A DNA stretch of 59,682 nt from the NCBI GenBank assembly GCA_029245245.1, contig JAQWPT010000013.1:1-59682 (forward strand), written 5' to 3'. Origin of the DNA: Phycisphaerales bacterium. Its GTDB lineage: Bacteria; Planctomycetota; Phycisphaerae; Phycisphaerales; SM1A02. Under the pieces are notes generated by a model. That model did no database searches. It was not told the origin of the DNA and saw only the letters and a list, made by a program, of their open reading frames with translations. The position numbers and the translations under genes were made by a program. Below, piece after piece: positions 1 to 59,682 of the stretch (position 1 is its first letter; every line of letters starts with the position of its first letter).

Positions 1-2943
1 GCAGTCGGTTCCTTCGTAGACCACCAGGTCGGTGTCGTAGTCGGCACCGCCGCCGAGATCGCCGCAGGTCGAGACCAGCAGGTTCCCATCGCCACAGGCG
101 ATGTAGCTGTACCAGATGTCATGGTAGGTCTGGCCGTCGAAGTCACATTCGGAGTGAGCGGATCCGTCCGTGGTCGCCGACGTGGTGTCGAAGTCCCAGA
201 TGCCGTTTCCGATGGGTGCGGCCTGGGCGCAGTCGTCCGGGTTCGGCACGGCGCCGACCTGGATGGAAACGGTCGCGTCCAGTGATGACAGGTCGCCGTC
301 GGTCACCTGGAATGTGAAGTCGTCTGAGCCGATGTAGCCCGAGTCGGAGTCGTACTCGACGATGTTGTCGGACATGGCGAACGGAACCGCATTGATCGGC
401 GTTCCGGTCGACGAGGCCAGTGAGCCGTCCGTGGGCAGGCTGGTGATCACGTAGGACAGCGGGCTGCCGTCCGGCGATGCGCCATCAAGCACGATGTCAA
501 TGTCGGCATCGACATCGACAAAGACGGACTGGTCATACGCCACGGGTGGGCAGATGTCGCCGGATGAGGCGATCTTCATCGTCCATGCGTTGAGGCTGCC
601 GGTGTCGGCACCGGCGTTGTCGGAGAGGGTCAGCGTCCATGTGCCGGCAACCAGTTCGCCGTCGAAATCGGCCAGGGAGCCGGGTCCGTCGGGAGCGGTG
701 CCGTCGCCATCGTCGTCATAGGTGACGAGGATGTCGGAATCGCCGCCACCACTGCGGTCGTGCAGTCGGACGGTGGTTCCCTCCGGCGAAGTCAGGTCGA
801 TGATGAGGTCGCCGATGAAGGTGTGGCTGATGTCCATCTCCACGTCCACGTCACCGATGCAGTAGGCGTCGCCGACTTCGATGTCGGACGTGATGGTGGC
901 GTTGTCGGTGATGGGAATGGGCGTGTCATAGGCCGTGTAGGTGAATCGGCCGACGTCCAGGACGACGGTCCGGGTGGTGTCGCCACCGTCGCCGTTGTAG
1001 TTGTTGAAGGTCACCGTGCCCTCGACGATGCCGTTGGGCAGGTCGTTGGCGGCATCGGAGAACCCGATGGTCACGATGGCATCATCCCCCTCGTTGAGCA
1101 GGGTGATGGAGTCGCTGGAGCCGCCGTTGATGGAGATCCAGTTTACGTCGGACGTGATCTCGATCAGCGCATCCGTGGGGCGAAGGCTCGTGACCACGTA
1201 GTCCTGGGTGGACGGGAAGGGGCCACCGAGGGGGCCGCCGGCCACGTGGCCATGATCGGGGTCGGTCGTGAAGTCGGAAATGCCGACTTCAAGCGTGTGA
1301 ACCAGTTCACGTTCGTTGCCGTTGGTGAGATCCTCGATGAGCAGGGTGTTGGTGTACACGCCGGCAGGCAGGGTTGCGGTCGTCGCTCCCAGTGCGACCA
1401 CGACCACGACCTCTCCGCCTTCGGGATCAAGCGTTCCATTGACGGGGAACGTGTTCCCGTTGGTGTTCAGTGTGAAGGTTCCATTGCTGGAGACGCGGTA
1501 CTGAACGGCGTCGGGGGAGTTGTTGGTGAGCGTGTAGGCGATGCTGTCCTCGGTGAAGGGGCCGCCGGCCTCGCCGTAGTGCAGGACGTCGATCGCGGGA
1601 TCGACGGACAGGCCCTTGCCGAGGGTGTCGACGAAGACGGTGCCGGTGCCATCGGGGTCCAGTACGTCACTGAGTCCGGCGTCCCAGGAGACGGCGATGC
1701 GGCCGTACCAGTCCTCGAGGTCATTGCCGCACGCGGCGTAGCCGCCATGGAGCTGGCCGACTACGCGGTGGGTGGTGCAGTCGAACATGGGTGAGCCGGA
1801 CGAGCCGGGCTCGGTGGTGCCGAGGTCCCAGTCGATGATTCGAAGGTGGGTCGTGCCGGGCGTGTTGTAGCCGTAGATCTCGGAGGCGTCGTAGTCGATG
1901 GACCATCGCTTGGCGTCGACGCTGGGCTGGTGGATCGCCACGGAGCAGTCGGTGGCCAGATCACGGGCGTCCCAGCCGCAGTAGGCGACCTCGTAGGTTT
2001 CGTCGGGCTCGTTGTAGAACTCGACGATGGTGAAGTCTGATGCGCTGCTGCCGGCGCGGAAGGTCGAGCCGGTGGAGAACTGGTCAAGTGTTCCGGTTTC
2101 GCTCGAGTTGCAGGGGCAATCCAGGGGGGCGTCGAAGTCGTCCTCGAAGTTCCAGAACGCCACGAGGGAGGAGGCGTTGCTGGAGCTGACACCGCAGTGG
2201 TTGGCGGTCATGAACAGGGGACTGCCGTCCTGCCGCACGTTGTTGACCATGAAGCCGGTGCAGAAGAGGGAGCCGCCGGTGGAGATGGCGGCAACGCAGG
2301 GAATCTCGTCCCGCCACTCGTCAGCCTCGGCGCAGGCCACGTCGTAGTTGCATGAACCCGAGCGGTTCGGCGAGGCGAGGTCGTAGAAGCCGCGGTAGCC
2401 CACGTTGATGCGGGTCAGGGCCATCGACTGCTCGACGAAGTCGCGGTCGCGTTCGTCGACCTGGATCTCCACGAGGATGTCGTCACCGGGGATGGGTGGG
2501 GTCCAGAGCTGGTTGTCAATGTTGTTGTCATCGGTGGTGAAGGGCCGGATGAAGACGTCCCCGTCGGTGGTGGACACCGAGAGCAGGCCGTTGGTCGGCA
2601 GTTCAAATCGCTCGAAGGCGAGGTTGATGGAGGTCGCGTCCTGGGAGATCACGCGGAGCCGCCACATGAGCGTGGTGTCGTCAAGGCGTTCCCATGTGCC
2701 GGCGGTGGCGGGGGTCACGCTCACGTCATGGGGGATGGCGTAGCGATAGGGGTCGCCGTCGGCCAGTCGCCGATGATCCTCGGCATCGATTGCCGCGAAG
2801 TCGAGGCGGGGAATTTCCACGATCTCGATCGCCTGCACGGGCAGGGCGGGGTTGGCCAGGTTGCCGGGGGCGGCAAGCGTGGTGTTGATCGAGCAGGCAA
2901 TCGCGGCAGTGGCCGCGCCGATGGCGAGCGTTCTGGTGAACAT
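1..2943 (-). CDS. Secreted trypsin-fold protease (lysyl-endopeptidase-like) with P domain, C-terminus cut by window edge
   Basis: I read one uninterrupted minus-strand frame from the ATG at 2943 to base 1 (981 codons, no stop), so the C-terminus lies outside. The start is preceded by a GGGAGAAAG ribosome site and followed by a signal peptide (about residues 1-24). The peptidase S1-like domain (about 200-420) shows the triad: His249 in TANHCG, Asp near 303 in SDFTIVEF, Ser382 in GSSGSP, plus many Cys as in Achromobacter protease I relatives. A proprotein-convertase P/Homo B domain lies near residues 690-815 (beta-sandwich with DISHTFIGDLIIDLTSPEG), then an Ig/cadherin-like segment (PVAYDQSVFVDVDADIDI). 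Known for the family: P domains accompany secreted proteases. Substrate specificity for Lys is inferred from family resemblance only. Probably secreted to the periplasm or cell surface. Confidence 0.85.
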   Translation of the reverse strand, partial: MFTRTLAIGAATAAIACSINTTLAAPGNLANPALPVQAIEIVEIPRLDFAAIDAEDHRRLADGDPYRYAIPHDVSVTPATAGTWERLDDTTLMWRLRVISQDATSINLAFERFELPTNGLLSVSTTDGDVFIRPFTTDDNNIDNQLWTPPIPGDDILVEIQVDERDRDFVEQSMALTRINVGYRGFYDLASPNRSGSCNYDVACAEADEWRDEIPCVAAISTGGSLFCTGFMVNNVRQDGSPLFMTANHCGVSSSNASSLVAFWNFEDDFDAPLDCPCNSSETGTLDQFSTGSTFRAGSSASDFTIVEFYNEPDETYEVAYCGWDARDLATDCSVAIHQPSVDAKRWSIDYDASEIYGYNTPGTTHLRIIDWDLGTTEPGSSGSPMFDCTTHRVVGQLHGGYAACGNDLEDWYGRIAVSWDAGLSDVLDPDGTGTVFVDTLGKGLSVDPAIDVLHYGEAGGPFTEDSIAYTLTNNSPDAVQYRVSSNGTFTLNTNGNTFPVNGTLDPEGGEVVVVVALGATTATLPAGVYTNTLLIEDLTNGNERELVHTLEVGISDFTTDPDHGHVAGGPLGGPFPSTQDYVVTSLRPTDALIEITSDVNWISINGGSSDSITLLNEGDDAIVTIGFSDAANDLPNGIVEGTVTFNNYNGDGGDTTRTVVLDVGRFTYTAYDTPIPITDNATITSDIEVGDAYCIGDVDVEMDISHTFIGDLIIDLTSPEGTTVRLHDRSGGGDSDILVTYDDDGDGTAPDGPGSLADFDGELVAGTWTLTLSDNAGADTGSLNAWTMKIASSGDICPPVAYDQSVFVDVDADIDIVLDGASPDGSPLSYVITSLPTDGSLASSTGTPINAVPFAMSDNIVEYDSDSGYIGSDDFTFQVTDGDLSSLDATVSIQVGAVPNPDDCAQAAPIGNGIWDFDTTSATTDGSAHSECDFDGQTYHDIWYSYIACGDGNLLVSTCGDLGGGADYDTDLVVYEGTDC

Positions 2944-3045
2944 CGTGTTCTTTCTCCCTGGGGCCGAAATGGCCGTTTCTCCACTGCTCAACGTACTGGG
3001 CAGGGGGGTGCATGGCAATGAGGGATTGGGGTTTCGGGCCGGAAA

Positions 3046-3882
3046 TCAGGATGAGGCAGTGGTTTGCGGCTCATCGGGGGGGGTGTCCTGCATCTTCTTG
3101 ACCGCTCGCATGGCGATGCGGGCCACCACGGCGCTGGCAAGGATGGCGAATCCGAGCCCCACGTAGATGGAGACTTCCTTGACCCAGCTGGTGCTGGTCT
3201 GGTGCGCGGCCACCTCGGTGACGTGTCGGGCGGTGAAGCCGAAGTACACGGTGGAGATGTTGCCGGGGAACATGCCCAGGCAGGCCAGCACGTAGGGGCG
3301 GAACTTCGCCGAGGACACCGAGAGCACGTAGCACAGCAGCGAGTAGTTCAAGGGCGAGAGCCGCAGCAGGAACATGAGCCTGAAGCCTTCCTTGCCGGCG
3401 GCCTCGTCGAAGGCCATGAGCTTGGGATGCTTCTGGAGCTGCTTGCGGACCGGGGAGTAGAAGACCTTGCGGCCGATGAAGAAGATCAACATGGCTCCAA
3501 TGGTTCCCGCCACCACGACCCACAGGATGCCCATCCAGAAGCCGAAGAGGGTGCCTGCGGCGATGGCGATGATCGATTCGGGGAAGAAGAAGCTGGTGAG
3601 CACGATGAAGATCAGGCAGTAGACCAGCGGGCCCCAGAGGCCCAGTGACTTCACCCATTCGCGAAGGTCGGGCATGAAGGGCTTCATGAAGTGGATCAGC
3701 ACGAAGAGGACCGCAAGAATCGCCGCGCCGATCGCGCAGCGGAAGAGGGCGCGTCGGAGGGTGTGCTTGGCCGGCTTCTGGGCATCGGCTTCGGCCCGGG
3801 CGGCCTCGTGGAGATGGACGTGTCGCAGCAGCATCGAGAGGATTGTCGGCTTGAACCCCCCATGGCGTCCAGTCGGAACCAT
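3046..3882 (-). CDS. TVP38/TMEM64 (VTT domain) membrane protein
   Basis: 278 residues with a cytoplasmic charged N-terminus, then hydrophobic helices near 47-66, 85-115, 118-140, 170-210 and 240-262. The central part has the VTT/SNARE-associated pattern: a short LTSFFFPESIIAIAAGTLFG re-entrant segment followed by a Gly-rich helix and FxxRLSPLNYSLLCYVLSVS. Family members (TVP38/TMEM64, DedA relatives) are polytopic inner-membrane proteins, some implicated in lipid scrambling or undecaprenyl-phosphate recycling; no specific substrate can be assigned here. ATG at 3882 is used, but Met at 3834 (MLLRHV) is an equally good start and would leave more room from the oppositely oriented tRNA-Gly that begins 20 bp upstream. 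It precedes the protease gene on the same strand by about 100 bp. Confidence 0.85.
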   Translation of the reverse strand: MVPTGRHGGFKPTILSMLLRHVHLHEAARAEADAQKPAKHTLRRALFRCAIGAAILAVLFVLIHFMKPFMPDLREWVKSLGLWGPLVYCLIFIVLTSFFFPESIIAIAAGTLFGFWMGILWVVVAGTIGAMLIFFIGRKVFYSPVRKQLQKHPKLMAFDEAAGKEGFRLMFLLRLSPLNYSLLCYVLSVSSAKFRPYVLACLGMFPGNISTVYFGFTARHVTEVAAHQTSTSWVKEVSIYVGLGFAILASAVVARIAMRAVKKMQDTPPDEPQTTASS

Positions 3883-3901
3883 GTGGTATCCTGTGGAAAC
3901 T

Positions 3902-3973
3902 GCGGGTGTAGCTCAATGGTAGAGCGTCAGCCTTCCAAGCTGAATGTTGACGGTTCGAGTCCGTTCACCCGCT
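3902..3973 (+). tRNA. tRNA-Gly (anticodon TCC)
   Basis: Complete cloverleaf: acceptor GCGGGTG pairs with CACCCGC, D arm GCTC/GAGC, anticodon stem TCAGC/GCTGA with loop CTTCCAA (anticodon TCC at 3934-3936), T stem GACGG/CCGTT with loop TTCGAGT, discriminator T. The 3' CCA is not encoded, consistent with the CCA-adding enzyme gene in this window. A TATCCT hexamer at 3887-3892 is a possible -10. Confidence 0.97.
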
Positions 3974-3983
3974 TTCAATGAAA

Positions 3984-4021
3984 CAGCCCCGCGCCGGAGA
4001 CCGGTGCGGGGCTGTTTGTTT
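3984..4021. terminator. Bidirectional intrinsic terminator behind tRNA-Gly
   Basis: Hairpin with arms CAGCCCCGC.CCGG and CCGG.GCGGGGCTG (one G-T opposition) around an AGA loop, followed by TTTGTTT on the plus strand and by TTTC on the minus strand. It can serve both tRNA-Gly and the beta-helix gene that ends at 4039 from the other side. Confidence 0.85.
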
Positions 4022-4038
4022 CGGGTTGAAGGATCGAC

Positions 4039-6273
4039 TCAGTTCGGGCAGGGGCCCCAGTTTGCGATGACGATCAGCAGGTCGTCGACTCCGACGACCT
4101 CGTCGCCGTTGATGTCCTCGTCGCACGCGAAGCAGGGGCCCCAGGCGCCGATGATCGAGATGAGGTCATTGACGTTGATGAACCCGTCGCCGTTGACGTC
4201 CCCGGGGCACTCGCATTCATCGGGCACTCCGTTGCCGTTGTTGTCGGTCGAGTCGCCATTGGCGATGTCGCAGGCGTCGTTCACCCCGTTGTCATTGCAG
4301 TCTTCCTGGGGATCGCATACGTCCGGGACACCGTTGCCGTCGCAATCCTCGTAGGTGCCGTCGGCAATGTCGCAGGCATCGGTGACCCCGTTGCCGTCAC
4401 AGTCCGGTTCGCATTCATCCGGGATGCCGTTGCCGTCGCAATCGACCGAGCTGCTGTCGGCGATGTCGCAGGTGTCGGGGATGCCGTTGGCGTTGCAGTC
4501 GATGGCGGTGCCGTCATTGATGTCACAGCCGTCTGGAATGCCGTTGCCATTGCAATCCTCGTCGCAGACATCCGGCACGCCATTGCTGTCGCAGTCGGCG
4601 TAGGTGCCGTCGGCGATGTCGCATTCGTCGGGAATGCCGTTGCCGTCGCAGTCGCCGCCGTCGGCGATGTCGCACTCGTCGGGCACGCCGTTGCTGTTGC
4701 AGTCAAGGCTGTAGCCGAAGATCAGGTCGTACTCGTCGGGCAGGCCATTTTCATTGCAGTCGTCACCGCAGGTTTCGCTGAAGGTGACGTCGCCGTCGTC
4801 ATACCAGCCGCCGGCGATGTCGCCCTCGCTGTTGGCGCAGAAGAGGGTGTCGCTGACGGTCGGCCAGGCCGGGGCGCCGCCGGTCGAGTAGATGCCGCCG
4901 CCGGAGGGCGCGGTGTTGCTGTTGATGATCGAGCCCGTGATCACCGGGTAACTGCTGTCTGAGTAGATTGCTCCGCCACGATCGGAAGCCGTATTCGCCG
5001 TCAAGTTCACGCTGAGCATGAAGGGCGACGCGGTGCCGTAGGTGTAGATTGCGCCACCATCCTCGGCCGAGCAGCCGACGATCGAGCTGTTCTGCATGAA
5101 GGGGTTGCCATTGGTGTCGGAGTAGATGGCGCCACCGCGAGCTCCAGGTCCACTGGATTCCCCATCTCCCAAGTCTATAGATGCGCATCCAGTGAACGTG
5201 CAGTTGTTGAACTGGACTGCCGCACCATGTAGGTAGGTCGAACCTCCATAAGAGTAAATATCAACGTCTTCTCCACAGCATCCAGACCCAGCTGCCGTTG
5301 TACTTGAGTCGGCGAAGTGGCAGTTTGTGACTTGCCAGTTAGAAAAACTACTCAAACAGAGATCGCCGCCGAAAGCAATAGAATCCGGATGATTCGGGCA
5401 ACCATCACCATTAATTTCGGTGTAAGCGTATGCATGATTGCTAGCAAAGTCGCAGTTGGTGACCGTGGCTGTCGAGTTATATGATGAAATCGCGCCGCCT
5501 TCAGATCTCCGGCTTCCAGGATTGCACTCTGTCCTAGATGTAGATGTCTCGTTGTTGGTGAAGTTGCAGCCAGCCATCGACAGGGAGGAGTCGCTCATGT
5601 ACATGGCGCCGCCCTTCGTGTCGCTTGAGGTGCTGGTGCGATTGTCCTGGAAGTCGCACGAGTCGATGCCCAAAGCGGTTCCGCTCGAGCAATGAATCGC
5701 TCCGCCGTCACGGCTGGCCACGTTTCCTCGAAGAAGCGTATTGGACATCGTCAGCGTGCCGCCGGTGAGGTGCATGCCGGCGCCGTCGGAGGCGGAGTTG
5801 TTCTTGATCTCACAATCCTCGAAGACGGGGTCGGAACTCACCGCGACCACGCCGCCGCCATTGGTGGCGGAGTTGCCGATGATCTTGCACGAGAGGATGG
5901 TGGGGGCCGAGCCATTGAAACTCAGGCCGGCGCCGTTGGGCGCGTTGCGGACCGTGAAGCCCTCGAGGATCGCGTTCTCGTTCTCGGCCGTGTGGAAGGT
6001 CACCAGCGGGCCCGACGTGCTCTGGCCGTCGATGTAGGTGGCGATGGCACCAGCCTGGGAGTAGATGTGGACCGACTTGCCCAGGAAGTTGATCTGCTCG
6101 AAGTAGACGCCCGGTTGCACGGAGATCTCGTCACCGTTCTGGTTCGCCAACTCGATCGCCGACTGGATCGTCGGGGTCTTGCCGGTGGGCACGATGAAGG
6201 TCGTTGCAAGTGCGGGGACGGCGAACATGGCGGCGCAGGCCGCGGCCAGGACGGTGTTCAGTCGAGTCGACAT
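4039..6273 (-). CDS. Secreted parallel beta-helix protein with TSP3-like repeats and C-terminal dockerin-like module
   Basis: 744 residues from the ATG at 6273, chosen because it starts a clean signal peptide (MSTRLNTVLAAACAAMFAVP...) and has GGAG upstream; the frame is open further upstream but without such features. Residues about 24-500 form right-handed beta-helix (pectin-lyase-fold) repeats with the recurring pattern GGAIYS/GGxIxxNS and N-x-A-x-xGG, as in polymorphic outer-membrane-like and planctomycetal surface proteins. Residues about 510-690 hold eleven NGxPDxCD repeats, then GDVNGDGFINVNDL...WGPC twice, a dockerin-like EF-hand pair. Likely an extracellular, Ca-binding, many-turn adhesin or glycan-interacting surface protein. 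No catalytic residues could be assigned. The middle of the gene (about 5200-5700) is less GC-rich than its flanks. Confidence 0.85.
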   Translation of the reverse strand: MSTRLNTVLAAACAAMFAVPALATTFIVPTGKTPTIQSAIELANQNGDEISVQPGVYFEQINFLGKSVHIYSQAGAIATYIDGQSTSGPLVTFHTAENENAILEGFTVRNAPNGAGLSFNGSAPTILSCKIIGNSATNGGGVVAVSSDPVFEDCEIKNNSASDGAGMHLTGGTLTMSNTLLRGNVASRDGGAIHCSSGTALGIDSCDFQDNRTSTSSDTKGGAMYMSDSSLSMAGCNFTNNETSTSRTECNPGSRRSEGGAISSYNSTATVTNCDFASNHAYAYTEINGDGCPNHPDSIAFGGDLCLSSFSNWQVTNCHFADSSTTAAGSGCCGEDVDIYSYGGSTYLHGAAVQFNNCTFTGCASIDLGDGESSGPGARGGAIYSDTNGNPFMQNSSIVGCSAEDGGAIYTYGTASPFMLSVNLTANTASDRGGAIYSDSSYPVITGSIINSNTAPSGGGIYSTGGAPAWPTVSDTLFCANSEGDIAGGWYDDGDVTFSETCGDDCNENGLPDEYDLIFGYSLDCNSNGVPDECDIADGGDCDGNGIPDECDIADGTYADCDSNGVPDVCDEDCNGNGIPDGCDINDGTAIDCNANGIPDTCDIADSSSVDCDGNGIPDECEPDCDGNGVTDACDIADGTYEDCDGNGVPDVCDPQEDCNDNGVNDACDIANGDSTDNNGNGVPDECECPGDVNGDGFINVNDLISIIGAWGPCFACDEDINGDEVVGVDDLLIVIANWGPCPN
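4205..4762 (-). repeat. Eleven tandem NGxPDxCD (TSP3/EF-hand-like) repeat units
   Basis: In-frame coding repeats of about 16-17 codons, with consensus DCxGNGIPDECDIADG. Asp/Asn/Gly spacing matches calcium-binding thrombospondin type-3-like loops, and two Cys per unit could form disulfides. The DNA repeats are diverged at third positions, so this is an old, selected protein repeat rather than a recent DNA duplication. Confidence 0.85.
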
Positions 6274-6454
6274 GTGTGGGCTCCGGGTTCTTCTCTTCCA
6301 GTGAACCAGCCACGTTCTCCAGACGTGGCCGTCTCGGGAGGGGCGTTCCCCGGAGTCATGAAGCCCAACTCCCGATGCCACAGGATGATAGGAGAAATGG
6401 AGCCGCTGGGTGCTCGCCCGGTCCAATCGGCCGTGAGGCAGCTTGGAGGGGGGG

Positions 6455-7174
6455 CTACTTGCCGCTGCGGATCCAGGTGCCGCTGGTGTGCTCGGGGATG
6501 ATCACCTTGGTGATCGTCTGCTTGAACACGGTGGCGATCCAGCCCTGGTCCTTGGCGTAGTAGTCCCAGGTATCGCGCTTCACGGTGGCCAGGCCCAGGT
6601 CGGCGTCGTAGTCGGAGTAGATCCGGGTGCAGTCGATGTCCGTGCCGTCGATCTTCAGCGTGACGTCCGCATCGTGGAGGATGGAAATCGTCCAGGTGCC
6701 CGAGGCCATCTTCGAGGACGGGTTGTCGGTGTGGGTGACTGTGATCCTGCCCTTGGCCTTGACCGGCTTGCCGGGTTCAAGGTTCCTGGGGATCACCGGC
6801 AGCGGGGGGTCGAAGGTGCTCGTGCTGCCGCTGGGTGCGTCGACGGTGACTTCGCAGTGCAGGCCGTCGTCGGTGAGTTTCCAGGTGTAGGCGACGCGGT
6901 CGACCACATTGAGCTTCCAGGTCGAGTCACCCAGCGATGTAACGTCGTACGTGACCGTCTTGCCGGAATCGGTGCCGTCGATGATCGAGTACGTCGTCGT
7001 GCCCGGACTCTGGATGAAGGTCTTCTCCCAGTCATCGATGGACCCCTTCTCGACCAGGTCGCCGACGCGGTAGGTGTCGAGCGTGGGGCGTGGCTTGCCG
7101 GGGGGGACATCTGACATGCAGCCCATGGGAAGGCACAGCAGCGGAACCAGAATGGCCAGGATGGCGTTACGCAT
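6455..7174 (-). CDS. Small secreted (probable lipo-) protein, function unknown
   Basis: 239 residues from ATG 7174. The start overlaps the last codons of the upstream acetyltransferase gene (8 bp), suggesting translational coupling. The N-terminus (MRNAILAILVPLLCLPMGC) is a signal peptide ending in a relaxed lipobox (PMGC). The mature part is beta-rich, with YSIIDGTDSGKTVTYDVTSLG and GRITVTHTDNPSSKMASGTW, and no recognisable catalytic motif or family. It is the last gene of the valS-lipoprotein-phosphoesterase-GNAT cluster. Probably anchored to a membrane facing the periplasm; function not assigned. Confidence 0.75.
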   Translation of the reverse strand: MRNAILAILVPLLCLPMGCMSDVPPGKPRPTLDTYRVGDLVEKGSIDDWEKTFIQSPGTTTYSIIDGTDSGKTVTYDVTSLGDSTWKLNVVDRVAYTWKLTDDGLHCEVTVDAPSGSTSTFDPPLPVIPRNLEPGKPVKAKGRITVTHTDNPSSKMASGTWTISILHDADVTLKIDGTDIDCTRIYSDYDADLGLATVKRDTWDYYAKDQGWIATVFKQTITKVIIPEHTSGTWIRSGK

Positions 7175-7649
7175 GGGGTTCGTTGTACAGGTCGACGTAG
7201 AACTCCAGGAGCTTGTGGCCCTCTGACTCGCGCGTGCGGGAGTGGAAGAAGCCGAACTTCTTGAAAAGTTCGATGGCCGGACCACGCTCGATACGGACGT
7301 CCAGGACGATCTTCACGTACCCGTGGTCGCGGCAGAAGCCGATGGCGTGCTCCATGAGCGACGTTCCGACGCCGAGTCGCCGATGGCCTTCCTCGACACG
7401 GAGTCGCCGGACCTCGGCCACGTCATCGCGAATCTCCTGGACGCCGATCATGCCGACCACGTCGTCGGTGGCATCCGCGATCCAGAACCCGCTGGTCTCC
7501 GGCCCCTCGATGTAGGCTTCGTTGAAGTTCTCGATGTCCGCGCCGGTGTCGTTGATGCGTGTCTGGCCCTCGTAGACGCTGGCATCGAACAGCCGCCGGA
7601 TGTCCGGCAGGTCGTCGATCAATGCTCGTCGAATGGTGGGGCTGGCCAC
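7167..7649 (-). CDS. GNAT-family N-acetyltransferase
   Basis: 160 residues, the normal length for a single GNAT domain. It shows the acetyl-CoA binding motif A region (VAEVRRLRVEEGHRRLGVGTSLMEHA, with the RxxGxG-like RRLGVG loop near residues 90-100) and the later EL.KKFGFF motif B typical of the fold. Substrate unknown. It lies 27 bp downstream of the phosphoesterase gene and overlaps the following lipoprotein gene, so it is probably part of the same transcript. A cytoplasmic enzyme using acetyl-CoA is the safe statement. Confidence 0.88.
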   Translation of the reverse strand: MASPTIRRALIDDLPDIRRLFDASVYEGQTRINDTGADIENFNEAYIEGPETSGFWIADATDDVVGMIGVQEIRDDVAEVRRLRVEEGHRRLGVGTSLMEHAIGFCRDHGYVKIVLDVRIERGPAIELFKKFGFFHSRTRESEGHKLLEFYVDLYNEPHA

Positions 7650-7676
7650 GATCGGCTCCGGGAACGTTGGATGTGC

Positions 7677-8171
7677 TCACTCGGCCGCGGGCGGAAGTTC
7701 GAGCACGTCGAGCGTGTCTTCGTCCGTATCCAGCAGCGCCACAGTATACCGCGTCGCCCTTTGCAGCGCCCCGGGGTTGATCAGTCGCGTGCCATCGATG
7801 CATTCGTCGCGAAGTTCGTGGGTGTGCCCGTGCAGCAGCCACGTCACGCGGTCCGCCATGGCGACCTGCAGCAACTCGTTGCGATGACCGTGCGTGTACG
7901 CGAGGGTGTGTCCGTCGATGTCGAGGCGACCAATGGGATGATCCACCACCAGCCCGTGTTCCTCGGCGCGGCGGCGCAGTCCCGCCTCGTCCCAGTCGCA
8001 GTTGCCGAAGACCATGCGCACGTTCCGCTTCGCCATCACGTCGATCGCATCGACGTCGCCGATGTCGCCCAGGTGCAGGAACAGTTCAGCACCACGGGAT
8101 TCAAGCAGTCGAAGCGCGGATTCGATCCGGTCGACGCGGCCATGGGAGTCCGAAAGGATGCCGATGCGCAT
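7677..8171 (-). CDS. YfcE/MJ0936-type metallophosphoesterase
   Basis: 164 residues from ATG 8171 (MRIGILSDSHG). It carries the calcineurin-like metal-binding set in order: DSH near residue 8, LGDIGD near 37, GNCD near 60, HGH near 94 and GHTH near 113. Length matches the compact YfcE/MJ0936 class of phosphodiesterases. It begins 7 bp downstream of the metallopeptidase-like lipoprotein gene. The extended reading frame upstream of this Met overlaps that gene and was rejected because the protein starts exactly at the canonical beta strand. Physiological substrate unknown. Confidence 0.9.
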   Translation of the reverse strand: MRIGILSDSHGRVDRIESALRLLESRGAELFLHLGDIGDVDAIDVMAKRNVRMVFGNCDWDEAGLRRRAEEHGLVVDHPIGRLDIDGHTLAYTHGHRNELLQVAMADRVTWLLHGHTHELRDECIDGTRLINPGALQRATRYTVALLDTDEDTLDVLELPPAAE

Positions 8172-8178
8172 GGGGGCC

Positions 8179-9225
8179 TCAGCGCCATCGCATTCGGCGG
8201 CTGGTGAGTTCGTCGACCCAGGTGTCGTAGCCGGCGGCGAACTCGTCGAAGTCGTCGTTGAAGAATGCCTCGATGAACACCACGCCGGTGGCGCTGTCGG
8301 ACGGGTCATCCCGTCGTGCCGCGGCGTCGGAGCGAAGCAGTTGGCGGAACAGGTCGCCCTCGATGGCGAGCATGAGCACGTTCTGCAGGGCGGGCAGGTA
8401 GCGGGCGTCCTCGGCTTCGGTGAGGTAGCGGGCGAGGGCCCAGACCTGCGCGTAGTAGGTCAGCAGGTCGGACTTGCCCTGGCCGAGGAAGACGTGGGGG
8501 TCGCCGTCGAGCAGGTCGCGCAGGGGAATCAGGGTGCCGCTGCGCTTGGCGGTGCGAAGCCGGTAACTGCGTTCCCGGTTGGCGTCGACACTGAAGTCGA
8601 ACGTGCTGCGGCGAATGCGGAACCCTTCCATCATGGTGGCGATGCCCTCGTCCAGCCACGGGGGCAGTTGCTGCTGGAAGGTCGTCTGGGCGTACTGGTG
8701 CCAGCCTTCGTGGGCCGAGAGCGCCAAGGTGTCCCGGTCCCACATGCTGTTGTCGATGTCGTAGAGCACCGCTACCCCGTCAGCGGTAAATCCACCGCGC
8801 CCAAGGCCTTCGAACGATGAAGCCAGTTCCGGGAGCATCATCCGGGTCTTGTTCTTCCACTGGCGACGATCTCCGAAGAGGTAGGTCGCCATGGCGTGCG
8901 GTGGGGGAGGCAGTTCGCCGAGGGCGGAGCGGTATCGTTCCAGGGCCGCCTCGTAGAACTCGGGAAGGAACCCCACGAATCGCTCGTTGTCGATCGTGGT
9001 GTAGATCTCCCAGTGGGGCGTTTCGATCAGTTGTCCCTCGACGCCCATGAACTCCCAGGGCTGGGCCGATGACCAGCTGCCGTCCTCGTTGAGGGACCAG
9101 CTTCGATTCGTCGTATCGCGGGGACCGCCGGCATGCTTGGTGTGCAGGTAGGAGGAGGCGCAGCCGGAAAGAAGGGTTGCGGCTGCGACGAGCAGTATCG
9201 TGATGCAGGACGCGGAACGCTTCAT
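8179..9225 (-). CDS. Lipoprotein with zincin motif (HEGWH, DUF1570-like)
   Basis: 348 residues with a lipoprotein signal (ATLLSGC, Cys22). A putative zinc site is visible: His172-Glu173-x-x-His176 in SAHEGWHQY and Glu193 in PPWLDEGIA, the arrangement of gluzincin peptidases (HExxH plus downstream E in a WLxEG motif) seen in planctomycetal DUF1570-type proteins. Start ATG overlaps the valS stop as ATGA (9222-9225), so translation is probably coupled to valyl-tRNA synthetase. Predicted membrane-anchored, periplasmic metalloprotease-like protein; activity and substrate are not established. Confidence 0.8.
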   Translation of the reverse strand: MKRSASCITILLVAAATLLSGCASSYLHTKHAGGPRDTTNRSWSLNEDGSWSSAQPWEFMGVEGQLIETPHWEIYTTIDNERFVGFLPEFYEAALERYRSALGELPPPPHAMATYLFGDRRQWKNKTRMMLPELASSFEGLGRGGFTADGVAVLYDIDNSMWDRDTLALSAHEGWHQYAQTTFQQQLPPWLDEGIATMMEGFRIRRSTFDFSVDANRERSYRLRTAKRSGTLIPLRDLLDGDPHVFLGQGKSDLLTYYAQVWALARYLTEAEDARYLPALQNVLMLAIEGDLFRQLLRSDAAARRDDPSDSATGVVFIEAFFNDDFDEFAAGYDTWVDELTSRRMRWR

Positions 9226-12200
9226 GCCTTCATCGCCTCCTGGATGCGCAGCAGTGCTGCGTTGGCTGCCTCAAGATCCACTTCCGCTTCGACCAGTTTC
9301 TGCCTGGTCTCGTTGACGACGTGTTCGGGAGCCCGTTCGACGTAGCTGGTGTTGGACAGCCGCTTCTGGAACCCCTCCACCGCCTTGGCGCACTCGGCGA
9401 CCTTTGCGGCAAGCCGATCCTGCTCGACAGTGAGGTCCACGGCACCGAGGCTGGAGGCGCCCTGGACGGAATGGCCTTCAAACACGATCGACCAGGCCCC
9501 CTCGGGAGTGTCCTTGTCGTCCTGGATCGTCTCGATCATCAGCATGGCCTGCACGGCGTCGGAAGCATGATCGACGAGTTCCCGCACCGCGGCGGGCGCG
9601 AAGAGGTCGATTCGATCACGTGGGCCAAGTCCCTGGTCTGCGCGGGCACGACGGACCTCGTTGACCAGTGACTGGATCCGCTGGAAGGTGTCACCGGCGG
9701 CGGCGTCGATGATCAAGGGATCGATCGACGGCCAGTGCCCGTCGGCAAGGAGTTCGGACGAGGGAAGTCCCAGCCCGTTCAGTCCGGTCGGGCCTGCGTC
9801 CTGGACATGCGGAAAAAGTGTCTCGGTGACGAAGGGGCACAGCGGGTGCACGAGCCGGAGGATTGCATCCAGGACCGACCGAAGCACCTGCTGCTGGGCG
9901 GGGTCGTCGGCCACGGTGGGCTTGATCGATTCCAGGTACCAGTCGCAGAAGTCCCTCCACACCAGGTCATAGACGGCTTCGGCGTAGCGGTGCACCTGGA
10001 ACTCGGCCAGGGCGTCCTGGATCGAAGTGATCGTGGCATGCAGTCGGTGCAGCATCCACTGGTCGACGAGTCCGAGCGTGGAAGGATCAACGTTCGTGGC
10101 CGGTGACTCGATGCGTCCCAGCGCAAAGCGGGTGGCATTGAACAGTTTCGTCGCGAAGTTGCGGCCAAGGTCGAACTTCGAGGACGAGTTGATGCCCATG
10201 GGGCGTTCGTCCGTGACCTCGGTTTCTCCCGAGAGCGTGCCGTAGACGGTGGCCATCTCACGGCCGGAGCCGTCGGGGCTGGACTGCACCGGGGCGGTGA
10301 CCACGTGCCCGGCGGCGGTGGTGATGAACTCGGGGGTGAACGTCTTGCCGGTGTGGGGGCAGATCAGATCCAGCGGGAGCCGGACGTCCTGCGTCGCGGT
10401 GGCGATCGTGGCCATGACGAACCGCAGCGCGTCGGCGCTGTGCGTGCGGATGATGTCACGGGGGTCGACGCCATTGCCAAGTGACTTGCTCATCTTCTGC
10501 CCGTGGCCATCCTGGATCATGGGATGGATGGCGACGTCACGGAAGGGAAGCGTGCCGCCACGGAAGTAGCGGTTGAACATGACCATGCGGCTGACCCAGA
10601 GGGTGATGATCTCGCGGGCCGTGCAGAGCACGGAGGTCGGATTGAACGTGTCAAGCAGACCTTCCATGTCGTCGAAGGCGGTGGGGTCGGGCCATCCCAT
10701 GGTCGACAGCGGCCAGAGGGCGGAACTGAACCAGGTATCAAGAACGTCCTCGTCCTGGGCGTAGCCGGCCTCGACGAGTTGCGACTCCAGGCCTTCGTGG
10801 CCGTGGTCGACGCAGGCGAACACGGTGACCTCGTCATTGGGCCGGTCGATGCGGAGCATGGTGGATCGCCCGGCGATCGAGCCGTCGGCGCAGGGCAGCG
10901 GGCATCCATCGGTGTCACGGACCAGGCCGTCTCCGGCCACGTCGCCGGCCTCGGCCAGGGTGAAGGTCCGGGACCAGACCGGGATGCGATGGCCCCACCA
11001 CAACTGGCGGCTGATGCACCAGTCGCGCAACTGCTCATGCCAGTTCTGGAAGGTGCGGGCATACCGCTCGGGCGTGAAGGCCAGTTGCCCGTCGTGCTCG
11101 TGTGATTCGCCGCCGGCGCGGGGCGGGGGATCTCCCTGGCGCTGATCCGGGCGCATCGCACGCAGGGCTTCGCCGCCAAGGCGGTCGTCGGTCACGCGGA
11201 CGTACCACTGGTCGCTGAGGTAGGGCTCGACGGGGACGTGCGATCGATAACTGTGTCCGACGGAGTGCTCGTAGTCGCGGACGCGCTCCAGCAGGCCTTC
11301 GTTCTTGAACCACTGCACGATCGACTCGCGTGCGTCCTCACGGGACAGGCCGATGAACGGTGAGCAGGCGTCGACGGCATCGTCCCAGCCGTGTCGATCC
11401 GAGATGCTTCCGTCGGGGGCCATGACGTTGATGACGTCCAGGTCGTGTCGCAGCCCGAGGTCCCAGTCGTTGGGGTCATGGGCTGGTGTGACCTTCAGGA
11501 ATCCCGTGGCGAATGCCGCCTTGGGGTCGTCTCCGACGCCGGGCATGATCACGTAGTCGTCCTCGACGATCGGGATCTCTCGTCCGACGATCGGAAGGAT
11601 GACACTCTTGCCTCGAAGTTCCTCGGCGCGGGGGTCGGCGGGATTCAGCGCCACCGCCGTGTCACCGAGCATCGTCTCGGGCCGCGTGGTGGCCACGGTC
11701 ACGTGTCCGCTGCCGTCGGACAGCGGGTATCGAAGTTCGTACATGTGGCCCGCGACGGTCTCCATCTCGACCTCGTCGTCGGCCAGGGCGGTCATGGTCA
11801 CCGGGTCCCAGTTGACCAGTCGCTTGCCACGATCGATCAGGCCGTCATCGAAGAGGGTGAAGAAGGCGGTACGGACTGCGGCGGTGCAGACCGGATCCAT
11901 CGTGAAGCGGACCCGCGGCCAGTCGCAGGAAGCGCCCATCAGTCGCAACTGCTCGATGATGGTCGTCTCGTACTCGTCTTTCCATGCCTGGGTTCGCTCG
12001 ACGAATGCTTCACGCGTCATGTCCACGCGGCGCGTGCCTTCAAGAGCCAGTCGCTTCTCGACCACGGACTGCGTGGCGATGCCGGCGTGATCGGTTCCGG
12101 GCATCCAGAGCGTCCGATCACCTCGCAGGCGGTGGTACCGCACCAGGATGTCCTGCAGGGTGTTGTTCAGGGCGTGGCCAAGGTGCAGGGGGGCGGTGAC

Positions 12201-12353
12201 GTTCGGCGGGGGGATGAGAATGCAGAAGGGCGTGCCATCGCCGGGTTCGGCGTGTCCCAGCGTTGCCGCGTCCCAGCGGGTGCGGATTGCAGGCTCCGCC
12301 TCGGCCGGCGAGTATGATTTGGCGAGTTGATCTGGCGAAGTACTGGAACCCAT
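9222..12353 (-). CDS. valS: Valine--tRNA ligase
   Basis: 1043 residues from ATG 12353. Class I signature HLGH at residues 57-60 (PPPNVTAPLHLGHALNN), WMPGTDHAGIATQ, the CP1 editing domain (TTRPETMLGDTAVA), KMSKS near residue 620 (GQKMSKSLGNGVDP), an anticodon-binding domain and a C-terminal coiled coil (residues about 960-1040) as in ValRS. It is longer than the usual 880-950 residues because of two insertions: a polar one before FTPERYARTFQNW and one of about 55 residues after KMSKS (KTFTPEFITTAAGHV...). A TATCAT hexamer ends 7 nt before this ATG, supporting it over the Met at 12362. It heads a five-gene minus-strand operon. Confidence 0.95.
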   Translation of the reverse strand: MGSSTSPDQLAKSYSPAEAEPAIRTRWDAATLGHAEPGDGTPFCILIPPPNVTAPLHLGHALNNTLQDILVRYHRLRGDRTLWMPGTDHAGIATQSVVEKRLALEGTRRVDMTREAFVERTQAWKDEYETTIIEQLRLMGASCDWPRVRFTMDPVCTAAVRTAFFTLFDDGLIDRGKRLVNWDPVTMTALADDEVEMETVAGHMYELRYPLSDGSGHVTVATTRPETMLGDTAVALNPADPRAEELRGKSVILPIVGREIPIVEDDYVIMPGVGDDPKAAFATGFLKVTPAHDPNDWDLGLRHDLDVINVMAPDGSISDRHGWDDAVDACSPFIGLSREDARESIVQWFKNEGLLERVRDYEHSVGHSYRSHVPVEPYLSDQWYVRVTDDRLGGEALRAMRPDQRQGDPPPRAGGESHEHDGQLAFTPERYARTFQNWHEQLRDWCISRQLWWGHRIPVWSRTFTLAEAGDVAGDGLVRDTDGCPLPCADGSIAGRSTMLRIDRPNDEVTVFACVDHGHEGLESQLVEAGYAQDEDVLDTWFSSALWPLSTMGWPDPTAFDDMEGLLDTFNPTSVLCTAREIITLWVSRMVMFNRYFRGGTLPFRDVAIHPMIQDGHGQKMSKSLGNGVDPRDIIRTHSADALRFVMATIATATQDVRLPLDLICPHTGKTFTPEFITTAAGHVVTAPVQSSPDGSGREMATVYGTLSGETEVTDERPMGINSSSKFDLGRNFATKLFNATRFALGRIESPATNVDPSTLGLVDQWMLHRLHATITSIQDALAEFQVHRYAEAVYDLVWRDFCDWYLESIKPTVADDPAQQQVLRSVLDAILRLVHPLCPFVTETLFPHVQDAGPTGLNGLGLPSSELLADGHWPSIDPLIIDAAAGDTFQRIQSLVNEVRRARADQGLGPRDRIDLFAPAAVRELVDHASDAVQAMLMIETIQDDKDTPEGAWSIVFEGHSVQGASSLGAVDLTVEQDRLAAKVAECAKAVEGFQKRLSNTSYVERAPEHVVNETRQKLVEAEVDLEAANAALLRIQEAMKA

Positions 12354-12360
12354 GCCCGGC

Positions 12361-12366
12361 ATGATA
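12361..12366 (-). promoter_or_regulatory. Candidate -10 element of valS, predicts leaderless mRNA
   Basis: TATCAT on the minus strand, 7 nt before the valS ATG at 12353, and no Shine-Dalgarno sequence between. The element lies inside the first codons of the divergent TPR lipoprotein gene. Confidence 0.45.
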
Positions 12367-13386
12367 CTCGCGTGTTTCCATTTCCTGCGACGCCTTGGCG
12401 TTCTGCTCATGCTCTCGCTCCTGATCGGGTGCGATGGCTCGGGCGATACGTCGTCCCCGGCCGCGGCCCGGCCCGACGCCGGCTCCATGAAGATCTCGTT
12501 GGAGGCGGCCGAGCAGTACCTCGTCGGCGGCGATCTCGTCGAGGCCGAGGCCATCGCTCGACGCATGGCCGAGTCGGTCCCTGATTCCCTGGAGGCACAC
12601 GAACTGCTGGGTCGGGTCCTGATCGCAAGGGCGATCGGGCTTCGCGACAGCGGGCGGCCTGGCGAGGCCCGCGAGCAGTGGATCGCAGCCAGTGAGCAGT
12701 ACGAGCAGGTCGTCCGGCTTGCGCCGGAATCAGCCGGGCTTCACCAGAGTGGTGGAGAGGTGGCGCAGATGGCCGGTCGCAACGGCCTGGCCATCGAGTT
12801 GTACCGGCGGGCCGGCGAACTGGATCCGGATGATCCCAGGCCAGCCCTCTACATCGCCCAACTGCTCGTTGCCGATGGATCGCTGCGTGAAGCACGCACC
12901 TGGATCAACCGGGTGCTTGCGCTGCAGCCCGACCAGGCGCATGCCCTGGCCACGCTGGCGGTGATCGAGATGGAGGAGGGGCAGTGGGACCAGGCGAAGG
13001 CATCAGTCGCGATGGCCCTTGCGGCCCAGCCCGATGACCTCGGCATTCGAACGATGCAGACCAGGATTTATCGTCGCAGTGGTGATCCGGAGCGCGGGCT
13101 GGAACTGCTGCTGGGTCTGCCGGAATCGGCACGTGGGACCGAAGCGGTCACCGAGGAGATCGCCGGGTGCTGGATGGATCTCGGTCGTCCCGACCAGGCG
13201 GCGAAAGCCTGGGAACGGTGCCATGGCGCGTCGGGTGAGCGAGCCGGCTCCATCGCCGTCCGTGCCGCCGAGTCATGGTTGGCGGCCGCTCGCCCCGTCG
13301 AGGCGCAGGCCTGGATCGAGCGGGCTGAACTTGCGGGTGTCCCCCGGGAGCGGATCGAATCGCTGCGGGAGCAGCTGGCTCCCTAG
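12361..13386 (+). CDS. TPR-repeat lipoprotein
   Basis: 341 residues from ATG 12361 (an alternative ATG at 12352 adds three residues). Lipobox LLIGC near residue 23. The rest is built of about eight helical tetratricopeptide repeats (for example LVEAEAIARRMAESVPDSLEAHELLGRVL is two helices of one unit; ALALQPDQAHALATLAVIEMEEGQWDQAKASV another). TPR proteins are scaffolds for protein complexes. The gene is divergent from valS with overlapping start regions, and its stop overlaps that of the next convergent gene by 4 bp. Anchored in a membrane; partner unknown. Confidence 0.85.
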   Translation: MILACFHFLRRLGVLLMLSLLIGCDGSGDTSSPAAARPDAGSMKISLEAAEQYLVGGDLVEAEAIARRMAESVPDSLEAHELLGRVLIARAIGLRDSGRPGEAREQWIAASEQYEQVVRLAPESAGLHQSGGEVAQMAGRNGLAIELYRRAGELDPDDPRPALYIAQLLVADGSLREARTWINRVLALQPDQAHALATLAVIEMEEGQWDQAKASVAMALAAQPDDLGIRTMQTRIYRRSGDPERGLELLLGLPESARGTEAVTEEIAGCWMDLGRPDQAAKAWERCHGASGERAGSIAVRAAESWLAAARPVEAQAWIERAELAGVPRERIESLREQLAP

Positions 13387-13679
13387 TCGTCATCCCCGTT
13401 GATCGTGTCCGGGTCGAGTCGGCGTGCGGATTCACGCCATGGATCAACTTCCGCCTGCTCAAGCGGATTCAGGTCCGGTTCCGCTGGCGATTCCGTGAAT
13501 CGACGATTCGATCGTCGGCGGAAGACGGCCAACTGGATGATGATGAGCAGGGCCACCACCAGGCCCAGCAGAATGCTGCCGAGCAGAAACACCTGCCGTG
13601 CGGCCCCCTGGTCCGCCGGGACGCTCGTGGCCAGCGGCAGGAGGACAAAAAGCGGGCTCATGACCTTCAAATGCACCAT
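13383..13679 (-). CDS. Small single-span membrane protein, unknown function
   Basis: 98 residues from ATG 13679 (MVHLKVMSPL). One hydrophobic N-terminal stretch (signal-like), then a strong transmembrane helix (VFLLGSILLGLVVALLIIIQLAVF) followed by a basic RRRSNRRF stop-transfer sequence and an acidic tail with DPDTINGDDD. A TATACT hexamer sits 8 nt upstream of this ATG, which decides the start. Convergent with and overlapping the TPR gene at CTAG (13383-13386). I do not recognise a family. Confidence 0.65.
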   Translation of the reverse strand: MVHLKVMSPLFVLLPLATSVPADQGAARQVFLLGSILLGLVVALLIIIQLAVFRRRSNRRFTESPAEPDLNPLEQAEVDPWRESARRLDPDTINGDDD

Positions 13680-13687
13680 TGGGTCCG

Positions 13688-13693
13688 AGTATA
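13688..13693 (-). promoter_or_regulatory. Candidate -10 (TATACT) for the small membrane protein
   Basis: TATACT on the minus strand, separated by 8 nt from the ATG at 13679, with no ribosome site in between; predicts a leaderless message. Confidence 0.5.
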
Positions 13694-13783
13694 GGCGAAC
13701 CTGAAGCATCTGCTGGCCGTATTCACTGGTGTCAGGCCGATGATCCGTGGCTGAAATGCCCTGTTTCGTGCCTGAAACGATGG

Positions 13784-13809
13784 AGGATCGACCTTGACTG
13801 GTCGATCCT
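13784..13809. promoter_or_regulatory. Perfect 10-bp inverted repeat between divergent genes
   Basis: AGGATCGACC - TTGACT - GGTCGATCCT lies in the 229-bp divergent region between the small membrane protein (minus) and the S41 protease (plus). It has no U-tract, so an operator or an mRNA leader hairpin is more likely than a terminator. The loop contains a TTGACT that could be read as a -35, but no good -10 follows. Confidence 0.4.
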
Positions 13810-13908
13810 GTTGTGGGGCCTGCGAGGTTCTGCATGCTTCAGTACCTATGGTGCTCATTCGGTCATCAATCAGATCGGCACCGGCACGGACCAGCAAGGA
13901 ACATCACC

Positions 13909-16167
13909 ATGAAGATTCGTCACGCCTGCTATGCCGCTTCGCTCCTGGTCATCGCCACCACGGTTGGTGCGCAGCAAGGGGAGCAGGGTTGGTCCAGCAA
14001 CGTATGGGAAGCGGCCATCGATGGCGATCGCGCCCGCGTTGACACTCTTTTGCAGGTCGGTCCCGACGGGCTTGGCACCGCCGATGATCGCGCGGCGTTC
14101 CGGAGTCGGTACGAACTCTGGATGACCCACCAGGCGAATACGAAGGAGGCGATGGAAGCCCGTCGCAACGAAGCGGCCCAGGACATGCAGTCTGCGCTGG
14201 CGGAGGACAGGCTGCTCGATGCGCTTCGAAGCGCCGTCGAGTACCAGACCCTCAGTGAGGACTACGACGAGGTGCTCAAGCAGGAGCTCGTGATCGAGGT
14301 CATCACGAAGGCCGAGGCGACGCTGCCGAAGGTCATTGCCGACCGGGACTGGCTGTATGGCCAGGAGATTCTCTTCCGGCTCCGTACGCTCTACGAGGAT
14401 ACGTCGGCCCGTGATCGCTGGGATGACTGCGATCGGCGCATCGATGCGAACTCGCAGCGACTCGGACTGCTTCGTCGATACGCTCGCCAGCGACTGTACG
14501 ACCTGTACGTCAAGCGCAACGATCGGCTCGGTGAGGATCCGCCCGATGCCTTCAATCCGCAACTTGCCGACCGGTGGCGCAACGAGGTCGAGTCCATCGA
14601 CCGGGCCATGGTCCGCGACGCATTCGACACGTCCGCAGCCGAGCACATCTCCTCCGAGGGGTGGCCACCGCTGTACGAGGGTGGATTCCAGTCCCTGGAC
14701 GTCTTCGGCCACATGCCGTCGCTCTCGATGACCTTCCCGCACATGGCCGACGCCGGTCGCGTGGCGGAATGGGACGCCCGGCTCGACCACCTCCAGGCAG
14801 ACGCCCTGGTCCGGATCAAGGACGGCGAGTCCTCCGGAAAGGTTGCGACCATCGTGTTCAACGAACTGGACCGGATCAACGACGAGACGCTCGATGTTCC
14901 GGATTCCGTGCTGTGGCGCGAGTTCGGTGATGGTGCGATGTCCGAACTGGATCCCTACACCCAGATCATCTGGCCCTACGACATCGAGCAGTTCAATCGC
15001 CAGATGGAAGGCAAGTTCATCGGAGTGGGCATCATGATCTCCGAGGACGAGGTCGGCGACATCAAGGTCGTCTACCCGCTCGAGGGAAAGCCCGCCCAGG
15101 CGGCCGGCGTGCAGCCCGATGACATCATCGTCACCGTCGACGGCCAGACCACCGCAGGGTGGACCGTTCAGGACGCCGTGCACCACATCACCGGGCCCCG
15201 GTTCACCTGGGTCAAGCTCGGGGTGATGCGCGAGGGAGCAGACGGCCCGATCGATATCCGGATCCAGCGCGATCTCATCAAGATGTACTCCGTGAAGGGG
15301 TGGCGTCGTGAGGCGCGAGATGAACACGGAGACGACGTCTGGGACTGGTACATCGATCGTGACAGCGGCATCGCCTACGTCAAACTGACCCAGTTCAACG
15401 AGGACACCTACATGGATCTCGGGCGGGCGCTCGAGGACATGCACGCCGTGAGTGCTCCGCGTGGATTGATCCTCGACCTCCGGTACAACCCCGGCGGCCT
15501 GTTGACCAGTGCGTACCAGATCAGCGACCTGTTCGTCGGTGAGGGCGCCATCGTCACCGGCGAGGACAAGAATGGTCAGCAGTCCTTCGATCTTCCCGCC
15601 AAGCGACACACCACGTTGCTGGGTGACCTGCCGACCGTCGTGCTCATCAACCAGGGATCGGCCAGTGCCAGCGAGATCGTCTCCGGATGCCTGCAGGCAC
15701 ACGAGGCCGGCCTCATCATCGGCGAACGCAGTTTCGGCAAGGGGAGCGTGCAGACGGTCCACCCGGTTCGGGGTGATGCCGACGCCAAGCTCAAGTGCAC
15801 GACCCAGTACTACCGGCTGCCCAAGGGCGTGACCGGCGAACAGGGACGGCTCGTGGACAAGGAAGTGGCCAAGGAGTTCAAGCGCGCCGACTGGGGCGTG
15901 ATTCCGGACATCGAGGTCACCATGAATGCCGATCAGATCGAGGAGGCATTGACCCTGCGACTGGAAGCAGACCGCCTGCCGGGCGATCCGCCGAGATCCG
16001 TTGCTGAGGAAGGTGCCGCCGAGACCACGGAAGTGGTGCAGCCTGACGTGGATGAACTGGTGGGCCGAGGACTTGATCCACAACTGGAACTGGCCCTGTT
16101 GATTCTCCAGGCCCGTGCTCTGGCCGCGGACAAGGACGAGTCACAGCGAGCCCTGCTCGATCCCTGA
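13909..16167 (+). CDS. S41-family C-terminal processing peptidase with PDZ domain
   Basis: 752 residues from ATG 13909, preceded by AAGGA and followed by a signal peptide (MKIRHACYAASLLVIATTVGA). N-terminal helical region (about 25-350), PDZ domain near 370-450 (GVGIMISEDEVGDIKV...GVQPDDIIVTVDG), then the S41 core: LDLRYNPGGLL, the nucleophile in INQGSASASEIVSG (Ser near 585) and general-base Lys in RSFGKGSVQT (near 610). These are the Ser/Lys dyad elements of CtpA/Prc. Periplasmic processing of C-termini is the family role. The last about 80 residues are helical and unique. The 35-bp gap to the next gene holds that gene's promoter. Confidence 0.92.
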   Translation: MKIRHACYAASLLVIATTVGAQQGEQGWSSNVWEAAIDGDRARVDTLLQVGPDGLGTADDRAAFRSRYELWMTHQANTKEAMEARRNEAAQDMQSALAEDRLLDALRSAVEYQTLSEDYDEVLKQELVIEVITKAEATLPKVIADRDWLYGQEILFRLRTLYEDTSARDRWDDCDRRIDANSQRLGLLRRYARQRLYDLYVKRNDRLGEDPPDAFNPQLADRWRNEVESIDRAMVRDAFDTSAAEHISSEGWPPLYEGGFQSLDVFGHMPSLSMTFPHMADAGRVAEWDARLDHLQADALVRIKDGESSGKVATIVFNELDRINDETLDVPDSVLWREFGDGAMSELDPYTQIIWPYDIEQFNRQMEGKFIGVGIMISEDEVGDIKVVYPLEGKPAQAAGVQPDDIIVTVDGQTTAGWTVQDAVHHITGPRFTWVKLGVMREGADGPIDIRIQRDLIKMYSVKGWRREARDEHGDDVWDWYIDRDSGIAYVKLTQFNEDTYMDLGRALEDMHAVSAPRGLILDLRYNPGGLLTSAYQISDLFVGEGAIVTGEDKNGQQSFDLPAKRHTTLLGDLPTVVLINQGSASASEIVSGCLQAHEAGLIIGERSFGKGSVQTVHPVRGDADAKLKCTTQYYRLPKGVTGEQGRLVDKEVAKEFKRADWGVIPDIEVTMNADQIEEALTLRLEADRLPGDPPRSVAEEGAAETTEVVQPDVDELVGRGLDPQLELALLILQARALAADKDESQRALLDP

Positions 16168-16189
16168 ACCACGGCTGAGCCGCCACGGC

Positions 16190-16195
16190 TACACT
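16190..16195 (+). promoter_or_regulatory. Candidate -10 (TACACT) for the EEP-family gene
   Basis: TACACT followed by 7 nt (CTGTCGC) and the ATG at 16203. No Shine-Dalgarno sequence, so a leaderless mRNA is predicted. Confidence 0.5.
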
Positions 16196-16202
16196 CTGTC
16201 GC

Positions 16203-17174
16203 ATGCGAGTTCATTGCCACACGATGCTGTTCGTCCTGCTGATGGCGGGAGCCGTCCGAGGGCAGGAGCCGGCCGGGACGACCTGCGAGGCATCGCCGTC
16301 ACTGCGCGTCGCTACCTACAACGTGCTGAACCTCTTCGATCACGAGGATGATCCGGCGATCGTCGGCGACATCGATGACCTGCCGATGGCCACGCCCGAC
16401 GGGCGATGCCGGTCCCTGGCCGAGGTCATTCGCCGCGTCGATGCCGACGTGCTGGCCCTGCAGGAAGTCGAATCAGAGGCCACCCTGCGGTGGTTCCGTG
16501 ACACCTACCTCGCCGACATGGGCTACGACCACCTCGTCTCACTCGACGTGGGCTATGCCCGCGGTGTGGAGAATGCGGTCCTCAGTCGATACCCGCTGTC
16601 CAACGCTGAGGCCGTTGCGAACATTCCGCTGCAGGATGTCGTTCGCCACGGCGGGGGATGGGCCGAGCCTGGTGAAGGCGATGAATCGGCCGTCTTCCAG
16701 CGTACGCCGCTGCGAGTCGATGTCGCCGGACCCGACGGCTACGAGTTGACCTTGTTCGTGGTCCACCACAAGTCCGGGCGGCACAAGTATCGGCGCGAAA
16801 GCGAAGCACTGAAGCTCGTCGAGCTCATTGATGCCGTGGATGCCGAGGCGCCCGGACGCAACATCATCGTGCTCGGTGATTTCAACGCCGCTCCGTGGGA
16901 CCGTTCGATGGACGTCTACGGCGAGGCTGGATTCATCGACATCGGCGCCGATCCCCGCAGCGAGCGACCCAAGACCCATGAGTCGGATCGAATCCTCGAC
17001 TTCGTGCTCGTCAACAGCGCCGCGCACCGGGAGTACATGCCCGGGAGCATCACGGTGCATGCGTCCAAGGCGCCGCCGAAGGACTACGACTGGCGGACCG
17101 ATCCGCGTCCCAACGAGTGCCCCTCGGACCACCGCGCAGTGTCCATCGACCTGTACGCGTCCGATCGCAACTGA
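16203..17174 (+). CDS. Secreted endonuclease/exonuclease/phosphatase family protein
   Basis: 323 residues with a signal peptide ending near AVRGQ. EEP-fold motifs in order: RVATYNVLNLFD (residues 37-48), LALQEVE with the catalytic metal-binding Glu (near 85), VHHKSGRHKYRRESEALKLVE, GDFNAAPWDRSMD (near 225) and SDHRAVSIDL (C-terminal Asp-His). These mark a Mg-dependent phosphodiesterase; secreted members include extracellular nucleases and sphingomyelinase/phosphatase-like enzymes, so the substrate is open. Convergent with trpB with 7 bp between stops. Confidence 0.88.
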   Translation: MRVHCHTMLFVLLMAGAVRGQEPAGTTCEASPSLRVATYNVLNLFDHEDDPAIVGDIDDLPMATPDGRCRSLAEVIRRVDADVLALQEVESEATLRWFRDTYLADMGYDHLVSLDVGYARGVENAVLSRYPLSNAEAVANIPLQDVVRHGGGWAEPGEGDESAVFQRTPLRVDVAGPDGYELTLFVVHHKSGRHKYRRESEALKLVELIDAVDAEAPGRNIIVLGDFNAAPWDRSMDVYGEAGFIDIGADPRSERPKTHESDRILDFVLVNSAAHREYMPGSITVHASKAPPKDYDWRTDPRPNECPSDHRAVSIDLYASDRN

Positions 17175-17181
17175 GTGGAGT

Positions 17182-18381
17182 TCAATCGAGATCGCCGAGG
17201 AGGCGTCGAGCTTCCTCGGCATCCTTGTCGCCGCGCCCGGAGAGATTGATGACCAGGTGCTGATCCGGTGCCATGGACTTGGCGTCCTCGATCGCCCCGG
17301 CGATGGCGTGGGCGCTTTCCAGGGCGGGGATGCAACCTTCCAGCTCCGAGAGAAGGCAGAACGCTTCGATCGCCTTGGCATCGGGCACCGATCGGTAGTC
17401 GACGCGGCCCGAGGCATGCCAGTGGGCGTGTTCGGGTCCGACGCCGGGGTAGTCCAGGCCCGCGCTGCAGGAATGCACCACCGACGTCTGGCCGTCGGAG
17501 TCCTGGAGCACGATGCTGCGTGAGCCATGCAGTACCCCGGGTTCGCCATGGACCAGGGTGGAGGCGTGGTCGCCGGGCTGGTCGCTGCGGCCACCGGCCT
17601 CGATGCCGACCAGTGCCACGTCCGGATCCTCGATGAACTCGCAGAAGATGCCCGCGGCATTGGACCCGCCGCCGACGCAGGCCACGATCCGGTCCGGCAA
17701 CCGGCCCAGCATGTCCATGCATTGCGTGCGGGTTTCCCGACCGATCACGGACTGGAAGGTTCTCACCAGTGAGGGGAAGGGGTGGGGGCCGACCACGGAT
17801 CCGATGATGTAGTGCGTGTGATCGACGGTCTCCATCCAGTTTCGCATCGCGGCGTTGGTGGCATCCTTGAGGGTGCGCGAGCCGTCCTCGACGACGTTCA
17901 CCTTTGCGCCGAGCAGTTTCATCCGGAACACGTTGAGGGACTGGCGGCGAACGTCCTCGGCCCCCATGTACACCTCGCACTCGAGTCCGAAGCGGGCGCA
18001 CGCGGTGGCGGTGGCGACGCCGTGCTGGCCGGCGCCCGTCTCGGCAATGACGCGTTGCTTTCCCATCCGCCGTGTCAGCAGGGCCTGCCCGATGGTGTTG
18101 TTGATCTTGTGTGCCCCGGTGTGAGCGAGGTCTTCACGCTTGAGCCAGATGGAGGCCCCCCCGGCATGGGCCGTGAGGCGTGGAGCATGGGTCAGTGGCG
18201 TGGGGCGTCCGACATAGTCGCGGAGCAGGTCATTGAACTCGGCATCGAACTTCGGGTCGGCCTTGGCATCGGCCCAGGCCTCCTCGAGTTGATCCAGTGC
18301 CGCAACGAGGGTCTCGGGAACGTATCGTCCCCCGAACTCCCCGAACCATCCGGCAGCCTGGTCGTGCGTGTCCATCGACAT
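17182..18381 (-). CDS. trpB: Tryptophan synthase beta chain
   Basis: 399 residues, normal length for TrpB1. PLP-binding Lys92 in HTGAHKINN, catalytic Glu114 in AETGAGQHG, the GGGSNAAG phosphate loop near residue 235 and C-terminal SGRGDKD. It converts indole and L-serine to L-tryptophan as part of an alpha2beta2 complex; no trpA or other trp gene is next to it. Its ATG overlaps the stop of the upstream hydrolase gene as TGATG, so the two are probably co-translated. It is notable that a biosynthetic Trp gene shares the window with a full Trp-degrading island 16 kb away. Confidence 0.97.
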
Positions 18382-19190
18382 CAGGATAGGCCCCCGAGCA
18401 GGTGCTGTGCGAAGAAGTCCCGTTCCCGCTCCTTGACCTCGGCACTGTGGGGCCCGAAGCCCACGTGTTCGTTGAGGGCACCGGTGGACTCGAAGAGGAG
18501 CCTTTCCACCGTTGCAGCGGAGTCGCCACGGGCATCCAGGGCATCAAGGAACCGGCACTGGCCCGTCCAGTCGACCCACTCGTCGGCGAGGCAGTGCACC
18601 GCGAGTACCGGCAGCGGCCGCCACGCCTCCAGATGGTGCAGGGGGTCGAGGGCCTGGATTTCCTCCGAGGTCCTGTTGATGAACATGGGCCGCTGTCGCT
18701 GGTCGGCCCAGGAGCCGGTGGTGGCTTCCAGCACGCAGCACGAATACGGGTGGGGTCGGGTGAGCCTCGAGGCGATGACCATGCCGCCGGCGGACATGCC
18801 GCCGATTCCCAGGCGGGTCGGGTCGGTTCCGAGGATCGTGGCCGATTCATTCACGGCTTCGTCCAGTTCGTCGACCATCTGGAGGATCACGTCCAGGACA
18901 TGGTCATGGTGCTGGAGGGTCTCATCGAATCGATCGCCGTGACCCGGGAGGTCCAGTGCACAGATCGACATGCCGCTTCGCATCAGTCGCAGGTACCGCC
19001 CGGGATCGAGTTCCTTGCTCGCCGTTCGGCCATGAAGCCACACCACCATTGGAGGGGTCGGTTCATCGGATTCGGCGGAGATCAACAGAGCCGGAACGTC
19101 AGACGGACCCACCCGGGCCAGTTGCATGCGCTGCTGCAGGTCGCGGGGCAGGCGAATCGCCGGGTTGGAGGATTCGCCCTGGCTGTTCAC
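18381..19190 (-). CDS. Alpha/beta hydrolase (dienelactone-hydrolase/esterase-like)
   Basis: 269 residues from GTG 19190, which has GGAG 8 nt upstream; the frame is open to GTG 19271, but that start would overlap rsmD. Fold landmarks: [12 protein letters not shown] (oxyanion loop), DLPGHGDR, nucleophile elbow [11 protein letters not shown], acidic residue in CLADEWVDW and final His in LNEHVGFG. The family hydrolyses esters or related bonds; exact substrate unknown. Cytoplasmic, no signal peptide. It precedes trpB in an apparent two-gene operon. Confidence 0.82.
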
Positions 19191-19229
19191 GTTCAAGGCT
19201 CCATGGTCCCGGTTGGGGTGCACCGAGGG

Positions 19230-19258
19230 TTGACGGGATACGCTCGGAGCAGGATCCT
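19230..19258 (+). promoter_or_regulatory. Candidate rsmD promoter
   Basis: TTGACG (19230-19235), a 17-nt spacer and GATCCT (19253-19258), which ends 6 nt before the rsmD ATG. The -10 would fall in the centre of the 22-bp palindrome. Confidence 0.35.
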
Positions 19259-19265
19259 GCTCCGA
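19244..19265. promoter_or_regulatory. Perfect 22-bp palindrome abutting the rsmD start codon
   Basis: Half-site TCGGAGCAGGA followed directly by its exact reverse complement TCCTGCTCCGA. It lies in the divergent region between the hydrolase-trpB and rsmD-cca operons, its last base being the A of the rsmD ATG. It fits a dimeric repressor operator or, if transcribed, a loopless fold-back; no loop or U-tract argues against a terminator. Confidence 0.6.
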
Positions 19266-19846
19266 TGCCACGGATCATCGCAGGAACCCATCGCTCCCGC
19301 GCCCTCGAGACGATCGAGGGCATGTCCACGCGCCCCTACACCGATCGGGTCAAGGAGTCGGTCTTCAACATTCTCCGGGGGCACATCGAGGGAGCCAATG
19401 TTCTCGACCTCTTTTCGGGCATCGGGACCATGGGACTTGAAGCAGCCAGCCGCGGGGCGGCATCCGTCCTGATGGTCGAGCGGGATCGCCGGGTCTTCGC
19501 CGCCCTTGAGCGGAACGTGGAGATGCTCAATGCCGATGACGTTGCCACTGCGATCCAGGGCGATGCATTGTCCTCGCTGCCGATCCTGCGTTCACCACGG
19601 CCGTTGCACATCATCTTCGTCGATCCTCCCTACGCGATGATGCAGGACGACGGGATCAGGGCCAGGATCCTGCAGCAGGTCCACCGTGTGTCGGAGTTGC
19701 TCGACGACGGAGGATTCATCGTGCTGCGGACACCCTTGAAACACCCAAGGGTGGACCATTCCATCGAGGGGCTGGCCGGGCCCGAAGTGCGTGGCTACCA
19801 GAAACAGCAGGCAGTGCTCTTCTACGGACGCGAGGATTCGTCATGA
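19265..19846 (+). CDS. rsmD: 16S rRNA (guanine(966)-N(2))-methyltransferase
   Basis: 193 residues from ATG 19265. RsmD hallmarks: RIIAGTHRSRALETIEG near the N-terminus, RPYTDRVKESVFNIL, the SAM-binding LDLFSGIGTMGLEAASRG (about 46-63) and the catalytic DPPY motif (near residue 121). Methylates G966 of 16S rRNA in the 30S subunit. The open frame upstream was rejected because the family begins here. Its stop overlaps the start of the CCA-adding enzyme gene as ATGA. Confidence 0.95.
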   Translation: MPRIIAGTHRSRALETIEGMSTRPYTDRVKESVFNILRGHIEGANVLDLFSGIGTMGLEAASRGAASVLMVERDRRVFAALERNVEMLNADDVATAIQGDALSSLPILRSPRPLHIIFVDPPYAMMQDDGIRARILQQVHRVSELLDDGGFIVLRTPLKHPRVDHSIEGLAGPEVRGYQKQQAVLFYGREDSS

Positions 19847-21072
19847 CGAGTAGTCCGCGTCCCATCCGTGACGTCGCCGTCGACCTGGTACGTCGGCTGC
19901 AGGATGCAGGGCACGTGGCCTACTTCGCCGGTGGATGCGTTCGTGACCAGTTGCTGGGTTTCGAGCCTCTTGAGTACGACATCGCCACCGATGCGGTTCC
20001 CGATCAACTCAAGGCGATCTTTCCGGGATCCCATCTGGTGGGGGAGTCCTTTGGCGTGGTCCTGGTGCGTTCAGGTGGCCACACGCTCGACATTGCCACC
20101 TTTCGGGCCGAGGGCGCGTATTCAGACCACCGCCATCCGGATACGGTGAGTTTCTGCGATGCACGGGAGGATTCCGGAAGACGGGATTTCACCATCAACG
20201 GGATCTTCTACGATCCAGTGACCGACACCCACATCGACTACCACGAAGGACAGGCCGACCTCAAGCGGGGAGTGCTTCGGTCCATCGGTGTGCCCGGCGA
20301 TCGATTCAACGAGGATCATCTTCGCATGCTGCGAGCCGTCCGGTTCGCCGCCCGCTTCGGCCTGGACATCGATCCGGATACGGCTGCGGCCATCCGTGAA
20401 CATGCCGGTGAACTCGGCGGCGTGTCACGCGAACGCGTCGGGATCGAGGTCCGCCGCATGGCCGTGGAGGGGAACTGGGCGTCGGCCGTGGTCTTGATGG
20501 CGGAGTTGGGGCTGGAGACATCGGTGCTTGGTTGCGCCGCCGGCGTGGAAGCATGGCCGCGGTCAACCCACCTGGAAACGCACTGTCCGCGTGAACCTGG
20601 ACGGCACCAGGCGGCGATCGCCGCCTGGCTGCTCGATCGCCACGGGTCGAATGCCGCGCTGGACGCGTCCCAACTGGATGATGTCGGTGATCGGCTGGTC
20701 AGTTCCAACCAGGATCGGGCGATGTTGCGTGACATCATCGAGACGCATGCTCTTGTGCAGGCGCAGTGGGAGGGTGCCTCGGTGGCCTTTCAGAAACGAC
20801 TGGCAGTCCGTGGGGGGTTCCCCTGGGCCGTGTGCCTGCTGGCGGCGACATGTCCGGAGGATGCGGCACGGATCGATCGCCGGGTCGAGGAACTGGCTCG
20901 GACGGGGCTCCAGCCCAAGCCTCTTCTGTGTGGAGACGACCTCATTTCGGCCGGGCTGGTTCCCGGGCCTGGTTTCTCCCGGGTCCTGGATGCGGTCTAC
21001 GATGCCCAGTTGGAGGGTCGAATCGGAACCATCGACGAGGCCTTGGCCCTGGTCCGCTCCATCGAGCCATGA
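19843..21072 (+). CDS. CCA-adding tRNA nucleotidyltransferase / poly(A) polymerase family
   Basis: 409 residues. N-terminal class II nucleotidyltransferase: AGGCVRDQLLG (residues 28-38), the metal-binding YDIATDA (about 45-51), RRDFTING (near 107) and the neck motif EDHLRMLRAVRFAARF. The C-terminal half is helical and shows no clear HD domain. The enzyme adds or repairs the 3' CCA of tRNAs, needed here because neither tRNA in the window encodes CCA; some planctomycetal members could instead be poly(A) polymerases and sequence alone does not decide. Coupled to rsmD by ATGA overlap. Confidence 0.9.
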   Translation: MTSSPRPIRDVAVDLVRRLQDAGHVAYFAGGCVRDQLLGFEPLEYDIATDAVPDQLKAIFPGSHLVGESFGVVLVRSGGHTLDIATFRAEGAYSDHRHPDTVSFCDAREDSGRRDFTINGIFYDPVTDTHIDYHEGQADLKRGVLRSIGVPGDRFNEDHLRMLRAVRFAARFGLDIDPDTAAAIREHAGELGGVSRERVGIEVRRMAVEGNWASAVVLMAELGLETSVLGCAAGVEAWPRSTHLETHCPREPGRHQAAIAAWLLDRHGSNAALDASQLDDVGDRLVSSNQDRAMLRDIIETHALVQAQWEGASVAFQKRLAVRGGFPWAVCLLAATCPEDAARIDRRVEELARTGLQPKPLLCGDDLISAGLVPGPGFSRVLDAVYDAQLEGRIGTIDEALALVRSIEP

Positions 21073-21250
21073 AATCGGTGGGGAAGAGGGTCCCCAGAAC
21101 AAAAAAACGTCTCCAGGCAATGAAACAACCGTTCCTGCTGCACGTCCTATACTGGGACATGCATGCAGTTCTGGCTGGTCCCGATTTGGGGCCATGGGCC
21201 ATATCAGGCATCCTGAAGTCGTATTTCAGGCCTGGGCGGCAAGAGATTCG
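21073..21250 (+). promoter_or_regulatory. Upstream region of the ClpP-fold pair
   Basis: 178 bp without a gene. It contains a TATACT hexamer (21148-21153) that could be a -10 for the following gene, about 100 nt upstream of its start, and no convincing -35. I see no terminator hairpin with a U-tract for the preceding gene. Confidence 0.35.
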
Positions 21251-22777
21251 ATGGGGTATTTCATGAACGTCTTCTCCAAGATTCGCGGCACATTCGTCCT
21301 TCTTGCACTGGTTCTTGCCACGGCGATTTCCTCGGATGCGGCTGCGGCAACAGAGGATGTGCTCCATATGGCTGACGGCCGGGTCCTGCACGGGCAGATC
21401 GTCAGCGAGACGCCGCAGGCCATTGTCTTTGACTACCTGAATGAAGACCTGGGCATCTCGGTCACCATGAATCTGCCCAAGGCCGCGATCCTGAAGGTGG
21501 AACGCGACGTGGAGGTGGCGGATCCGGCTGCTGAGCAGGCTCCGGAGACGAAGACGAGCTCCTCTTCGGGCGCCAAGGCGGCCAGGGAAGGCTCAACCAT
21601 CACCGAGCGAACACGGGCTACCAAGGCCACCAGTGATGCCGCGAAGTTCTACATCATCGAGATGAGCGGACAGGTCGGAACCGACATCCGCGCGTCCGTC
21701 TACGAGGACGTGATCGAAGATATCAAGACCGTGCATCCCGACGTGGTCATCCTCAAGATCGACAGCAAGATGCTCGGCGACAGCATGCTTTCCTACTGGG
21801 TCGGCGCCGAAGTCGATGAGGACAGGAAGCAGGATCCGTTTCGCCGCATGGAAACCATCATGTCCGTGATGGACGACGAGCTGGAACTGGTCAAGTCCTT
21901 CCACCACGAACTGCCCAAGGACATCCGGCAGGTCGTCTGGGTGCATGATGCAACCGGTCCCGCTTCGCTTCTTGCCTTGGCCTGGCCGGACATGTACATG
22001 ACTCCCAATGCAGATCTTGGCAGCATGGGTGAGATCTGGTCCATGACCCAGTTCCCCGACCTCGACGTTCGCAGCAAGATGGAGAAGGCGTGGTTCAGCA
22101 CCGCCAAGGGAATCATGCAGTTCGGAAACCACTCCGACAACTTCATGGAAGGCATGCTTCGTCCCAAGTCTCCGTTCAGTTTCAGCTGCAAAGGCCGGAA
22201 GCCCATCTGGTACAACAGCTATCAGGGCGATTTGCCGATTCAGGCCAGCGAGTTCGGGTACCAGGCCGAGATTCGTAACTTCATCGGCGGCGGCGGCCAA
22301 ATCGATCATGGCCTGGAGTTCTCCTCCAGGATCTGCGAGGACTTTCTCATCAGCGACGGAACGGCCGAGACCCTCGAGGATCTCGCCCTCCTGCTGGATG
22401 AACGCCAGTACCAGGTCTTGGAGACCAAGGCGATCCAGGAGTCTGCCGAATACAAGGAAGATTGGCGAGAGCGGTTCGAGCGAACTCGCAAAGCCTTCAT
22501 GGACTTCCGCAAGTACATGGGGCGAGCAGATGGCGACTATGCCCTTGAGAACCTTCAGAAGGCCAAGAAGGAGCTCGCTCGAGTCATTGCAGGAGTGCGG
22601 ACCAATGAGTCCGTCGCCGTTCGCTTCAAGAGCATGTTCCGTCTCGATCAGATCCAGCTGGAGATCGAGATGGAAAAGATCAAGTCGACGATCCGCCAGA
22701 TGACTCGTGGCGGCGGAGGCGGTGGCGGTGGCGGAGCCCGTGGCGGCGGTGGTATTGGTGGCGGCCCACGCCCTTGA
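21251..22777 (+). CDS. Secreted ClpP/crotonase-fold protein with Gly-rich tail
   Basis: 508 residues from ATG 21251 (AAGAG upstream; ATG 21263 is an alternative). Signal peptide to about residue 30, then a small beta domain (LHMADGRVLHGQIVSETPQAIVFDY), a Ser/Ala/Glu linker and a domain with the ClpP/SppA/NfeD topology (AKFYIIEMSGQVGTDIR..., VVILKIDSKM, IRQVVWVHDATGPASLLALAWPDMYMTPNADLGSMGEI). It ends in a charged coiled-coil and a RGGGGGGGGGARGGGGIGGG tail. I cannot find a clear Ser nucleophile in the SAG-type position. The next gene is a paralogue. Probably periplasmic; function unknown, possibly a pseudo-peptidase or membrane-bending/scaffold protein. Confidence 0.72.
   Translation: MGYFMNVFSKIRGTFVLLALVLATAISSDAAAATEDVLHMADGRVLHGQIVSETPQAIVFDYLNEDLGISVTMNLPKAAILKVERDVEVADPAAEQAPETKTSSSSGAKAAREGSTITERTRATKATSDAAKFYIIEMSGQVGTDIRASVYEDVIEDIKTVHPDVVILKIDSKMLGDSMLSYWVGAEVDEDRKQDPFRRMETIMSVMDDELELVKSFHHELPKDIRQVVWVHDATGPASLLALAWPDMYMTPNADLGSMGEIWSMTQFPDLDVRSKMEKAWFSTAKGIMQFGNHSDNFMEGMLRPKSPFSFSCKGRKPIWYNSYQGDLPIQASEFGYQAEIRNFIGGGGQIDHGLEFSSRICEDFLISDGTAETLEDLALLLDERQYQVLETKAIQESAEYKEDWRERFERTRKAFMDFRKYMGRADGDYALENLQKAKKELARVIAGVRTNESVAVRFKSMFRLDQIQLEIEMEKIKSTIRQMTRGGGGGGGGGARGGGGIGGGPRP
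22705..22770 (+). repeat. Glycine-codon-rich tail (GGN repeats)
   Basis: Runs of GGC/GGA/GGT codons encode the Gly/Arg-rich C-terminus of the preceding protein. Synonymous codons vary, so selection on the protein is more likely than slippage alone. Confidence 0.6.
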
Positions 22778-22824
22778 TCAAATCTGGAACGAACGGACGA
22801 GGCACATAATTTCGAGTGGAACCA

Positions 22825-24141
22825 ATGATGAAGCACTTCTTGATCGCATCCTGCCTGCTTGTACTCCTTGCCGCATCCGCGGCCTTTGCTGCAAGCGTGA
22901 CCGTACTGCTGCCAAACGGGTCGACCTGGCGTGGTCATACTGATGACCACGTGATGATCGAATACACCGCCGGCGCAGTGAAGAACACCGTCAAGGGTGT
23001 TCTGACTCGATCCGGTGACCTGTACCTGGTCATCAAGAAGGATGACGGATCCGGCGAAGTGCCGATCTTCCGGAGCGATATCGTCGGCATTCAGGTGCTC
23101 GACGGCGATGCGCCTCCCGCTGCAAAGCCCGACACGCCGTCTGATGCCGGCTCCGATTCTGCAGGTGGGCCCAAGGCGGCTCCCGACGCACCGGTCGAGG
23201 AGACGGAGACGCTTGAAATCGATGACAAGTACGGCGTGTTCTACCTTCCGCTTCGTGAAATGGTCGGCTTGGAGTTTCGTCCCGAGGAGATTCAGATGAT
23301 CGTGGCCGAGGCCGATGAGGCCGGGCCTGGCCAGACCATCATCCTGGACATCGAATCCGGCGGCGGCAGCGTATTTGAATTCATCGTTCTCGCAGAAGTC
23401 ATTCGGGATGCCAAGAAGCGCCACCAGTTCGTGGCCTGGGTCGGGCATGCCATTTCTGCCGCGGCAGGAACCGCATTGTGCTGCGATCGGATCGTATGGA
23501 AGTCGCATGGGGCGTTGGGCGCCATCACCATGCACAGTGGCGGCCAGCCAGTCCCCGACGAGATGGAAGAGAAGTGGGTCACCATGCTCAAGGAGATTCT
23601 CCGTGAGAGTGGTCATTCACCACACTGGGCTCGGCCCATGGTCCGCAACGACAGCTGGATCTCCTACATCAAGGACCCGGTCACCGGCGAGTGTGAGTAC
23701 TTCGGTACACCGCAGGGGATTCAAGGTGAGGTCATACTGTCCAATCTGGGTGAGAACGTGGTACTCAACAAGGAAGAGGCGATTGAGTGCTGCCTTGCCT
23801 ATGGATTGGCGGACAACAAGGAAGAACTTGCGGCCGTGCTTGACCTGCCGGGCTGGAAGGATCTGGGCACGGGCGAGAAGATGTCCAAGAGCTGGCTCGA
23901 TACCGTCGCCAGCTGCCAGGAAGACATGCGGCGTACGAGAGCAAAACTGGCTCTCCTTGGTGAGTACGAACCGATGATTGCGATCCGCAAGGAGATCGAG
24001 ATCTACAAGCGATGGCTTCGCTGGTGGAAACGTGCTCCCAACGCGATGGGTGGTGCAGCGCCGCCTCCGGAGCAGATCGAACGCATGATCGAGGAACTCA
24101 AGCTTGAGCTGCGAAGAATGGCCGATGCCAACCGCAACTGA
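22825..24141 (+). CDS. Secreted ClpP/crotonase-fold (NfeD/SppA-like) protein
   Basis: 438 residues from ATG 22825 (an in-frame GTG at 22816 and ATG 22828 are alternatives). Signal peptide ends near AAFA. After a beta domain and a Pro/Ala linker comes a ClpP-like domain: YLPLREMVG, GQTIILDIESGGGSVFE (the GGG/S oxyanion strand), AWVGHAISAAAGTALCCDRIVWKSHGALGAI. In archaeal and bacterial NfeD/SppA-type peptidases the nucleophile is the Ser of a SAGT-like motif; here the aligned residue appears to be Ala (AAAGT), from memory of the family. C-terminus is coiled coil. The paralogue lies 47 bp upstream in the same operon. Confidence 0.75.
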   Translation: MMKHFLIASCLLVLLAASAAFAASVTVLLPNGSTWRGHTDDHVMIEYTAGAVKNTVKGVLTRSGDLYLVIKKDDGSGEVPIFRSDIVGIQVLDGDAPPAAKPDTPSDAGSDSAGGPKAAPDAPVEETETLEIDDKYGVFYLPLREMVGLEFRPEEIQMIVAEADEAGPGQTIILDIESGGGSVFEFIVLAEVIRDAKKRHQFVAWVGHAISAAAGTALCCDRIVWKSHGALGAITMHSGGQPVPDEMEEKWVTMLKEILRESGHSPHWARPMVRNDSWISYIKDPVTGECEYFGTPQGIQGEVILSNLGENVVLNKEEAIECCLAYGLADNKEELAAVLDLPGWKDLGTGEKMSKSWLDTVASCQEDMRRTRAKLALLGEYEPMIAIRKEIEIYKRWLRWWKRAPNAMGGAAPPPEQIERMIEELKLELRRMADANRN

Positions 24142-24149
24142 TCGCAGGT

Positions 24150-24452
24150 TCAGATTCCGCTTTCGATGAACTTCAGAATGGCCGGGCCGACGCTGAACTC
24201 CATGCCGTCGACGATCAGGATTTCGTCGACGCGTTCACCGTCCATGTAGGTGCCACCAGTCGACTCCAGGTCGCGCAGCCACATGTCCTGCCCATTCTGC
24301 TCGACCGAGCAGTGTTCACGTGAAACGCTCTGGGCATTGATTCGGATATCGCATCCCTCGTCCCGACCGATGATCAGTTCGTCGGTATCGCCAAGGGCGA
24401 ATGCCTTGATCATGTCCCGTGTCTTCTGATGGAGGACCTGCAGTTCAAGCAT
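24150..24452 (-). CDS. Single-domain FHA protein
   Basis: 100 residues, almost exactly one forkhead-associated domain. Phosphothreonine-binding positions visible: Gly29-Arg30 (IIGRD), Ser44 and His47 (SREH), and LRDLESTGGTYMDG, where the usual NG is GG. FHA domains bind pThr peptides, usually downstream of Ser/Thr kinases; no kinase gene is nearby. Convergent with the ClpP-fold pair (8 bp) and divergent from waaA. Confidence 0.9.
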   Translation of the reverse strand: MLELQVLHQKTRDMIKAFALGDTDELIIGRDEGCDIRINAQSVSREHCSVEQNGQDMWLRDLESTGGTYMDGERVDEILIVDGMEFSVGPAILKFIESGI

Positions 24453-24659
24453 GGTGCCGTTCCGTGAAGCGAGTGACAGTCAGCGTGGCGTCCTGCCACG
24501 TTGAGAGAAGGATTCAAGCCCGGTGTGCTTGGGCATGAAGCCACACTCATTGTTACCGTTCCTGTGAGGGTTTCAAGTATTGCCTGCGGAAATGGCTCTC
24601 TGCATGCCTCCATGGGGGGTGCCAAAGACTTTTTCTCACCGACTTGAGTGCTGCCTCTG
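24453..24659. other. Divergent intergenic region FHA | waaA
   Basis: About 220 bp lie between the two starts. A small hairpin (CGTGGC - GTCCT - GCCACG, near 24485-24502) and a TTTTT run near 24630 are visible, but no ORF or RNA gene that I can support. Confidence 0.3.
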
Positions 24660-24665
24660 TACACT
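24660..24665 (+). promoter_or_regulatory. Candidate -10 (TACACT) for waaA
   Basis: TACACT is followed by 8 nt (CTCCTCCC) and the ATG at 24674. A pyrimidine-only spacer rules out a Shine-Dalgarno sequence there; leaderless transcript predicted. Confidence 0.5.
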
Positions 24666-24673
24666 CTCCTCCC

Positions 24674-25927
24674 ATGCGATGGCTCGTAGACGGGGTCTAC
24701 CTCGTTGTTGTTCTGTTGACGATGCCGATCTGGCTCTTCCGGATGATCCGGACGGGGAAGATCCGTACCGACTGGCCGGCCAGGTTCGGGCGGGTTGGAG
24801 ATACTGCGCGACGCGGTGATTCCCAGCGGCCACGCGTGCTGCTGCATGCAGTCTCGGTGGGGGAGGTCAATGCGATCCGCGGCCTGGTGGCAACCCTCGA
24901 TGCCAGGGGCATCGACGTGGTGATCGCCACCACCACCGATACCGGAACCCAGCGGGCTCGCTCGTTGTTCCAGCAGCGACACCACGTAGTTCGATTCCCG
25001 TTCGACTTTTCATGGATGATCAGCAGGTTTCTCGGCCGTCTTCGGCCCGACCTGGTTGTGCTTGTGGAACTGGAGGTCTGGCCCAACTTTCTCGGGGCCT
25101 GCAATCGAGGGTCCATTCCCGTCCTCGTGATCAATGGTCGTCTGACGGCGAGAAGTCGTCGTCGCTACGGCATCATCGGGCCGTTGGTGCACGGCACGTT
25201 CCGGAAACTGGCCTGGGTCGGAGCGCAGGACGAGCAGTACGCCGGGCGATTCCGTGAACTGGGCGTGCGGCCGGATCGCCTGGAGATCGTCGGAAACATG
25301 AAGTGGGACAATGCGCGATGTGCCGAAGGCGTCGACGGCAGCGCTTCCCTGCGCTCGGAACTGGGCATCGACCCCGATCGTCCACTGGTCGTCGCCGGTT
25401 CCACCGCTCCTGGTGAACATGAACTCGTTCGCGATGCGCTGCCCCCTGGATGCCAGCTGCTGTGCGTGCCGAGGAAGCCGGAATGGTTCGATGAGGCTGC
25501 GGCGGCTCTACCCGGGTGCACGAGGCGATCGACGGGGCAACGGGGCAGCAGTGCTGACTACTTTCTGCTGGACACCATCGGAGAACTGTCCCAGGCCTAC
25601 GACCTGGCGGATGTCGCCATCGTGGGGCGGAGTTTCATCGATCTGCATGGTTCGGACGTAACCGAGCCGATCGGTCTCGGCGTCGCGACGGTGGTGGGTC
25701 CTCAGGTAGAGGACTTCCGCCTCATGGTCGATGCCCTCGTGGCCGGTGGCGGACTGCGCCAGGTCACCAGGGAGGCGCTCTCTTCGGTCGTGTCCGAGTT
25801 GCTTGGAGACGAGCAGCTGCGACAGGAAATGGCCCGGCGGGGTCGAGCTGTGATTCTTCAGCAGCAGGGTGCTACAACCGCGTATGCAGACCGGATCATG
25901 TCCATGGTCGAATCCGCCTCCCAGTAA
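24674..25927 (+). CDS. waaA: 3-deoxy-D-manno-octulosonic acid (Kdo) transferase
   Basis: 417 residues from ATG 24674, close to the 425 of E. coli WaaA. N-terminal membrane anchor (LVDGVYLVVVLLTMPIWLFRMI), then the GT30 motifs: LLHAVSVGEVNA (near 55), the VELEVWPNF motif (near 135), NGRLTARSRRRY, GNMKWD and a C-terminal nucleotide-binding half with the LxEPIGLGVATVVGP sequence. It transfers Kdo from CMP-Kdo to lipid A precursors at the cytoplasmic face of the inner membrane, which implies LPS. Followed at 4 bp by a strong hairpin. Confidence 0.95.
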   Translation: MRWLVDGVYLVVVLLTMPIWLFRMIRTGKIRTDWPARFGRVGDTARRGDSQRPRVLLHAVSVGEVNAIRGLVATLDARGIDVVIATTTDTGTQRARSLFQQRHHVVRFPFDFSWMISRFLGRLRPDLVVLVELEVWPNFLGACNRGSIPVLVINGRLTARSRRRYGIIGPLVHGTFRKLAWVGAQDEQYAGRFRELGVRPDRLEIVGNMKWDNARCAEGVDGSASLRSELGIDPDRPLVVAGSTAPGEHELVRDALPPGCQLLCVPRKPEWFDEAAAALPGCTRRSTGQRGSSADYFLLDTIGELSQAYDLADVAIVGRSFIDLHGSDVTEPIGLGVATVVGPQVEDFRLMVDALVAGGGLRQVTREALSSVVSELLGDEQLRQEMARRGRAVILQQQGATTAYADRIMSMVESASQ

Positions 25928-25930
25928 ATA

Positions 25931-25963
25931 CAACACTCCGGCTCTCAACGAGCCGGAGTGTTG
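25931..25963 (+). terminator. 14-bp perfect hairpin after waaA
   Basis: CAACACTCCGGCTC - TCAAC - GAGCCGGAGTGTTG. The plus-strand sequence after it is purine-rich (GGGGAGAAAAG), not a U-tract, so classical intrinsic termination is uncertain; it may instead protect the waaA mRNA 3' end or be the first element of the structured region that follows. Confidence 0.5.
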
Positions 25964-25983
25964 GGGGAGAAAAGAAACAGATG

Positions 25984-26138
25984 GTTCTTGGGGCTCGAGC
26001 AGTCTTCCGTGTCGACTCGAGCCAAGGAGGGTCTGGGAGTCGTAGAACGGGAGGGAGGAGAGGGCTCCCGTTCCATGATTCAATACGGAGGGCAGGTCTC
26101 ACCGGTTCTGTCTTGGTGCCCAATCAAAGGATTTTTTT
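25984..26138 (+). ncRNA. Candidate structured RNA between waaA and thiL
   Basis: Three consecutive stems: CTTGGGGCTCGAG (25987-25999) with CTCGAGCCAAG (26016-26026); GAACGGGAG (26045-26053) with CTCCCGTTC (26065-26073) and an 11-nt purine loop; GGGCA (26090-26094) with TGCCC (26117-26121). These are followed by a short AATC/GATT stem running into seven T (26132-26138), which looks like an intrinsic terminator. It does not match tmRNA, RNase P, SRP or 6S landmarks that I know. Could be a small RNA, or a leader of thiL; TPP-riboswitch consensus elements (CUGAGA) were not found. Confidence 0.35.
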
Positions 26139-26218
26139 ACCATCACCGTCGGCCCAATTGGCCTCCAGGGCCATATTTACAGGTTTGAGGCTCTTCACAG
26201 GCTTCGTAGCCGGGGCGA

Positions 26219-26224
26219 TAAACT
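26219..26224 (+). promoter_or_regulatory. Candidate -10 (TAAACT) for thiL
   Basis: TAAACT followed by CCCCGG and the ATG at 26231. A weak match (4/6), but at the same 6-9 nt distance as at many other first genes of this window. Confidence 0.35.
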
Positions 26225-26230
26225 CCCCGG

Positions 26231-27184
26231 ATGCACGAACGTGAGTTGTTGAGGCGGATCTTTGATGTTTCCGCGGGCCTGGGGCCCGAGGTGGTGATCG
26301 GTCCTGGCGACGACATGGCCATGCTTCGTCCTGCGGGATGGTCTTTTTCACATGGTGGGGCCGTGGGGGAGGGCTGCGGGGGAGGCGTGCTGCTGGCTGT
26401 CGACCAACTGATCGAGGGCGTCCATTTCTCCCGCACGACTGCGAGCCTTTCGCAGGTTGGCCACAAGGCGATGGCCAGGTGCCTCAGTGATGTGGCTGCC
26501 ATGGCCGGCAAGCCGCGGGCCAGTCTCGTATCTGCTGTGTTGCCGCCGTCGATGTCCGACGATGATGCAATGGAACTCTTTGACGCCATGCGAGCTACCG
26601 CTGACATGTTCCATGCTCCGATTGTCGGTGGCGACCTCGCCGCCCACCGATCTCAGGACCACCCGTTGACCTGTTCGATCACCGTCATGGCCGAAGCGAC
26701 CGACCGAGGTGCCGTGTCCCGATTCGGCGCCAGGGCTGGTGATCTCGTGTGTGTCACCGGTTCACTGGGAGGTTCGCTTGATTCCGGTCGGCACCTGGAC
26801 TTCCAGCCTCGCATCGGTGAATCCATCATGCTGCATGCGATTCTGTCGAGCCGCCTGCACTCGATGATCGACCTGAGTGATGGCCTTGGCATCGATGCAG
26901 CTCGAATGCTCGAGGGAGCCGATGGCCTGCAGGTCCGCATCGATGCCGGCGTGTTGCCCTGCCATGACGGAGTGGACTGGAAGGCGGCAGTGTCAGATGG
27001 TGAGGATTACGAACTGCTGTGCATGGTGGCCCCTGGCGACATTCCAACATCGATCGTCGAGTGTCCATTGACCGTGATTGGAGAGATCGTCGATCGCCCC
27101 TCGCTGGAGATGCCGCCAGTGGTGGTCAGCTCCGGTGGCGTCGAGCACGATGTCTCATCTTCCGGATGGGAGCACCAGGGATGA
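26231..27184 (+). CDS. thiL: Thiamine-monophosphate kinase
   Basis: 317 residues. ThiL/PurM-fold signatures: IGPGDDMAML near residue 20 (Mg/ATP Asp pair), DQLIEGVHF near 60, HKAMARCLSDVAAMAG near 80 and MIDLSDGLGIDAARM near 215. Phosphorylates thiamine monophosphate to thiamine diphosphate in the cytoplasm. Start codon lies directly after a candidate -10 without ribosome site. Its stop overlaps the tsaE start as ATGA, the same pairing known from several bacteria that use thiL-tsaE-type gene clusters. Confidence 0.95.
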   Translation: MHERELLRRIFDVSAGLGPEVVIGPGDDMAMLRPAGWSFSHGGAVGEGCGGGVLLAVDQLIEGVHFSRTTASLSQVGHKAMARCLSDVAAMAGKPRASLVSAVLPPSMSDDDAMELFDAMRATADMFHAPIVGGDLAAHRSQDHPLTCSITVMAEATDRGAVSRFGARAGDLVCVTGSLGGSLDSGRHLDFQPRIGESIMLHAILSSRLHSMIDLSDGLGIDAARMLEGADGLQVRIDAGVLPCHDGVDWKAAVSDGEDYELLCMVAPGDIPTSIVECPLTVIGEIVDRPSLEMPPVVVSSGGVEHDVSSSGWEHQG

Positions 27185-27645
27185 AGGTCACTCTGCGGAC
27201 TTCCACGGAGAAGGAAACGATTGATGCCGGCGTGCGACTTGCATCGTGCCTGCAGAGCCTCGATCTCGTCTGCCTCGAAGGCGAACTGGGTTCAGGCAAG
27301 ACCTGTCTGGTTCGTGGCGTGGGCATCGGCCTGGGCCTGGACCCCCGTGCCATCTCAAGTCCTACGTTCACGATTGCTCATGTGCATGATCACGCTGGTG
27401 GCACGCTCTACCATCTCGATGCCTACCGGCTCGGTGGGATCGAGGACCTGGAGACGATCGGCTGGGATGAGATGCGATCCGATGCGAAGGGGCTGGTGAT
27501 CTGCGAGTGGGGGTCCCGGCTCGCGGAAGCTCTTCCACGGGATCGAATCGAGATCCGCCTGCAGCACGAGGGACAGCAGGAACGTGGAATCGAACTGATC
27601 GCGCCCGACGAATGGTCGTCACGATTCAAGTCCATCTGGGAGTGA
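27181..27645 (+). CDS. tsaE: tRNA threonylcarbamoyladenosine biosynthesis ATPase
   Basis: 154 residues from ATG 27181. P-loop LEGELGSGKTCLVRG (about 34-48), SPTFTIAHVH, the LYHLDAYRL motif (near 82) and ICEWGSRLAEALP, all TsaE signatures. TsaE powers the TsaBD complex that makes t6A37 in ANN-decoding tRNAs. Upstream open frame lies inside thiL and was rejected. Convergent with the Fur-family gene, 7 bp apart. Confidence 0.95.
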   Translation: MKVTLRTSTEKETIDAGVRLASCLQSLDLVCLEGELGSGKTCLVRGVGIGLGLDPRAISSPTFTIAHVHDHAGGTLYHLDAYRLGGIEDLETIGWDEMRSDAKGLVICEWGSRLAEALPRDRIEIRLQHEGQQERGIELIAPDEWSSRFKSIWE

Positions 27646-27652
27646 GCTGGCC

Positions 27653-28132
27653 TCAGTCCGAGGAAGGCGCGACGCCGTAGACCTGGAATCGATGGCCGAC
27701 GGGTTCCCATCCGTGTTCGCGGCAGATGCGATCACGGATCTGGATGATTTCCTCGCTGGAGATGCGTACGAACTTTCCCGTTTCGACGCAGACCATGTAG
27801 TCGGAGGGAGCCTGCCCGTAGACCAGTTGGTAATGCGACTGCTTGGAATCGAAAAGTGCGAAGTTGATGATGCCTGCTTCCTGGAGAAGCTTGAGGGTCC
27901 GGTAGACAGTCGCCTTGGAGACGACATGGCCCCGGTCACGCATCATCTGCATCAATGATTCGGCCTCGAAGACACCATCGACTTCAAGGATTGCATTGAG
28001 AATGTCCGCACGTTCCGGCGTGTACTTGAGGTTCTGTTCCTTGAGATGACGGCGGAAGATGGCGCAGAGGGGCGCCATCTGGGCAAGGTCGGCAGGAAGT
28101 GCATTGGGGATGGACTCTGTAGGATCAGTCAT
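27653..28132 (-). CDS. Fur-family transcriptional regulator
   Basis: 159 residues from ATG 28132 (28135 adds one Met). Winged-helix N-terminus (KYTPERADILNAILEVDGVFEAESLMQMMRDRGHVVSKATVYRTLKLLQEAGII) with the Fur/PerR recognition helix SKATVYRTLKLL. The dimerisation domain has SHYQLVYGQAPSDYMVCVETGKFVRI, where Fur proteins normally carry HxHxxCxxC; only one of the paired Cys is present, so the structural zinc site is altered or absent. Likely a metal- or peroxide-responsive repressor; metal not predictable. Start region overlaps the divergent glycosyltransferase start. Confidence 0.85.
   Translation of the reverse strand: MTDPTESIPNALPADLAQMAPLCAIFRRHLKEQNLKYTPERADILNAILEVDGVFEAESLMQMMRDRGHVVSKATVYRTLKLLQEAGIINFALFDSKQSHYQLVYGQAPSDYMVCVETGKFVRISSEEIIQIRDRICREHGWEPVGHRFQVYGVAPSSD
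28120..28125 (+). promoter_or_regulatory. Candidate -10 (TAGGAT) of the QTMAN-like gene
   Basis: TAGGAT followed by 8 nt and the ATG at 28134; it lies within the first codons of the Fur-family gene on the other strand, which could therefore block it when bound or transcribed. Confidence 0.4.
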
Positions 28133-28133
28133 C

Positions 28134-29324
28134 ATGAGCCATGGTACCCGAACCGCCGACATGAATCCGCCATTGCGCGTACTCGCCTTCGAGTCCTTCG
28201 ATCGCGGATCGCATCGGCAGGTTCGCGAGGCGATCGAACGCCACGGTCGCTTCGACTGGAGATGGCTTACGAGGCCTGGGCGGGCGTGGAAATGGCGGAT
28301 GCGGATCGGTGCCGCGGACCTGGCCCTGGGGCTTCCCGGATCTCCCGGGGTGGTGTCCGGGGAGCGAGGGGAGCGGGGGGAGCGGGAGGAGTGGGGGCAG
28401 TGGGAGCCGGACGTGCTCTTTGCTACCTCCCTGTTGAGCCTCGGTGATCTCGTGGCGTTACTGCCGCGACCATGGAGATCATGCCCCTCCGTGCTGTACA
28501 TGCATGAGAACCAGCTGGCCTATCCGGTTCGCGAGGAGTTCGCGGCCGCAGACGATCGTGACTTGCAGTATTCCGTGACCAACCTGATGAGCATGCTGGC
28601 GGCGGACCGGATCCTGTTCAACAGCCGGTGGAACCAGGAGTCATTTCTCGGAGGCATCCAGGAGTTGCTCGACAGATCGCCGGACAACATCCTGAACGTC
28701 GAGGGGCTCCTTCGGGATCGAAGCAGGATCGCCTGGCCGCCGGTTGATGTGCCCGAGACCGGAGTCGGCGGAGAGGGGAGAGTTTTACATAACGCACCGG
28801 TGGTCGTGTGGCCGCATCGATGGGAGCACGACAAGGGTGCTGCTGAACTGCTTGAAATGGGGCGGATGCTCCGGGGGAAGGGGGTGGGTGTGAAGTGGAT
28901 CCTGCTGGGTGAGCAGTTTCCGGACATGCCCTCGGAGCTTCGCGTGTTCCTCGACGAGTTCAGTGGGGACATTCTTCATGCGGGACGCATTGATCGCCGC
29001 GAAGCGTACCTGGAGATGCTGTCGCGGGCCGACTGGGTTCTGTCCACGGCGAGCCATGAGTTCTTCGGAATCGCGGTTGTCGAGGCGATGCTCATGGGCT
29101 GCCTTCCATGGCTTCCAGATCGACTGAGTTATCCCGAGCTCGTGCCGGCGCAGTACCAGGGGATGTCGCCACTTGCTCCGCCGGATGATCCGGTCGCAGT
29201 ACGCCGAGCCATCAGGGGGCATCTGGAGCCCTGCATGGCCGGGCAGGCTGTATCGAGAATCGAAAGTGAGCTGGAAGAGGCAGTGTTCGGGGATGTGTCG
29301 TCGCGGACTCGCGGGACGACGTAG
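28134..29324 (+). CDS. DUF3524/GTDC1-family glycosyltransferase (tRNA-queuosine alpha-mannosyltransferase-like)
   Basis: 396 residues. The N-terminal third matches the DUF3524 pattern: LRVLAFESFDRGSHRQ (near residue 14), WRWLTRPGRAWKWRMRIGAADLA, VLYMHENQLAYPV (near 120), and FNSRWNQESFLGGI. The C-terminal half is a GT4-type domain: WPHRWEHDKGAAELLEMGRML, then ASHEFFGIAVVEAMLMGCLPWLP, the nucleotide-sugar Glu motif. The vertebrate homologue (GTDC1/QTMAN) mannosylates queuosine in cytosolic tRNA-Asp; whether this bacterial protein does the same is inference. Has a polar GERGERGEREEWGQ insertion near residue 85. Divergent from Fur-family gene, with start codons overlapping at CATCATG. Confidence 0.8.
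   Translation: MSHGTRTADMNPPLRVLAFESFDRGSHRQVREAIERHGRFDWRWLTRPGRAWKWRMRIGAADLALGLPGSPGVVSGERGERGEREEWGQWEPDVLFATSLLSLGDLVALLPRPWRSCPSVLYMHENQLAYPVREEFAAADDRDLQYSVTNLMSMLAADRILFNSRWNQESFLGGIQELLDRSPDNILNVEGLLRDRSRIAWPPVDVPETGVGGEGRVLHNAPVVVWPHRWEHDKGAAELLEMGRMLRGKGVGVKWILLGEQFPDMPSELRVFLDEFSGDILHAGRIDRREAYLEMLSRADWVLSTASHEFFGIAVVEAMLMGCLPWLPDRLSYPELVPAQYQGMSPLAPPDDPVAVRRAIRGHLEPCMAGQAVSRIESELEEAVFGDVSSRTRGTT
28141..28146 (-). promoter_or_regulatory. Possible -10 (TACCAT) of the Fur-family gene
   Basis: TACCAT on the minus strand, 8 nt before ATG 28132 and 5 nt before ATG 28135. Only 4/6 matches, and no ribosome site is seen; recorded because the other strand shows the same arrangement. Confidence 0.25.
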
Positions 29325-29353
29325 TCGTCGCTGCCGCAAGGTGCAGTGGCGGG

Positions 29354-29980
29354 TCACCCGGTTGCAGGGGCTCGGAACGGAAAATCGACCTGCCAGTCGA
29401 CATGCCGTTGGATACGGGAGACCAATCGCGGCCGTGAGTCGATTTCACGTCGGATCGTCGGCAGGGGCGCGCTCATGAGCCTGAAGCGGACCTTCCCGCG
29501 GCTCACTTCGATCCCATGATCATCGAGTCCGATACTTCGATAGATGGATGCAACCTCGGTTCTGCCGATCGCCATGAGTCGCTGCCCGCCGTTGGCTTCA
29601 GCCAGTCGAAAGGCGGCATACATCAGGGCTGGGGCAAGAATGGATCGGCGGCTTGAAGCGACAACCGTCAGAAGCCTGACTTCGAAGAGGCCGGGGCCCA
29701 CCTCGAAGGGCCATTGGGAGCGGTCCAGGTAGCCGTCGATGGAGTAGCCGTTGCCGCCGGGTGGAGTCAGGCTGATGAACCCGGCCAGTCGCCCATCGAT
29801 CGTGGCCGAGACATAGTGATTGAACCGGTCCAGTTCATTCTCAAGGCGTCCGGACTCGCTCGCCGGGTACTGGCCGAGCTCGACGGCATAGACGTCATGG
29901 CGAGAGTGATAGATCTCCTGGCGATCCTCTTCAGTGGCTTCTCGCAGGAGAGCCCTGGGGGGCGTATTGAGTTGGTCCAC
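29354..29980 (-). CDS. GNAT-fold acyltransferase (FeeM/N-acyl amino acid synthase-like)
   Basis: 208 residues from GTG 29980 with GGAG upstream. Layout matches GNAT-like acyltransferases of the N-acyl-amino-acid/acyl-homoserine-lactone synthase superfamily: LREATEEDRQEIYHSRHDVYAVELGQY, ELDRFNHYVSATIDGRLAGFISLTPP, then EVRLLTVVASSRRSILAPALMYAAFRLAEANG as the cofactor-binding strand-helix, and IYRSIGLDDHG. The acyl donor and acceptor cannot be read from sequence. No partner gene adjacent; convergent with the QTMAN-like gene at 29 bp. Confidence 0.7.
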   Translation of the reverse strand: MDQLNTPPRALLREATEEDRQEIYHSRHDVYAVELGQYPASESGRLENELDRFNHYVSATIDGRLAGFISLTPPGGNGYSIDGYLDRSQWPFEVGPGLFEVRLLTVVASSRRSILAPALMYAAFRLAEANGGQRLMAIGRTEVASIYRSIGLDDHGIEVSRGKVRFRLMSAPLPTIRREIDSRPRLVSRIQRHVDWQVDFPFRAPATG

Positions 29981-30116
29981 GAGAGATCGCTCCGATGCCA
30001 GTGGGCCACGGGTGGAATGGGCAGGCGGCGTTCAGTGCGGCCACGAGTGCCCGGGGCGATACGATACGCGACGAGCGACGAATCTCGACCTGGGGCACCC
30101 CCAACGCGCTTCGCCG

Positions 30117-30130
30117 ATAATGCATATTAT
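30117..30130. promoter_or_regulatory. ATAAT-N4-ATTAT inverted repeat, possible operator
   Basis: An AT-rich island (GATAATGCATATTATG) within GC-rich surroundings in the 263-bp divergent region between the acyltransferase and the HELAH lipoprotein. TATTAT (30125-30130) may be a -10 for the latter. Resembles a half-degenerate Fur-type box, and a Fur-family gene is 2 kb away; the link is inference. Confidence 0.35.
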
Positions 30131-30243
30131 GTAAAACGGGCCTTTCAGCGGGGCCCATGCGGGGAAGCATGCGAACTGATGCTTTCCGTGATCCGGGCCA
30201 TGTTGCCCTTGGACTGGCACTCGATCCCGTGCATGATGAGGCC

Positions 30244-31017
30244 ATGATGCTCACTGTCCATCCTCGCCGTGCCCTTGCGTGCATGATCTGCTTGCTCCTG
30301 GCTGGCTGTGTGACCGACCCCGGTCACATGGATCCACCGGGCCCCGAGGTCCCCGGGGATGTCGAAGAGCCCCAGGGTGAGATCACCGTGAAGGAGGCCT
30401 ACCACCGTCGGAATATCCACGGCTGGCCGGTCCTGGTGAATCCTCGCCTGATGGAGCACCCGGAACTCGAGAGCCGCACCATCGCGTTGCTGTCCGATCA
30501 CCTGTATCGCATCACTCGATCCGTTCCATCCCCTGCCCTGGACAAGCTTCAGTTGGTGGAGATCTGGGTCGAGCAGGACACCCCCTGGACCAAGTGCATG
30601 TGCTACCACGTGTCGCCGGAGTGGTTGGCCGAAAATGGGTACAACCCGGAGAAGGCCGGCACAGTGGAGGTCGGCAACGCAGCGGCGTTTCTCGAGTGGA
30701 CTCATGCCCAGCCCTGGATGGTGCTTCATGAGCTCGCCCACGCCTACCATTTCCAGGTGCTTGGTTCGGACAATGCCGACGTCAACTCGGCGTGGCAGGC
30801 CCGCGTCGACTCCGGTGACTACGAGGAGGTCCTCCATGTCAGCGGTGATCGCAGGCGACACTATGCGTTGACCAATGACATGGAATACTTTGCGGAAACC
30901 ACCGAGTCCTACTTCGGAACCAATGACTTTCACCCCTTCGTTCAAGCCGAGTTGAAGGAGGTCGACCCTGGCGGATACGCCTTGATGAGGTCGGCCTGGC
31001 TTTCCAACACCGACTGA
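30244..31017 (+). CDS. Lipoprotein with zincin motif (HELAH)
   Basis: 257 residues from ATG 30244 (30247 has the better distance to the GAGG ribosome site). Lipobox LLAGC at residues 18-22. HExxH at His162-Glu163-x-x-His166 in WMVLHELAHAYHF and a downstream acidic helix DMEYFAETTESYFG that can supply the third ligand. A pair CMC near residue 118 is conserved-looking. I do not recognise a named peptidase family; predicted secreted, membrane-anchored metallopeptidase. Followed 14 bp later by the histidine kinase gene, perhaps one operon. Confidence 0.78.
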   Translation: MMLTVHPRRALACMICLLLAGCVTDPGHMDPPGPEVPGDVEEPQGEITVKEAYHRRNIHGWPVLVNPRLMEHPELESRTIALLSDHLYRITRSVPSPALDKLQLVEIWVEQDTPWTKCMCYHVSPEWLAENGYNPEKAGTVEVGNAAAFLEWTHAQPWMVLHELAHAYHFQVLGSDNADVNSAWQARVDSGDYEEVLHVSGDRRRHYALTNDMEYFAETTESYFGTNDFHPFVQAELKEVDPGGYALMRSAWLSNTD

Positions 31018-31031
31018 CCATCGCCTGAGAG

Positions 31032-32396
31032 ATGCGAATGACCTCCGACGAACGACGAGTCAAGTCGAGCCTGGTGATCAATCTCTCGGCTGTGATCGTG
31101 ATCTGGGTCATGCTCTCGATGACTGGGGCCCTGCTCTTTCTCGTGTGGATCGTGCAGAATGCAGCCGAGGAACAGGTTGAACTCCAGGGAGCGGTCATCG
31201 GGTCCGTCGCCACCGCTGCCGTCATCGACCCCCTGCTCGTCAATGACTTTCCGACCATCCAGTCCCGGCTGCAGTCGCTGGTCGACACGTTGCCGGATGT
31301 CGTCTTCTGCCAACTCGACAGCAGCATGCCCACATCCGTCGGCGCCGAGGTTTCGGTCGGTGAACGGGATGCTCTGGCAAGATGGATCGGGGGCGAAGTC
31401 GAGGGATTCGTCGTGTTTCTCGCCCCAGTGGAAATCTACGATCCGGGCCCCATCCAGTTGGCGGAGATCGCAGTTGGATTCTCCCGTGAGCGGATCGACG
31501 CCTCCACGCGTGACCAGATCACGTGGGTGTCCATTGGACTGGGCCTGTCATTCCTCTTCGTGAGCGTTTCGCTGGTCTACGTACTGCAGCGTGTCATCGG
31601 CCGCCCCCTGTCGGTCCTCGGCCAGCAGGCGAGTGAGCTGGCCAGCGGTAATCTCGATGCTCCGATCCGGCTGGATTCCCAGACGGAGTTCGGACATCTT
31701 GCCCAGACACTTGAGGGTATGCGCATCCGGGTCGCCGAACAGATTCAGAGCCTTCAGTCGCTTTCGGAGGAGTTGACGCGTTCAAGTGATTCCCAGCGGA
31801 TCCTGTTCCGCGAACTGGACCACCGGGTCCGCAACAACCTCGCGGGCCTTGCTTCGTTGATCTCCCTGAGTCAGCAGAACTCGACCGGCATTGATGACTT
31901 TGCCGAGTCGATCCGAGGCCGTGTCCATGCGATGTCGGTGGTGCATTCGATGCTCTCCCAGGAGCACTGGGATCCCATCGACCTTGCCAGCATGATCTCC
32001 CTGCTGATTCCTCCCGGGGCCAAGGGGACGCTGGAGATGGAGCAGAATCCAAACGTGCTCGTGCCGTCCCAGCAGGCCACGGCATGCGGCATGGTCTTCC
32101 AGGAACTGATGGCCAACTCGCTCAAGTACGGAGCCTGGTCAAATGGAGGCGTCGTCCACGTCATCTGGTCCCCACCCGAGGTCGAGGATGACGGGGCCAA
32201 GCGTCTTGCCATTCATTGGCGTGAGACCGGGGGGCCGATGATCGAGAAGGAAGTTACGCCGGGGACGGGAACGGGCCTCATCGAGGGGTTCGTCACCCAT
32301 GAGCTGCGAGGCTCGTTGGAACTTCGCTACGAGACGGACGGCGTGCGCCACGACCTCGTGTTCCGATTCAAGATGGACCGTGGCCAGCAGGCTTGA
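31032..32396 (+). CDS. Sensor histidine kinase, HisKA_2/HWE type
   Basis: 454 residues. Two transmembrane helices (about 15-41 and 165-187) enclose a periplasmic sensor of about 120 residues; HAMP linker 188-240 (RPLSVLGQQASELASGNLDAPI). Phospho-acceptor His264 in FRELDHRVRNNLAGLASLISL, the H-box form of HisKA_2/HWE kinases. ATP domain N-box FQELMANSLKYGAWSNGG and G-region GTGTGLIEGFVTHELRGSLEL. No response regulator next to it (orphan kinase). ATG 31038, after GAGAG, is an alternative start. Its last 29 bp overlap the convergent ubiE/menG gene. Confidence 0.92.
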   Translation: MRMTSDERRVKSSLVINLSAVIVIWVMLSMTGALLFLVWIVQNAAEEQVELQGAVIGSVATAAVIDPLLVNDFPTIQSRLQSLVDTLPDVVFCQLDSSMPTSVGAEVSVGERDALARWIGGEVEGFVVFLAPVEIYDPGPIQLAEIAVGFSRERIDASTRDQITWVSIGLGLSFLFVSVSLVYVLQRVIGRPLSVLGQQASELASGNLDAPIRLDSQTEFGHLAQTLEGMRIRVAEQIQSLQSLSEELTRSSDSQRILFRELDHRVRNNLAGLASLISLSQQNSTGIDDFAESIRGRVHAMSVVHSMLSQEHWDPIDLASMISLLIPPGAKGTLEMEQNPNVLVPSQQATACGMVFQELMANSLKYGAWSNGGVVHVIWSPPEVEDDGAKRLAIHWRETGGPMIEKEVTPGTGTGLIEGFVTHELRGSLELRYETDGVRHDLVFRFKMDRGQQA

Positions 32397-33165
32397 TGCC
32401 GCACGTCAGCGTGCAGACTCCGAATGTCAGTGGCTGGTGCCTGGTGTCCTGGAAGCCGCAGTCGGTCATGACACAGGCGAGCTCCTCGGCCGAGGCGAAG
32501 GTTTCCATGGATCGAGGCAGGTAGCGGTACGCCCCGCTGCGGTCGCCCGACAGGAGCGTCGCGGTCAGTGGCATGATGCGCTTGTTGTAGAGATCACTGC
32601 CGAATCGCACCAGGCGGTTCGAAGGCTGGCTGAACTCCAGGATGACCAGCCGCCCGCCTGGAGCCAATACGCGGTGGAACTCTGCGATCGCCCGTGCGGG
32701 GTCGAGTACGTTGCGAATGCCGAATGCGATGGTGACCACGGTGCAGCTGGCATCATCGAGTTCCAGGTTCATCGCATCGCCCTGCTTGAACTCAGGGGTC
32801 GGAGTCAGGTCGGCGAGTTTCACGGAGGCTCCCTTGCGATGGGCCACCGCCAGCATCTCGCTGGAGAAATCGACGCCGAGGATCGATGCGGGTTTCTTCC
32901 TGGCGAGGGCCAGTGTCAGATCGCCGGTGCCGCAGGCGACATCGAGTACGCGGTCCATCGGGCCGACCTCTGCCATGGCGACGGCGGATCGTCTCCACGA
33001 CTGGTCGCGGCCAAACGAATGAAGCCGGTTGTTGAGGTCATACCGCCCCGCAATCGAGTCGAACATTCTTCGGACCCGGCCCGCCTTGTCCTGGGCCTGG
33101 TGCGGGTTTCCCCGAAGGTCCTCGTTCGACCAGGCAGGTGCTGGATTGTCCTTGTCAGTGGTCAT
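32368..33165 (-). CDS. menG: Demethylmenaquinone/ubiquinone methyltransferase
   Basis: 265 residues from ATG 33165. UbiE/MenG signatures: RMFDSIAGRYDLNNRLHSFGRDQSWRR, SAM loop VLDVACGTGDLTLAL, and AFGIRNVLDPARAIAEFHRVLAPGGRL followed by ILEFS. Performs the final C-methylation of menaquinone (or the C-methylation in ubiquinone synthesis); planctomycetes usually have menaquinone, so menG is preferred. A TACGAT hexamer lies 9 nt upstream of the ATG. The 3' end overlaps the histidine kinase gene antisense. Confidence 0.93.
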   Translation of the reverse strand: MTTDKDNPAPAWSNEDLRGNPHQAQDKAGRVRRMFDSIAGRYDLNNRLHSFGRDQSWRRSAVAMAEVGPMDRVLDVACGTGDLTLALARKKPASILGVDFSSEMLAVAHRKGASVKLADLTPTPEFKQGDAMNLELDDASCTVVTIAFGIRNVLDPARAIAEFHRVLAPGGRLVILEFSQPSNRLVRFGSDLYNKRIMPLTATLLSGDRSGAYRYLPRSMETFASAEELACVMTDCGFQDTRHQPLTFGVCTLTCGIKPAGHGPS

Positions 33166-33174
33166 GATTTGACG

Positions 33175-33180
33175 ATCGTA
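33175..33180 (-). promoter_or_regulatory. Candidate -10 (TACGAT) of menG
   Basis: TACGAT, 9 nt, then ATG 33165 on the minus strand, without a ribosome binding site. Leaderless message predicted. Confidence 0.45.
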
Positions 33181-33210
33181 CCGTGGCCGACCGATTCGCA
33201 GCGACCTCGA

Positions 33211-33216
33211 TACAAT
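33211..33216 (+). promoter_or_regulatory. Candidate -10 (TACAAT) of the poly-C lipoprotein gene
   Basis: TACAAT followed by 6 nt (CGGCAC) and the GTG start at 33223; no Shine-Dalgarno sequence. Confidence 0.5.
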
Positions 33217-33222
33217 CGGCAC

Positions 33223-33924
33223 GTGACATCTGCTCATCCCACCTCGTCAAAGCCCCCCCCCGCCCCCCCCATCGCCCCCCCCGCCGCCTCCCCTGCTGGG
33301 GCACGGATCGGGATTGCGGCTGCTCTGGTGCTGCTGGCATGGATTCCCATCAGTGGTTGCTCCTACGTCAACACGGCCTACAACTGGATCGGTGGCATCA
33401 CCACCGGGATGCGAGTGGAGTCGGTCTCGGCCCAGCCGGTGCACCTTGCCACGGACTTCCCGACTGCGGTGTGCGCAACGGATCCCCACGTCGAGGGCAC
33501 GATCTGGCTGACCGACATTCCAATGGGAAACCTCACCAGCGGCCAGGTGGAGACCGGTCAGATCCTGCACATCGAACTGCTGTGGACTCCTCGTCCCGGG
33601 TACACGCCGATCGACTACGAGGCGACGAACATCTCCGTGCGCTACATCCTCGTGTCCAATGGGGAATATGGCATCTACGAGGGAGGCGGCTTCGGATACC
33701 CGCTGGGAACACCTGAGAGTTCCTCGATGGTGCTCAACATCGAGGGCGTGACGCTCCAGTTGGCGGAATCAACGGATGGATTCATCGACCTGCTTTCGCC
33801 GGCGGAGCTCACGGGCACCTTCAACGGTTCCTGCGACGTGGGCATGGCAGTGCTCATCCGTGACGCCACGTCACAACTCGTCACGGACGCCTTCGGGCGG
33901 ACGATGTACGTGCGATCCGATTGA
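33223..33924 (+). CDS. Lipoprotein of unknown function with Pro-rich head
   Basis: 233 residues from GTG 33223, placed by the TACAAT element just upstream. A Pro-rich head (SSKPPPAPPIAPPAASPAG) precedes the hydrophobic signal helix and lipobox IPISGC. The mature part is beta-rich (TIWLTDIPMGNLTSGQVETGQILHIELLW...SVRYILVSNGEYGIYEGGGFG) with no motif I can name. The head is encoded by three C-homopolymers, which makes the reading frame of everything downstream sensitive to tract length. Convergent with rplU at 5 bp. Confidence 0.7.
   Translation: MTSAHPTSSKPPPAPPIAPPAASPAGARIGIAAALVLLAWIPISGCSYVNTAYNWIGGITTGMRVESVSAQPVHLATDFPTAVCATDPHVEGTIWLTDIPMGNLTSGQVETGQILHIELLWTPRPGYTPIDYEATNISVRYILVSNGEYGIYEGGGFGYPLGTPESSSMVLNIEGVTLQLAESTDGFIDLLSPAELTGTFNGSCDVGMAVLIRDATSQLVTDAFGRTMYVRSD
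33253..33282 (+). repeat. Three poly-C tracts (C9, C8, C8) in a lipoprotein 5' end
   Basis: C9 at 33253-33261, C8 at 33263-33270 and C8 at 33275-33282, within codons 11-20 of the lipoprotein gene. Such tracts are classical slippage sites and also sequencing-error sites. Confidence 0.9.
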
Positions 33925-33929
33925 CGGAA

Positions 33930-34325
33930 TCACTCCGCGTCGGATTCGGTCTTCTTCGTGGCAGTCTTCTTGGTGGTCTTCTTGGTGGTCTTCTTGGCGG
34001 TCTTCTTCTTGCCGCCGAGCTCACCGACCTTGACTCGAAGCAGCATCTGACGATGGCCTCGCTTGCGCTTGTAACCCTTGCGACGCTTGAACTTGATGAC
34101 GTCGATCTTGTCGCCAAGGCGTTCCTCGACGATGTCGGCCGTCACCGTTGCTCCATCGATGTATGGAGTGCCGAGGGTTGCCGGACCGTCGCCATCCTTG
34201 ATGGCGAGCACTCGTTCAAAGGTGATCGTCTTGGCCCCATCCGCGAGTTCACGTCGATCGACGTCGATGACGTCTCCGGACTGAACCTTGATCTGGGTAC
34301 CACTGTCTTCAACGATGGCGTACAC
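33930..34325 (-). CDS. rplU: 50S ribosomal protein L21
   Basis: 131 residues from GTG 34325, with a strong AGGAGG 6 nt upstream. Typical L21 core: MYAIVEDSGTQIKVQSGDVIDVD, GTPYIDGATVTADIVEERLGDKIDVIKFKRRKGYKRKRGHRQ and LLRVKVGEL. Residues about 105-131 form an extra tail of KKTAKKTTKKTT repeats ending in acidic residues, absent from E. coli L21 (103 residues). rpmA (L27), its usual partner, is not next to it: downstream is a convergent gene. Confidence 0.96.
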   Translation of the reverse strand: MYAIVEDSGTQIKVQSGDVIDVDRRELADGAKTITFERVLAIKDGDGPATLGTPYIDGATVTADIVEERLGDKIDVIKFKRRKGYKRKRGHRQMLLRVKVGELGGKKKTAKKTTKKTTKKTATKKTESDAE

Positions 34326-34431
34326 GGGTGACCTCCTGGGTCGTTGGCCTCCGGGGCGGAAAATCGCACTTGAGCCGGGGCGGGTGAATCGGCCATTGTA
34401 GCGAACCCAGCCGGGCTGCCAAGGGGGCTCA
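34326..34431 (-). promoter_or_regulatory. rplU leader/intergenic region
   Basis: About 100 bp between the aminotransferase gene end (34432, same strand) and rplU start. Apart from the AGGAGG site I see a G/C-rich leader with no obvious intrinsic terminator. Confidence 0.3.
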
Positions 34432-35610
34432 TCACCCTTTGAGCCGCTGCAGACGCTCGATGGCCGCTTTCAGGACGGGCCTGGTCTTGCAGAAGGCGAA
34501 GCGGACGAGGCTGCGGGCCTCGGCGTGATTGCTGTAGAACGCGCTTGGGGGAATGGCAGCCACCCCGATCTCGCTTACGAGGTGGCGGCAGAAGGCCACG
34601 TCGTCCGGGAAGCCGAAGGCGGTGTGGTCGGCGAGGACGAAGTAGGTCCCTGCCGGCACGTACACGCCGAATCCCACGTCATCGAGAGCCTCGCAGAGCA
34701 TGTCCCGCCGGGCTCGGTAGTCGGACAGGAACTGCTCGAAGTAGGAGTCAGGGGCCTCGAGGGCCGCGACCGTGGCATGCTGCAGCGGGGTCGCGACGGA
34801 GAAGGTGAAGAACTGGTGGGCGGCACGGATACCGGCCGTCAGGTGTGGAGGGGCAATGGCCCAGCCGATCTTCCACCCGGTGAGGGAGAAGGTCTTGCCA
34901 AGTGATCGAAGGCTGATGGTGCGATCGGCCATTCCCGGTCGGGATGCCATGTAGACGTGCTCGCCTTCGAAGACCAGTTGGTCGTAGACCTCGTCCATGA
35001 TGACGATCAGGTCGTGCTCGATGGCCAGGGCCGCGATGGCATCCAGTTCTGCTTCGGAGAACACCTTCCCGCACGGATTGTGCGGGGTGTTGATCAGGAT
35101 GAACCGGGTCCGATCGTTGATGAGTGCCCGCAGGGAGTCCATGTCCAGGTCGAATGCGGGCGGGCGGAGAGTCAGGAATCGGGGGATGGCGTCGGTCATG
35201 GCCAGGCAGGCCGGGTAGGAGTCGTAGTACGGCTCCATGATGATGACCTCGTCACCTGGATTGGTCAGGCCCACCAGGGTCGAGGCGATGGCCCCGGTGC
35301 AGCCGTTGGTGACGGTGATCCAATGATCTGGATCGACCACCAGTCCCGTTTCATCCTGGAAGCGATCGGCGATGGTCTGCCGCAGGGGGGGGATGCCGGC
35401 CATCGGTCCATACTGGTTGTGGCCGGCGTGCATCGCCTCGAGTGCGGCGTCCTTGACGAAGTCGGGGCCGTCGAAATCCGGGAAGCCCTGGCCGAGATTG
35501 ACCGCAGCATGCTGGACGGCAAGGCGGGAAATTTCGGAGAACACGCTCTCGCCGAAGCGGGCGAGGCGAGTGGCCGTGGAATCCGGACGTGCGTGAGGCG
35601 AGTCGTGCAT
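34432..35610 (-). CDS. Class I/II aminotransferase, kynurenine/glutamine transaminase-like
   Basis: 392 residues. KAT/YbdL-type landmarks: NLGQGFPDFDGPDFVKDAAL (residues 39-58), YGPMAGIPPLRQ, INTPHNPCGKVF (Asn contacting PLP), IMDEVYDQLVF and the PLP-Lys motif SLGKTFSLTGWKIGW. Enzymes of this subfamily transaminate kynurenine, glutamine or methionine. Its position at the edge of a full kynurenine island favours kynurenine or 3-hydroxykynurenine transamination to (xanth)urenic acids, but this is inference. It is divergent from the SDR-AMSDH operon with 46 bp between starts. Confidence 0.85.
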   Translation of the reverse strand: MHDSPHARPDSTATRLARFGESVFSEISRLAVQHAAVNLGQGFPDFDGPDFVKDAALEAMHAGHNQYGPMAGIPPLRQTIADRFQDETGLVVDPDHWITVTNGCTGAIASTLVGLTNPGDEVIIMEPYYDSYPACLAMTDAIPRFLTLRPPAFDLDMDSLRALINDRTRFILINTPHNPCGKVFSEAELDAIAALAIEHDLIVIMDEVYDQLVFEGEHVYMASRPGMADRTISLRSLGKTFSLTGWKIGWAIAPPHLTAGIRAAHQFFTFSVATPLQHATVAALEAPDSYFEQFLSDYRARRDMLCEALDDVGFGVYVPAGTYFVLADHTAFGFPDDVAFCRHLVSEIGVAAIPPSAFYSNHAEARSLVRFAFCKTRPVLKAAIERLQRLKG

Positions 35611-35619
35611 CGAGGGGGT

Positions 35620-35629
35620 AGTCTACACT
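35620..35629. promoter_or_regulatory. Overlapping divergent -10 elements
   Basis: TACACT on plus (35624-35629), for the SDR operon, overlaps TAGACT on minus (35620-35625), which sits 9 nt before the aminotransferase start. Plus side has a GGGAG ribosome site further on; minus side has none. RNA polymerase could not occupy both at once. Confidence 0.4.
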
Positions 35630-35656
35630 TCGCAGTGCACAGCACGGGAGCCAGCC

Positions 35657-36436
35657 ATGAAGACATCGCTTGCAGGTCGTCGCGCCCTCGTTTGCGGGGC
35701 GTCACAGGGAATCGGTCGAGCCTGTGCCGAGGCACTGGCCGGGGCGGGCGCCTCGGTCACCGTGCTGGCACGGCAGGCTGCCAGCCTCGAAGCGGTTCGA
35801 GCGTCGCTTGGTGATGGTGAGCACCACTGCCTCGTGGCCGACTTGTCCCAATGGGAAGATGCCGGCCGCATCGTCGCCGAGCACGTCGCGTCCACGGGGC
35901 CGATGCACATTCTCGTCAACAACAGTGGTGGTCCAAAGGCCGGGCCGGCCATTGATGCCGAGCCCGAAGACTTCCTGGCCGGACTCACTCCCCACGTGCT
36001 GGGATCACAGGTCATGGCCCGGGCCCTGGTGCCGGGCATGCGCAGCGAGGGATACGGCCGCATCATCAACATCGTGTCGACGTCGGTGGTGATGCCGATC
36101 ACCGGCCTTGGCGTCTCCAACGTGGTGCGCGGAGCCATGGGCAACTGGATGCGGATCCTCGCGTCCGAGCTCGGGCCGGACGGCATCACCGTGAACAACA
36201 TCCTTCCTGGTTTCGTCGGCACTGATCGGCTGGATTCCCTGATGCAAGGCAGGGCCACGCGACAGGGAACCACTGCTGCCGAGGTGGAAGCGGGCTGGAA
36301 GTCGACGATTCCCGCGGGACGGTTTGCCGATCCGGCGGAGATCGGAGCGGTCTGCGCGTTCCTCGCCTCGGAAGCCGCCTCCTACGTCAGCGGGGTGAAC
36401 CTGCCGGTCGATGGGGCACGGCTCGCGGCAAACTGA
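35657..36436 (+). CDS. Atypical short-chain dehydrogenase/reductase family protein
   Basis: 259 residues. NAD(P)-binding GASQGIGRACAEAL (residues 14-27), NNSGG (NNAG equivalent, near 91) and the C-terminal SGVNLPVDGA. At the active site the Ser of INIVSTSVV is present, but the expected YxxxK is SNVVR (residues 154-158), so Tyr and Lys are both replaced. A subfamily of SDRs with LSNxxR is known to me from other bacteria, but without assigned reaction. It is first in the operon with AMSDH (2 bp gap) and aminomuconate deaminase, suggesting a role in kynurenine breakdown. Confidence 0.85.
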   Translation: MKTSLAGRRALVCGASQGIGRACAEALAGAGASVTVLARQAASLEAVRASLGDGEHHCLVADLSQWEDAGRIVAEHVASTGPMHILVNNSGGPKAGPAIDAEPEDFLAGLTPHVLGSQVMARALVPGMRSEGYGRIINIVSTSVVMPITGLGVSNVVRGAMGNWMRILASELGPDGITVNNILPGFVGTDRLDSLMQGRATRQGTTAAEVEAGWKSTIPAGRFADPAEIGAVCAFLASEAASYVSGVNLPVDGARLAAN

Positions 36437-36438
36437 CG

Positions 36439-37896
36439 ATGGACGATCTTCGCAACACGATCAACGGCTGCCAGGTCGAACCCGTCAACGGCCGGTGGCT
36501 TGACAACATCGAGCCGGCGACCGGGGCCCTGCTCGGCCGCGTTCCCGACAGCGATGCGGATGACGTTCAACTCGCCTGGGAAGCCGCCGCCGCCGCGAGC
36601 GAGGACTGGTCGATGTCAGGTGGCCACGCACGGAGCGAGCACCTGCATCGACTCGCCGACGCGGTGGAAGCAAACCTCGAGGAACTGGCTCGACTGGAAT
36701 CCATCGACAACGGCAAGCCGATTTCCCTGGCCCGATCCGTGGACATCCCGCGGGCAGTGGCGAACCTGCGATTCTTCGCCGAGGCGGCCCTGGCCGATCG
36801 GACCGAGGAGTTCCTTACCGGTGATCGGGCCCGGAATCTCGTGCACCGCGATCCGGTCGGGGTCGTGGGACTGATCTCGCCGTGGAACCTTCCGCTGTAC
36901 CTGCTCACATGGAAAATCGGCCCCGCCCTGGCGGCGGGCAACACCGCGGTGGCCAAGCCGTCTGAGCTCACGCCGGTGACGGCGGCCCGGTTGGGCGAAC
37001 TGTCGGTTGAGGCTGGATTGCCGCCGGGAGTGCTCAACATCGTTCATGGGCCTGGCGCCGGGGCCGGCGAAGCGATCGTCGCGCACCCGGGCATTCCGGC
37101 GATTTCGTTCACGGGTGGGACTGTCACCGGTGGTCGCATTGCGGAACAGGCCGGACCGCTCTTCAAGAAGCTCTCGCTGGAGCTGGGCGGGAAGAACCCC
37201 AACATCCTCTTCGAGGATGCGGATCTCGAGGCAGCCCTGGCCACGAGCCTTCGCAGTTCGTTCGCCAACCAGGGGCAGATCTGCCTGTGCGGGTCGCGCA
37301 TTCTCGTGCACGAATCCATCCAGGAGCGGGTCATCGATGCGCTCGTGGAGGGAGCGCGGGGTCTTCGCATCGGGGACCCGTTGGAGGACCGGACGCAGCA
37401 GGGCGCCCTGGTGTCCTCGGCCCACCGGGACAAGGTGCATGCCTGCGTGCAGCGGGCGAGGGAGGAAGGCGGCGAGGTGCGCTGCGGAGGCGCCCCCCCC
37501 ACCACCCTGCCGGAGCGATGTGCCGACGGGTTCTTCTACGAACCGACGGTGATCACGGGGCTGTCCATGGATGCGGTGACGAACCGGGAAGAGATCTTCG
37601 GCCCAGTGGTCACGATCACGCCCTTTGAAACCGAGGAGGAGGCGGTCGCCATGGCCAACGCCACCGACTATGGGCTGTCGGCGACCGTGTGGACCACGTG
37701 CGAGGAGCGTGCCGCCCGCGTCGCGGGTGCGATCGATGCAGGAACGGTGTGGGTCAACTGCTGGCTGCTGCGCGACCTGCGGGTACCATTCGGAGGCGTC
37801 AAGCACAGCGGGGTCGGCCGTGAAGGAGGAGAAGAAGCCATGCATTTCTTCACCGAAGCCAAGACCGTGTGTACGGCACAGGGGACCACGTCATGA
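36439..37896 (+). CDS. Aminomuconate-semialdehyde dehydrogenase-like aldehyde dehydrogenase
   Basis: 485 residues, typical for ALDH. NAD-binding FTGGTVTGGRIAEQ, catalytic Glu near 247 in SLELGGKNP and catalytic Cys near 282 in NQGQICLCGSRI. The C-terminal NCWLLRDLRVPFGGVKHSGVGREGG is the signature of the hydroxymuconic/aminomuconic semialdehyde dehydrogenase group (AmnC, ALDH8A1). It oxidises 2-aminomuconate 6-semialdehyde, the ACMSD product, to 2-aminomuconate with NAD+. Contains a C8 tract at 37493-37500. Stop overlaps the deaminase start as ATGA. Confidence 0.92.
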   Translation: MDDLRNTINGCQVEPVNGRWLDNIEPATGALLGRVPDSDADDVQLAWEAAAAASEDWSMSGGHARSEHLHRLADAVEANLEELARLESIDNGKPISLARSVDIPRAVANLRFFAEAALADRTEEFLTGDRARNLVHRDPVGVVGLISPWNLPLYLLTWKIGPALAAGNTAVAKPSELTPVTAARLGELSVEAGLPPGVLNIVHGPGAGAGEAIVAHPGIPAISFTGGTVTGGRIAEQAGPLFKKLSLELGGKNPNILFEDADLEAALATSLRSSFANQGQICLCGSRILVHESIQERVIDALVEGARGLRIGDPLEDRTQQGALVSSAHRDKVHACVQRAREEGGEVRCGGAPPTTLPERCADGFFYEPTVITGLSMDAVTNREEIFGPVVTITPFETEEEAVAMANATDYGLSATVWTTCEERAARVAGAIDAGTVWVNCWLLRDLRVPFGGVKHSGVGREGGEEAMHFFTEAKTVCTAQGTTS

Positions 37897-38321
37897 CCAG
37901 CCAGGAACACAATTCGGATCGGGCGCCCGAGCCGGTCGGCGCGTATCCCCACGCTCGACGGGCGGGGAGCCTGCTCTTTCTCTCCGGGGTCGGCCCCCGA
38001 ACTCGTGGGAGCAGTGAGATTCCCGGTGTCACCCTCGATGGTGACGGAAACGTCGTTGCAGTGGACATCGAGGCTCAATGTCGTTCCTGTTTCGCCAATG
38101 TCCGGACGGTGCTCGAGGATGCCGGCGGCCAGTGGACGGATCTCGTGGATGTTCTCGTCTTCCTGACGGACATGGAGCGGGATTTCGAGATCTACAACCG
38201 TGTCTACGCCGAGTGCTTTGCCGGTGAAGGCAACCCGAATCCGACCCGGACTACCATCGAAATCAATCGACTGCCGACGCCGATCGCAGTGGAAGTCAAA
38301 GCAGTTGCCTGCATGGCTTGA
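37893..38321 (+). CDS. RidA-family 2-aminomuconate deaminase
   Basis: 142 residues from ATG 37893. RidA/YjgF trimer fold: GAYPHARRAGSLLFLSGVGPRT, QCRSCFANVRTVLEDAGGQWTDLVDVLVFLTDM and the active-site Arg in NPTRTTIEI near residue 125. Closest to AmnD-type deaminases, which hydrolyse 2-aminomuconate to 4-oxalocrotonate and ammonia. Context (directly behind AMSDH) supports this over a generic imine deaminase. The enzymes after this step are not in the window. Confidence 0.88.
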   Translation: MTSQEHNSDRAPEPVGAYPHARRAGSLLFLSGVGPRTRGSSEIPGVTLDGDGNVVAVDIEAQCRSCFANVRTVLEDAGGQWTDLVDVLVFLTDMERDFEIYNRVYAECFAGEGNPNPTRTTIEINRLPTPIAVEVKAVACMA

Positions 38322-38339
38322 TGAGAGGGGGCATGTGGC

Positions 38340-39551
38340 ATGGCATATGGCGACCATCTGACCCAGGGGCAGCGAAAGCGTGCATTTGTGTCGATGCTGC
38401 TGCTGGTTCCGATGGCAGGAGCAGCCACCGACATCTACATCCCCTCGCTGCCCGCGATGACCGAGGCGTTCGATGCCTCTCAATTCGCGATCCAGTGCAC
38501 GCTGCTGGTCTTCATGGCGATGTATGGAATCGGCCAGATGATTTCCGGGCCGTTGACGGATACGTTCGGGCGTCGAATACCGACGCTCGTGTGCACATGC
38601 GTCTTCGTCGTCGCCTCGATCGTGATTGCCTGTGCTCCCCCGCTCTGGCTGATGATCGCCATGCGGGCGGTGCAGGGACTGTTCGTATCAGTCGCCGCGG
38701 TTGCGTCCCGGGCCATCGTGGCGGATTGCTACGACGGAGCGGCGCGGACGAAGGCGGCAAACTGGATGACGATTGCCTGGGCGACCGGTCCGATTCTTTC
38801 CCCGGCCCTGGGCGGCTACCTGCAGGTCTGGTTCGGGTGGACGGCGTCATTCTGGTTCCTCTCAGGCTGGGGTGTCATTGCGGTCCTGGTCGCCCTGTTC
38901 GTACTTCCTGAAACAAGATACTGCCGGCCCGAGGCGGGCTTCATCAAGGCATTTCGAATCTACGGCACGATGCTTCGTGATTCCGTGTACCTGCCCACGG
39001 CCCTGGCCATGGCCTGCATGATCTCAGTGATGTACGGCTTTGAAGTACTCGGCCCGTTCTACATCCAGGCCGATCTGAAGCACGATCCTGTCTACTACGG
39101 GCATCTCCAGTTGATCCTTGGCTGTCTCTGGTTGAGCGGCAACTTCCTGAACCGAATCATCAGTCCGCACGTGAAGGTGATCAGGATCATCGTTGCTGCA
39201 TCCGGCATCGGCTTCCTGGTGAGCGTCTTCATGCTGTACCTGGACTTCTCAGGAGTCTTTGGCGTCATGGCTCTGATGATTCCAGCGGGAATCATCTACT
39301 TCCTCATGGCGATGATCTGGCCCAATGGGTATTCAAAGTGCCTGGGTCGATTTCAACATGCAGGAGGCAGCGCCAATGCCCTGGTCAGCGGCCTGTTCAT
39401 TCTTGTCAGTGCGATTCTCAGTGGCATGGCGTCGATCCTGCATTCATCGACGGCATGGCCGCTCTGGAGTCTCTACACCTTCGTGACCGGAATGACCCTG
39501 TTCCTGTTCCTGGCCTTCCTGCGCCGGGAGTTCAACTACAAGGTTCGCTGA
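38340..39551 (+). CDS. MFS transporter, Bcr/CflA-like (DHA1)
   Basis: 403 residues, 12 predicted helices. N-terminal VPMAGAATDIYIPSLPAM is the Bcr/CflA-type motif with an Asp in helix 1; GPLTDTFGRRIPTL is the MFS motif A between helices 2 and 3. GAGAGGGGG upstream-type purine ribosome site. It is the last gene of the SDR-AMSDH-AmnD operon, so it may export pathway intermediates or import a related compound; substrate not predictable from sequence. Confidence 0.9.
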   Translation: MAYGDHLTQGQRKRAFVSMLLLVPMAGAATDIYIPSLPAMTEAFDASQFAIQCTLLVFMAMYGIGQMISGPLTDTFGRRIPTLVCTCVFVVASIVIACAPPLWLMIAMRAVQGLFVSVAAVASRAIVADCYDGAARTKAANWMTIAWATGPILSPALGGYLQVWFGWTASFWFLSGWGVIAVLVALFVLPETRYCRPEAGFIKAFRIYGTMLRDSVYLPTALAMACMISVMYGFEVLGPFYIQADLKHDPVYYGHLQLILGCLWLSGNFLNRIISPHVKVIRIIVAASGIGFLVSVFMLYLDFSGVFGVMALMIPAGIIYFLMAMIWPNGYSKCLGRFQHAGGSANALVSGLFILVSAILSGMASILHSSTAWPLWSLYTFVTGMTLFLFLAFLRREFNYKVR

Positions 39552-39599
39552 CTGGCGAAGCCGGGCTGCGAGGTGGAACTGGAATGGGAGGCGGGGCCG

Positions 39600-41405
39600 T
39601 CAGGGCAGGAGGTCGCAGTCGACGTCATCGCACGTCGTTCCGTTGCCGAGGTAGTCGCCCATGATCACTTTGCAGTTGAGTTCACGGGTAATGACGCAGA
39701 TGCCCAGCGGGGTGCAGCATCCTCCGAAATCATCCGGCAGCGGCGGCGGGCAGGAGCCCCACGCAGCATTGACAATCAGCAGGTCCGAGACGTCGACCAC
39801 GAGGTCGCCGTTGAGGTCAGCCGATGCCGGTGGCTGGGGAGGCTGGGCGATGCCGCCCCACTGTGAAATGACCTCCAGGAAATCGAGCACGTCAACGGAG
39901 CCGTTGTTGTCCAGGTCGGCGAAGCACTGGCAGTCGTCCGGAAGGAGATCATGGTTCAGGTCTTCTTCGCAGCCGTTGATGATCATGTCACCGTCGCAGT
40001 AGCAGTTGTCGGGCACGTTGTTTCCGTTGCAGTCTGAGGAGACCCCGATGGCGATTTCCCATGCATCAGGGATTTCATTGCCGTTGCAGTCGTTCTGACA
40101 GGCGTCGGGGATTCCATTGCCATCGATGTCGCTTGACGAACCATCGGCAATTTCGCAGGAGTCCGGTGTGCCATTGAGGTTGCAGTCGTCATCGAATTCG
40201 CAGTGATCCTGGATGCCGTTTTCATTGCAGTCCTCAAGCAGCTCGCAGTTTCCCTGGTGAATCACGCTCAATCCCCTGGCATCATTCTCGACGTTGGCCG
40301 TGATGATGTCCAGAAGTCCATCGGAGTCGAGGTCGGCGAGTTTCACCTCGGCCGGCCCGTCGGTCATGGTGATCAACTGGGATTCGGGAAAGTAGCCGCT
40401 GCCGTCGTTGAAGTACGCCAGCGATGACCATGATCCGACGTGGGTGATCACGATGTCTTCATCGCCATCGAGGTCCAGGTCCCCGGAGGCGATGGAGTGC
40501 GGCAGGTTGCTCGTCGGCCTGGTCTGCGCGAGGGTGAATGAGCCGGAGCCGTCGTTGTGCAGAATCCAGCATTCGTTGGTGTCCTTGCTGACGGCCGCGA
40601 TGTCGATGTCCATGTCCCCGTCGAGATCACACAGCGTGAGGTACCGGGGGTATCCCCCCACGTCGATGGTGGCGGGTTCCGCCCAGGTGCGGTTGCCGGT
40701 TCCGATGAGGACCGTCAGATCGCCGGAGATGAGGTTGGCGGTGACGATGTCGGGGATATCGTCACCATTGATGTCCGCCGAGGCGCCGCCACGAGGCTGG
40801 AGTCCGATGTACGCCGATGCTCCTTCATCGAAATCGCCGTCGCCCCTGCCGTAGAACGGAGTCATCAGGGCCGGTGAGTGGCTGGGCGACTCCGCGGCCT
40901 CGTCCCATTGGAGGACGATCATGTCATGGTTGCCGTCCCGGTCGAGGTCGTCTGTCCAGAGAAAGACGGTCTTGCTCAGCGGGAACTGGTGGGTGATGGT
41001 GAAGGTTCCTTCGCCGTCGTTTCGGAGCACCGTGGCGGTGTCCGCGTAGTAGTCGGGGGTGCAGAGATCGAAATCCCCATCGCCGTCAAAGTCGGCTCCA
41101 TCGACGTACCGGGGGCCTCCCCCGGTGGGCACGTCGATGCGATCGGGGAAGAACCCGAGGCCGTTGTTGAAGCGGATGGTGATGTTGTTCGTTCCCCGGT
41201 TGGAGAGAGCGATATCGATGTCACCGTCACCATCGAGGTCGGCGGCGACCACGCCGGTCGTGTACAGGCCGGTCGAATACTGGCGCAGTGATTCCAACGG
41301 GATCTCGGCCAATGCGAGCATTCCCGGGACAAGGAACAGCGACCCGAGCAGGACTGGGAGTAGATGCATCCAGATCAAGCGTACCGGGGAACCTGTGCGA
41401 GTCAT
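39600..41405 (-). CDS. Secreted FG-GAP/VCBS beta-propeller protein with TSP3 repeats, dockerin-like pair and Cys-rich tail
   Basis: 601 residues from ATG 41405 (41414 and 41369 are alternatives), starting a signal peptide. Residues about 35-390 contain seven or so FG-GAP/VCBS repeats of the form ADLDGDGDIDIALSNRGTN, each with a calcium-binding DxDxDG loop, forming an integrin-like propeller. Then five NGxPDxC repeats, a dockerin-like DLDNNGSVDVLDFLEVISQWG plus DLNGDLVVDVSDLLIVNAAWG pair, and a Cys-rich end (CCTPLGICV...TTCDDVDC) known from Phycisphaerae surface proteins. Located between the two kynurenine operons but functionally unrelated as far as can be seen. The 5' leader holds a long inverted repeat. 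Confidence 0.85.
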   Translation of the reverse strand: MTRTGSPVRLIWMHLLPVLLGSLFLVPGMLALAEIPLESLRQYSTGLYTTGVVAADLDGDGDIDIALSNRGTNNITIRFNNGLGFFPDRIDVPTGGGPRYVDGADFDGDGDFDLCTPDYYADTATVLRNDGEGTFTITHQFPLSKTVFLWTDDLDRDGNHDMIVLQWDEAAESPSHSPALMTPFYGRGDGDFDEGASAYIGLQPRGGASADINGDDIPDIVTANLISGDLTVLIGTGNRTWAEPATIDVGGYPRYLTLCDLDGDMDIDIAAVSKDTNECWILHNDGSGSFTLAQTRPTSNLPHSIASGDLDLDGDEDIVITHVGSWSSLAYFNDGSGYFPESQLITMTDGPAEVKLADLDSDGLLDIITANVENDARGLSVIHQGNCELLEDCNENGIQDHCEFDDDCNLNGTPDSCEIADGSSSDIDGNGIPDACQNDCNGNEIPDAWEIAIGVSSDCNGNNVPDNCYCDGDMIINGCEEDLNHDLLPDDCQCFADLDNNGSVDVLDFLEVISQWGGIAQPPQPPASADLNGDLVVDVSDLLIVNAAWGSCPPPLPDDFGGCCTPLGICVITRELNCKVIMGDYLGNGTTCDDVDCDLLP

Positions 41406-41407
41406 TC

Positions 41408-41465
41408 GAACCATACGATTTGATCGTACGTGAACAGGTTGATGGAGCACTCGATCAAATGGTTC
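41408..41465 (-). promoter_or_regulatory. 14-bp inverted repeat in the leader of the FG-GAP gene
   Basis: On the minus strand GAACCATTTGATCG (41465-41452) pairs with CGATCAAAT-cgt-ATGGTTC (41426-41408), with a 3-nt bulge and a 25-nt loop. The 3' arm contains one alternative ATG (41414) and abuts the ATG at 41405, so folding would hide the translation start. Confidence 0.5.
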
Positions 41466-41506
41466 TTTGACAGAAAATCGCTGCCGGAGGCACGCCGCAG
41501 CCTCGG

Positions 41507-42151
41507 TCAGGGTGAGGTTCGGCGGAGAACGGCTCGGATTGGCGAGCCGTCGAAGCCGATGAGTTTCAACGGCTGAGCCAGCAGTTCGTATCGTCCGGGT
41601 TCTACCCCGGCGAGGTTCAGTGTTTCCAGAATGGCGATGCCTCGTGCGAGGCACCGGCCATGGGTTGGAATGTCGCTCGCATCGATGATGTCCACGCTCG
41701 GGCTGTCGAGGCCGATGGTGATCACGCCGTGATCGGCGAGATGATCCACGAGGTCCGGGTCGAGAGCGGCGAACTCCTCGTTGAAGACATCCATGGTGGC
41801 GAAGGTTCCGGTGTCGATGAGGATGCGCGGGGCATCCAGCGGGGCATCGCCCAGGTCGTCGATGGTGACGCGAGTGCGCGGAGAACCCTTCACGCGAATG
41901 ACCCGGCAGGGCCCGATGTAGTGTTCGAGTTCGACCTCCCCCACTCCCTCGGCTCCCGATGCATAATGGCACGGTCCATCGGCATGGGTTCCAAGATGCA
42001 CGGTGCTGTGCAGCGTTGAGAGTGTGACGGAGTCCCCGCGATCAAGGTGCAGCAGGATCTCCCGGCTTGGGGGGGTGTCGCCGGGCCAGGCCGTGGTGGT
42101 GCCGGCGATGATCGGGTGGGTGATGTCGATGATGTCCGAGTTCGAGTTCAT
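41507..42151 (-). CDS. kynB: Kynurenine formamidase (cyclase family)
   Basis: 214 residues from ATG 42151. Metal-binding cyclase/KynB motif STVHLGTHADGPCHY (His52, His56, Asp58, His62), GLDSPSVD and HGRCLARGIAILETLNL near the C-terminus; length equals that of known KynB. It hydrolyses N-formylkynurenine to kynurenine and formate. Its ATG overlaps the stop of the upstream MFS gene (ATGA). Last gene of the minus-strand kyn operon. Confidence 0.95.
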   Translation of the reverse strand: MNSNSDIIDITHPIIAGTTTAWPGDTPPSREILLHLDRGDSVTLSTLHSTVHLGTHADGPCHYASGAEGVGEVELEHYIGPCRVIRVKGSPRTRVTIDDLGDAPLDAPRILIDTGTFATMDVFNEEFAALDPDLVDHLADHGVITIGLDSPSVDIIDASDIPTHGRCLARGIAILETLNLAGVEPGRYELLAQPLKLIGFDGSPIRAVLRRTSP

Positions 42152-43329
42152 GGTGCGGTTCCAGGTGCAGAGTGTGGCGTCCGTCGAACAAAGAAGATCA
42201 ACACCGCTGCGAGCAGCAGGCATCCGGCAGCCATCCAGAAGCCGGCAAGGTAGCCCCATTTGAGGTGGATCATCGCTCCCATGGCCAATGCGCCGGCGGC
42301 CTGGCCGATATTGAATCCGATGGTGAGGCGTCCCCACCACTTGGTGTGGTGCGAGGGGCCGACGAGCTCCATGATCAGGTGCGTGGTGCAGGTTGCAATG
42401 CCCATCTGGGCCGCGCCGAGCATGGCGCCCGAGGCGACCACGAACCAGAGCGAGGCGGTGGAGAGCACGATCCCGACGGCGATCAGGGCAACCACGGCCG
42501 AGGTGATCAGGGCGTACCGAGTGCCGATGGATCGATCCAGGATTCCGAAGACCGGCCCGCCGACGAGGACGCCTCCCCCGTAGATCGCGTAGACCATGGT
42601 GCTGAAGGCCACGGGCTGATCCAGAACCTGGTGGATGTAGGCCGAGAGGTAGATCGAGTGCGGGACAATGCCGATGGCGGCAAGCAGGTAGGCGAGGAAG
42701 AAGATCCACATGACCCCGGTGGGAATCGGGCAGTCGTCGTCGCTGGCCATGGGCCGATCGGTTGCAACGCGAGGTGAGAGTCCGGCCCAGGCGAGAAGCG
42801 TGCAGACGAGGACCAGTGCCGCCGTGAAGAACCATCCGCCGGAGGGGCTGCTGGTGATGAACAGTGGAAGCAGCAGGCTCAGTCCGATCACGCCGACGCC
42901 GGCTCCGACGAAGACAGAACCAATGACCGTGCTTCGTGCTGACTTGTGGATTCCCGAGACGGCGATGACCGGGGCGAGAATCATCGCTCCCGCGGCCGTC
43001 AGGCCGGCGAGGAATCGGCACCCGGCGAGCCATGCGAAGCCGAAATCAAGGCCCGAGGCGGCGACACTCACGAGGCCGATGAGCAGTGCGGCGCGGCAGA
43101 CCCTGCCAGCGGTGAAGCGATGGGCGAGCATGGAGCAGAAGATCGCGCCCACGAGGTTGCCCAGGAAGTTGACCGTCCCCAGGTACCCCGCATCGGATGC
43201 CGTGATCCAGTGGTGATCGAGCATCGAAGGGATCAGTGGAGAGTACGAATAGCGCACGAGGCCGATGCCCGCAAGCATTGCGAGCAGGCAGGACAGGACC
43301 CGGTACCAGTTGCGCTCGTACAGTGGCAT
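42148..43329 (-). CDS. MFS transporter, YbfB/YjiJ-like
   Basis: 393 residues, about 12 helices. N-terminal LLAMLAGIGLVRYSYSPLIPSM is the pattern of the YbfB/YjiJ family; LSPRVATDRPMASDDDCPIP is the central cytoplasmic loop. It lies between tryptophan dioxygenase (11 bp) and kynurenine formamidase (ATGA overlap), so uptake of tryptophan or kynurenine, or export of an intermediate, is a reasonable inference. Confidence 0.88.
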   Translation of the reverse strand: MPLYERNWYRVLSCLLAMLAGIGLVRYSYSPLIPSMLDHHWITASDAGYLGTVNFLGNLVGAIFCSMLAHRFTAGRVCRAALLIGLVSVAASGLDFGFAWLAGCRFLAGLTAAGAMILAPVIAVSGIHKSARSTVIGSVFVGAGVGVIGLSLLLPLFITSSPSGGWFFTAALVLVCTLLAWAGLSPRVATDRPMASDDDCPIPTGVMWIFFLAYLLAAIGIVPHSIYLSAYIHQVLDQPVAFSTMVYAIYGGGVLVGGPVFGILDRSIGTRYALITSAVVALIAVGIVLSTASLWFVVASGAMLGAAQMGIATCTTHLIMELVGPSHHTKWWGRLTIGFNIGQAAGALAMGAMIHLKWGYLAGFWMAAGCLLLAAVLIFFVRRTPHSAPGTAP

Positions 43330-43340
43330 GGCTGTCCAGT

Positions 43341-44144
43341 TCAGAAGCGGTGCCGGATTGCCCAGAGATCGGGAAATGCGGGTTCAAACAGGGACCGTTC
43401 AAGGTACGGGACCCCGGGGGACCCCCCTGTTCCATGCTTGTTTCCAATGGTCCGGCGAACCAGTTGGACATGGCGGTATCGCCACTCCTGCAACCCCTCG
43501 TCGATGTCGAGCATCGTTTCAAAGAGCATGTCCAGTTCCGGGCGGGACTCATGGGCAGCCAGCAGCAGGTCCTGCATGGTTTCGTCGGCTTCGTATCGCT
43601 GGTCCGTCGGCGCATTGAGAATGGCTTCGGGGACGTCGAGGCCCTGCGTGACCAGGAATGCATGGAAGTCGTCGATGATCGAGGGTGCGGCGTATCTTGC
43701 CAGTGCTTCATCACGTCCATGCAGGCCGTCGGGGATGTACTGGAGGACCTGTTCACGCTTGATGCCGAGTCGGAACTCGATGCAGCGGAACTGCATCGAC
43801 TGGAACCCGGATGAGGTATCCAATCGCTCGCGGAACGAGACGAATGAAGAGGGTGTCATGGTTTCCAGGATGTCGATCTGGCTGACGAGCGTCTTGAGAA
43901 TCATCCGGACCCGCTTGAGAACATGGGCGACACCCCAGAGATCGGCATCACGGAACCGGGTGCCCGCGAGGTCGAGTTCGTGCAGGACCTGCTTGAACCA
44001 GAGTTCGTAGACCTGGTGGATGATGATGAACAGGGTTTCGTCGTGCTCGGGCGGATCGGACTGCGGGACCTGGAGGTCGAGAAGATCCGCGATCTGCAGA
44101 TAGGACGCGTAGTTCAGTTCGGACATCTTTGGTGAGTCTTGCAT
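43341..44144 (-). CDS. kynA: Tryptophan 2,3-dioxygenase
   Basis: 267 residues from ATG 44144 (ATG 44126 also possible). TDO signatures: IHQVYELWFKQVLHELD (His43-Gln, substrate side), SGFQSMQFRCIEFRLG and the proximal heme region WRYRHVQLVRRTIGNKHGTGGSPGVPYL. Heme enzyme opening the indole ring of L-Trp to N-formylkynurenine. Starts 7 bp downstream of the monooxygenase gene. Confidence 0.97.
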   Translation of the reverse strand: MQDSPKMSELNYASYLQIADLLDLQVPQSDPPEHDETLFIIIHQVYELWFKQVLHELDLAGTRFRDADLWGVAHVLKRVRMILKTLVSQIDILETMTPSSFVSFRERLDTSSGFQSMQFRCIEFRLGIKREQVLQYIPDGLHGRDEALARYAAPSIIDDFHAFLVTQGLDVPEAILNAPTDQRYEADETMQDLLLAAHESRPELDMLFETMLDIDEGLQEWRYRHVQLVRRTIGNKHGTGGSPGVPYLERSLFEPAFPDLWAIRHRF

Positions 44145-44151
44145 GGGTGGG

Positions 44152-45480
44152 TCAGATGATACCCAAGAGCACCAGGACGAACAGGGCGCAGATGCCTGTG
44201 GCACCGAGAGCGACCAGCGGGAAGGTGATCCGTCGTCGGGCGACTTGCCGCATGACATCGGCGTAGGGCACCGTGGTGAAGGAAACGAGGTTGTATCGGG
44301 GCATGTACCAGTTCGGAAAGTTCATGCTCAGCTGCTTGCGGATACGTTGCAGGCAACGAAAGAATGGAGAGGCGGTCTTGTTCCGCATTTCGATGAAGTT
44401 GCTCAATGACAGTGCCGCGATGGCATCACCGTCGGGTCGCTGGGTGGAATCGTAGTCCCGCAGCGCGGTCGGCAGGTCGTCGTGGGCGGCAAGGCACGAC
44501 GCAAGGCGGAGGCAGTCCTGGAACGCGGCGTTCATTCCCTGTCCGAAGAACGGGACGATGGCATGGGCCGCGTCGCCGATGAGCACGGCGGTGCCTTCGT
44601 GGTGGTAGCAGTTGCATCGGACGGTGCCGAGCAGTCCCACTGGGTTGTCGGTGTACTCCTCGACGAGGCCGGGCATCAGCGCTGCGGCATCGGGAAAGTG
44701 TGAGCAGAAGAAGGTTCGGATCGATTCGGGTGAATCCACACTTGAGAAGCTGTCCGGTCCTTCGATGGGCCAGAAGCAGGTGCAGGTGAAGGAACCGTCG
44801 CCGTTGGGAAGCGCAATCATCATGTAGTGACCACGTGGCCAGATGTGCAGTGCATGGGATTCAAGTTGAAATGAGCCGTCCTCGGCGGCGGGAATGGTCA
44901 ACTCCTTGTAGCCACTGTCGATGAACTCGGTGCCGTCATCGATCGGTGAAGCGTCATGCATGGCCTGCCGCACCATGGATCCAGCTCCATCGGCGCCGAC
45001 GATGAGATCGGCGGCCAGGGTGCGTGGCGGTGCGTCTCCAGCGACGAAGGTCACGGTGGCGGTTTCAACATCGATGTCCGTGCAGTCGACGTCGAATGCC
45101 AGCGTGATGCCGGATCGCGACTGGGCCGCGTCGAGCACCATGCAGTTCAGGCCCCCTCGTGACACGGAGTTGATCGCTTCGCCGGGCACGTGGCTGTAGG
45201 GCGAGTAGGCGGTGTTGCATTTCTCATCGTGCATCATGCGCCCACGCATCGGCACGACGGTGTCGAGCACGACCTGCTTGAGGCCGATGCGATCAAGGGC
45301 CTCGAGGCCGCGGGCCGACAGGGCGAGGTTGATGCTGCGTCCGCCCTCGTAGCCGGCGGCACGGGGGTCGCCGCGGCGTTCCAGGACCGTCACCTCGTGC
45401 CCGGCATCGGCAAGCAGACAGGCCAGCAGCGGCCCCGCCAGTCCCCCGCCGATGATCGTGATGTGCCGAGACTGGGTCAC
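44152..45480 (-). CDS. kmo: Kynurenine 3-monooxygenase
   Basis: 442 residues from GTG 45480, whose GTGA overlaps the kynureninase stop; this fixes the start right before the FAD strand ITIIGGGLAGPLLACLLADAGHEVTVLERR. Further FAD motifs: GRSINLALSARG, VGADGAGSMVR (DG motif) and LIGDAAHAIVPFFGQGMNAAFQD (GD motif). The C-terminus is a transmembrane helix (FPLVALGATGICALFVLVLLGII) after a basic ARRR, resembling the membrane anchor of animal KMO. Hydroxylates kynurenine to 3-hydroxykynurenine with NADPH and O2. Confidence 0.96.
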   Translation of the reverse strand: MTQSRHITIIGGGLAGPLLACLLADAGHEVTVLERRGDPRAAGYEGGRSINLALSARGLEALDRIGLKQVVLDTVVPMRGRMMHDEKCNTAYSPYSHVPGEAINSVSRGGLNCMVLDAAQSRSGITLAFDVDCTDIDVETATVTFVAGDAPPRTLAADLIVGADGAGSMVRQAMHDASPIDDGTEFIDSGYKELTIPAAEDGSFQLESHALHIWPRGHYMMIALPNGDGSFTCTCFWPIEGPDSFSSVDSPESIRTFFCSHFPDAAALMPGLVEEYTDNPVGLLGTVRCNCYHHEGTAVLIGDAAHAIVPFFGQGMNAAFQDCLRLASCLAAHDDLPTALRDYDSTQRPDGDAIAALSLSNFIEMRNKTASPFFRCLQRIRKQLSMNFPNWYMPRYNLVSFTTVPYADVMRQVARRRITFPLVALGATGICALFVLVLLGII

Positions 45481-46769
45481 GTGGAGGATCCGAAGGCGTC
45501 GCCCATCATGGTCGCGAAGCGGTGGCATTCCTCGAAGGTGTTGTAGAGCGGGGTCGGCGCGACTCGAATCGTGCCTGGTGGTCGGAAGTCGGCGACGACT
45601 CCCATGGCTTCGATCTCCCCAAAGGCCTGCTCCGCATTGCCATCGACCACGATCGAGAGTTGGCTGCCGTGGGCATGGGGTTCCGCTGGAGTGCTGATGC
45701 GGAAGCGACGTCCCGGAACCGATTCCAACTGGGTGCGCAGGAAGGTTGTCAGGCGGAGCGAGCGAGCTCGAAGCGCATCCATGCCGATTGAATCGAAGAG
45801 ATCGAGAGAGGCTCGAAGTGGAGCCATGGCGAGCACGGGTGGGTTGCTGATCTGCCAACTGTCGGCGCTGGCGACGGGATTGAACTGGTCTTCCAGGTGC
45901 ATGCGGAAGCGTGTGTCAGGGTCATTGCCCCACCATCCGGCCAGTCGTGGGATGTCCCGGTTCGTGGCATGCCGTTCATGCACGAACGCGCCGGCGACGG
46001 CACCTGGTCCGCTGTTGAGGTACTTGTAGGAGCACCAGGCGGCGAAATCCACGTTCCAGTCGTGCAGTTGCAACGGGATGTTTCCTGCCGCATGTGCAAG
46101 ATCGAAGCCCACGATCGCCCCGGCTCGGTGCCCTGCTTCCGTGATGGCGGGGAGGTCCAGCACCTGCCCGGTGAGAAAGTTGACACCGCCCATCATGATC
46201 GTGGCCAGGCTGTCGCCTGCCGATTCAATCCTCGCCAGCACCTGCTCCATGTCGAGGCAGTCCTCGCCGGGCCGTGGTCCCACCAGCAGGATATGTTCGT
46301 CTGGATCAAGCCCGCGAGCCTGCAGGTGGGATTGGACGCAGTAGATGTCCGATGGAAACGCCGGGGTTTCCATGAGGATCTTCGTGCGATTCCCCTCGGG
46401 ACGATAGAAGGAGGTCAGCAGCAGGTGCAGGTTGACCGTAAGGGAGTTCATGATCACGACTTCGCACGGCCGGGCTCCCACCAGCCGCCCCGCCTGTTCC
46501 CGGAACACCTCGTGGTAGGTGTACCAGGGGGTCCGGGCACCGCGATGGCCGTCAACCCCGAGACGTTGCCAGTCGTCGATGATCTCCTGGACATGAGTGG
46601 CGGCCGCCCGAGGCTGCAGCCCCAGGGAGTTTCCGCAGAAGTAGATGGATTCTCCGCCGGTTTCCATTTCTGGAATGGCGAACTGATCGCGCTGGGATGG
46701 GACGGGATCGCGTTCGTCGAGTTGTCGGGCGGCGACACGGTCGAGCCGGCCCGGGTCGGTGGCGGTCAT
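45477..46769 (-). CDS. kynU: Kynureninase
   Basis: 430 residues, standard length. GESIYFCGNSLGLQPRAA near the N-terminus, FDLAHAAGNIPLQLHDWNVDFAAWCSYKYLNSGPG with the PLP Lys, and RLAGWWGND. Cleaves 3-hydroxykynurenine to 3-hydroxyanthranilate and alanine. ATG overlaps the ACMSD stop (ATGA), and its stop overlaps the kmo start (GTGA). Confidence 0.97.
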   Translation of the reverse strand: MTATDPGRLDRVAARQLDERDPVPSQRDQFAIPEMETGGESIYFCGNSLGLQPRAAATHVQEIIDDWQRLGVDGHRGARTPWYTYHEVFREQAGRLVGARPCEVVIMNSLTVNLHLLLTSFYRPEGNRTKILMETPAFPSDIYCVQSHLQARGLDPDEHILLVGPRPGEDCLDMEQVLARIESAGDSLATIMMGGVNFLTGQVLDLPAITEAGHRAGAIVGFDLAHAAGNIPLQLHDWNVDFAAWCSYKYLNSGPGAVAGAFVHERHATNRDIPRLAGWWGNDPDTRFRMHLEDQFNPVASADSWQISNPPVLAMAPLRASLDLFDSIGMDALRARSLRLTTFLRTQLESVPGRRFRISTPAEPHAHGSQLSIVVDGNAEQAFGEIEAMGVVADFRPPGTIRVAPTPLYNTFEECHRFATMMGDAFGSST

Positions 46770-47824
46770 GCGTGCCCCGCCTGCTCGCTGATGGGCAGGC
46801 CCAGTTCCTCGCGACTGATCCCGAGAAATTCCAGGGCGGTTTCCGAGAGCAGGCGCTTCCGCTGGCAGTCATCAAGTCCGGTGAGAAGTTCGATGGTGCT
46901 TCCCGGTGGAGACTCACCCAGTGGAAACGGGTAATCGCTGCCGAGGCAGACGCGGTCGGCCCCGAGTCGACTGATGACATAGCGAAGCGATTCGGGCCCA
47001 TGGAGGGCTGAATCGACGTAGATGCGTTCGAGCATCTGGCTCGGTGGCGTGGAAGTTCGAGTCTGGCAGAGGTCCGGGCGGGCCTCGAATCCGTGCACGA
47101 TGCGATCGACCGTGAGCGGGAAGCTGCCACCTCCGTGGGCGAAGCCGACACGGAGATTCGGAAGTCGTTCAAGTACGCCGCCCATGGCGAGCGAGCAGAT
47201 GGCCAGGGTGGTCTCGGCCGGCATGCCGACGAGCCAGGTCAGCCAGTGGTCCCGGGTTCGATCCTGTCCGAGCATCTTCCACGGGTGGACGAAGACACAG
47301 GCATCGAGGGCCTGGGCCGCTTCGAAGATCGGGTAGAAGTCGTCATCATCGAGATTCCGTTCGTTGATGTTGGAGCCGATCTGGACACCGGGAAAGCCCA
47401 GTTCCTTGACGCAGCGTTCCAATTCCTGGATGGCGAGATCCGTGTCCTGCATCGGGATCGTGCCGAGGCCGATGAATCGGCCGGGGTGGTCCCTGGTGGT
47501 GTTCGCGATGTCATCGTTGAGCAGGCGGGAGAAATCAAGCGTGTCGTTGGGCTCTGCCCAGTAGGAGAAGAGCACGGGAATGGTGCAGAGGACCTGGGTA
47601 TCGACGCCGGTCTGGTCCATGTCACGAAGGCGGGCTTCAGGATTCCAGCAGTTCTCATGGATCTCCCTGAAGACGGTGCCGCCGGAGTGCATCTCCGCCT
47701 TGCCGGGCTGATGGTGGTTGAGCTGGATCCACTTGCCGTAGCCGTAGCGATCGTGAAGATCCGGCCATTCCCTGGGGAGGATGTGGGTGTGCATGTCGAT
47801 CCTGAGATCATGCTGCGGTGTCAT
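46766..47824 (-). CDS. 2-amino-3-carboxymuconate-6-semialdehyde decarboxylase
   Basis: 352 residues. Amidohydrolase-fold ACMSD motifs: IDMHTHILP (His12, His14), FVHPWKMLG (near 180), GFAHGGGSFP (near 230) and LGSDYPFPLGE with the metal Asp (near 298). Zn-dependent decarboxylation of ACMS to 2-aminomuconate semialdehyde, diverting carbon from quinolinate/NAD synthesis to full catabolism. Overlaps both neighbours by ATGA. Confidence 0.96.
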   Translation of the reverse strand: MTPQHDLRIDMHTHILPREWPDLHDRYGYGKWIQLNHHQPGKAEMHSGGTVFREIHENCWNPEARLRDMDQTGVDTQVLCTIPVLFSYWAEPNDTLDFSRLLNDDIANTTRDHPGRFIGLGTIPMQDTDLAIQELERCVKELGFPGVQIGSNINERNLDDDDFYPIFEAAQALDACVFVHPWKMLGQDRTRDHWLTWLVGMPAETTLAICSLAMGGVLERLPNLRVGFAHGGGSFPLTVDRIVHGFEARPDLCQTRTSTPPSQMLERIYVDSALHGPESLRYVISRLGADRVCLGSDYPFPLGESPPGSTIELLTGLDDCQRKRLLSETALEFLGISREELGLPISEQAGHA

Positions 47825-48417
47825 GCAGACTCGTCTCCATCCCTGATGATGCGGACTTCGTCTGCATCCTCGATCCGAAGTACTGGTGCCGGCTTCGCAA
47901 TGCGGGTGTTGCAGTGCGTGCAGGTCGAGCGGACCGGATCGGCCCAGAAGGCCTCCATGGAGTCACGGAAATGCTCGACGATGTCGGTGCAGTCGAACTC
48001 CTCATCCCAGGCCAGGGCATGGCAGGACGGGCAGTAGAATTGCTGGTGTTCCGTTTCGCCCTCTGGACGATTTCGTTCCACGACGACCCCGATCGTGTCA
48101 GGTGGACGTTGGGGGGCGTGGGGCACATTTGGAGGGATGAAGAAGGACTCTCCTTCCCTGATCAGGTGGCTGACGACCTTGCCATCCTCGATGGTCTGCA
48201 CGCAGATATCTCCCTTGAGTTGGAAGAAGTACTCCTCGGACGCCGTCTTGTGGAAGTCGTTGCGGGCATTGGGACCTCCGATGACCATTACGAAGAAGTC
48301 CTGGCCCTCATAGAGGTACTTGTTGCCTACGGGGGGGCTGAACTCGTCAATGTGGTCCTGCACCCATTTATGGATGTTGATCGGTTTCTGGACCGTAGTG
48401 GTGGCTGAAGTGGCCAT
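47821..48417 (-). CDS. 3-hydroxyanthranilate 3,4-dioxygenase
   Basis: 198 residues, cupin fold. Fe ligands His56 and Glu62 (NDFHKTASEEYFF) and His100 (VPHAPQRP), Arg52 for substrate; a rubredoxin-like second metal site with Cys129/Cys132 (CPSC) and Cys166/Cys169 (CTHC), as in the bacterial enzyme. Opens 3-hydroxyanthranilate to ACMS. First gene of the seven-gene operon, with GGAGG upstream. Confidence 0.97.
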   Translation of the reverse strand: MATSATTTVQKPINIHKWVQDHIDEFSPPVGNKYLYEGQDFFVMVIGGPNARNDFHKTASEEYFFQLKGDICVQTIEDGKVVSHLIREGESFFIPPNVPHAPQRPPDTIGVVVERNRPEGETEHQQFYCPSCHALAWDEEFDCTDIVEHFRDSMEAFWADPVRSTCTHCNTRIAKPAPVLRIEDADEVRIIRDGDESA

Positions 48418-48653
48418 TCTGCTGCCTCCATCGGGGTTCTTTCGGCATTCTATACGCGGTGGGCCCTGAGCCGGGTCCCAGCACCCCTGAGGAGAGTGGC
48501 AAGTCCGAGAAGTCGGGAAATTGACCGCATTTCCTACCGGTTCTCGATCACAGTTCCACGGGGAAAGAGCCGATTGCTATTATTCGATTTTCCGTGGTTT
48601 CGACCAGTTCCCGGGCGATTCCGTTTGAACACAGTTTAAGGAAGAATGAGCCC
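48418..48653. promoter_or_regulatory. Divergent control region of the kyn operon and nucleotide-sugar operon
   Basis: 236 bp. On the minus strand TAGAAT (48447-48452) is a candidate -10 for the dioxygenase gene, leaving a leader of about 22 nt with GGAGG. On the plus strand TATTAT near 48577 and an AAGGAAGA ribosome site precede the dehydrogenase. The palindrome-like GGGCCC/CCGGG and a CGAGAAGTCGGG segment in the middle could bind a regulator; none is encoded next door. Confidence 0.4.
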
Positions 48654-49931
48654 ATGTTTGAATACGATGTCTGCATCATCGGAACCGGCCGAGTCGGACT
48701 GCCACTTGGCCTGTCGTTGTCGGATGCCGGGGTCAAGGCCACCGGAGTGGATATTGATTCTGCCATGCGCGAGTCCGTCAATGATGGCCGCATGCCGTTC
48801 CACGAGCCTGGGTACGACGAGATCATTGCTCGCAAGGAGTTCGTGGTACACGGCTCCCCTGCAGACGTCGTGCCGCGGAGCGCAGCTCTGGTCATCACCG
48901 TCGGAACCCCCCTGCACAACCACATCGAAACGGACTTGTCGCAGATCCAGCGGGTACTGTCGAGTCTCTGCCCCCACCTTCGCAAGGGGCAGGCCGTGAT
49001 CCTGCGGAGCACCGTGGCACCGGGAACGACCTCGTACGTCAAGAAATGGATCGAGCGGAACACCGACATGGTGGTGGGCAAGGACATCCTCCTCGCCTTC
49101 TGCCCCGAACGCATTGCCGAAGGACTGGCCCATACCGAACTGCGAAGCCTTCCCCAGATCGTCGGGGGGGAGGACGAAGAGAGCGTTGAGGCCGCCGCAG
49201 GGTTGTTCGGAAGACTGGCCCCGGAGATTCTCAAGACCGACTTCATCACCGCGGAGCTCGTGAAGCTCTTCAACAACATCTCCCGCTACATCAACTTTGC
49301 GGTCGCGAACCAGTTCGCCCTGATCGCGGATGATTTCGGTGCCAACATCTACGAGACCCGGCGCCTTGCCAACCACGACTACCCTCGTTGCAACCTTGCC
49401 ATGCCCGGCTTCACCGCTGGCACCTGCCTTCGCAAGGACTTCGGGATGATCAACGAGTGGAGCGCCTACCCTGACATGCTGCTCTCGGCCTGGAAAATGA
49501 ACGAGTTCACTCCGGCCATGCTCGTTGATCAACTGATGAAGCGGACCATGATCCATGACCATCGTGTCGCGGTTCTTGGATTCAGCTTCAAGGCGGATAC
49601 GGACGACATCCGGGACAGCCTGGTCCCCAAGCTCTGTCGATACATCGAGCGGCAGTTGCCGCTTGAAATCCGGATTTCCGATCACAATCTTCCGGATCAG
49701 ATTCATGAGCCCTCGGCATCGACCCCTCTGAAGAACTGGGCGGTCAACGATGCCATGGAGGACGTCGACTGCGTCTTCGTAGCCACCAATCACACGGGCT
49801 ACAGCGATGTGCTTCACAAGCTCGGCAAGACCAGGCCGGAGGCCTGGGTCGCCGACATCTGGAACGTGGGTGGCCTCGACCAGATCTTCTACAAGGCAGG
49901 CGATCTCGTGAAGTCGGGGGTGACATCATGA
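48654..49931 (+). CDS. Nucleotide-sugar (UDP-hexose) 6-dehydrogenase
   Basis: 425 residues from ATG 48654. N-terminal GTGRVGLPLGLSLSDAG, VGTPLH, RSTVAPGTT, CPERIAEG, the FNNISRYINFAVANQFA helix and the catalytic Cys near 258 in AGTCLRKDFGM; C-terminal LGFSFKADTDDIRDS. This is the UDP-Glc/UDP-ManNAc dehydrogenase family (WecC/VipA-like); which sugar is oxidised cannot be read. First of three genes overlapping by ATGA that make activated sugars. Confidence 0.92.
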   Translation: MFEYDVCIIGTGRVGLPLGLSLSDAGVKATGVDIDSAMRESVNDGRMPFHEPGYDEIIARKEFVVHGSPADVVPRSAALVITVGTPLHNHIETDLSQIQRVLSSLCPHLRKGQAVILRSTVAPGTTSYVKKWIERNTDMVVGKDILLAFCPERIAEGLAHTELRSLPQIVGGEDEESVEAAAGLFGRLAPEILKTDFITAELVKLFNNISRYINFAVANQFALIADDFGANIYETRRLANHDYPRCNLAMPGFTAGTCLRKDFGMINEWSAYPDMLLSAWKMNEFTPAMLVDQLMKRTMIHDHRVAVLGFSFKADTDDIRDSLVPKLCRYIERQLPLEIRISDHNLPDQIHEPSASTPLKNWAVNDAMEDVDCVFVATNHTGYSDVLHKLGKTRPEAWVADIWNVGGLDQIFYKAGDLVKSGVTS

Positions 49932-50908
49932 AGGTTCTCCTGACCGGCGGAAGTGGATTTCTCGGCTCACAGCTCTGCGAAGAACTGTTGGGGGTCGGGC
50001 ACGAGGTTGTCGTTTTGGATGACCACTCTCGAGGGCGCCCCGCCCGACTGGAGCGATTCGGTGACAAGGTCCAGCTCGTCGATGGCGACGTGCGTGACCC
50101 GGACGCTGTTCGCAGTGCGACAGCCGGCTGCGAGGTCGTCTGGCACCTGGCCTACATCAACGGCACCCGTTATTTCTACGAGAAGCCGGACATGGTGCTG
50201 GAAGTGGGCGTCAAGGGCACCCTCAACACCCTCGAGGCTGCGATGGACTGCGGTGTCCGTCGCTACGTGCTCGCCAGTACGAGCGAGACGTACAACAACC
50301 CAACGCACGTTCCGACGACCGAGTCGGAGCGGCTCATGATTCCCGACGTGACGAACCCCCGGTTCAGCTACGGGGGTGGCAAGATCGCATGCGAACTGCT
50401 GACCCTGCACTACGGTGGGTTCCGCGGACTGGAAACCGTGCTCTTTCGTCCCCACAACTTCATTGGACCGGACATGGGATTCGAGCACGTGATCCCCGAG
50501 ATCACCGGTCGCATCGTCGAGATGACCAATGGGTTGGAGATGAAGGAACTCGATCTGCCTATCCAGGGTGATGGCAGTGAAACCCGTTCCTTCTGCGACA
50601 TCACCGACGGAGCACGAGGTGCCTTCCTCTCCGGTGAGCAGGGCGAGAACGGAAACATCTACCACATCGGTACCGAGGAAGAGGTGTCGATCCGGCACCT
50701 CGTCGAGACCATCGGTGACGTCATGGGCGTGAAGATCAACGTGGTCCCGGGCGAACTTCGTGCCGGCGGTACGCCCCGGCGATGTCCCTCCATTGAGAAG
50801 CTGCGAGGACTCGGTTACGAGCCCAAGTACAGCTTCCGACAGGCTGTCGAGCGATGCGTGAGCTGGTACGTCGACCACTACCTGTCCCAGCGGAAGGGCA
50901 ACGCATGA
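49928..50908 (+). CDS. NAD-dependent sugar epimerase/dehydratase
   Basis: 326 residues. LTGGSGFLGSQL (residues 5-16), HLAYINGT, ASTSETYNNP with the catalytic Thr/Ser and RFSYGGGKIACE with YxxxK. Extended SDR resembling UDP-glucose 4-epimerase or GDP-mannose-type dehydratases. Starts inside the dehydrogenase stop (ATGA) and overlaps the following gene equally, so these act in one pathway of surface glycan precursors. Confidence 0.9.
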   Translation: MKVLLTGGSGFLGSQLCEELLGVGHEVVVLDDHSRGRPARLERFGDKVQLVDGDVRDPDAVRSATAGCEVVWHLAYINGTRYFYEKPDMVLEVGVKGTLNTLEAAMDCGVRRYVLASTSETYNNPTHVPTTESERLMIPDVTNPRFSYGGGKIACELLTLHYGGFRGLETVLFRPHNFIGPDMGFEHVIPEITGRIVEMTNGLEMKELDLPIQGDGSETRSFCDITDGARGAFLSGEQGENGNIYHIGTEEEVSIRHLVETIGDVMGVKINVVPGELRAGGTPRRCPSIEKLRGLGYEPKYSFRQAVERCVSWYVDHYLSQRKGNA

Positions 50909-51855
50909 GCGGAACCGGGTTGGACCTGTCCGGTCGGCATGTCGTGGTCACGGGCGGGCGTGGTTTTCTCGGTCAATACGTGTGCAGAGCCTGTGAGCAG
51001 CGGAATGCGAAGGTCACCGCCCTTGGCTCATCCGACTTTGACCTGACAGAGCAGTCCGAGGTTCGTCGCCTCTACAAGGAACACGCGCCATCCATCGTGA
51101 TCCACCTGGCTGCGGCCTGCGGTGGCATCGGTGCCAATGTCGAGAATCCCGCAAGGTTCCTGTACGAGAACGCACTGATGGGACTGACGCTGCTGGAAGA
51201 AGGTCGGAAAGCCGGTCTCGACAAGCTCGTCCTCATCAGCACGACCTGTTCCTATCCGAAGGATGCGCCCCTGCCCCTGCAGGAGGATTCCATCTGGACG
51301 GGCAAGCCGGTCGGAGCCACTGGTCCCTACGGAATGGCCAAGCGTCTTCTGCATGAAGCCTGCGAGACCTACGGGCGGCAGTATGACCTGCCGTGCGCCG
51401 TGCTCGTGCCAGCCAATCTGTATGGGCCCGGCGATCACTTCGAGGAAGAGAAGAGCCACGTGATTCCGGCAATCATCCGTCGGTATGTGGAAGCCCAGGA
51501 TCAGGGGATCGAGGACGTGTCCAACTGGGGCACCGGAACTCCCACCCGCGAGTTTCTGCACGCGGCGGATGCTGCACAAGCCATCGTGCTCGCTGCCGAG
51601 CGCGATGTCCCCTGCGTGCCGATCAACCTCGGAACCGGGGTGGAAACCTCGATCGCGGATCTGACCACCATGATCGCTGATGCCGTCGGATACCAGGGAA
51701 AAGTGACCTGGGACACCAGCAAGCCCGACGGCCAACCGCGTCGGTATCTGGATGTCTCCCGGGCCAATGAACTGCTGGGGTTCACGGCGAAGATTGATCT
51801 GGCCGAGGGTCTCAGGGAGACCGTGGAGTGGTACCGGGGGAATCGGGTCACCTGA
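50905..51855 (+). CDS. GDP-L-fucose synthase-like epimerase/reductase
   Basis: 316 residues from ATG 50905. VTGGRGFLGQYV, AACGGIGANVENPARFLYENALMG, STTCSYPKDAPLPLQE, TGPYGMAKRLLHEAC (YxxxK) and VPANLYGPGDHF are the GDP-fucose synthase (WcaG) hallmarks. Usually acts on GDP-4-keto-6-deoxymannose, but the 4,6-dehydratase (gmd) is not in the window, so another nucleotide sugar is possible. End of the operon; tRNA-Ser follows after 57 bp. Confidence 0.9.
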   Translation: MSGTGLDLSGRHVVVTGGRGFLGQYVCRACEQRNAKVTALGSSDFDLTEQSEVRRLYKEHAPSIVIHLAAACGGIGANVENPARFLYENALMGLTLLEEGRKAGLDKLVLISTTCSYPKDAPLPLQEDSIWTGKPVGATGPYGMAKRLLHEACETYGRQYDLPCAVLVPANLYGPGDHFEEEKSHVIPAIIRRYVEAQDQGIEDVSNWGTGTPTREFLHAADAAQAIVLAAERDVPCVPINLGTGVETSIADLTTMIADAVGYQGKVTWDTSKPDGQPRRYLDVSRANELLGFTAKIDLAEGLRETVEWYRGNRVT

Positions 51856-51887
51856 GCAGGTGCGACCCCCCCATCGACGCTCCGTGC

Positions 51888-51893
51888 TAGAAT
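51888..51893 (+). promoter_or_regulatory. Candidate -10 (TAGAAT) for tRNA-Ser
   Basis: TAGAAT ends 19 nt before the first base of the mature tRNA, a normal distance for a short 5' leader. Confidence 0.5.
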
Positions 51894-51912
51894 CCTCCTC
51901 CACTCATCACAT

Positions 51913-52001
51913 GGACAGGTGACCGAGCGGCTGAAGGTACCGGTTTGCTAAACCGGCGTAGGGGTTTACCTCTACCGCGGGTTCGAATCCCGCCCTGTCC
52001 G
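51913..52001 (+). tRNA. tRNA-Ser (anticodon GCT)
   Basis: Acceptor GGACAGG pairs with CCTGTCC, anticodon stem CCGGT/ACCGG with loop TTGCTAA (anticodon GCT, 51947-51949), a long class II variable arm, T loop TTCGAAT flanked by GCGGG/CCCGC, discriminator G. 89 nt, CCA not encoded. Confidence 0.97.
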
Positions 52002-52006
52002 CTACC

Positions 52007-52034
52007 GAAAACGCCCGCATTTGCGGGCGTTTTC
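52007..52034 (+). terminator. Intrinsic terminator behind tRNA-Ser
   Basis: GAAAACGCCCGC - ATTT - GCGGGCGTTTTC, a 12-bp perfect stem whose 3' arm ends in TTTT. Confidence 0.85.
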
Positions 52035-52526
52035 CATTCCATGTCCAAGTGATGCACCGTGGGCCGCGGGGTGAAACCGCTGGCGCACCGGTGTTCAACA
52101 GGCAGCGTATCCCCCTCCCCAAGGAGCACGATCCAATCCATGATTCTCAGTGCAGGGGCAGATCAATGCAAGCAAATTAATGGCAAATAAGGGCTTACAG
52201 GCCAATGTGAGGTGGTTGGAGCTCCGCCTGGCTTCCTGTCGAGGAGGAATGGATGCACGTGGCCGTCGGCGGCACCGGTCTCTCTATGGCGAAATAGACT
52301 GCAAATCCAGTGGTTTCAAGGACGTCAGTCAGATCGGGCACAAAGTGTGAATCGCAAAAACCCTATGATTTCAGGGGCGAATGCCTTGTGGGCGGTGAAT
52401 GGACTTCGTATCCTTCCGGGCGAATCGGATGTTCCGACGCTCCCAGGTGGGGGCAACCCGCGGGTGCGTTGAGGACCCCTCTCGTACCAGGCTCACTAGA
52501 CCATTCAGAGGAAAGGATTCTGAATC
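52035..52526. other. 492-bp gene-free region between tRNA-Ser and HU
   Basis: No ORF with coding character, no RNA family that I recognise and no integrase remnant. It has lower coding-like structure than any other stretch in the window, several small stems (for example TCGGA-TGT-TCCGA near 52424), and near its end the ribosome site GAGGAAAGG of the HU gene. The position directly 3' of a tRNA is typical of past integration, but no att-like repeat of the tRNA 3' end was found. Confidence 0.5.
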
Positions 52527-52877
52527 ATGGCAAAGAAGAAGACGAAGAAAAAGACGCGCAAGTCCTCCACCGAGGTGAAGCCGCTTACCAAGACCCAGAT
52601 CTACGGCAACATCTCCGATGACACCGGCCTGACGCGCAAGGAAGTCGCATCAGTCTTTGATTCAATGGCTGGACTGGTCAAGAAGGAAATCGGCCGACGT
52701 GGCCCCGGTACCTTCACCGTGCCTGGTCTCATGAAGATCGTCAAGACGCACAAGCCGCGTCGCGCCGCACGCAAGGGCGTCAATCCCTTCACCGGTGAAG
52801 AGATGATGTTCAAGGCCAAGCCGGCTCACAACGTCGTCAAGGTTCGCCCGCTCAAGGGCCTCAAGGAGATGGTCTGA
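52527..52877 (+). CDS. HU-family DNA-binding protein with Lys-rich head
   Basis: 116 residues. The HU/IHF fold spans about 17-110 (LTKTQIYGNISDDTGLTRKEVASVFDSMAGLVKKEIG...GTFTVPGLMKIVKTHKPRRAARKGVNPFTGEEMMFKAKPAHNVVKVRPLKGLK), including the PxTGE beta-arm region. An extra N-terminal tail MAKKKTKKKTRKSS is histone-like. Structural nucleoid protein bending DNA. GAGGAAAGG ribosome site and a strong terminator indicate a monocistronic, highly expressed gene. Confidence 0.93.
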   Translation: MAKKKTKKKTRKSSTEVKPLTKTQIYGNISDDTGLTRKEVASVFDSMAGLVKKEIGRRGPGTFTVPGLMKIVKTHKPRRAARKGVNPFTGEEMMFKAKPAHNVVKVRPLKGLKEMV

Positions 52878-52902
52878 CCCATCCCTTTGAACGTGTATTT
52901 GC

Positions 52903-52937
52903 CAGCCCGCCGCGTACTCCGCGGCGGGCTGTCTTTT
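52903..52937 (+). terminator. Intrinsic terminator of the HU gene
   Basis: CAGCCCGCCGCG - TACTC - CGCGGCGGGCTG followed by TCTTTTT. The -10 of murQ begins 12 nt after it. Confidence 0.92.
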
Positions 52938-52948
52938 TGCACCTCGTG

Positions 52949-52954
52949 TAGACT
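52949..52954 (+). promoter_or_regulatory. Candidate -10 (TAGACT) for murQ
   Basis: TAGACT followed by 6 nt (TGCTGC) and the ATG at 52961; no ribosome site, leaderless mRNA predicted. Confidence 0.5.
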
Positions 52955-52960
52955 TGCTGC

Positions 52961-53863
52961 ATGTCCCTGCCGCCGGATCGTTCACATGTCGTCACCGAGC
53001 AGCCGCACGATGCGTCTTCGAATCTCGATGCCATCGGTACGGCGGACTACATCGGTCTCATGGCAGCAGAAGGCCGCGAAGCGGCCGCAGCACTGGATCG
53101 CATCACCGATCCACTGGCGGGGTTCATCGATGAGCTCGTTTCGAGACTGGCGTCCGGTGGACGGCTGATCTACCTCGGAGCCGGAACATCCGGTCGGCTT
53201 GGCGTCCTGGACGCGTCGGAGTGCCCCCCTACCTTCCAGTGCGACCCGGGCCAGGTCGTGGGATTGATCGCAGGCGGAGATGCCGCGTTGCGACGTTCTT
53301 CCGAGCGGCGCGAGGACGAAGCCATGGACGCGATGGAACAACTCGAATGCATCGGGCTCGATGCGTCCGACACGGTGGTTGGCATATCTGCCGGTGGCAC
53401 GACACCCTGGCCGCTGGGTGGATTGGCCCACGCGGCGAATGCCGGGTGCATGACCGCACTGCTCTGCTGTTCTCCTCCTGGCGAGGTCGAGGTCGATCAC
53501 CTGCTCTGCCTGGACAGTGGCCCGGAAGTCCTCACTGGTTCGACCCGCCTCAAGGCTGGGACCGCGACCAAGTTGGCCCTCAATGCGATCACCACGATCG
53601 CCTTCACCCGGCTGGGCAAGGTGCACGGCAACCGCATGGTCGACATCCGGGCCGTCAATGAGAAGTTGCACGACCGTGCGATCCGAATCCTGGTCGACTA
53701 CGACGAATCACTGGGCCGGGAGGAGGCGGACACGCTGCTGGCACGCTGTGATGGGGAGCTCAAGACGGCCATCGTCGTGTTGCGACTCGGGATGGATCCG
53801 GCAGCGGCACGAGCGGCGATCGAGACCGCCAACGGCGTGCTCTCGAAGGTCCTGGGCAGTTGA
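52961..53863 (+). CDS. murQ: N-acetylmuramic acid 6-phosphate etherase
   Basis: 300 residues. SIS-fold MurQ motifs: YLGAGTSGRLGVLDASECPPTF (about 68-89), SAGGTTP near 147, EVLTGSTRLKAGTATKLALN (near 190) and GKVHGNRMVD. Splits the lactyl ether of MurNAc-6-P to GlcNAc-6-P in cell-wall recycling, which suggests a peptidoglycan wall. The stop abuts the pfkB stop within TGATCA. Confidence 0.96.
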   Translation: MSLPPDRSHVVTEQPHDASSNLDAIGTADYIGLMAAEGREAAAALDRITDPLAGFIDELVSRLASGGRLIYLGAGTSGRLGVLDASECPPTFQCDPGQVVGLIAGGDAALRRSSERREDEAMDAMEQLECIGLDASDTVVGISAGGTTPWPLGGLAHAANAGCMTALLCCSPPGEVEVDHLLCLDSGPEVLTGSTRLKAGTATKLALNAITTIAFTRLGKVHGNRMVDIRAVNEKLHDRAIRILVDYDESLGREEADTLLARCDGELKTAIVVLRLGMDPAAARAAIETANGVLSKVLGS

Positions 53864-54775
53864 TCAGAACGAGGTGATCTCGCGGAAGCGGTCGAACCTC
53901 GATTGCATGCTCTTGTCCGTGGCAGACTGGAGTCCGGCAAGACCGAATTCGGCGATGGTGTGGCTGGCCGTGACCGTGCCCCAGGCCATGGCTTCACGGA
54001 TCGTTGCCAGATCGCTTCGGCCCGTTGCCGCGATGTGGCCCATCATGCCTCCGGCGAAGGAGTCTCCGCAGCCCGTGGGATCAACCACCTGGGCGGCATC
54101 GAGGGGCATTGCGGGCAGAACGGCCATGCCATCGGGATGATGCAGGAAGGCACCATGTTCGCCCTTCTTGATGACGACGAACGACGGGCCCATGTCGCAG
54201 ATCTGCTTTGCGGCCTCCACGAGGTTTGCTTCGCCGGTCAACTGGGATGCTTCCGCGTCGTTGAGGACCAGGCCGTCGAGTCGCGCAAGGAGCGCCTTGA
54301 GTTCGGCCAGGGCGATGTCGATCCAGAGGTTCATGGTGTCGGCGACGACGAGTTCACGATCCGGAAAGTGTTCGAGCATCTCCGCCTGGACCGAGGGGTG
54401 GGTGTTGGCCAGGAAGATGAACCGACTGTCCGAATAGGTGTCCGGTACCGGGGGTGGGGACTCTTCAAGCACGCCCAGTTCCGTGAACAACGTGTCACGT
54501 TCATTCATGTCGTCGTGGTAGCGGCCGCCCCAGCGGAAGGTGCTGGAGCCGGACCGTCGTTCCAGCCCGGCCATGTCGATGCGGGGGAAACTTTCGAGCA
54601 CGGATTCGTGTTCGGTCGGCCAGTCTTCGCCGACGACCGCGACCATGCGGACCGGAACAAGCAGGGATGCCGCGGCGGCGAAATACGTGCAGGATCCACC
54701 CATGACGCCTTCGGCGGCGCCGCTGGATGTTTCGACCGAATCGATTCCGATTGTTCCGGTTACTACAAGTGACAT
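53864..54775 (-). CDS. PfkB-family carbohydrate/nucleoside kinase
   Basis: 303 residues from ATG 54775. Ribokinase-fold landmarks: GGSCTYFAAAASLL (N-terminal GG motif), LNDAEASQLTGE, and the anion-hole/catalytic DPTGCGDSFAGG near residue 235. Substrate not predictable. It is divergent from mtnA with 36 bp between starts, which suggests a role in methylthioribose or deoxypentose salvage as kinase partner (inference). Confidence 0.9.
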   Translation of the reverse strand: MSLVVTGTIGIDSVETSSGAAEGVMGGSCTYFAAAASLLVPVRMVAVVGEDWPTEHESVLESFPRIDMAGLERRSGSSTFRWGGRYHDDMNERDTLFTELGVLEESPPPVPDTYSDSRFIFLANTHPSVQAEMLEHFPDRELVVADTMNLWIDIALAELKALLARLDGLVLNDAEASQLTGEANLVEAAKQICDMGPSFVVIKKGEHGAFLHHPDGMAVLPAMPLDAAQVVDPTGCGDSFAGGMMGHIAATGRSDLATIREAMAWGTVTASHTIAEFGLAGLQSATDKSMQSRFDRFREITSF

Positions 54776-54783
54776 CGGACGAG

Positions 54784-54789
54784 AGTATA
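54784..54789 (-). promoter_or_regulatory. Candidate -10 (TATACT) for the pfkB-family gene
   Basis: TATACT on the minus strand, 8 nt before ATG 54775, no ribosome site between. Confidence 0.5.
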
Positions 54790-54798
54790 GAGAACGCC

Positions 54799-54804
54799 TA
54801 GACT
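54799..54804 (+). promoter_or_regulatory. Candidate -10 (TAGACT) for mtnA
   Basis: TAGACT, 7 nt, then ATG 54812. The two divergent -10 elements of this region are only 9 bp apart. Confidence 0.5.
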
Positions 54805-54811
54805 GAATGCC

Positions 54812-55882
54812 ATGACGACCGACACGGAGTTGCAGACGATCGAACTCGGCGACATCGGCGGGGAGATCAGGATTCTCGACCAGACCCTCCTCCCCTTCCA
54901 GGTGGAGCACAGGACACTCGCCAGCTGGGAGGAGGCGGCCGAGGCGATCAAGGTCATGCGCGTTCGCGGCGCCCCGCTGATCGGAGCAACCGCGGCCTGC
55001 GGAATGGCGCTGGCGATCCGTTCCGATCCCTCGGATGCCGCAATGTTCAAGGCCGCCGATGGGCTCAGAAAGACCAGGCCAACGGCGGTCAATCTTCAGT
55101 GGGCCGTCGAACGATGCCTGTCGATCCTTGCCTGCACGAAGCCGGAGCATCGTCTCGAGGTGGCGTGGAAGGAAGCAGCGTTGATCATCGCCGAGGACAA
55201 GGCTGCCAATCGGGCCATCGGTGAGTACGGGGTGCCGCTGATCAAGGCCCTTGCCGAGCCACTTGGAGGTGAGCCGGTTCGGATTCTCACGCACTGCAAT
55301 GCGGGCTGGCTGGCCACGACGCACCTGGGAACGGCTACCGCCCCGATCTATCTTGCCCATGCCCAGGGCATTCCGGTGCACGTGCTCGTCGACGAGACGC
55401 GTCCACGAAGCCAGGGGGCTGCCCTGACGGCATGGGAACTTGAGCGTGCAGGCGTGCCCTGCGACGTCATCGCCGACAACGCTGGAGGCCTCCTGATGCA
55501 ACGAGGCGAAGTGCACATGGTCATCACCGGAGCCGATCGCGTGGCTGCCAACGGGGATGTCTGCAACAAGATCGGCACCTACCTCAAGGCTCTGGCCGCC
55601 AGGGAGTCGGGTGTCCCCTTCTGCGTGTCGGTTCCGACCTCGACCATCGATCCTGCCATGGCCGATGGGTTCGGAATTCCCATCGAGGACCGGGGACCAG
55701 ATGAAGTGCTGCATGCGACTGGACTGGATCCCGAGGGGACCGTTCGAACGATCCGCACTGCCGCCGAGGGCGTCAGCGCACTGAATCCGGCGTTCGACAT
55801 CACGCCGGCGGGCATGGTGACGACCTTGATTACTGAACGCGGTCTCATCAAGCCCCAGCATGCCGGTCACATTGTGGGCTGA
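54812..55882 (+). CDS. mtnA: S-methyl-5-thioribose-1-phosphate isomerase
   Basis: 356 residues. MtnA/eIF2B-like motifs: VMRVRGAPLIGATAA (near 50), TRPTAVNLQWA, LTHCNAGWLAT (catalytic Cys region, near 168), VDETRPRSQGAALTAWEL and the TGADRVAANGDVCNKIGTY motif with the catalytic Asp. Isomerises MTR-1-P to MTRu-1-P in methionine salvage; close paralogues act on 5-deoxyribose-1-P. No other mtn gene is nearby. Confidence 0.95.
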   Translation: MTTDTELQTIELGDIGGEIRILDQTLLPFQVEHRTLASWEEAAEAIKVMRVRGAPLIGATAACGMALAIRSDPSDAAMFKAADGLRKTRPTAVNLQWAVERCLSILACTKPEHRLEVAWKEAALIIAEDKAANRAIGEYGVPLIKALAEPLGGEPVRILTHCNAGWLATTHLGTATAPIYLAHAQGIPVHVLVDETRPRSQGAALTAWELERAGVPCDVIADNAGGLLMQRGEVHMVITGADRVAANGDVCNKIGTYLKALAARESGVPFCVSVPTSTIDPAMADGFGIPIEDRGPDEVLHATGLDPEGTVRTIRTAAEGVSALNPAFDITPAGMVTTLITERGLIKPQHAGHIVG

Positions 55883-55973
55883 ATACGCTGGACCTCGAAT
55901 CATCCCTAATGCAGAAGTTTCAGATGGGCATATTCGGCCGCTTTGATAAACTGAGCCATACAGGAGATCAAAA
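55883..55973 (+). promoter_or_regulatory. Intergenic region before the flavin oxidase
   Basis: 91 bp. Contains a clear AGGAG 7-8 nt before the GTG start and an AT-richer TTTGATAAACTGAG that may hold a -10. Confidence 0.4.
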
Positions 55974-57587
55974 GTGGACCGCAGGGACTTTCTGAGAACG
56001 GGCGCATTCGTATTCGGATCAATGGCGGCGTCGGCGCCGGTCATGGCTGCCTTCCGTCGCGCCATCGGCAGCGGAAACCTCAGTGACGCGTCGATCCAGG
56101 CCTTGTCGGATTCCCTGAATGGGAGCCTGATTCTCCAGACCTCCACGGACTTCTCGTCGGCAGTCAAGGTCTACAACTCACGGTTCAACGACATGAGGCC
56201 CATGGCCATCGCCCGATGCGCCGACGCGGCCGATGCTGCCACCTGCATGGAGTGGTGCATCGCACACGACATTCACTTCGTCGCTCGCGCAGGTGGCCAC
56301 AGCTACTGCGGGTGGTCGACCTGCGAGGGGCTCGTCATCGACGTCGGTCCGCTGCAGGACATGGAGTACGATCCTTCGACCGGCATCGCCACATTTGGTG
56401 CCGGAGTGCAGCTCGTTGATGTCTACCACTACCTCTCCGGATTCGGTCGCGCCATCGCCGCGGGCACGTGTCCTTCCGTCGGGCTCACCGGGCTGCTGCT
56501 TGGTGGCGGCCAGGGAATGCTCACCAGGGGCCACGGCATGACATCGGACCTGCTCGTCAGTGCCGATGTGATCCTGTACGACGGTTCGACGGTCCACTCG
56601 GTCGTGTGCAGTGATGCCTCGGAGCATGAACTCTTCTGGGCCCTTCGTGGCGGCGGAGGTGGCAACTTCGGTCTCGTCACGAAGCTCCGGGTCCAGACGT
56701 TCCCGTTGGCCGGTGAGGTCGCGTACGGAGCCATGCGGTGGGACTGGAGTGTGGCCAAGGACATCCTGGACTACTGGATGGGCATGGGAGCAACGCTGGA
56801 CCCGGCCGTCTCGATGAACCTGCTCCTGAGCCCCGCCGCTCCAACGGTCAGCAACTCCGAACCCGTGATCTACATGGTCGCGGCGAGCACCAAGCCCGAT
56901 GACAGTCAACAAACCGAACTGAGGTCGATGCTGTCGGGCCTGGCCAACCATGTGCCGGCGTCCAAACTGCTTTCGTACACGACAGATCGCAAGTACTGGG
57001 TCGACCTCGCCCTGACATACAGCGGATGCAGCCACTTCAGCAATCCCTATGAGGATTGCCACTTCCCCTCAGACCAGTGGCCAAATGGCCAGCTCGTCCA
57101 GAAGGCCTTCAAGTCCAAGTCGGACTACTACACGGAAGCGATACCGCAGGAGGGCTTCGACAAGATCGATGAGTGGCTGCGCCTGCGGCACCAGAATCCA
57201 TCGATGAATCAACAACGCGCTTCGCTCCATCTTGATCTGATCGGAGACGCCAGCGTGGTCAACCAGGTGGCTCCCGATGAGACGGCCTTCGTCCATCGCG
57301 ACACGATCTGCTGCGCTCAGTACATCGCGTACTGGAGTGCCGGCGACGACTGTTCGCTCGTGAATGAGAACCTGGACTGGGTTCGCGGGTTCTACGAGGC
57401 CATGCGGCCCTGGGCCTCCGACCAGTCCTACCAGAACTACATCGACGACGACCTCACTGACTGGGCCCAGCGGTACTACGGGTCGAATCTGCCGAAACTT
57501 CGACAGATCAAGTCGAAGTACGACCCGCAGAACGTCTTCTACTTTCCACAGAGCATTCAGCCGCTGGACGATGGAGGCCGATCATGA
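55974..57587 (+). CDS. Tat-exported FAD-linked oxidase, berberine-bridge-enzyme type
   Basis: 537 residues from GTG 55974 with AGGAG upstream. Twin-arginine signal MDRRDFLRTGAFVFGSMAAS. PCMH-type FAD domain (IARCADAADAATCMEWC...), bicovalent flavin ligands His109 in RAGGHSYCGW and Cys166 in AGTCPSVGLTGLLLGGGQG, substrate domain, and the BBE C-terminal motif YGSNLPKLRQIKSKYDPQNVFYFPQSI. Family members oxidise sugars, alcohols or alkaloids with O2; folded export with bound flavin fits the Tat signal. Substrate unknown. ATGA overlap with the lectin gene. Confidence 0.93.
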   Translation: MDRRDFLRTGAFVFGSMAASAPVMAAFRRAIGSGNLSDASIQALSDSLNGSLILQTSTDFSSAVKVYNSRFNDMRPMAIARCADAADAATCMEWCIAHDIHFVARAGGHSYCGWSTCEGLVIDVGPLQDMEYDPSTGIATFGAGVQLVDVYHYLSGFGRAIAAGTCPSVGLTGLLLGGGQGMLTRGHGMTSDLLVSADVILYDGSTVHSVVCSDASEHELFWALRGGGGGNFGLVTKLRVQTFPLAGEVAYGAMRWDWSVAKDILDYWMGMGATLDPAVSMNLLLSPAAPTVSNSEPVIYMVAASTKPDDSQQTELRSMLSGLANHVPASKLLSYTTDRKYWVDLALTYSGCSHFSNPYEDCHFPSDQWPNGQLVQKAFKSKSDYYTEAIPQEGFDKIDEWLRLRHQNPSMNQQRASLHLDLIGDASVVNQVAPDETAFVHRDTICCAQYIAYWSAGDDCSLVNENLDWVRGFYEAMRPWASDQSYQNYIDDDLTDWAQRYYGSNLPKLRQIKSKYDPQNVFYFPQSIQPLDDGGRS

Positions 57588-58402
57588 TGATGCGACGCAT
57601 CCAACTCGGCATCCTGATGATCGGACTCGGGACCACGACGGGTGCTGCCGACGTGGGCGAGCGATGCTGGGTCCCGGACGTGGATCCTGTCCCGTCGGTT
57701 CAGTGGACCAGTGCCGAGAATGGAAATGGGCACTGGTATGCCGTGGTGCACAATGATGCCGCGATCTCGTGGGAACTTGCCCGGGCCCAGGCGGTCGCCC
57801 GCGGAGGCGACCTGGTTTCGATCACGGATTCGGCCGAGAACGCATTCGTCTTCAGCCTGCTGGCCGACGACATGTACTGGGAACACGATGGCCCCTGGAT
57901 CGGCCTGAGTCGCGAAGCGGGTGGAACCGGCATCTCCTCGGGCTGGACACTGCCTGATGGGACCCTTGGCTCAAATCTGCAATGGGGCACTGGATGCCCC
58001 TCCGGCACCATTGAGGTCGACTGGAGCGTCCATTTCTCCGTTGCGCAGCGTGCGGAGATGAAATGGTCCAATTCGCTGCCGGGTCCGCAGACCGGAACCC
58101 ACATCCACAGTTACGTCATGGAATGGGACAGCCTCCCGGACTGCAATGAGAACCAGACCGACGACCTGATCGACATCCTGTATGGAGTCAGCGAGGACAT
58201 GGATGGCGACGGGCAGCCCGACGAATGCCAGTGCCACGCCGACGCGGATGACAGCGGCTCGGTGGACATTCTCGATGTCCTCAGTGTGCTCGATCAATGG
58301 GGCGAGGATGGCCCGAGTGGAGATGTCGACTACGACGGTGTCGTCGGCCTCTCGGATCTTCTGGCCGTGCTGCAGGCCTGGGGCTCGTGCGAGACTGATT
58401 GA
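57584..58402 (+). CDS. Secreted C-type lectin-like protein with dockerin-like pair
   Basis: 272 residues. Signal peptide, then a C-type lectin-like domain (about 48-180): NGHWYAVVHNDAAISWELARAQAVARGGDLVSITDSAEN, PWIGLSREAG and the W.DG.....W segment. Followed by one NGxPDEC-like repeat and two dockerin-like units (DADDSGSVDILDVLSVLDQWG, DYDGVVGLSDLLAVLQAWGSC). Translationally coupled to the BBE-type oxidase, so lectin and oxidase may act together on an extracellular sugar. The stop lies in TGATCA shared with the convergent gene. Confidence 0.87.
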   Translation: MMMRRIQLGILMIGLGTTTGAADVGERCWVPDVDPVPSVQWTSAENGNGHWYAVVHNDAAISWELARAQAVARGGDLVSITDSAENAFVFSLLADDMYWEHDGPWIGLSREAGGTGISSGWTLPDGTLGSNLQWGTGCPSGTIEVDWSVHFSVAQRAEMKWSNSLPGPQTGTHIHSYVMEWDSLPDCNENQTDDLIDILYGVSEDMDGDGQPDECQCHADADDSGSVDILDVLSVLDQWGEDGPSGDVDYDGVVGLSDLLAVLQAWGSCETD

Positions 58403-59682
58403 TCAGGCGTGTACGCCGGCCGTCATCAGTTCGAAGAGTCGATCGAGATTCGACTCGTGCTCCATGCCCATGATGACATCGCGGAGCTGGTTGCAGGTGT
58501 CCTCGCCGACCACGCTGGTGCCAAGGGCATTGAACTTGACTGCAATCTCTTCCTCGGTCATTGGATCGCGTGGATCGCCCTTGGGCACGTCGACGCGTTC
58601 CGTATGGGAGGAACCGTCCTGGAGCGTGATGGTCACCTGGCTGGGCTGGAACTCGGGGAACAGTGCCTCGAACTCCTCGTTGGGAACGACCTTGATCTTG
58701 TCCATGACCGGGATCAGTCCCGGGTCGTCGATGCGTTCCTGCTTGAACTGCAACGGGGTCACCATGCCATCGACGAGGCCGACGGCAAGGGAGTACGGCA
58801 GGGAGTGATCCGCAGTCTCCTTGGAGGTGGGCCGGTACTTGGCGGGGTCGCCGAGAATGTCCGCGGCCCGGGCGATGACTTCGACCTTGATCTCGGTGAT
58901 CTGGTCCGGGTCGAGGTCGTGGGCCTTGACGATCTTCATCATCGCCGTCAGCGGCGCATGACTGAGGGCCTCGATCGGGAACGACTTCATCCCACAGTCG
59001 AGGATCTTCCAGTGGCAGCCTGAGCACTTGGGCAGGTTGTCGGTGAGCATCTCGAGGTTGAACTTCCCGCCGAACTTCTCGAAGCAGTGCACCAGCCCTT
59101 CCTTGCCGTCGATGACGTGCTCGGGCCCGCTGTAGCCGCGAGCGGCGAGCATGGCGGCTTCGACGCCGCAGCGTGTGGCCATGGGATCGACGGTGTTCTT
59201 CATGTTGGTGAGCTTGCCGGCCGTCACGGCGCCCAGGCACATGCTGGGGCTGGCGCTGATGCCGATGGCCTGCTGGATCTGGTCGGCAGGAAGGCCGAGC
59301 ATGCGTCCAGCCACGATCGGTGAAGCGATGCAGGTAATGGTGGCGTGGTGCCATCCGTACTCGCGTACGCCCGGATCTCCGAACTCAGCCAGTCGCATCT
59401 CGATCTCGTGTCCGATGCAGGTACCGAGAATGAGGTCCTTGCCGGAGAGCCCGTTCATCTCGAAGATCGAGAGTGCAGCGGGAATGATGTCCGAGGGGTG
59501 GGCCGGGTCGGCCTTCCAGTAGATGTCGTTGTAGTCCATGGCCCGGATGCACAGGGCATTGAGCATGGCGGCCGTGACAGGATCGGTCCTGAACCCGGAG
59601 CCGAACACGGTGCAGGTGTCGGCGCCGCCCATCTGGCGGGCGTGGTCCAGGAACATCGAGACATCGTGCTGGTTGGAACCAC
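58403..59682 (-). CDS. MmgE/PrpD family protein (2-methylcitrate dehydratase-like), N-terminus cut by window edge
   Basis: The frame is open to the right edge (reading ...GSNQHDVSMFLDHARQMGG), so the start is outside; about 426 residues are present out of the usual 450-480. MmgE/PrpD features: NALCIRAMDYNDIYW followed by HPSDIIPAALSI, GHEIEMRLAE, GWHHATITCIASPIVAGRMLGL, ISASPSMCLG and a C-terminal domain with KVEVIARAADI. Family includes 2-methylcitrate and cis-aconitate-related dehydratases; no methylcitrate-cycle neighbours are visible, so the substrate is open. Confidence 0.92.
   Translation of the reverse strand, partial: GSNQHDVSMFLDHARQMGGADTCTVFGSGFRTDPVTAAMLNALCIRAMDYNDIYWKADPAHPSDIIPAALSIFEMNGLSGKDLILGTCIGHEIEMRLAEFGDPGVREYGWHHATITCIASPIVAGRMLGLPADQIQQAIGISASPSMCLGAVTAGKLTNMKNTVDPMATRCGVEAAMLAARGYSGPEHVIDGKEGLVHCFEKFGGKFNLEMLTDNLPKCSGCHWKILDCGMKSFPIEALSHAPLTAMMKIVKAHDLDPDQITEIKVEVIARAADILGDPAKYRPTSKETADHSLPYSLAVGLVDGMVTPLQFKQERIDDPGLIPVMDKIKVVPNEEFEALFPEFQPSQVTITLQDGSSHTERVDVPKGDPRDPMTEEEIAVKFNALGTSVVGEDTCNQLRDVIMGMEHESNLDRLFELMTAGVHA

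Follow-up and report, generated by a model that had tools for sequence, protein, structure and literature searches.

A Tandem Pair of ClpP-Fold Paralogues from a Phycisphaerales Bacterium in Which a Ser-Lys Dyad Appears to Be Divided between Two Genes

Introduction

The window analyzed in this study, a stretch of 59,682 nucleotides from a Phycisphaerales bacterium (2.7 Mb assembly, 38 contigs), contains two neighbouring genes, here called A and B, for proteins with a domain of the ClpP/NfeD type. The question raised by this locus is whether such a pair is catalytically inert or whether the two proteins make up an active site together. Sites shared between identical subunits are already known in this protease family; here the two halves of the site have apparently been given to different genes, and kept so in four families of one order.

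Organization of the Locus and Architecture of the Proteins

Genes A and B are arranged head to tail and separated by 47 bases, downstream of their usual neighbour:

19843..21072, + strand: CCA-adding enzyme/poly(A) polymerase-type gene, usual upstream neighbour (Pfam PF01743, E 1.3e-32)
21263..22777, + strand: gene A, putative Lys-donor paralogue, 504 aa, conserved in relatives (alternative ATG start at 21251)
22825..24141, + strand: gene B, putative Ser-donor paralogue, 438 aa (alternative GTG start at 22816; Pfam NfeD1b_N, E 4.1e-10)

Both proteins are apparently exported, the N-terminus of A and that of B each resembling a signal peptide as judged by eye. The following regions were delimited in A:

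21350..21517, + strand: A residues 30-85, small barrel of five strands, probably Sm/Hfq-like, following a putative signal peptide (AlphaFold strands; Foldseek Hfq matches)
21632..22420, + strand: A residues 124-386, domain of the ClpP/NfeD type that lacks the SPGG oxyanion motif (1510-N fold match)
22427..22711, + strand: A residues 389-483, long C-terminal helices, coiled-coil-like (AlphaFold)
22712..22774, + strand: A residues 484-504, tail rich in Gly and containing Arg (sequence)

No Pfam family was found above the cut-off in A, the single A sequence gave just coiled-coil or Gly-rich matches in the PDB, and the A profile matched no ClpP-fold chain when compared with the PDB by sequence. 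The fold of A thus rests on profile alignments to B and to other relatives, together with the model. The AlphaFold model of the window A (41-row alignment, mean pLDDT 82.3, pTM 0.69) showed the barrel joined by a disordered linker to a ClpP-type domain, and long helices at the C-terminus. Hfq chains were among the Foldseek matches of this model, over 52-69 columns, and presumably belong to the barrel. The closest fold match of the ClpP-type domain was 1510-N (Z 15.7, rmsd 2.6, 179 aligned residues), followed by SppA of B. subtilis (Z 13.9).

The corresponding regions of B, both with approximate borders, are:

23230..23859, + strand: B residues 136-345, ClpP/NfeD-type domain (Pfam; fold of a close homologue)
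23887..24132, + strand: B residues 355-436, C-terminal helices (AlphaFold of a close homologue)

The match of B to the Pfam NfeD1b N-terminal domain lies exactly at the cut-off (40.0 bits against 40); in the Pfam search of A and B the CLP_protease family reached 15.3 bits, below its cut-off of 20.2, and the single B sequence retrieved no relative from the PDB. Structural comparison was made with an artificial chain in which A and B of a close homologue (L165) are read through as one protein, modelled by AlphaFold from 40 rows with a pLDDT of 80.8 and a pTM of 0.72. Its B domain matched 1510-N with Z 21.4, and the B homologue matched the fold of B. subtilis SppA with Z 15.2. Chains of the enoyl-CoA hydratase type (with the A model) and RpfF appeared at lower ranks of the Foldseek searches. 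These would be expected if the ClpP fold had been reused for another reaction, such as acyl transfer or an esterase-like one, in which Ser and Lys had other functions, but the best matches of both proteins, 1510-N and SppA, are Ser-Lys proteases, and we consider this explanation quite improbable.

Comparison of the A and B profiles gave a probability of 100 and an E value of 1.2e-56 over 392 columns, in agreement with the initial annotation, which had described tandem ClpP-fold paralogues. The small beta domain, linker, ClpP-type domain and C-terminal coiled coil that it had assigned to both proteins were recovered, the last as a helical region, in the AlphaFold models of A and of the close homologue of B, and the Gly-rich tail that it had noticed in A is a conserved feature, with 78-82% conservation of the Gly columns across 45 A rows.

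Assignment of the Dyad Positions

The register of the catalytic residues was taken from 1510-N, in which, according to PMC3795559, the dyad consists of Ser97 and Lys138 and both the S97A and the K138A variants are inactive. An alignment of 15 other relatives contained one unvarying Ser and one unvarying Lys. When the profile of these 15 relatives was aligned with 1510-N, the invariant Ser was placed at Ser97 and the invariant Lys at Lys138, and the S97A (6m4b) and K138A entries showed Ala at exactly those columns.

In the search of the B profile against solved structures, SppA of B. subtilis (3rst) was matched at E 1.7e-6, with Ser211 of B (AIS, within AWVGHAISAAAGT) on the Ser of AASGGY; in the same search, the Ser of AIS was placed on the Ser of AASAGT in 1510-N, that is, on Ser97. 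Since the Ser of B aligns with those of SppA and 1510-N, and the S97A entry has Ala at this column, B possesses the nucleophile Ser. An Ala at this position of B, as initially proposed, was rejected as a register error of two residues.

The same register was transferred to A by profile alignment and to B by hhalign, giving the following assignments:

21956..21958, + strand: A Gly232, at the position of the nucleophile Ser (alignments)
22076..22078, + strand: A Lys272, at the position of Lys138 of 1510-N (A-profile/other-relatives alignment joined to other-relatives/1510-N alignment; 54/54 A)
23362..23367, + strand: B Gly180-Gly181, oxyanion-type GG motif (54/54 B)
23455..23457, + strand: B Ser211, predicted nucleophile (alignment to SppA and 1510-N; 53/54 B and 80/80)
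23560..23562, + strand: B Glu246, at the column of the catalytic Lys of other relatives (hhalign of the B profile with other relatives, read by hand)

If the alignment of B is anchored on the next conserved Gly, the residue at the Lys column is Met247 instead. The absence of the nucleophile from A had been correctly recognized, Gly232 of DATGPAS occupying that column. An intact dyad within one chain, which was named at the outset as evidence against a pair lacking its nucleophiles, was seen in neither window protein (Gly at the Ser column in A, Glu at the Lys column in B); as judged from these alignments, the Ser and the Lys appear to be divided between B and A.

Conservation of the Residue Pattern

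The residue pattern was counted in 154 aligned rows, which were assigned to A, B or other relatives by profile score and not by adjacency. They were derived from 157 candidates, 10 of them hand-picked, after the removal of three that were too short or gapped at the Ser column; the rows include some open frames that are falsely extended upstream or end at a contig edge. Four genomes of a lineage in which A and B are not linked were counted apart. Lys without Ser was found in 54/54 A proteins, where the Ser column contained Gly (49), Ala (3), Val (1) or Gln (1). Ser without Lys was found in 51/54 B proteins, with both residues in two and neither in one. Among the other relatives, NfeD1b included, both residues were present in 32/38, with Ser only in three and neither in three, so that six of the 38 are without Lys at the aligned column. 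The oxyanion-type GG was present in 54/54 B proteins and 37/38 other relatives, and in 0/54 A proteins. A second collection of 80 named loci with 70 A rows, which shares some genomes with the first, gave Gly in 67/67 readable A rows, Lys in 69/69, and Ser in 80/80 B proteins. Lys at the aligned column of B was counted in 2/54 and 9/80 proteins of the two collections, in a loop region where the alignment is uncertain.

These counts bear on the suggestion in the initial annotation that the pair is non-catalytic or differently catalytic. It is improbable that A and B are both inert and that their coiled coils build a periplasmic scaffold or ring. Each window protein is indeed without one dyad residue at the aligned columns and both have long C-terminal helices, but the near-invariant Ser211 and Gly180-Gly181 of B and the invariant Lys272 of A are not expected to be necessary for a scaffold. 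Because B retains the Ser and the oxyanion glycines and A retains the Lys, an inert scaffold has become the less favoured interpretation; the second half of the suggestion, a different kind of catalysis, fits better, while the premise that both proteins lack the Ser does not hold.

The main rival explanation is that B is proteolytically active on its own or as a homo-oligomer, using another general base or none, and that A is a pseudoprotease which shapes or regulates B; ClpR beside ClpP offers a comparison for such a subunit. The loss of Ser and oxyanion GG in A and the retention of both in B would be accounted for, as would Thr235, almost invariant in B (51/54) and less so in other relatives (11/38). 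The window B also has a Lys nearby, Lys250, at Ser+39 and thus one residue off the usual spacing; four close relatives have Lys (one) or Arg (three) at Ser+39, and among 50 B rows Lys occurs at Ser+39 in four and at Ser+40 and Ser+41 in none. No Lys or His column of B is, however, as conserved as Ser211: the best, His200 (40/50) and Lys197 (37/50), both precede Ser211, and no conserved His follows it in B, His200 being the sole His column conserved to at least 70%. This explanation also leaves unaccounted for the loss from B of the Lys that 32/38 other relatives keep, and the retention of Lys272 in 54/54 A proteins and in 4/4 of the unlinked lineage. Overall, we regard an active B with a pseudoprotease partner as unlikely.

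Pairing, Distribution and Ancestry

The 80 named loci comprised 70 with an A-B pair, five limited by a contig edge and five with B and without A. A was therefore located directly upstream of B in 70/75 informative loci, which bears out the conserved co-occurrence that a neighbourhood survey had been proposed to look for. The loci were collected with the B profile, so the set leans to the family of the window. Their records are labelled Phycisphaerales, Phycisphaerae or other planctomycetes, apart from a few entered as "uncultured bacterium". Scores above 240 bits with the A profile were confined to the order of the window: they occurred in 14/150 genomes sampled from the class, all from families f1, f2 and f4, and in 5/199 genomes sampled from the phylum. 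An A-B pair plus a third gene was observed in family f3 (L068). Single-sequence searches with an E limit of 0.001 gave matches to 79 of 101 relatives for the window A and to 82 for the window B, counting weak matches to other relatives.

A tree was built from the 154 rows after removal of the two dyad columns, with SH-aLRT support and midpoint rooting. A and B formed sister clades (SH-aLRT 82 and 93), and A plus B were split from 37/38 other relatives at SH-aLRT 98, with the odd row L098 placed beside A and B. Across 58 loci the rank correlation of A and B distances was 0.84, and 0.80 when the neighbouring CCA gene was allowed for; the correlation of A with the CCA gene, allowing for B, was 0.10.

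At the five loci without A, the B gene lies directly behind the 23S and 5S rRNA genes. A is located elsewhere in four of these five genomes (in G035 still at a window-type locus); the fifth, G230, yielded none. The A proteins of this unlinked lineage have Ser together with Lys in 4/4, still without GG, and its B proteins have Ser only in 4/4. The four Ser-bearing A rows nest inside the Gly-bearing A proteins on the tree, so regain of the Ser is favoured over retention; an AU test on a tree of 110 rows (52 of the 54 other A proteins, every third B, four odd relatives left out) did not reject all other A as one clade (p 0.192). An A with Ser and Lys but without GG is unpredicted by a simple model of a divided dyad, and the unlinked lineage is suggestive only, as it may represent one evolutionary event.

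Genomic Context

The neighbours were surveyed at 97 loci, four of which repeat other loci. The CCA-adding-type gene was present at 77/97. Downstream of B in the window, Pfam searches identified an opposite-strand gene for an FHA protein and a Kdo transferase gene; one or the other was found at 28 of the 97 loci. SPFH genes were found downstream in 38/97 within the fetched flank, including one locus that repeats another of the 38, and neither kind of neighbour was found within the fetched flank, short in some cases, in 31/97. The second pair of the same genome (L062) is of the SPFH type and is followed by three Band_7 genes. Operons of NfeD with SPFH genes are a known association (PMC2636767), and a link to SPFH proteins is therefore plausible for the loci of this type. 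SPFH queries detected no such gene in the window, and nothing was found that ties the window pair to SPFH proteins.

Proposed Mechanism

Homology, residue pattern, pairing and predicted fold lead us to propose, with a probability of about 0.6, that A and B are secreted and assemble into a hetero-oligomer acting as a Ser-Lys protease of the NfeD/SppA (ClpP-fold) type, with the dyad divided between the two proteins. B would supply the nucleophile Ser211 and the oxyanion Gly-Gly. Lys272 of A would reach across the interface of the two proteins and act as the general base, although this Lys could be kept for structure. Export, heteromer formation and catalysis, as well as which Lys meets which Ser, are parts that we infer. 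Each protein keeps half of a Ser-Lys active site and is thus probably functional only as part of a mixed complex; with neither chain alone having a complete site, activity might be switched on by assembly.

Model residues 5-755 of the read-through chain, covering both domains, were matched to E. coli SppA (3bf0_C), with 350 aligned residues and Z 14.1. The match agrees with A corresponding to the first half of SppA and B to the second, loosely, given the high rmsd of 7.1; single-domain matches reach a similar Z, and the fusion by itself ties the two chains together.

An ancestral single-gene Ser-Lys protease might have been duplicated, with complementary losses then giving rise to A and B. The stricter version, an obligate two-gene protease with one gene donating only Ser and oxyanion glycines and the other only Lys after complementary loss, and with Ser regained by A in one lineage, was judged an even bet. 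As to the role, turnover of envelope proteins or peptides, possibly together with SPFH proteins at loci of the second type, is a guess based on the protein family and the gene neighbourhood.

Complementary loss after duplication is directly testable here with two point mutants. If the proposal is true, a divided site would allow an exported protease to be kept safely inactive until its two halves come together, and the family would be a natural experiment on how such a division becomes fixed and undone. Calls that a protein has "lost the nucleophile" need to be made with the partner gene in view.

Comparison with Known Systems

Among the matches listed in a search of the open-access literature, no title referred to a divided dyad or to the A/B family. 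Mixed rings of ClpP-fold paralogues, some of them inactive, are formed by ClpP/ClpR and ClpP1/ClpP2, and the Ser-His-Asp triad of ClpP rings lies within one chain. The pair differs from ClpP in that neither window protein has the full set.

The protease 1510-N, of the NfeD1b type (STOPP, PF25145), is the best fold match for both A and the B homologue, and the positions of the Lys in A and the Ser in B correspond to its Lys138 and Ser97. In the K138A dimer the two position-138 residues are very close together, as described in PMC3795559. Unlike NfeD1b, A and B have the dyad spread over two genes, a single-chain dyad being found in 0/54 A and 2/54 B against 32/38 other relatives, and they possess an additional small barrel and, at the C-terminus, long helices. 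The membrane domain and the C-terminal partner-binding domain of NfeD were detected in neither A nor B by Pfam (E up to 10). The NfeD1b of the same genome (L001) has both of these domains, and another relative, L117, matches the NfeD1b N-terminal domain with 104.3 bits. The pair would work like SppA or 1510-N, but because neither a dyad within one chain nor these two NfeD domains were found in A or B, it was not classified as NfeD1b.

Signal peptide peptidase A (SppA), a tandem-domain protein in E. coli and an octamer in B. subtilis, shares the fold with A and B, and its Ser aligns with that of B, A being without the Ser. In the E. coli enzyme Lys209 comes from one half of the chain and Ser409 from the other, and the order A-B would match the SppA halves. 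The use of a Ser-Lys dyad by E. coli SppA is stated in PMC9360617, and PMC7568657 describes active sites of the B. subtilis enzyme as built from two adjacent monomers. The pair differs from SppA in that the Pfam match of B is to NfeD1b, that other NfeD1b-type profiles align with A and B, and that A and B are separate genes, each apparently specialized for one residue of the dyad.

Further Loci of the Pair

The genome of the window carries a second pair of the ClpP-fold paralogues A and B (locus L062, G000:C30), and three SPFH (Band_7) genes were found downstream of it.

6369–7529 of L062: A2, the A gene of the second pair
7584–8891 of L062: B2, the B gene of the second pair

Of 97 loci, 77 were found to have a CCA-adding-type gene upstream of the pair, and such genes occur in both the Kdo transferase/FHA and the SPFH locus types.

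19843–21072 of the window: CCA-adding-type gene, upstream of the pair

In five related genomes (L080, L166, L167, L169 and L172) B stands apart from A and is directly preceded by 23S and 5S rRNA genes; A was found in four of these, and in all four it carries both Ser and Lys at the positions aligned with the 1510-N dyad.

9860–11182 of L080: B behind the 23S/5S rRNA genes

Five metagenome bins with the A–B pair (L219, L221, L224, L232 and L235) are titled Phycisphaera mikurensis, Singulisphaera or Kuenenia, labels which appear doubtful.

Relatives without Ser or Lys at the Dyad Columns, and the N-Terminal Part of A

Among 54 B rows the only one without Ser was a third, B-like gene adjoining an A–B pair in L068, with Gly in the Ser column.

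8027–9058 of L068: third, B-like gene beside the pair

In three homologues outside A and B (L086, L098 and L099) both dyad columns are occupied by residues other than Ser and Lys, which makes these proteins possible pseudoenzymes.

Short-stretch Foldseek matches of A include the Kustd1711 cytochrome as well as Hfq chains. Within the class, the A profile also matches several further open frames by its N-terminal part only, and this part is perhaps a reused planctomycete domain.

21350–21517 of the window: N-terminal part of A
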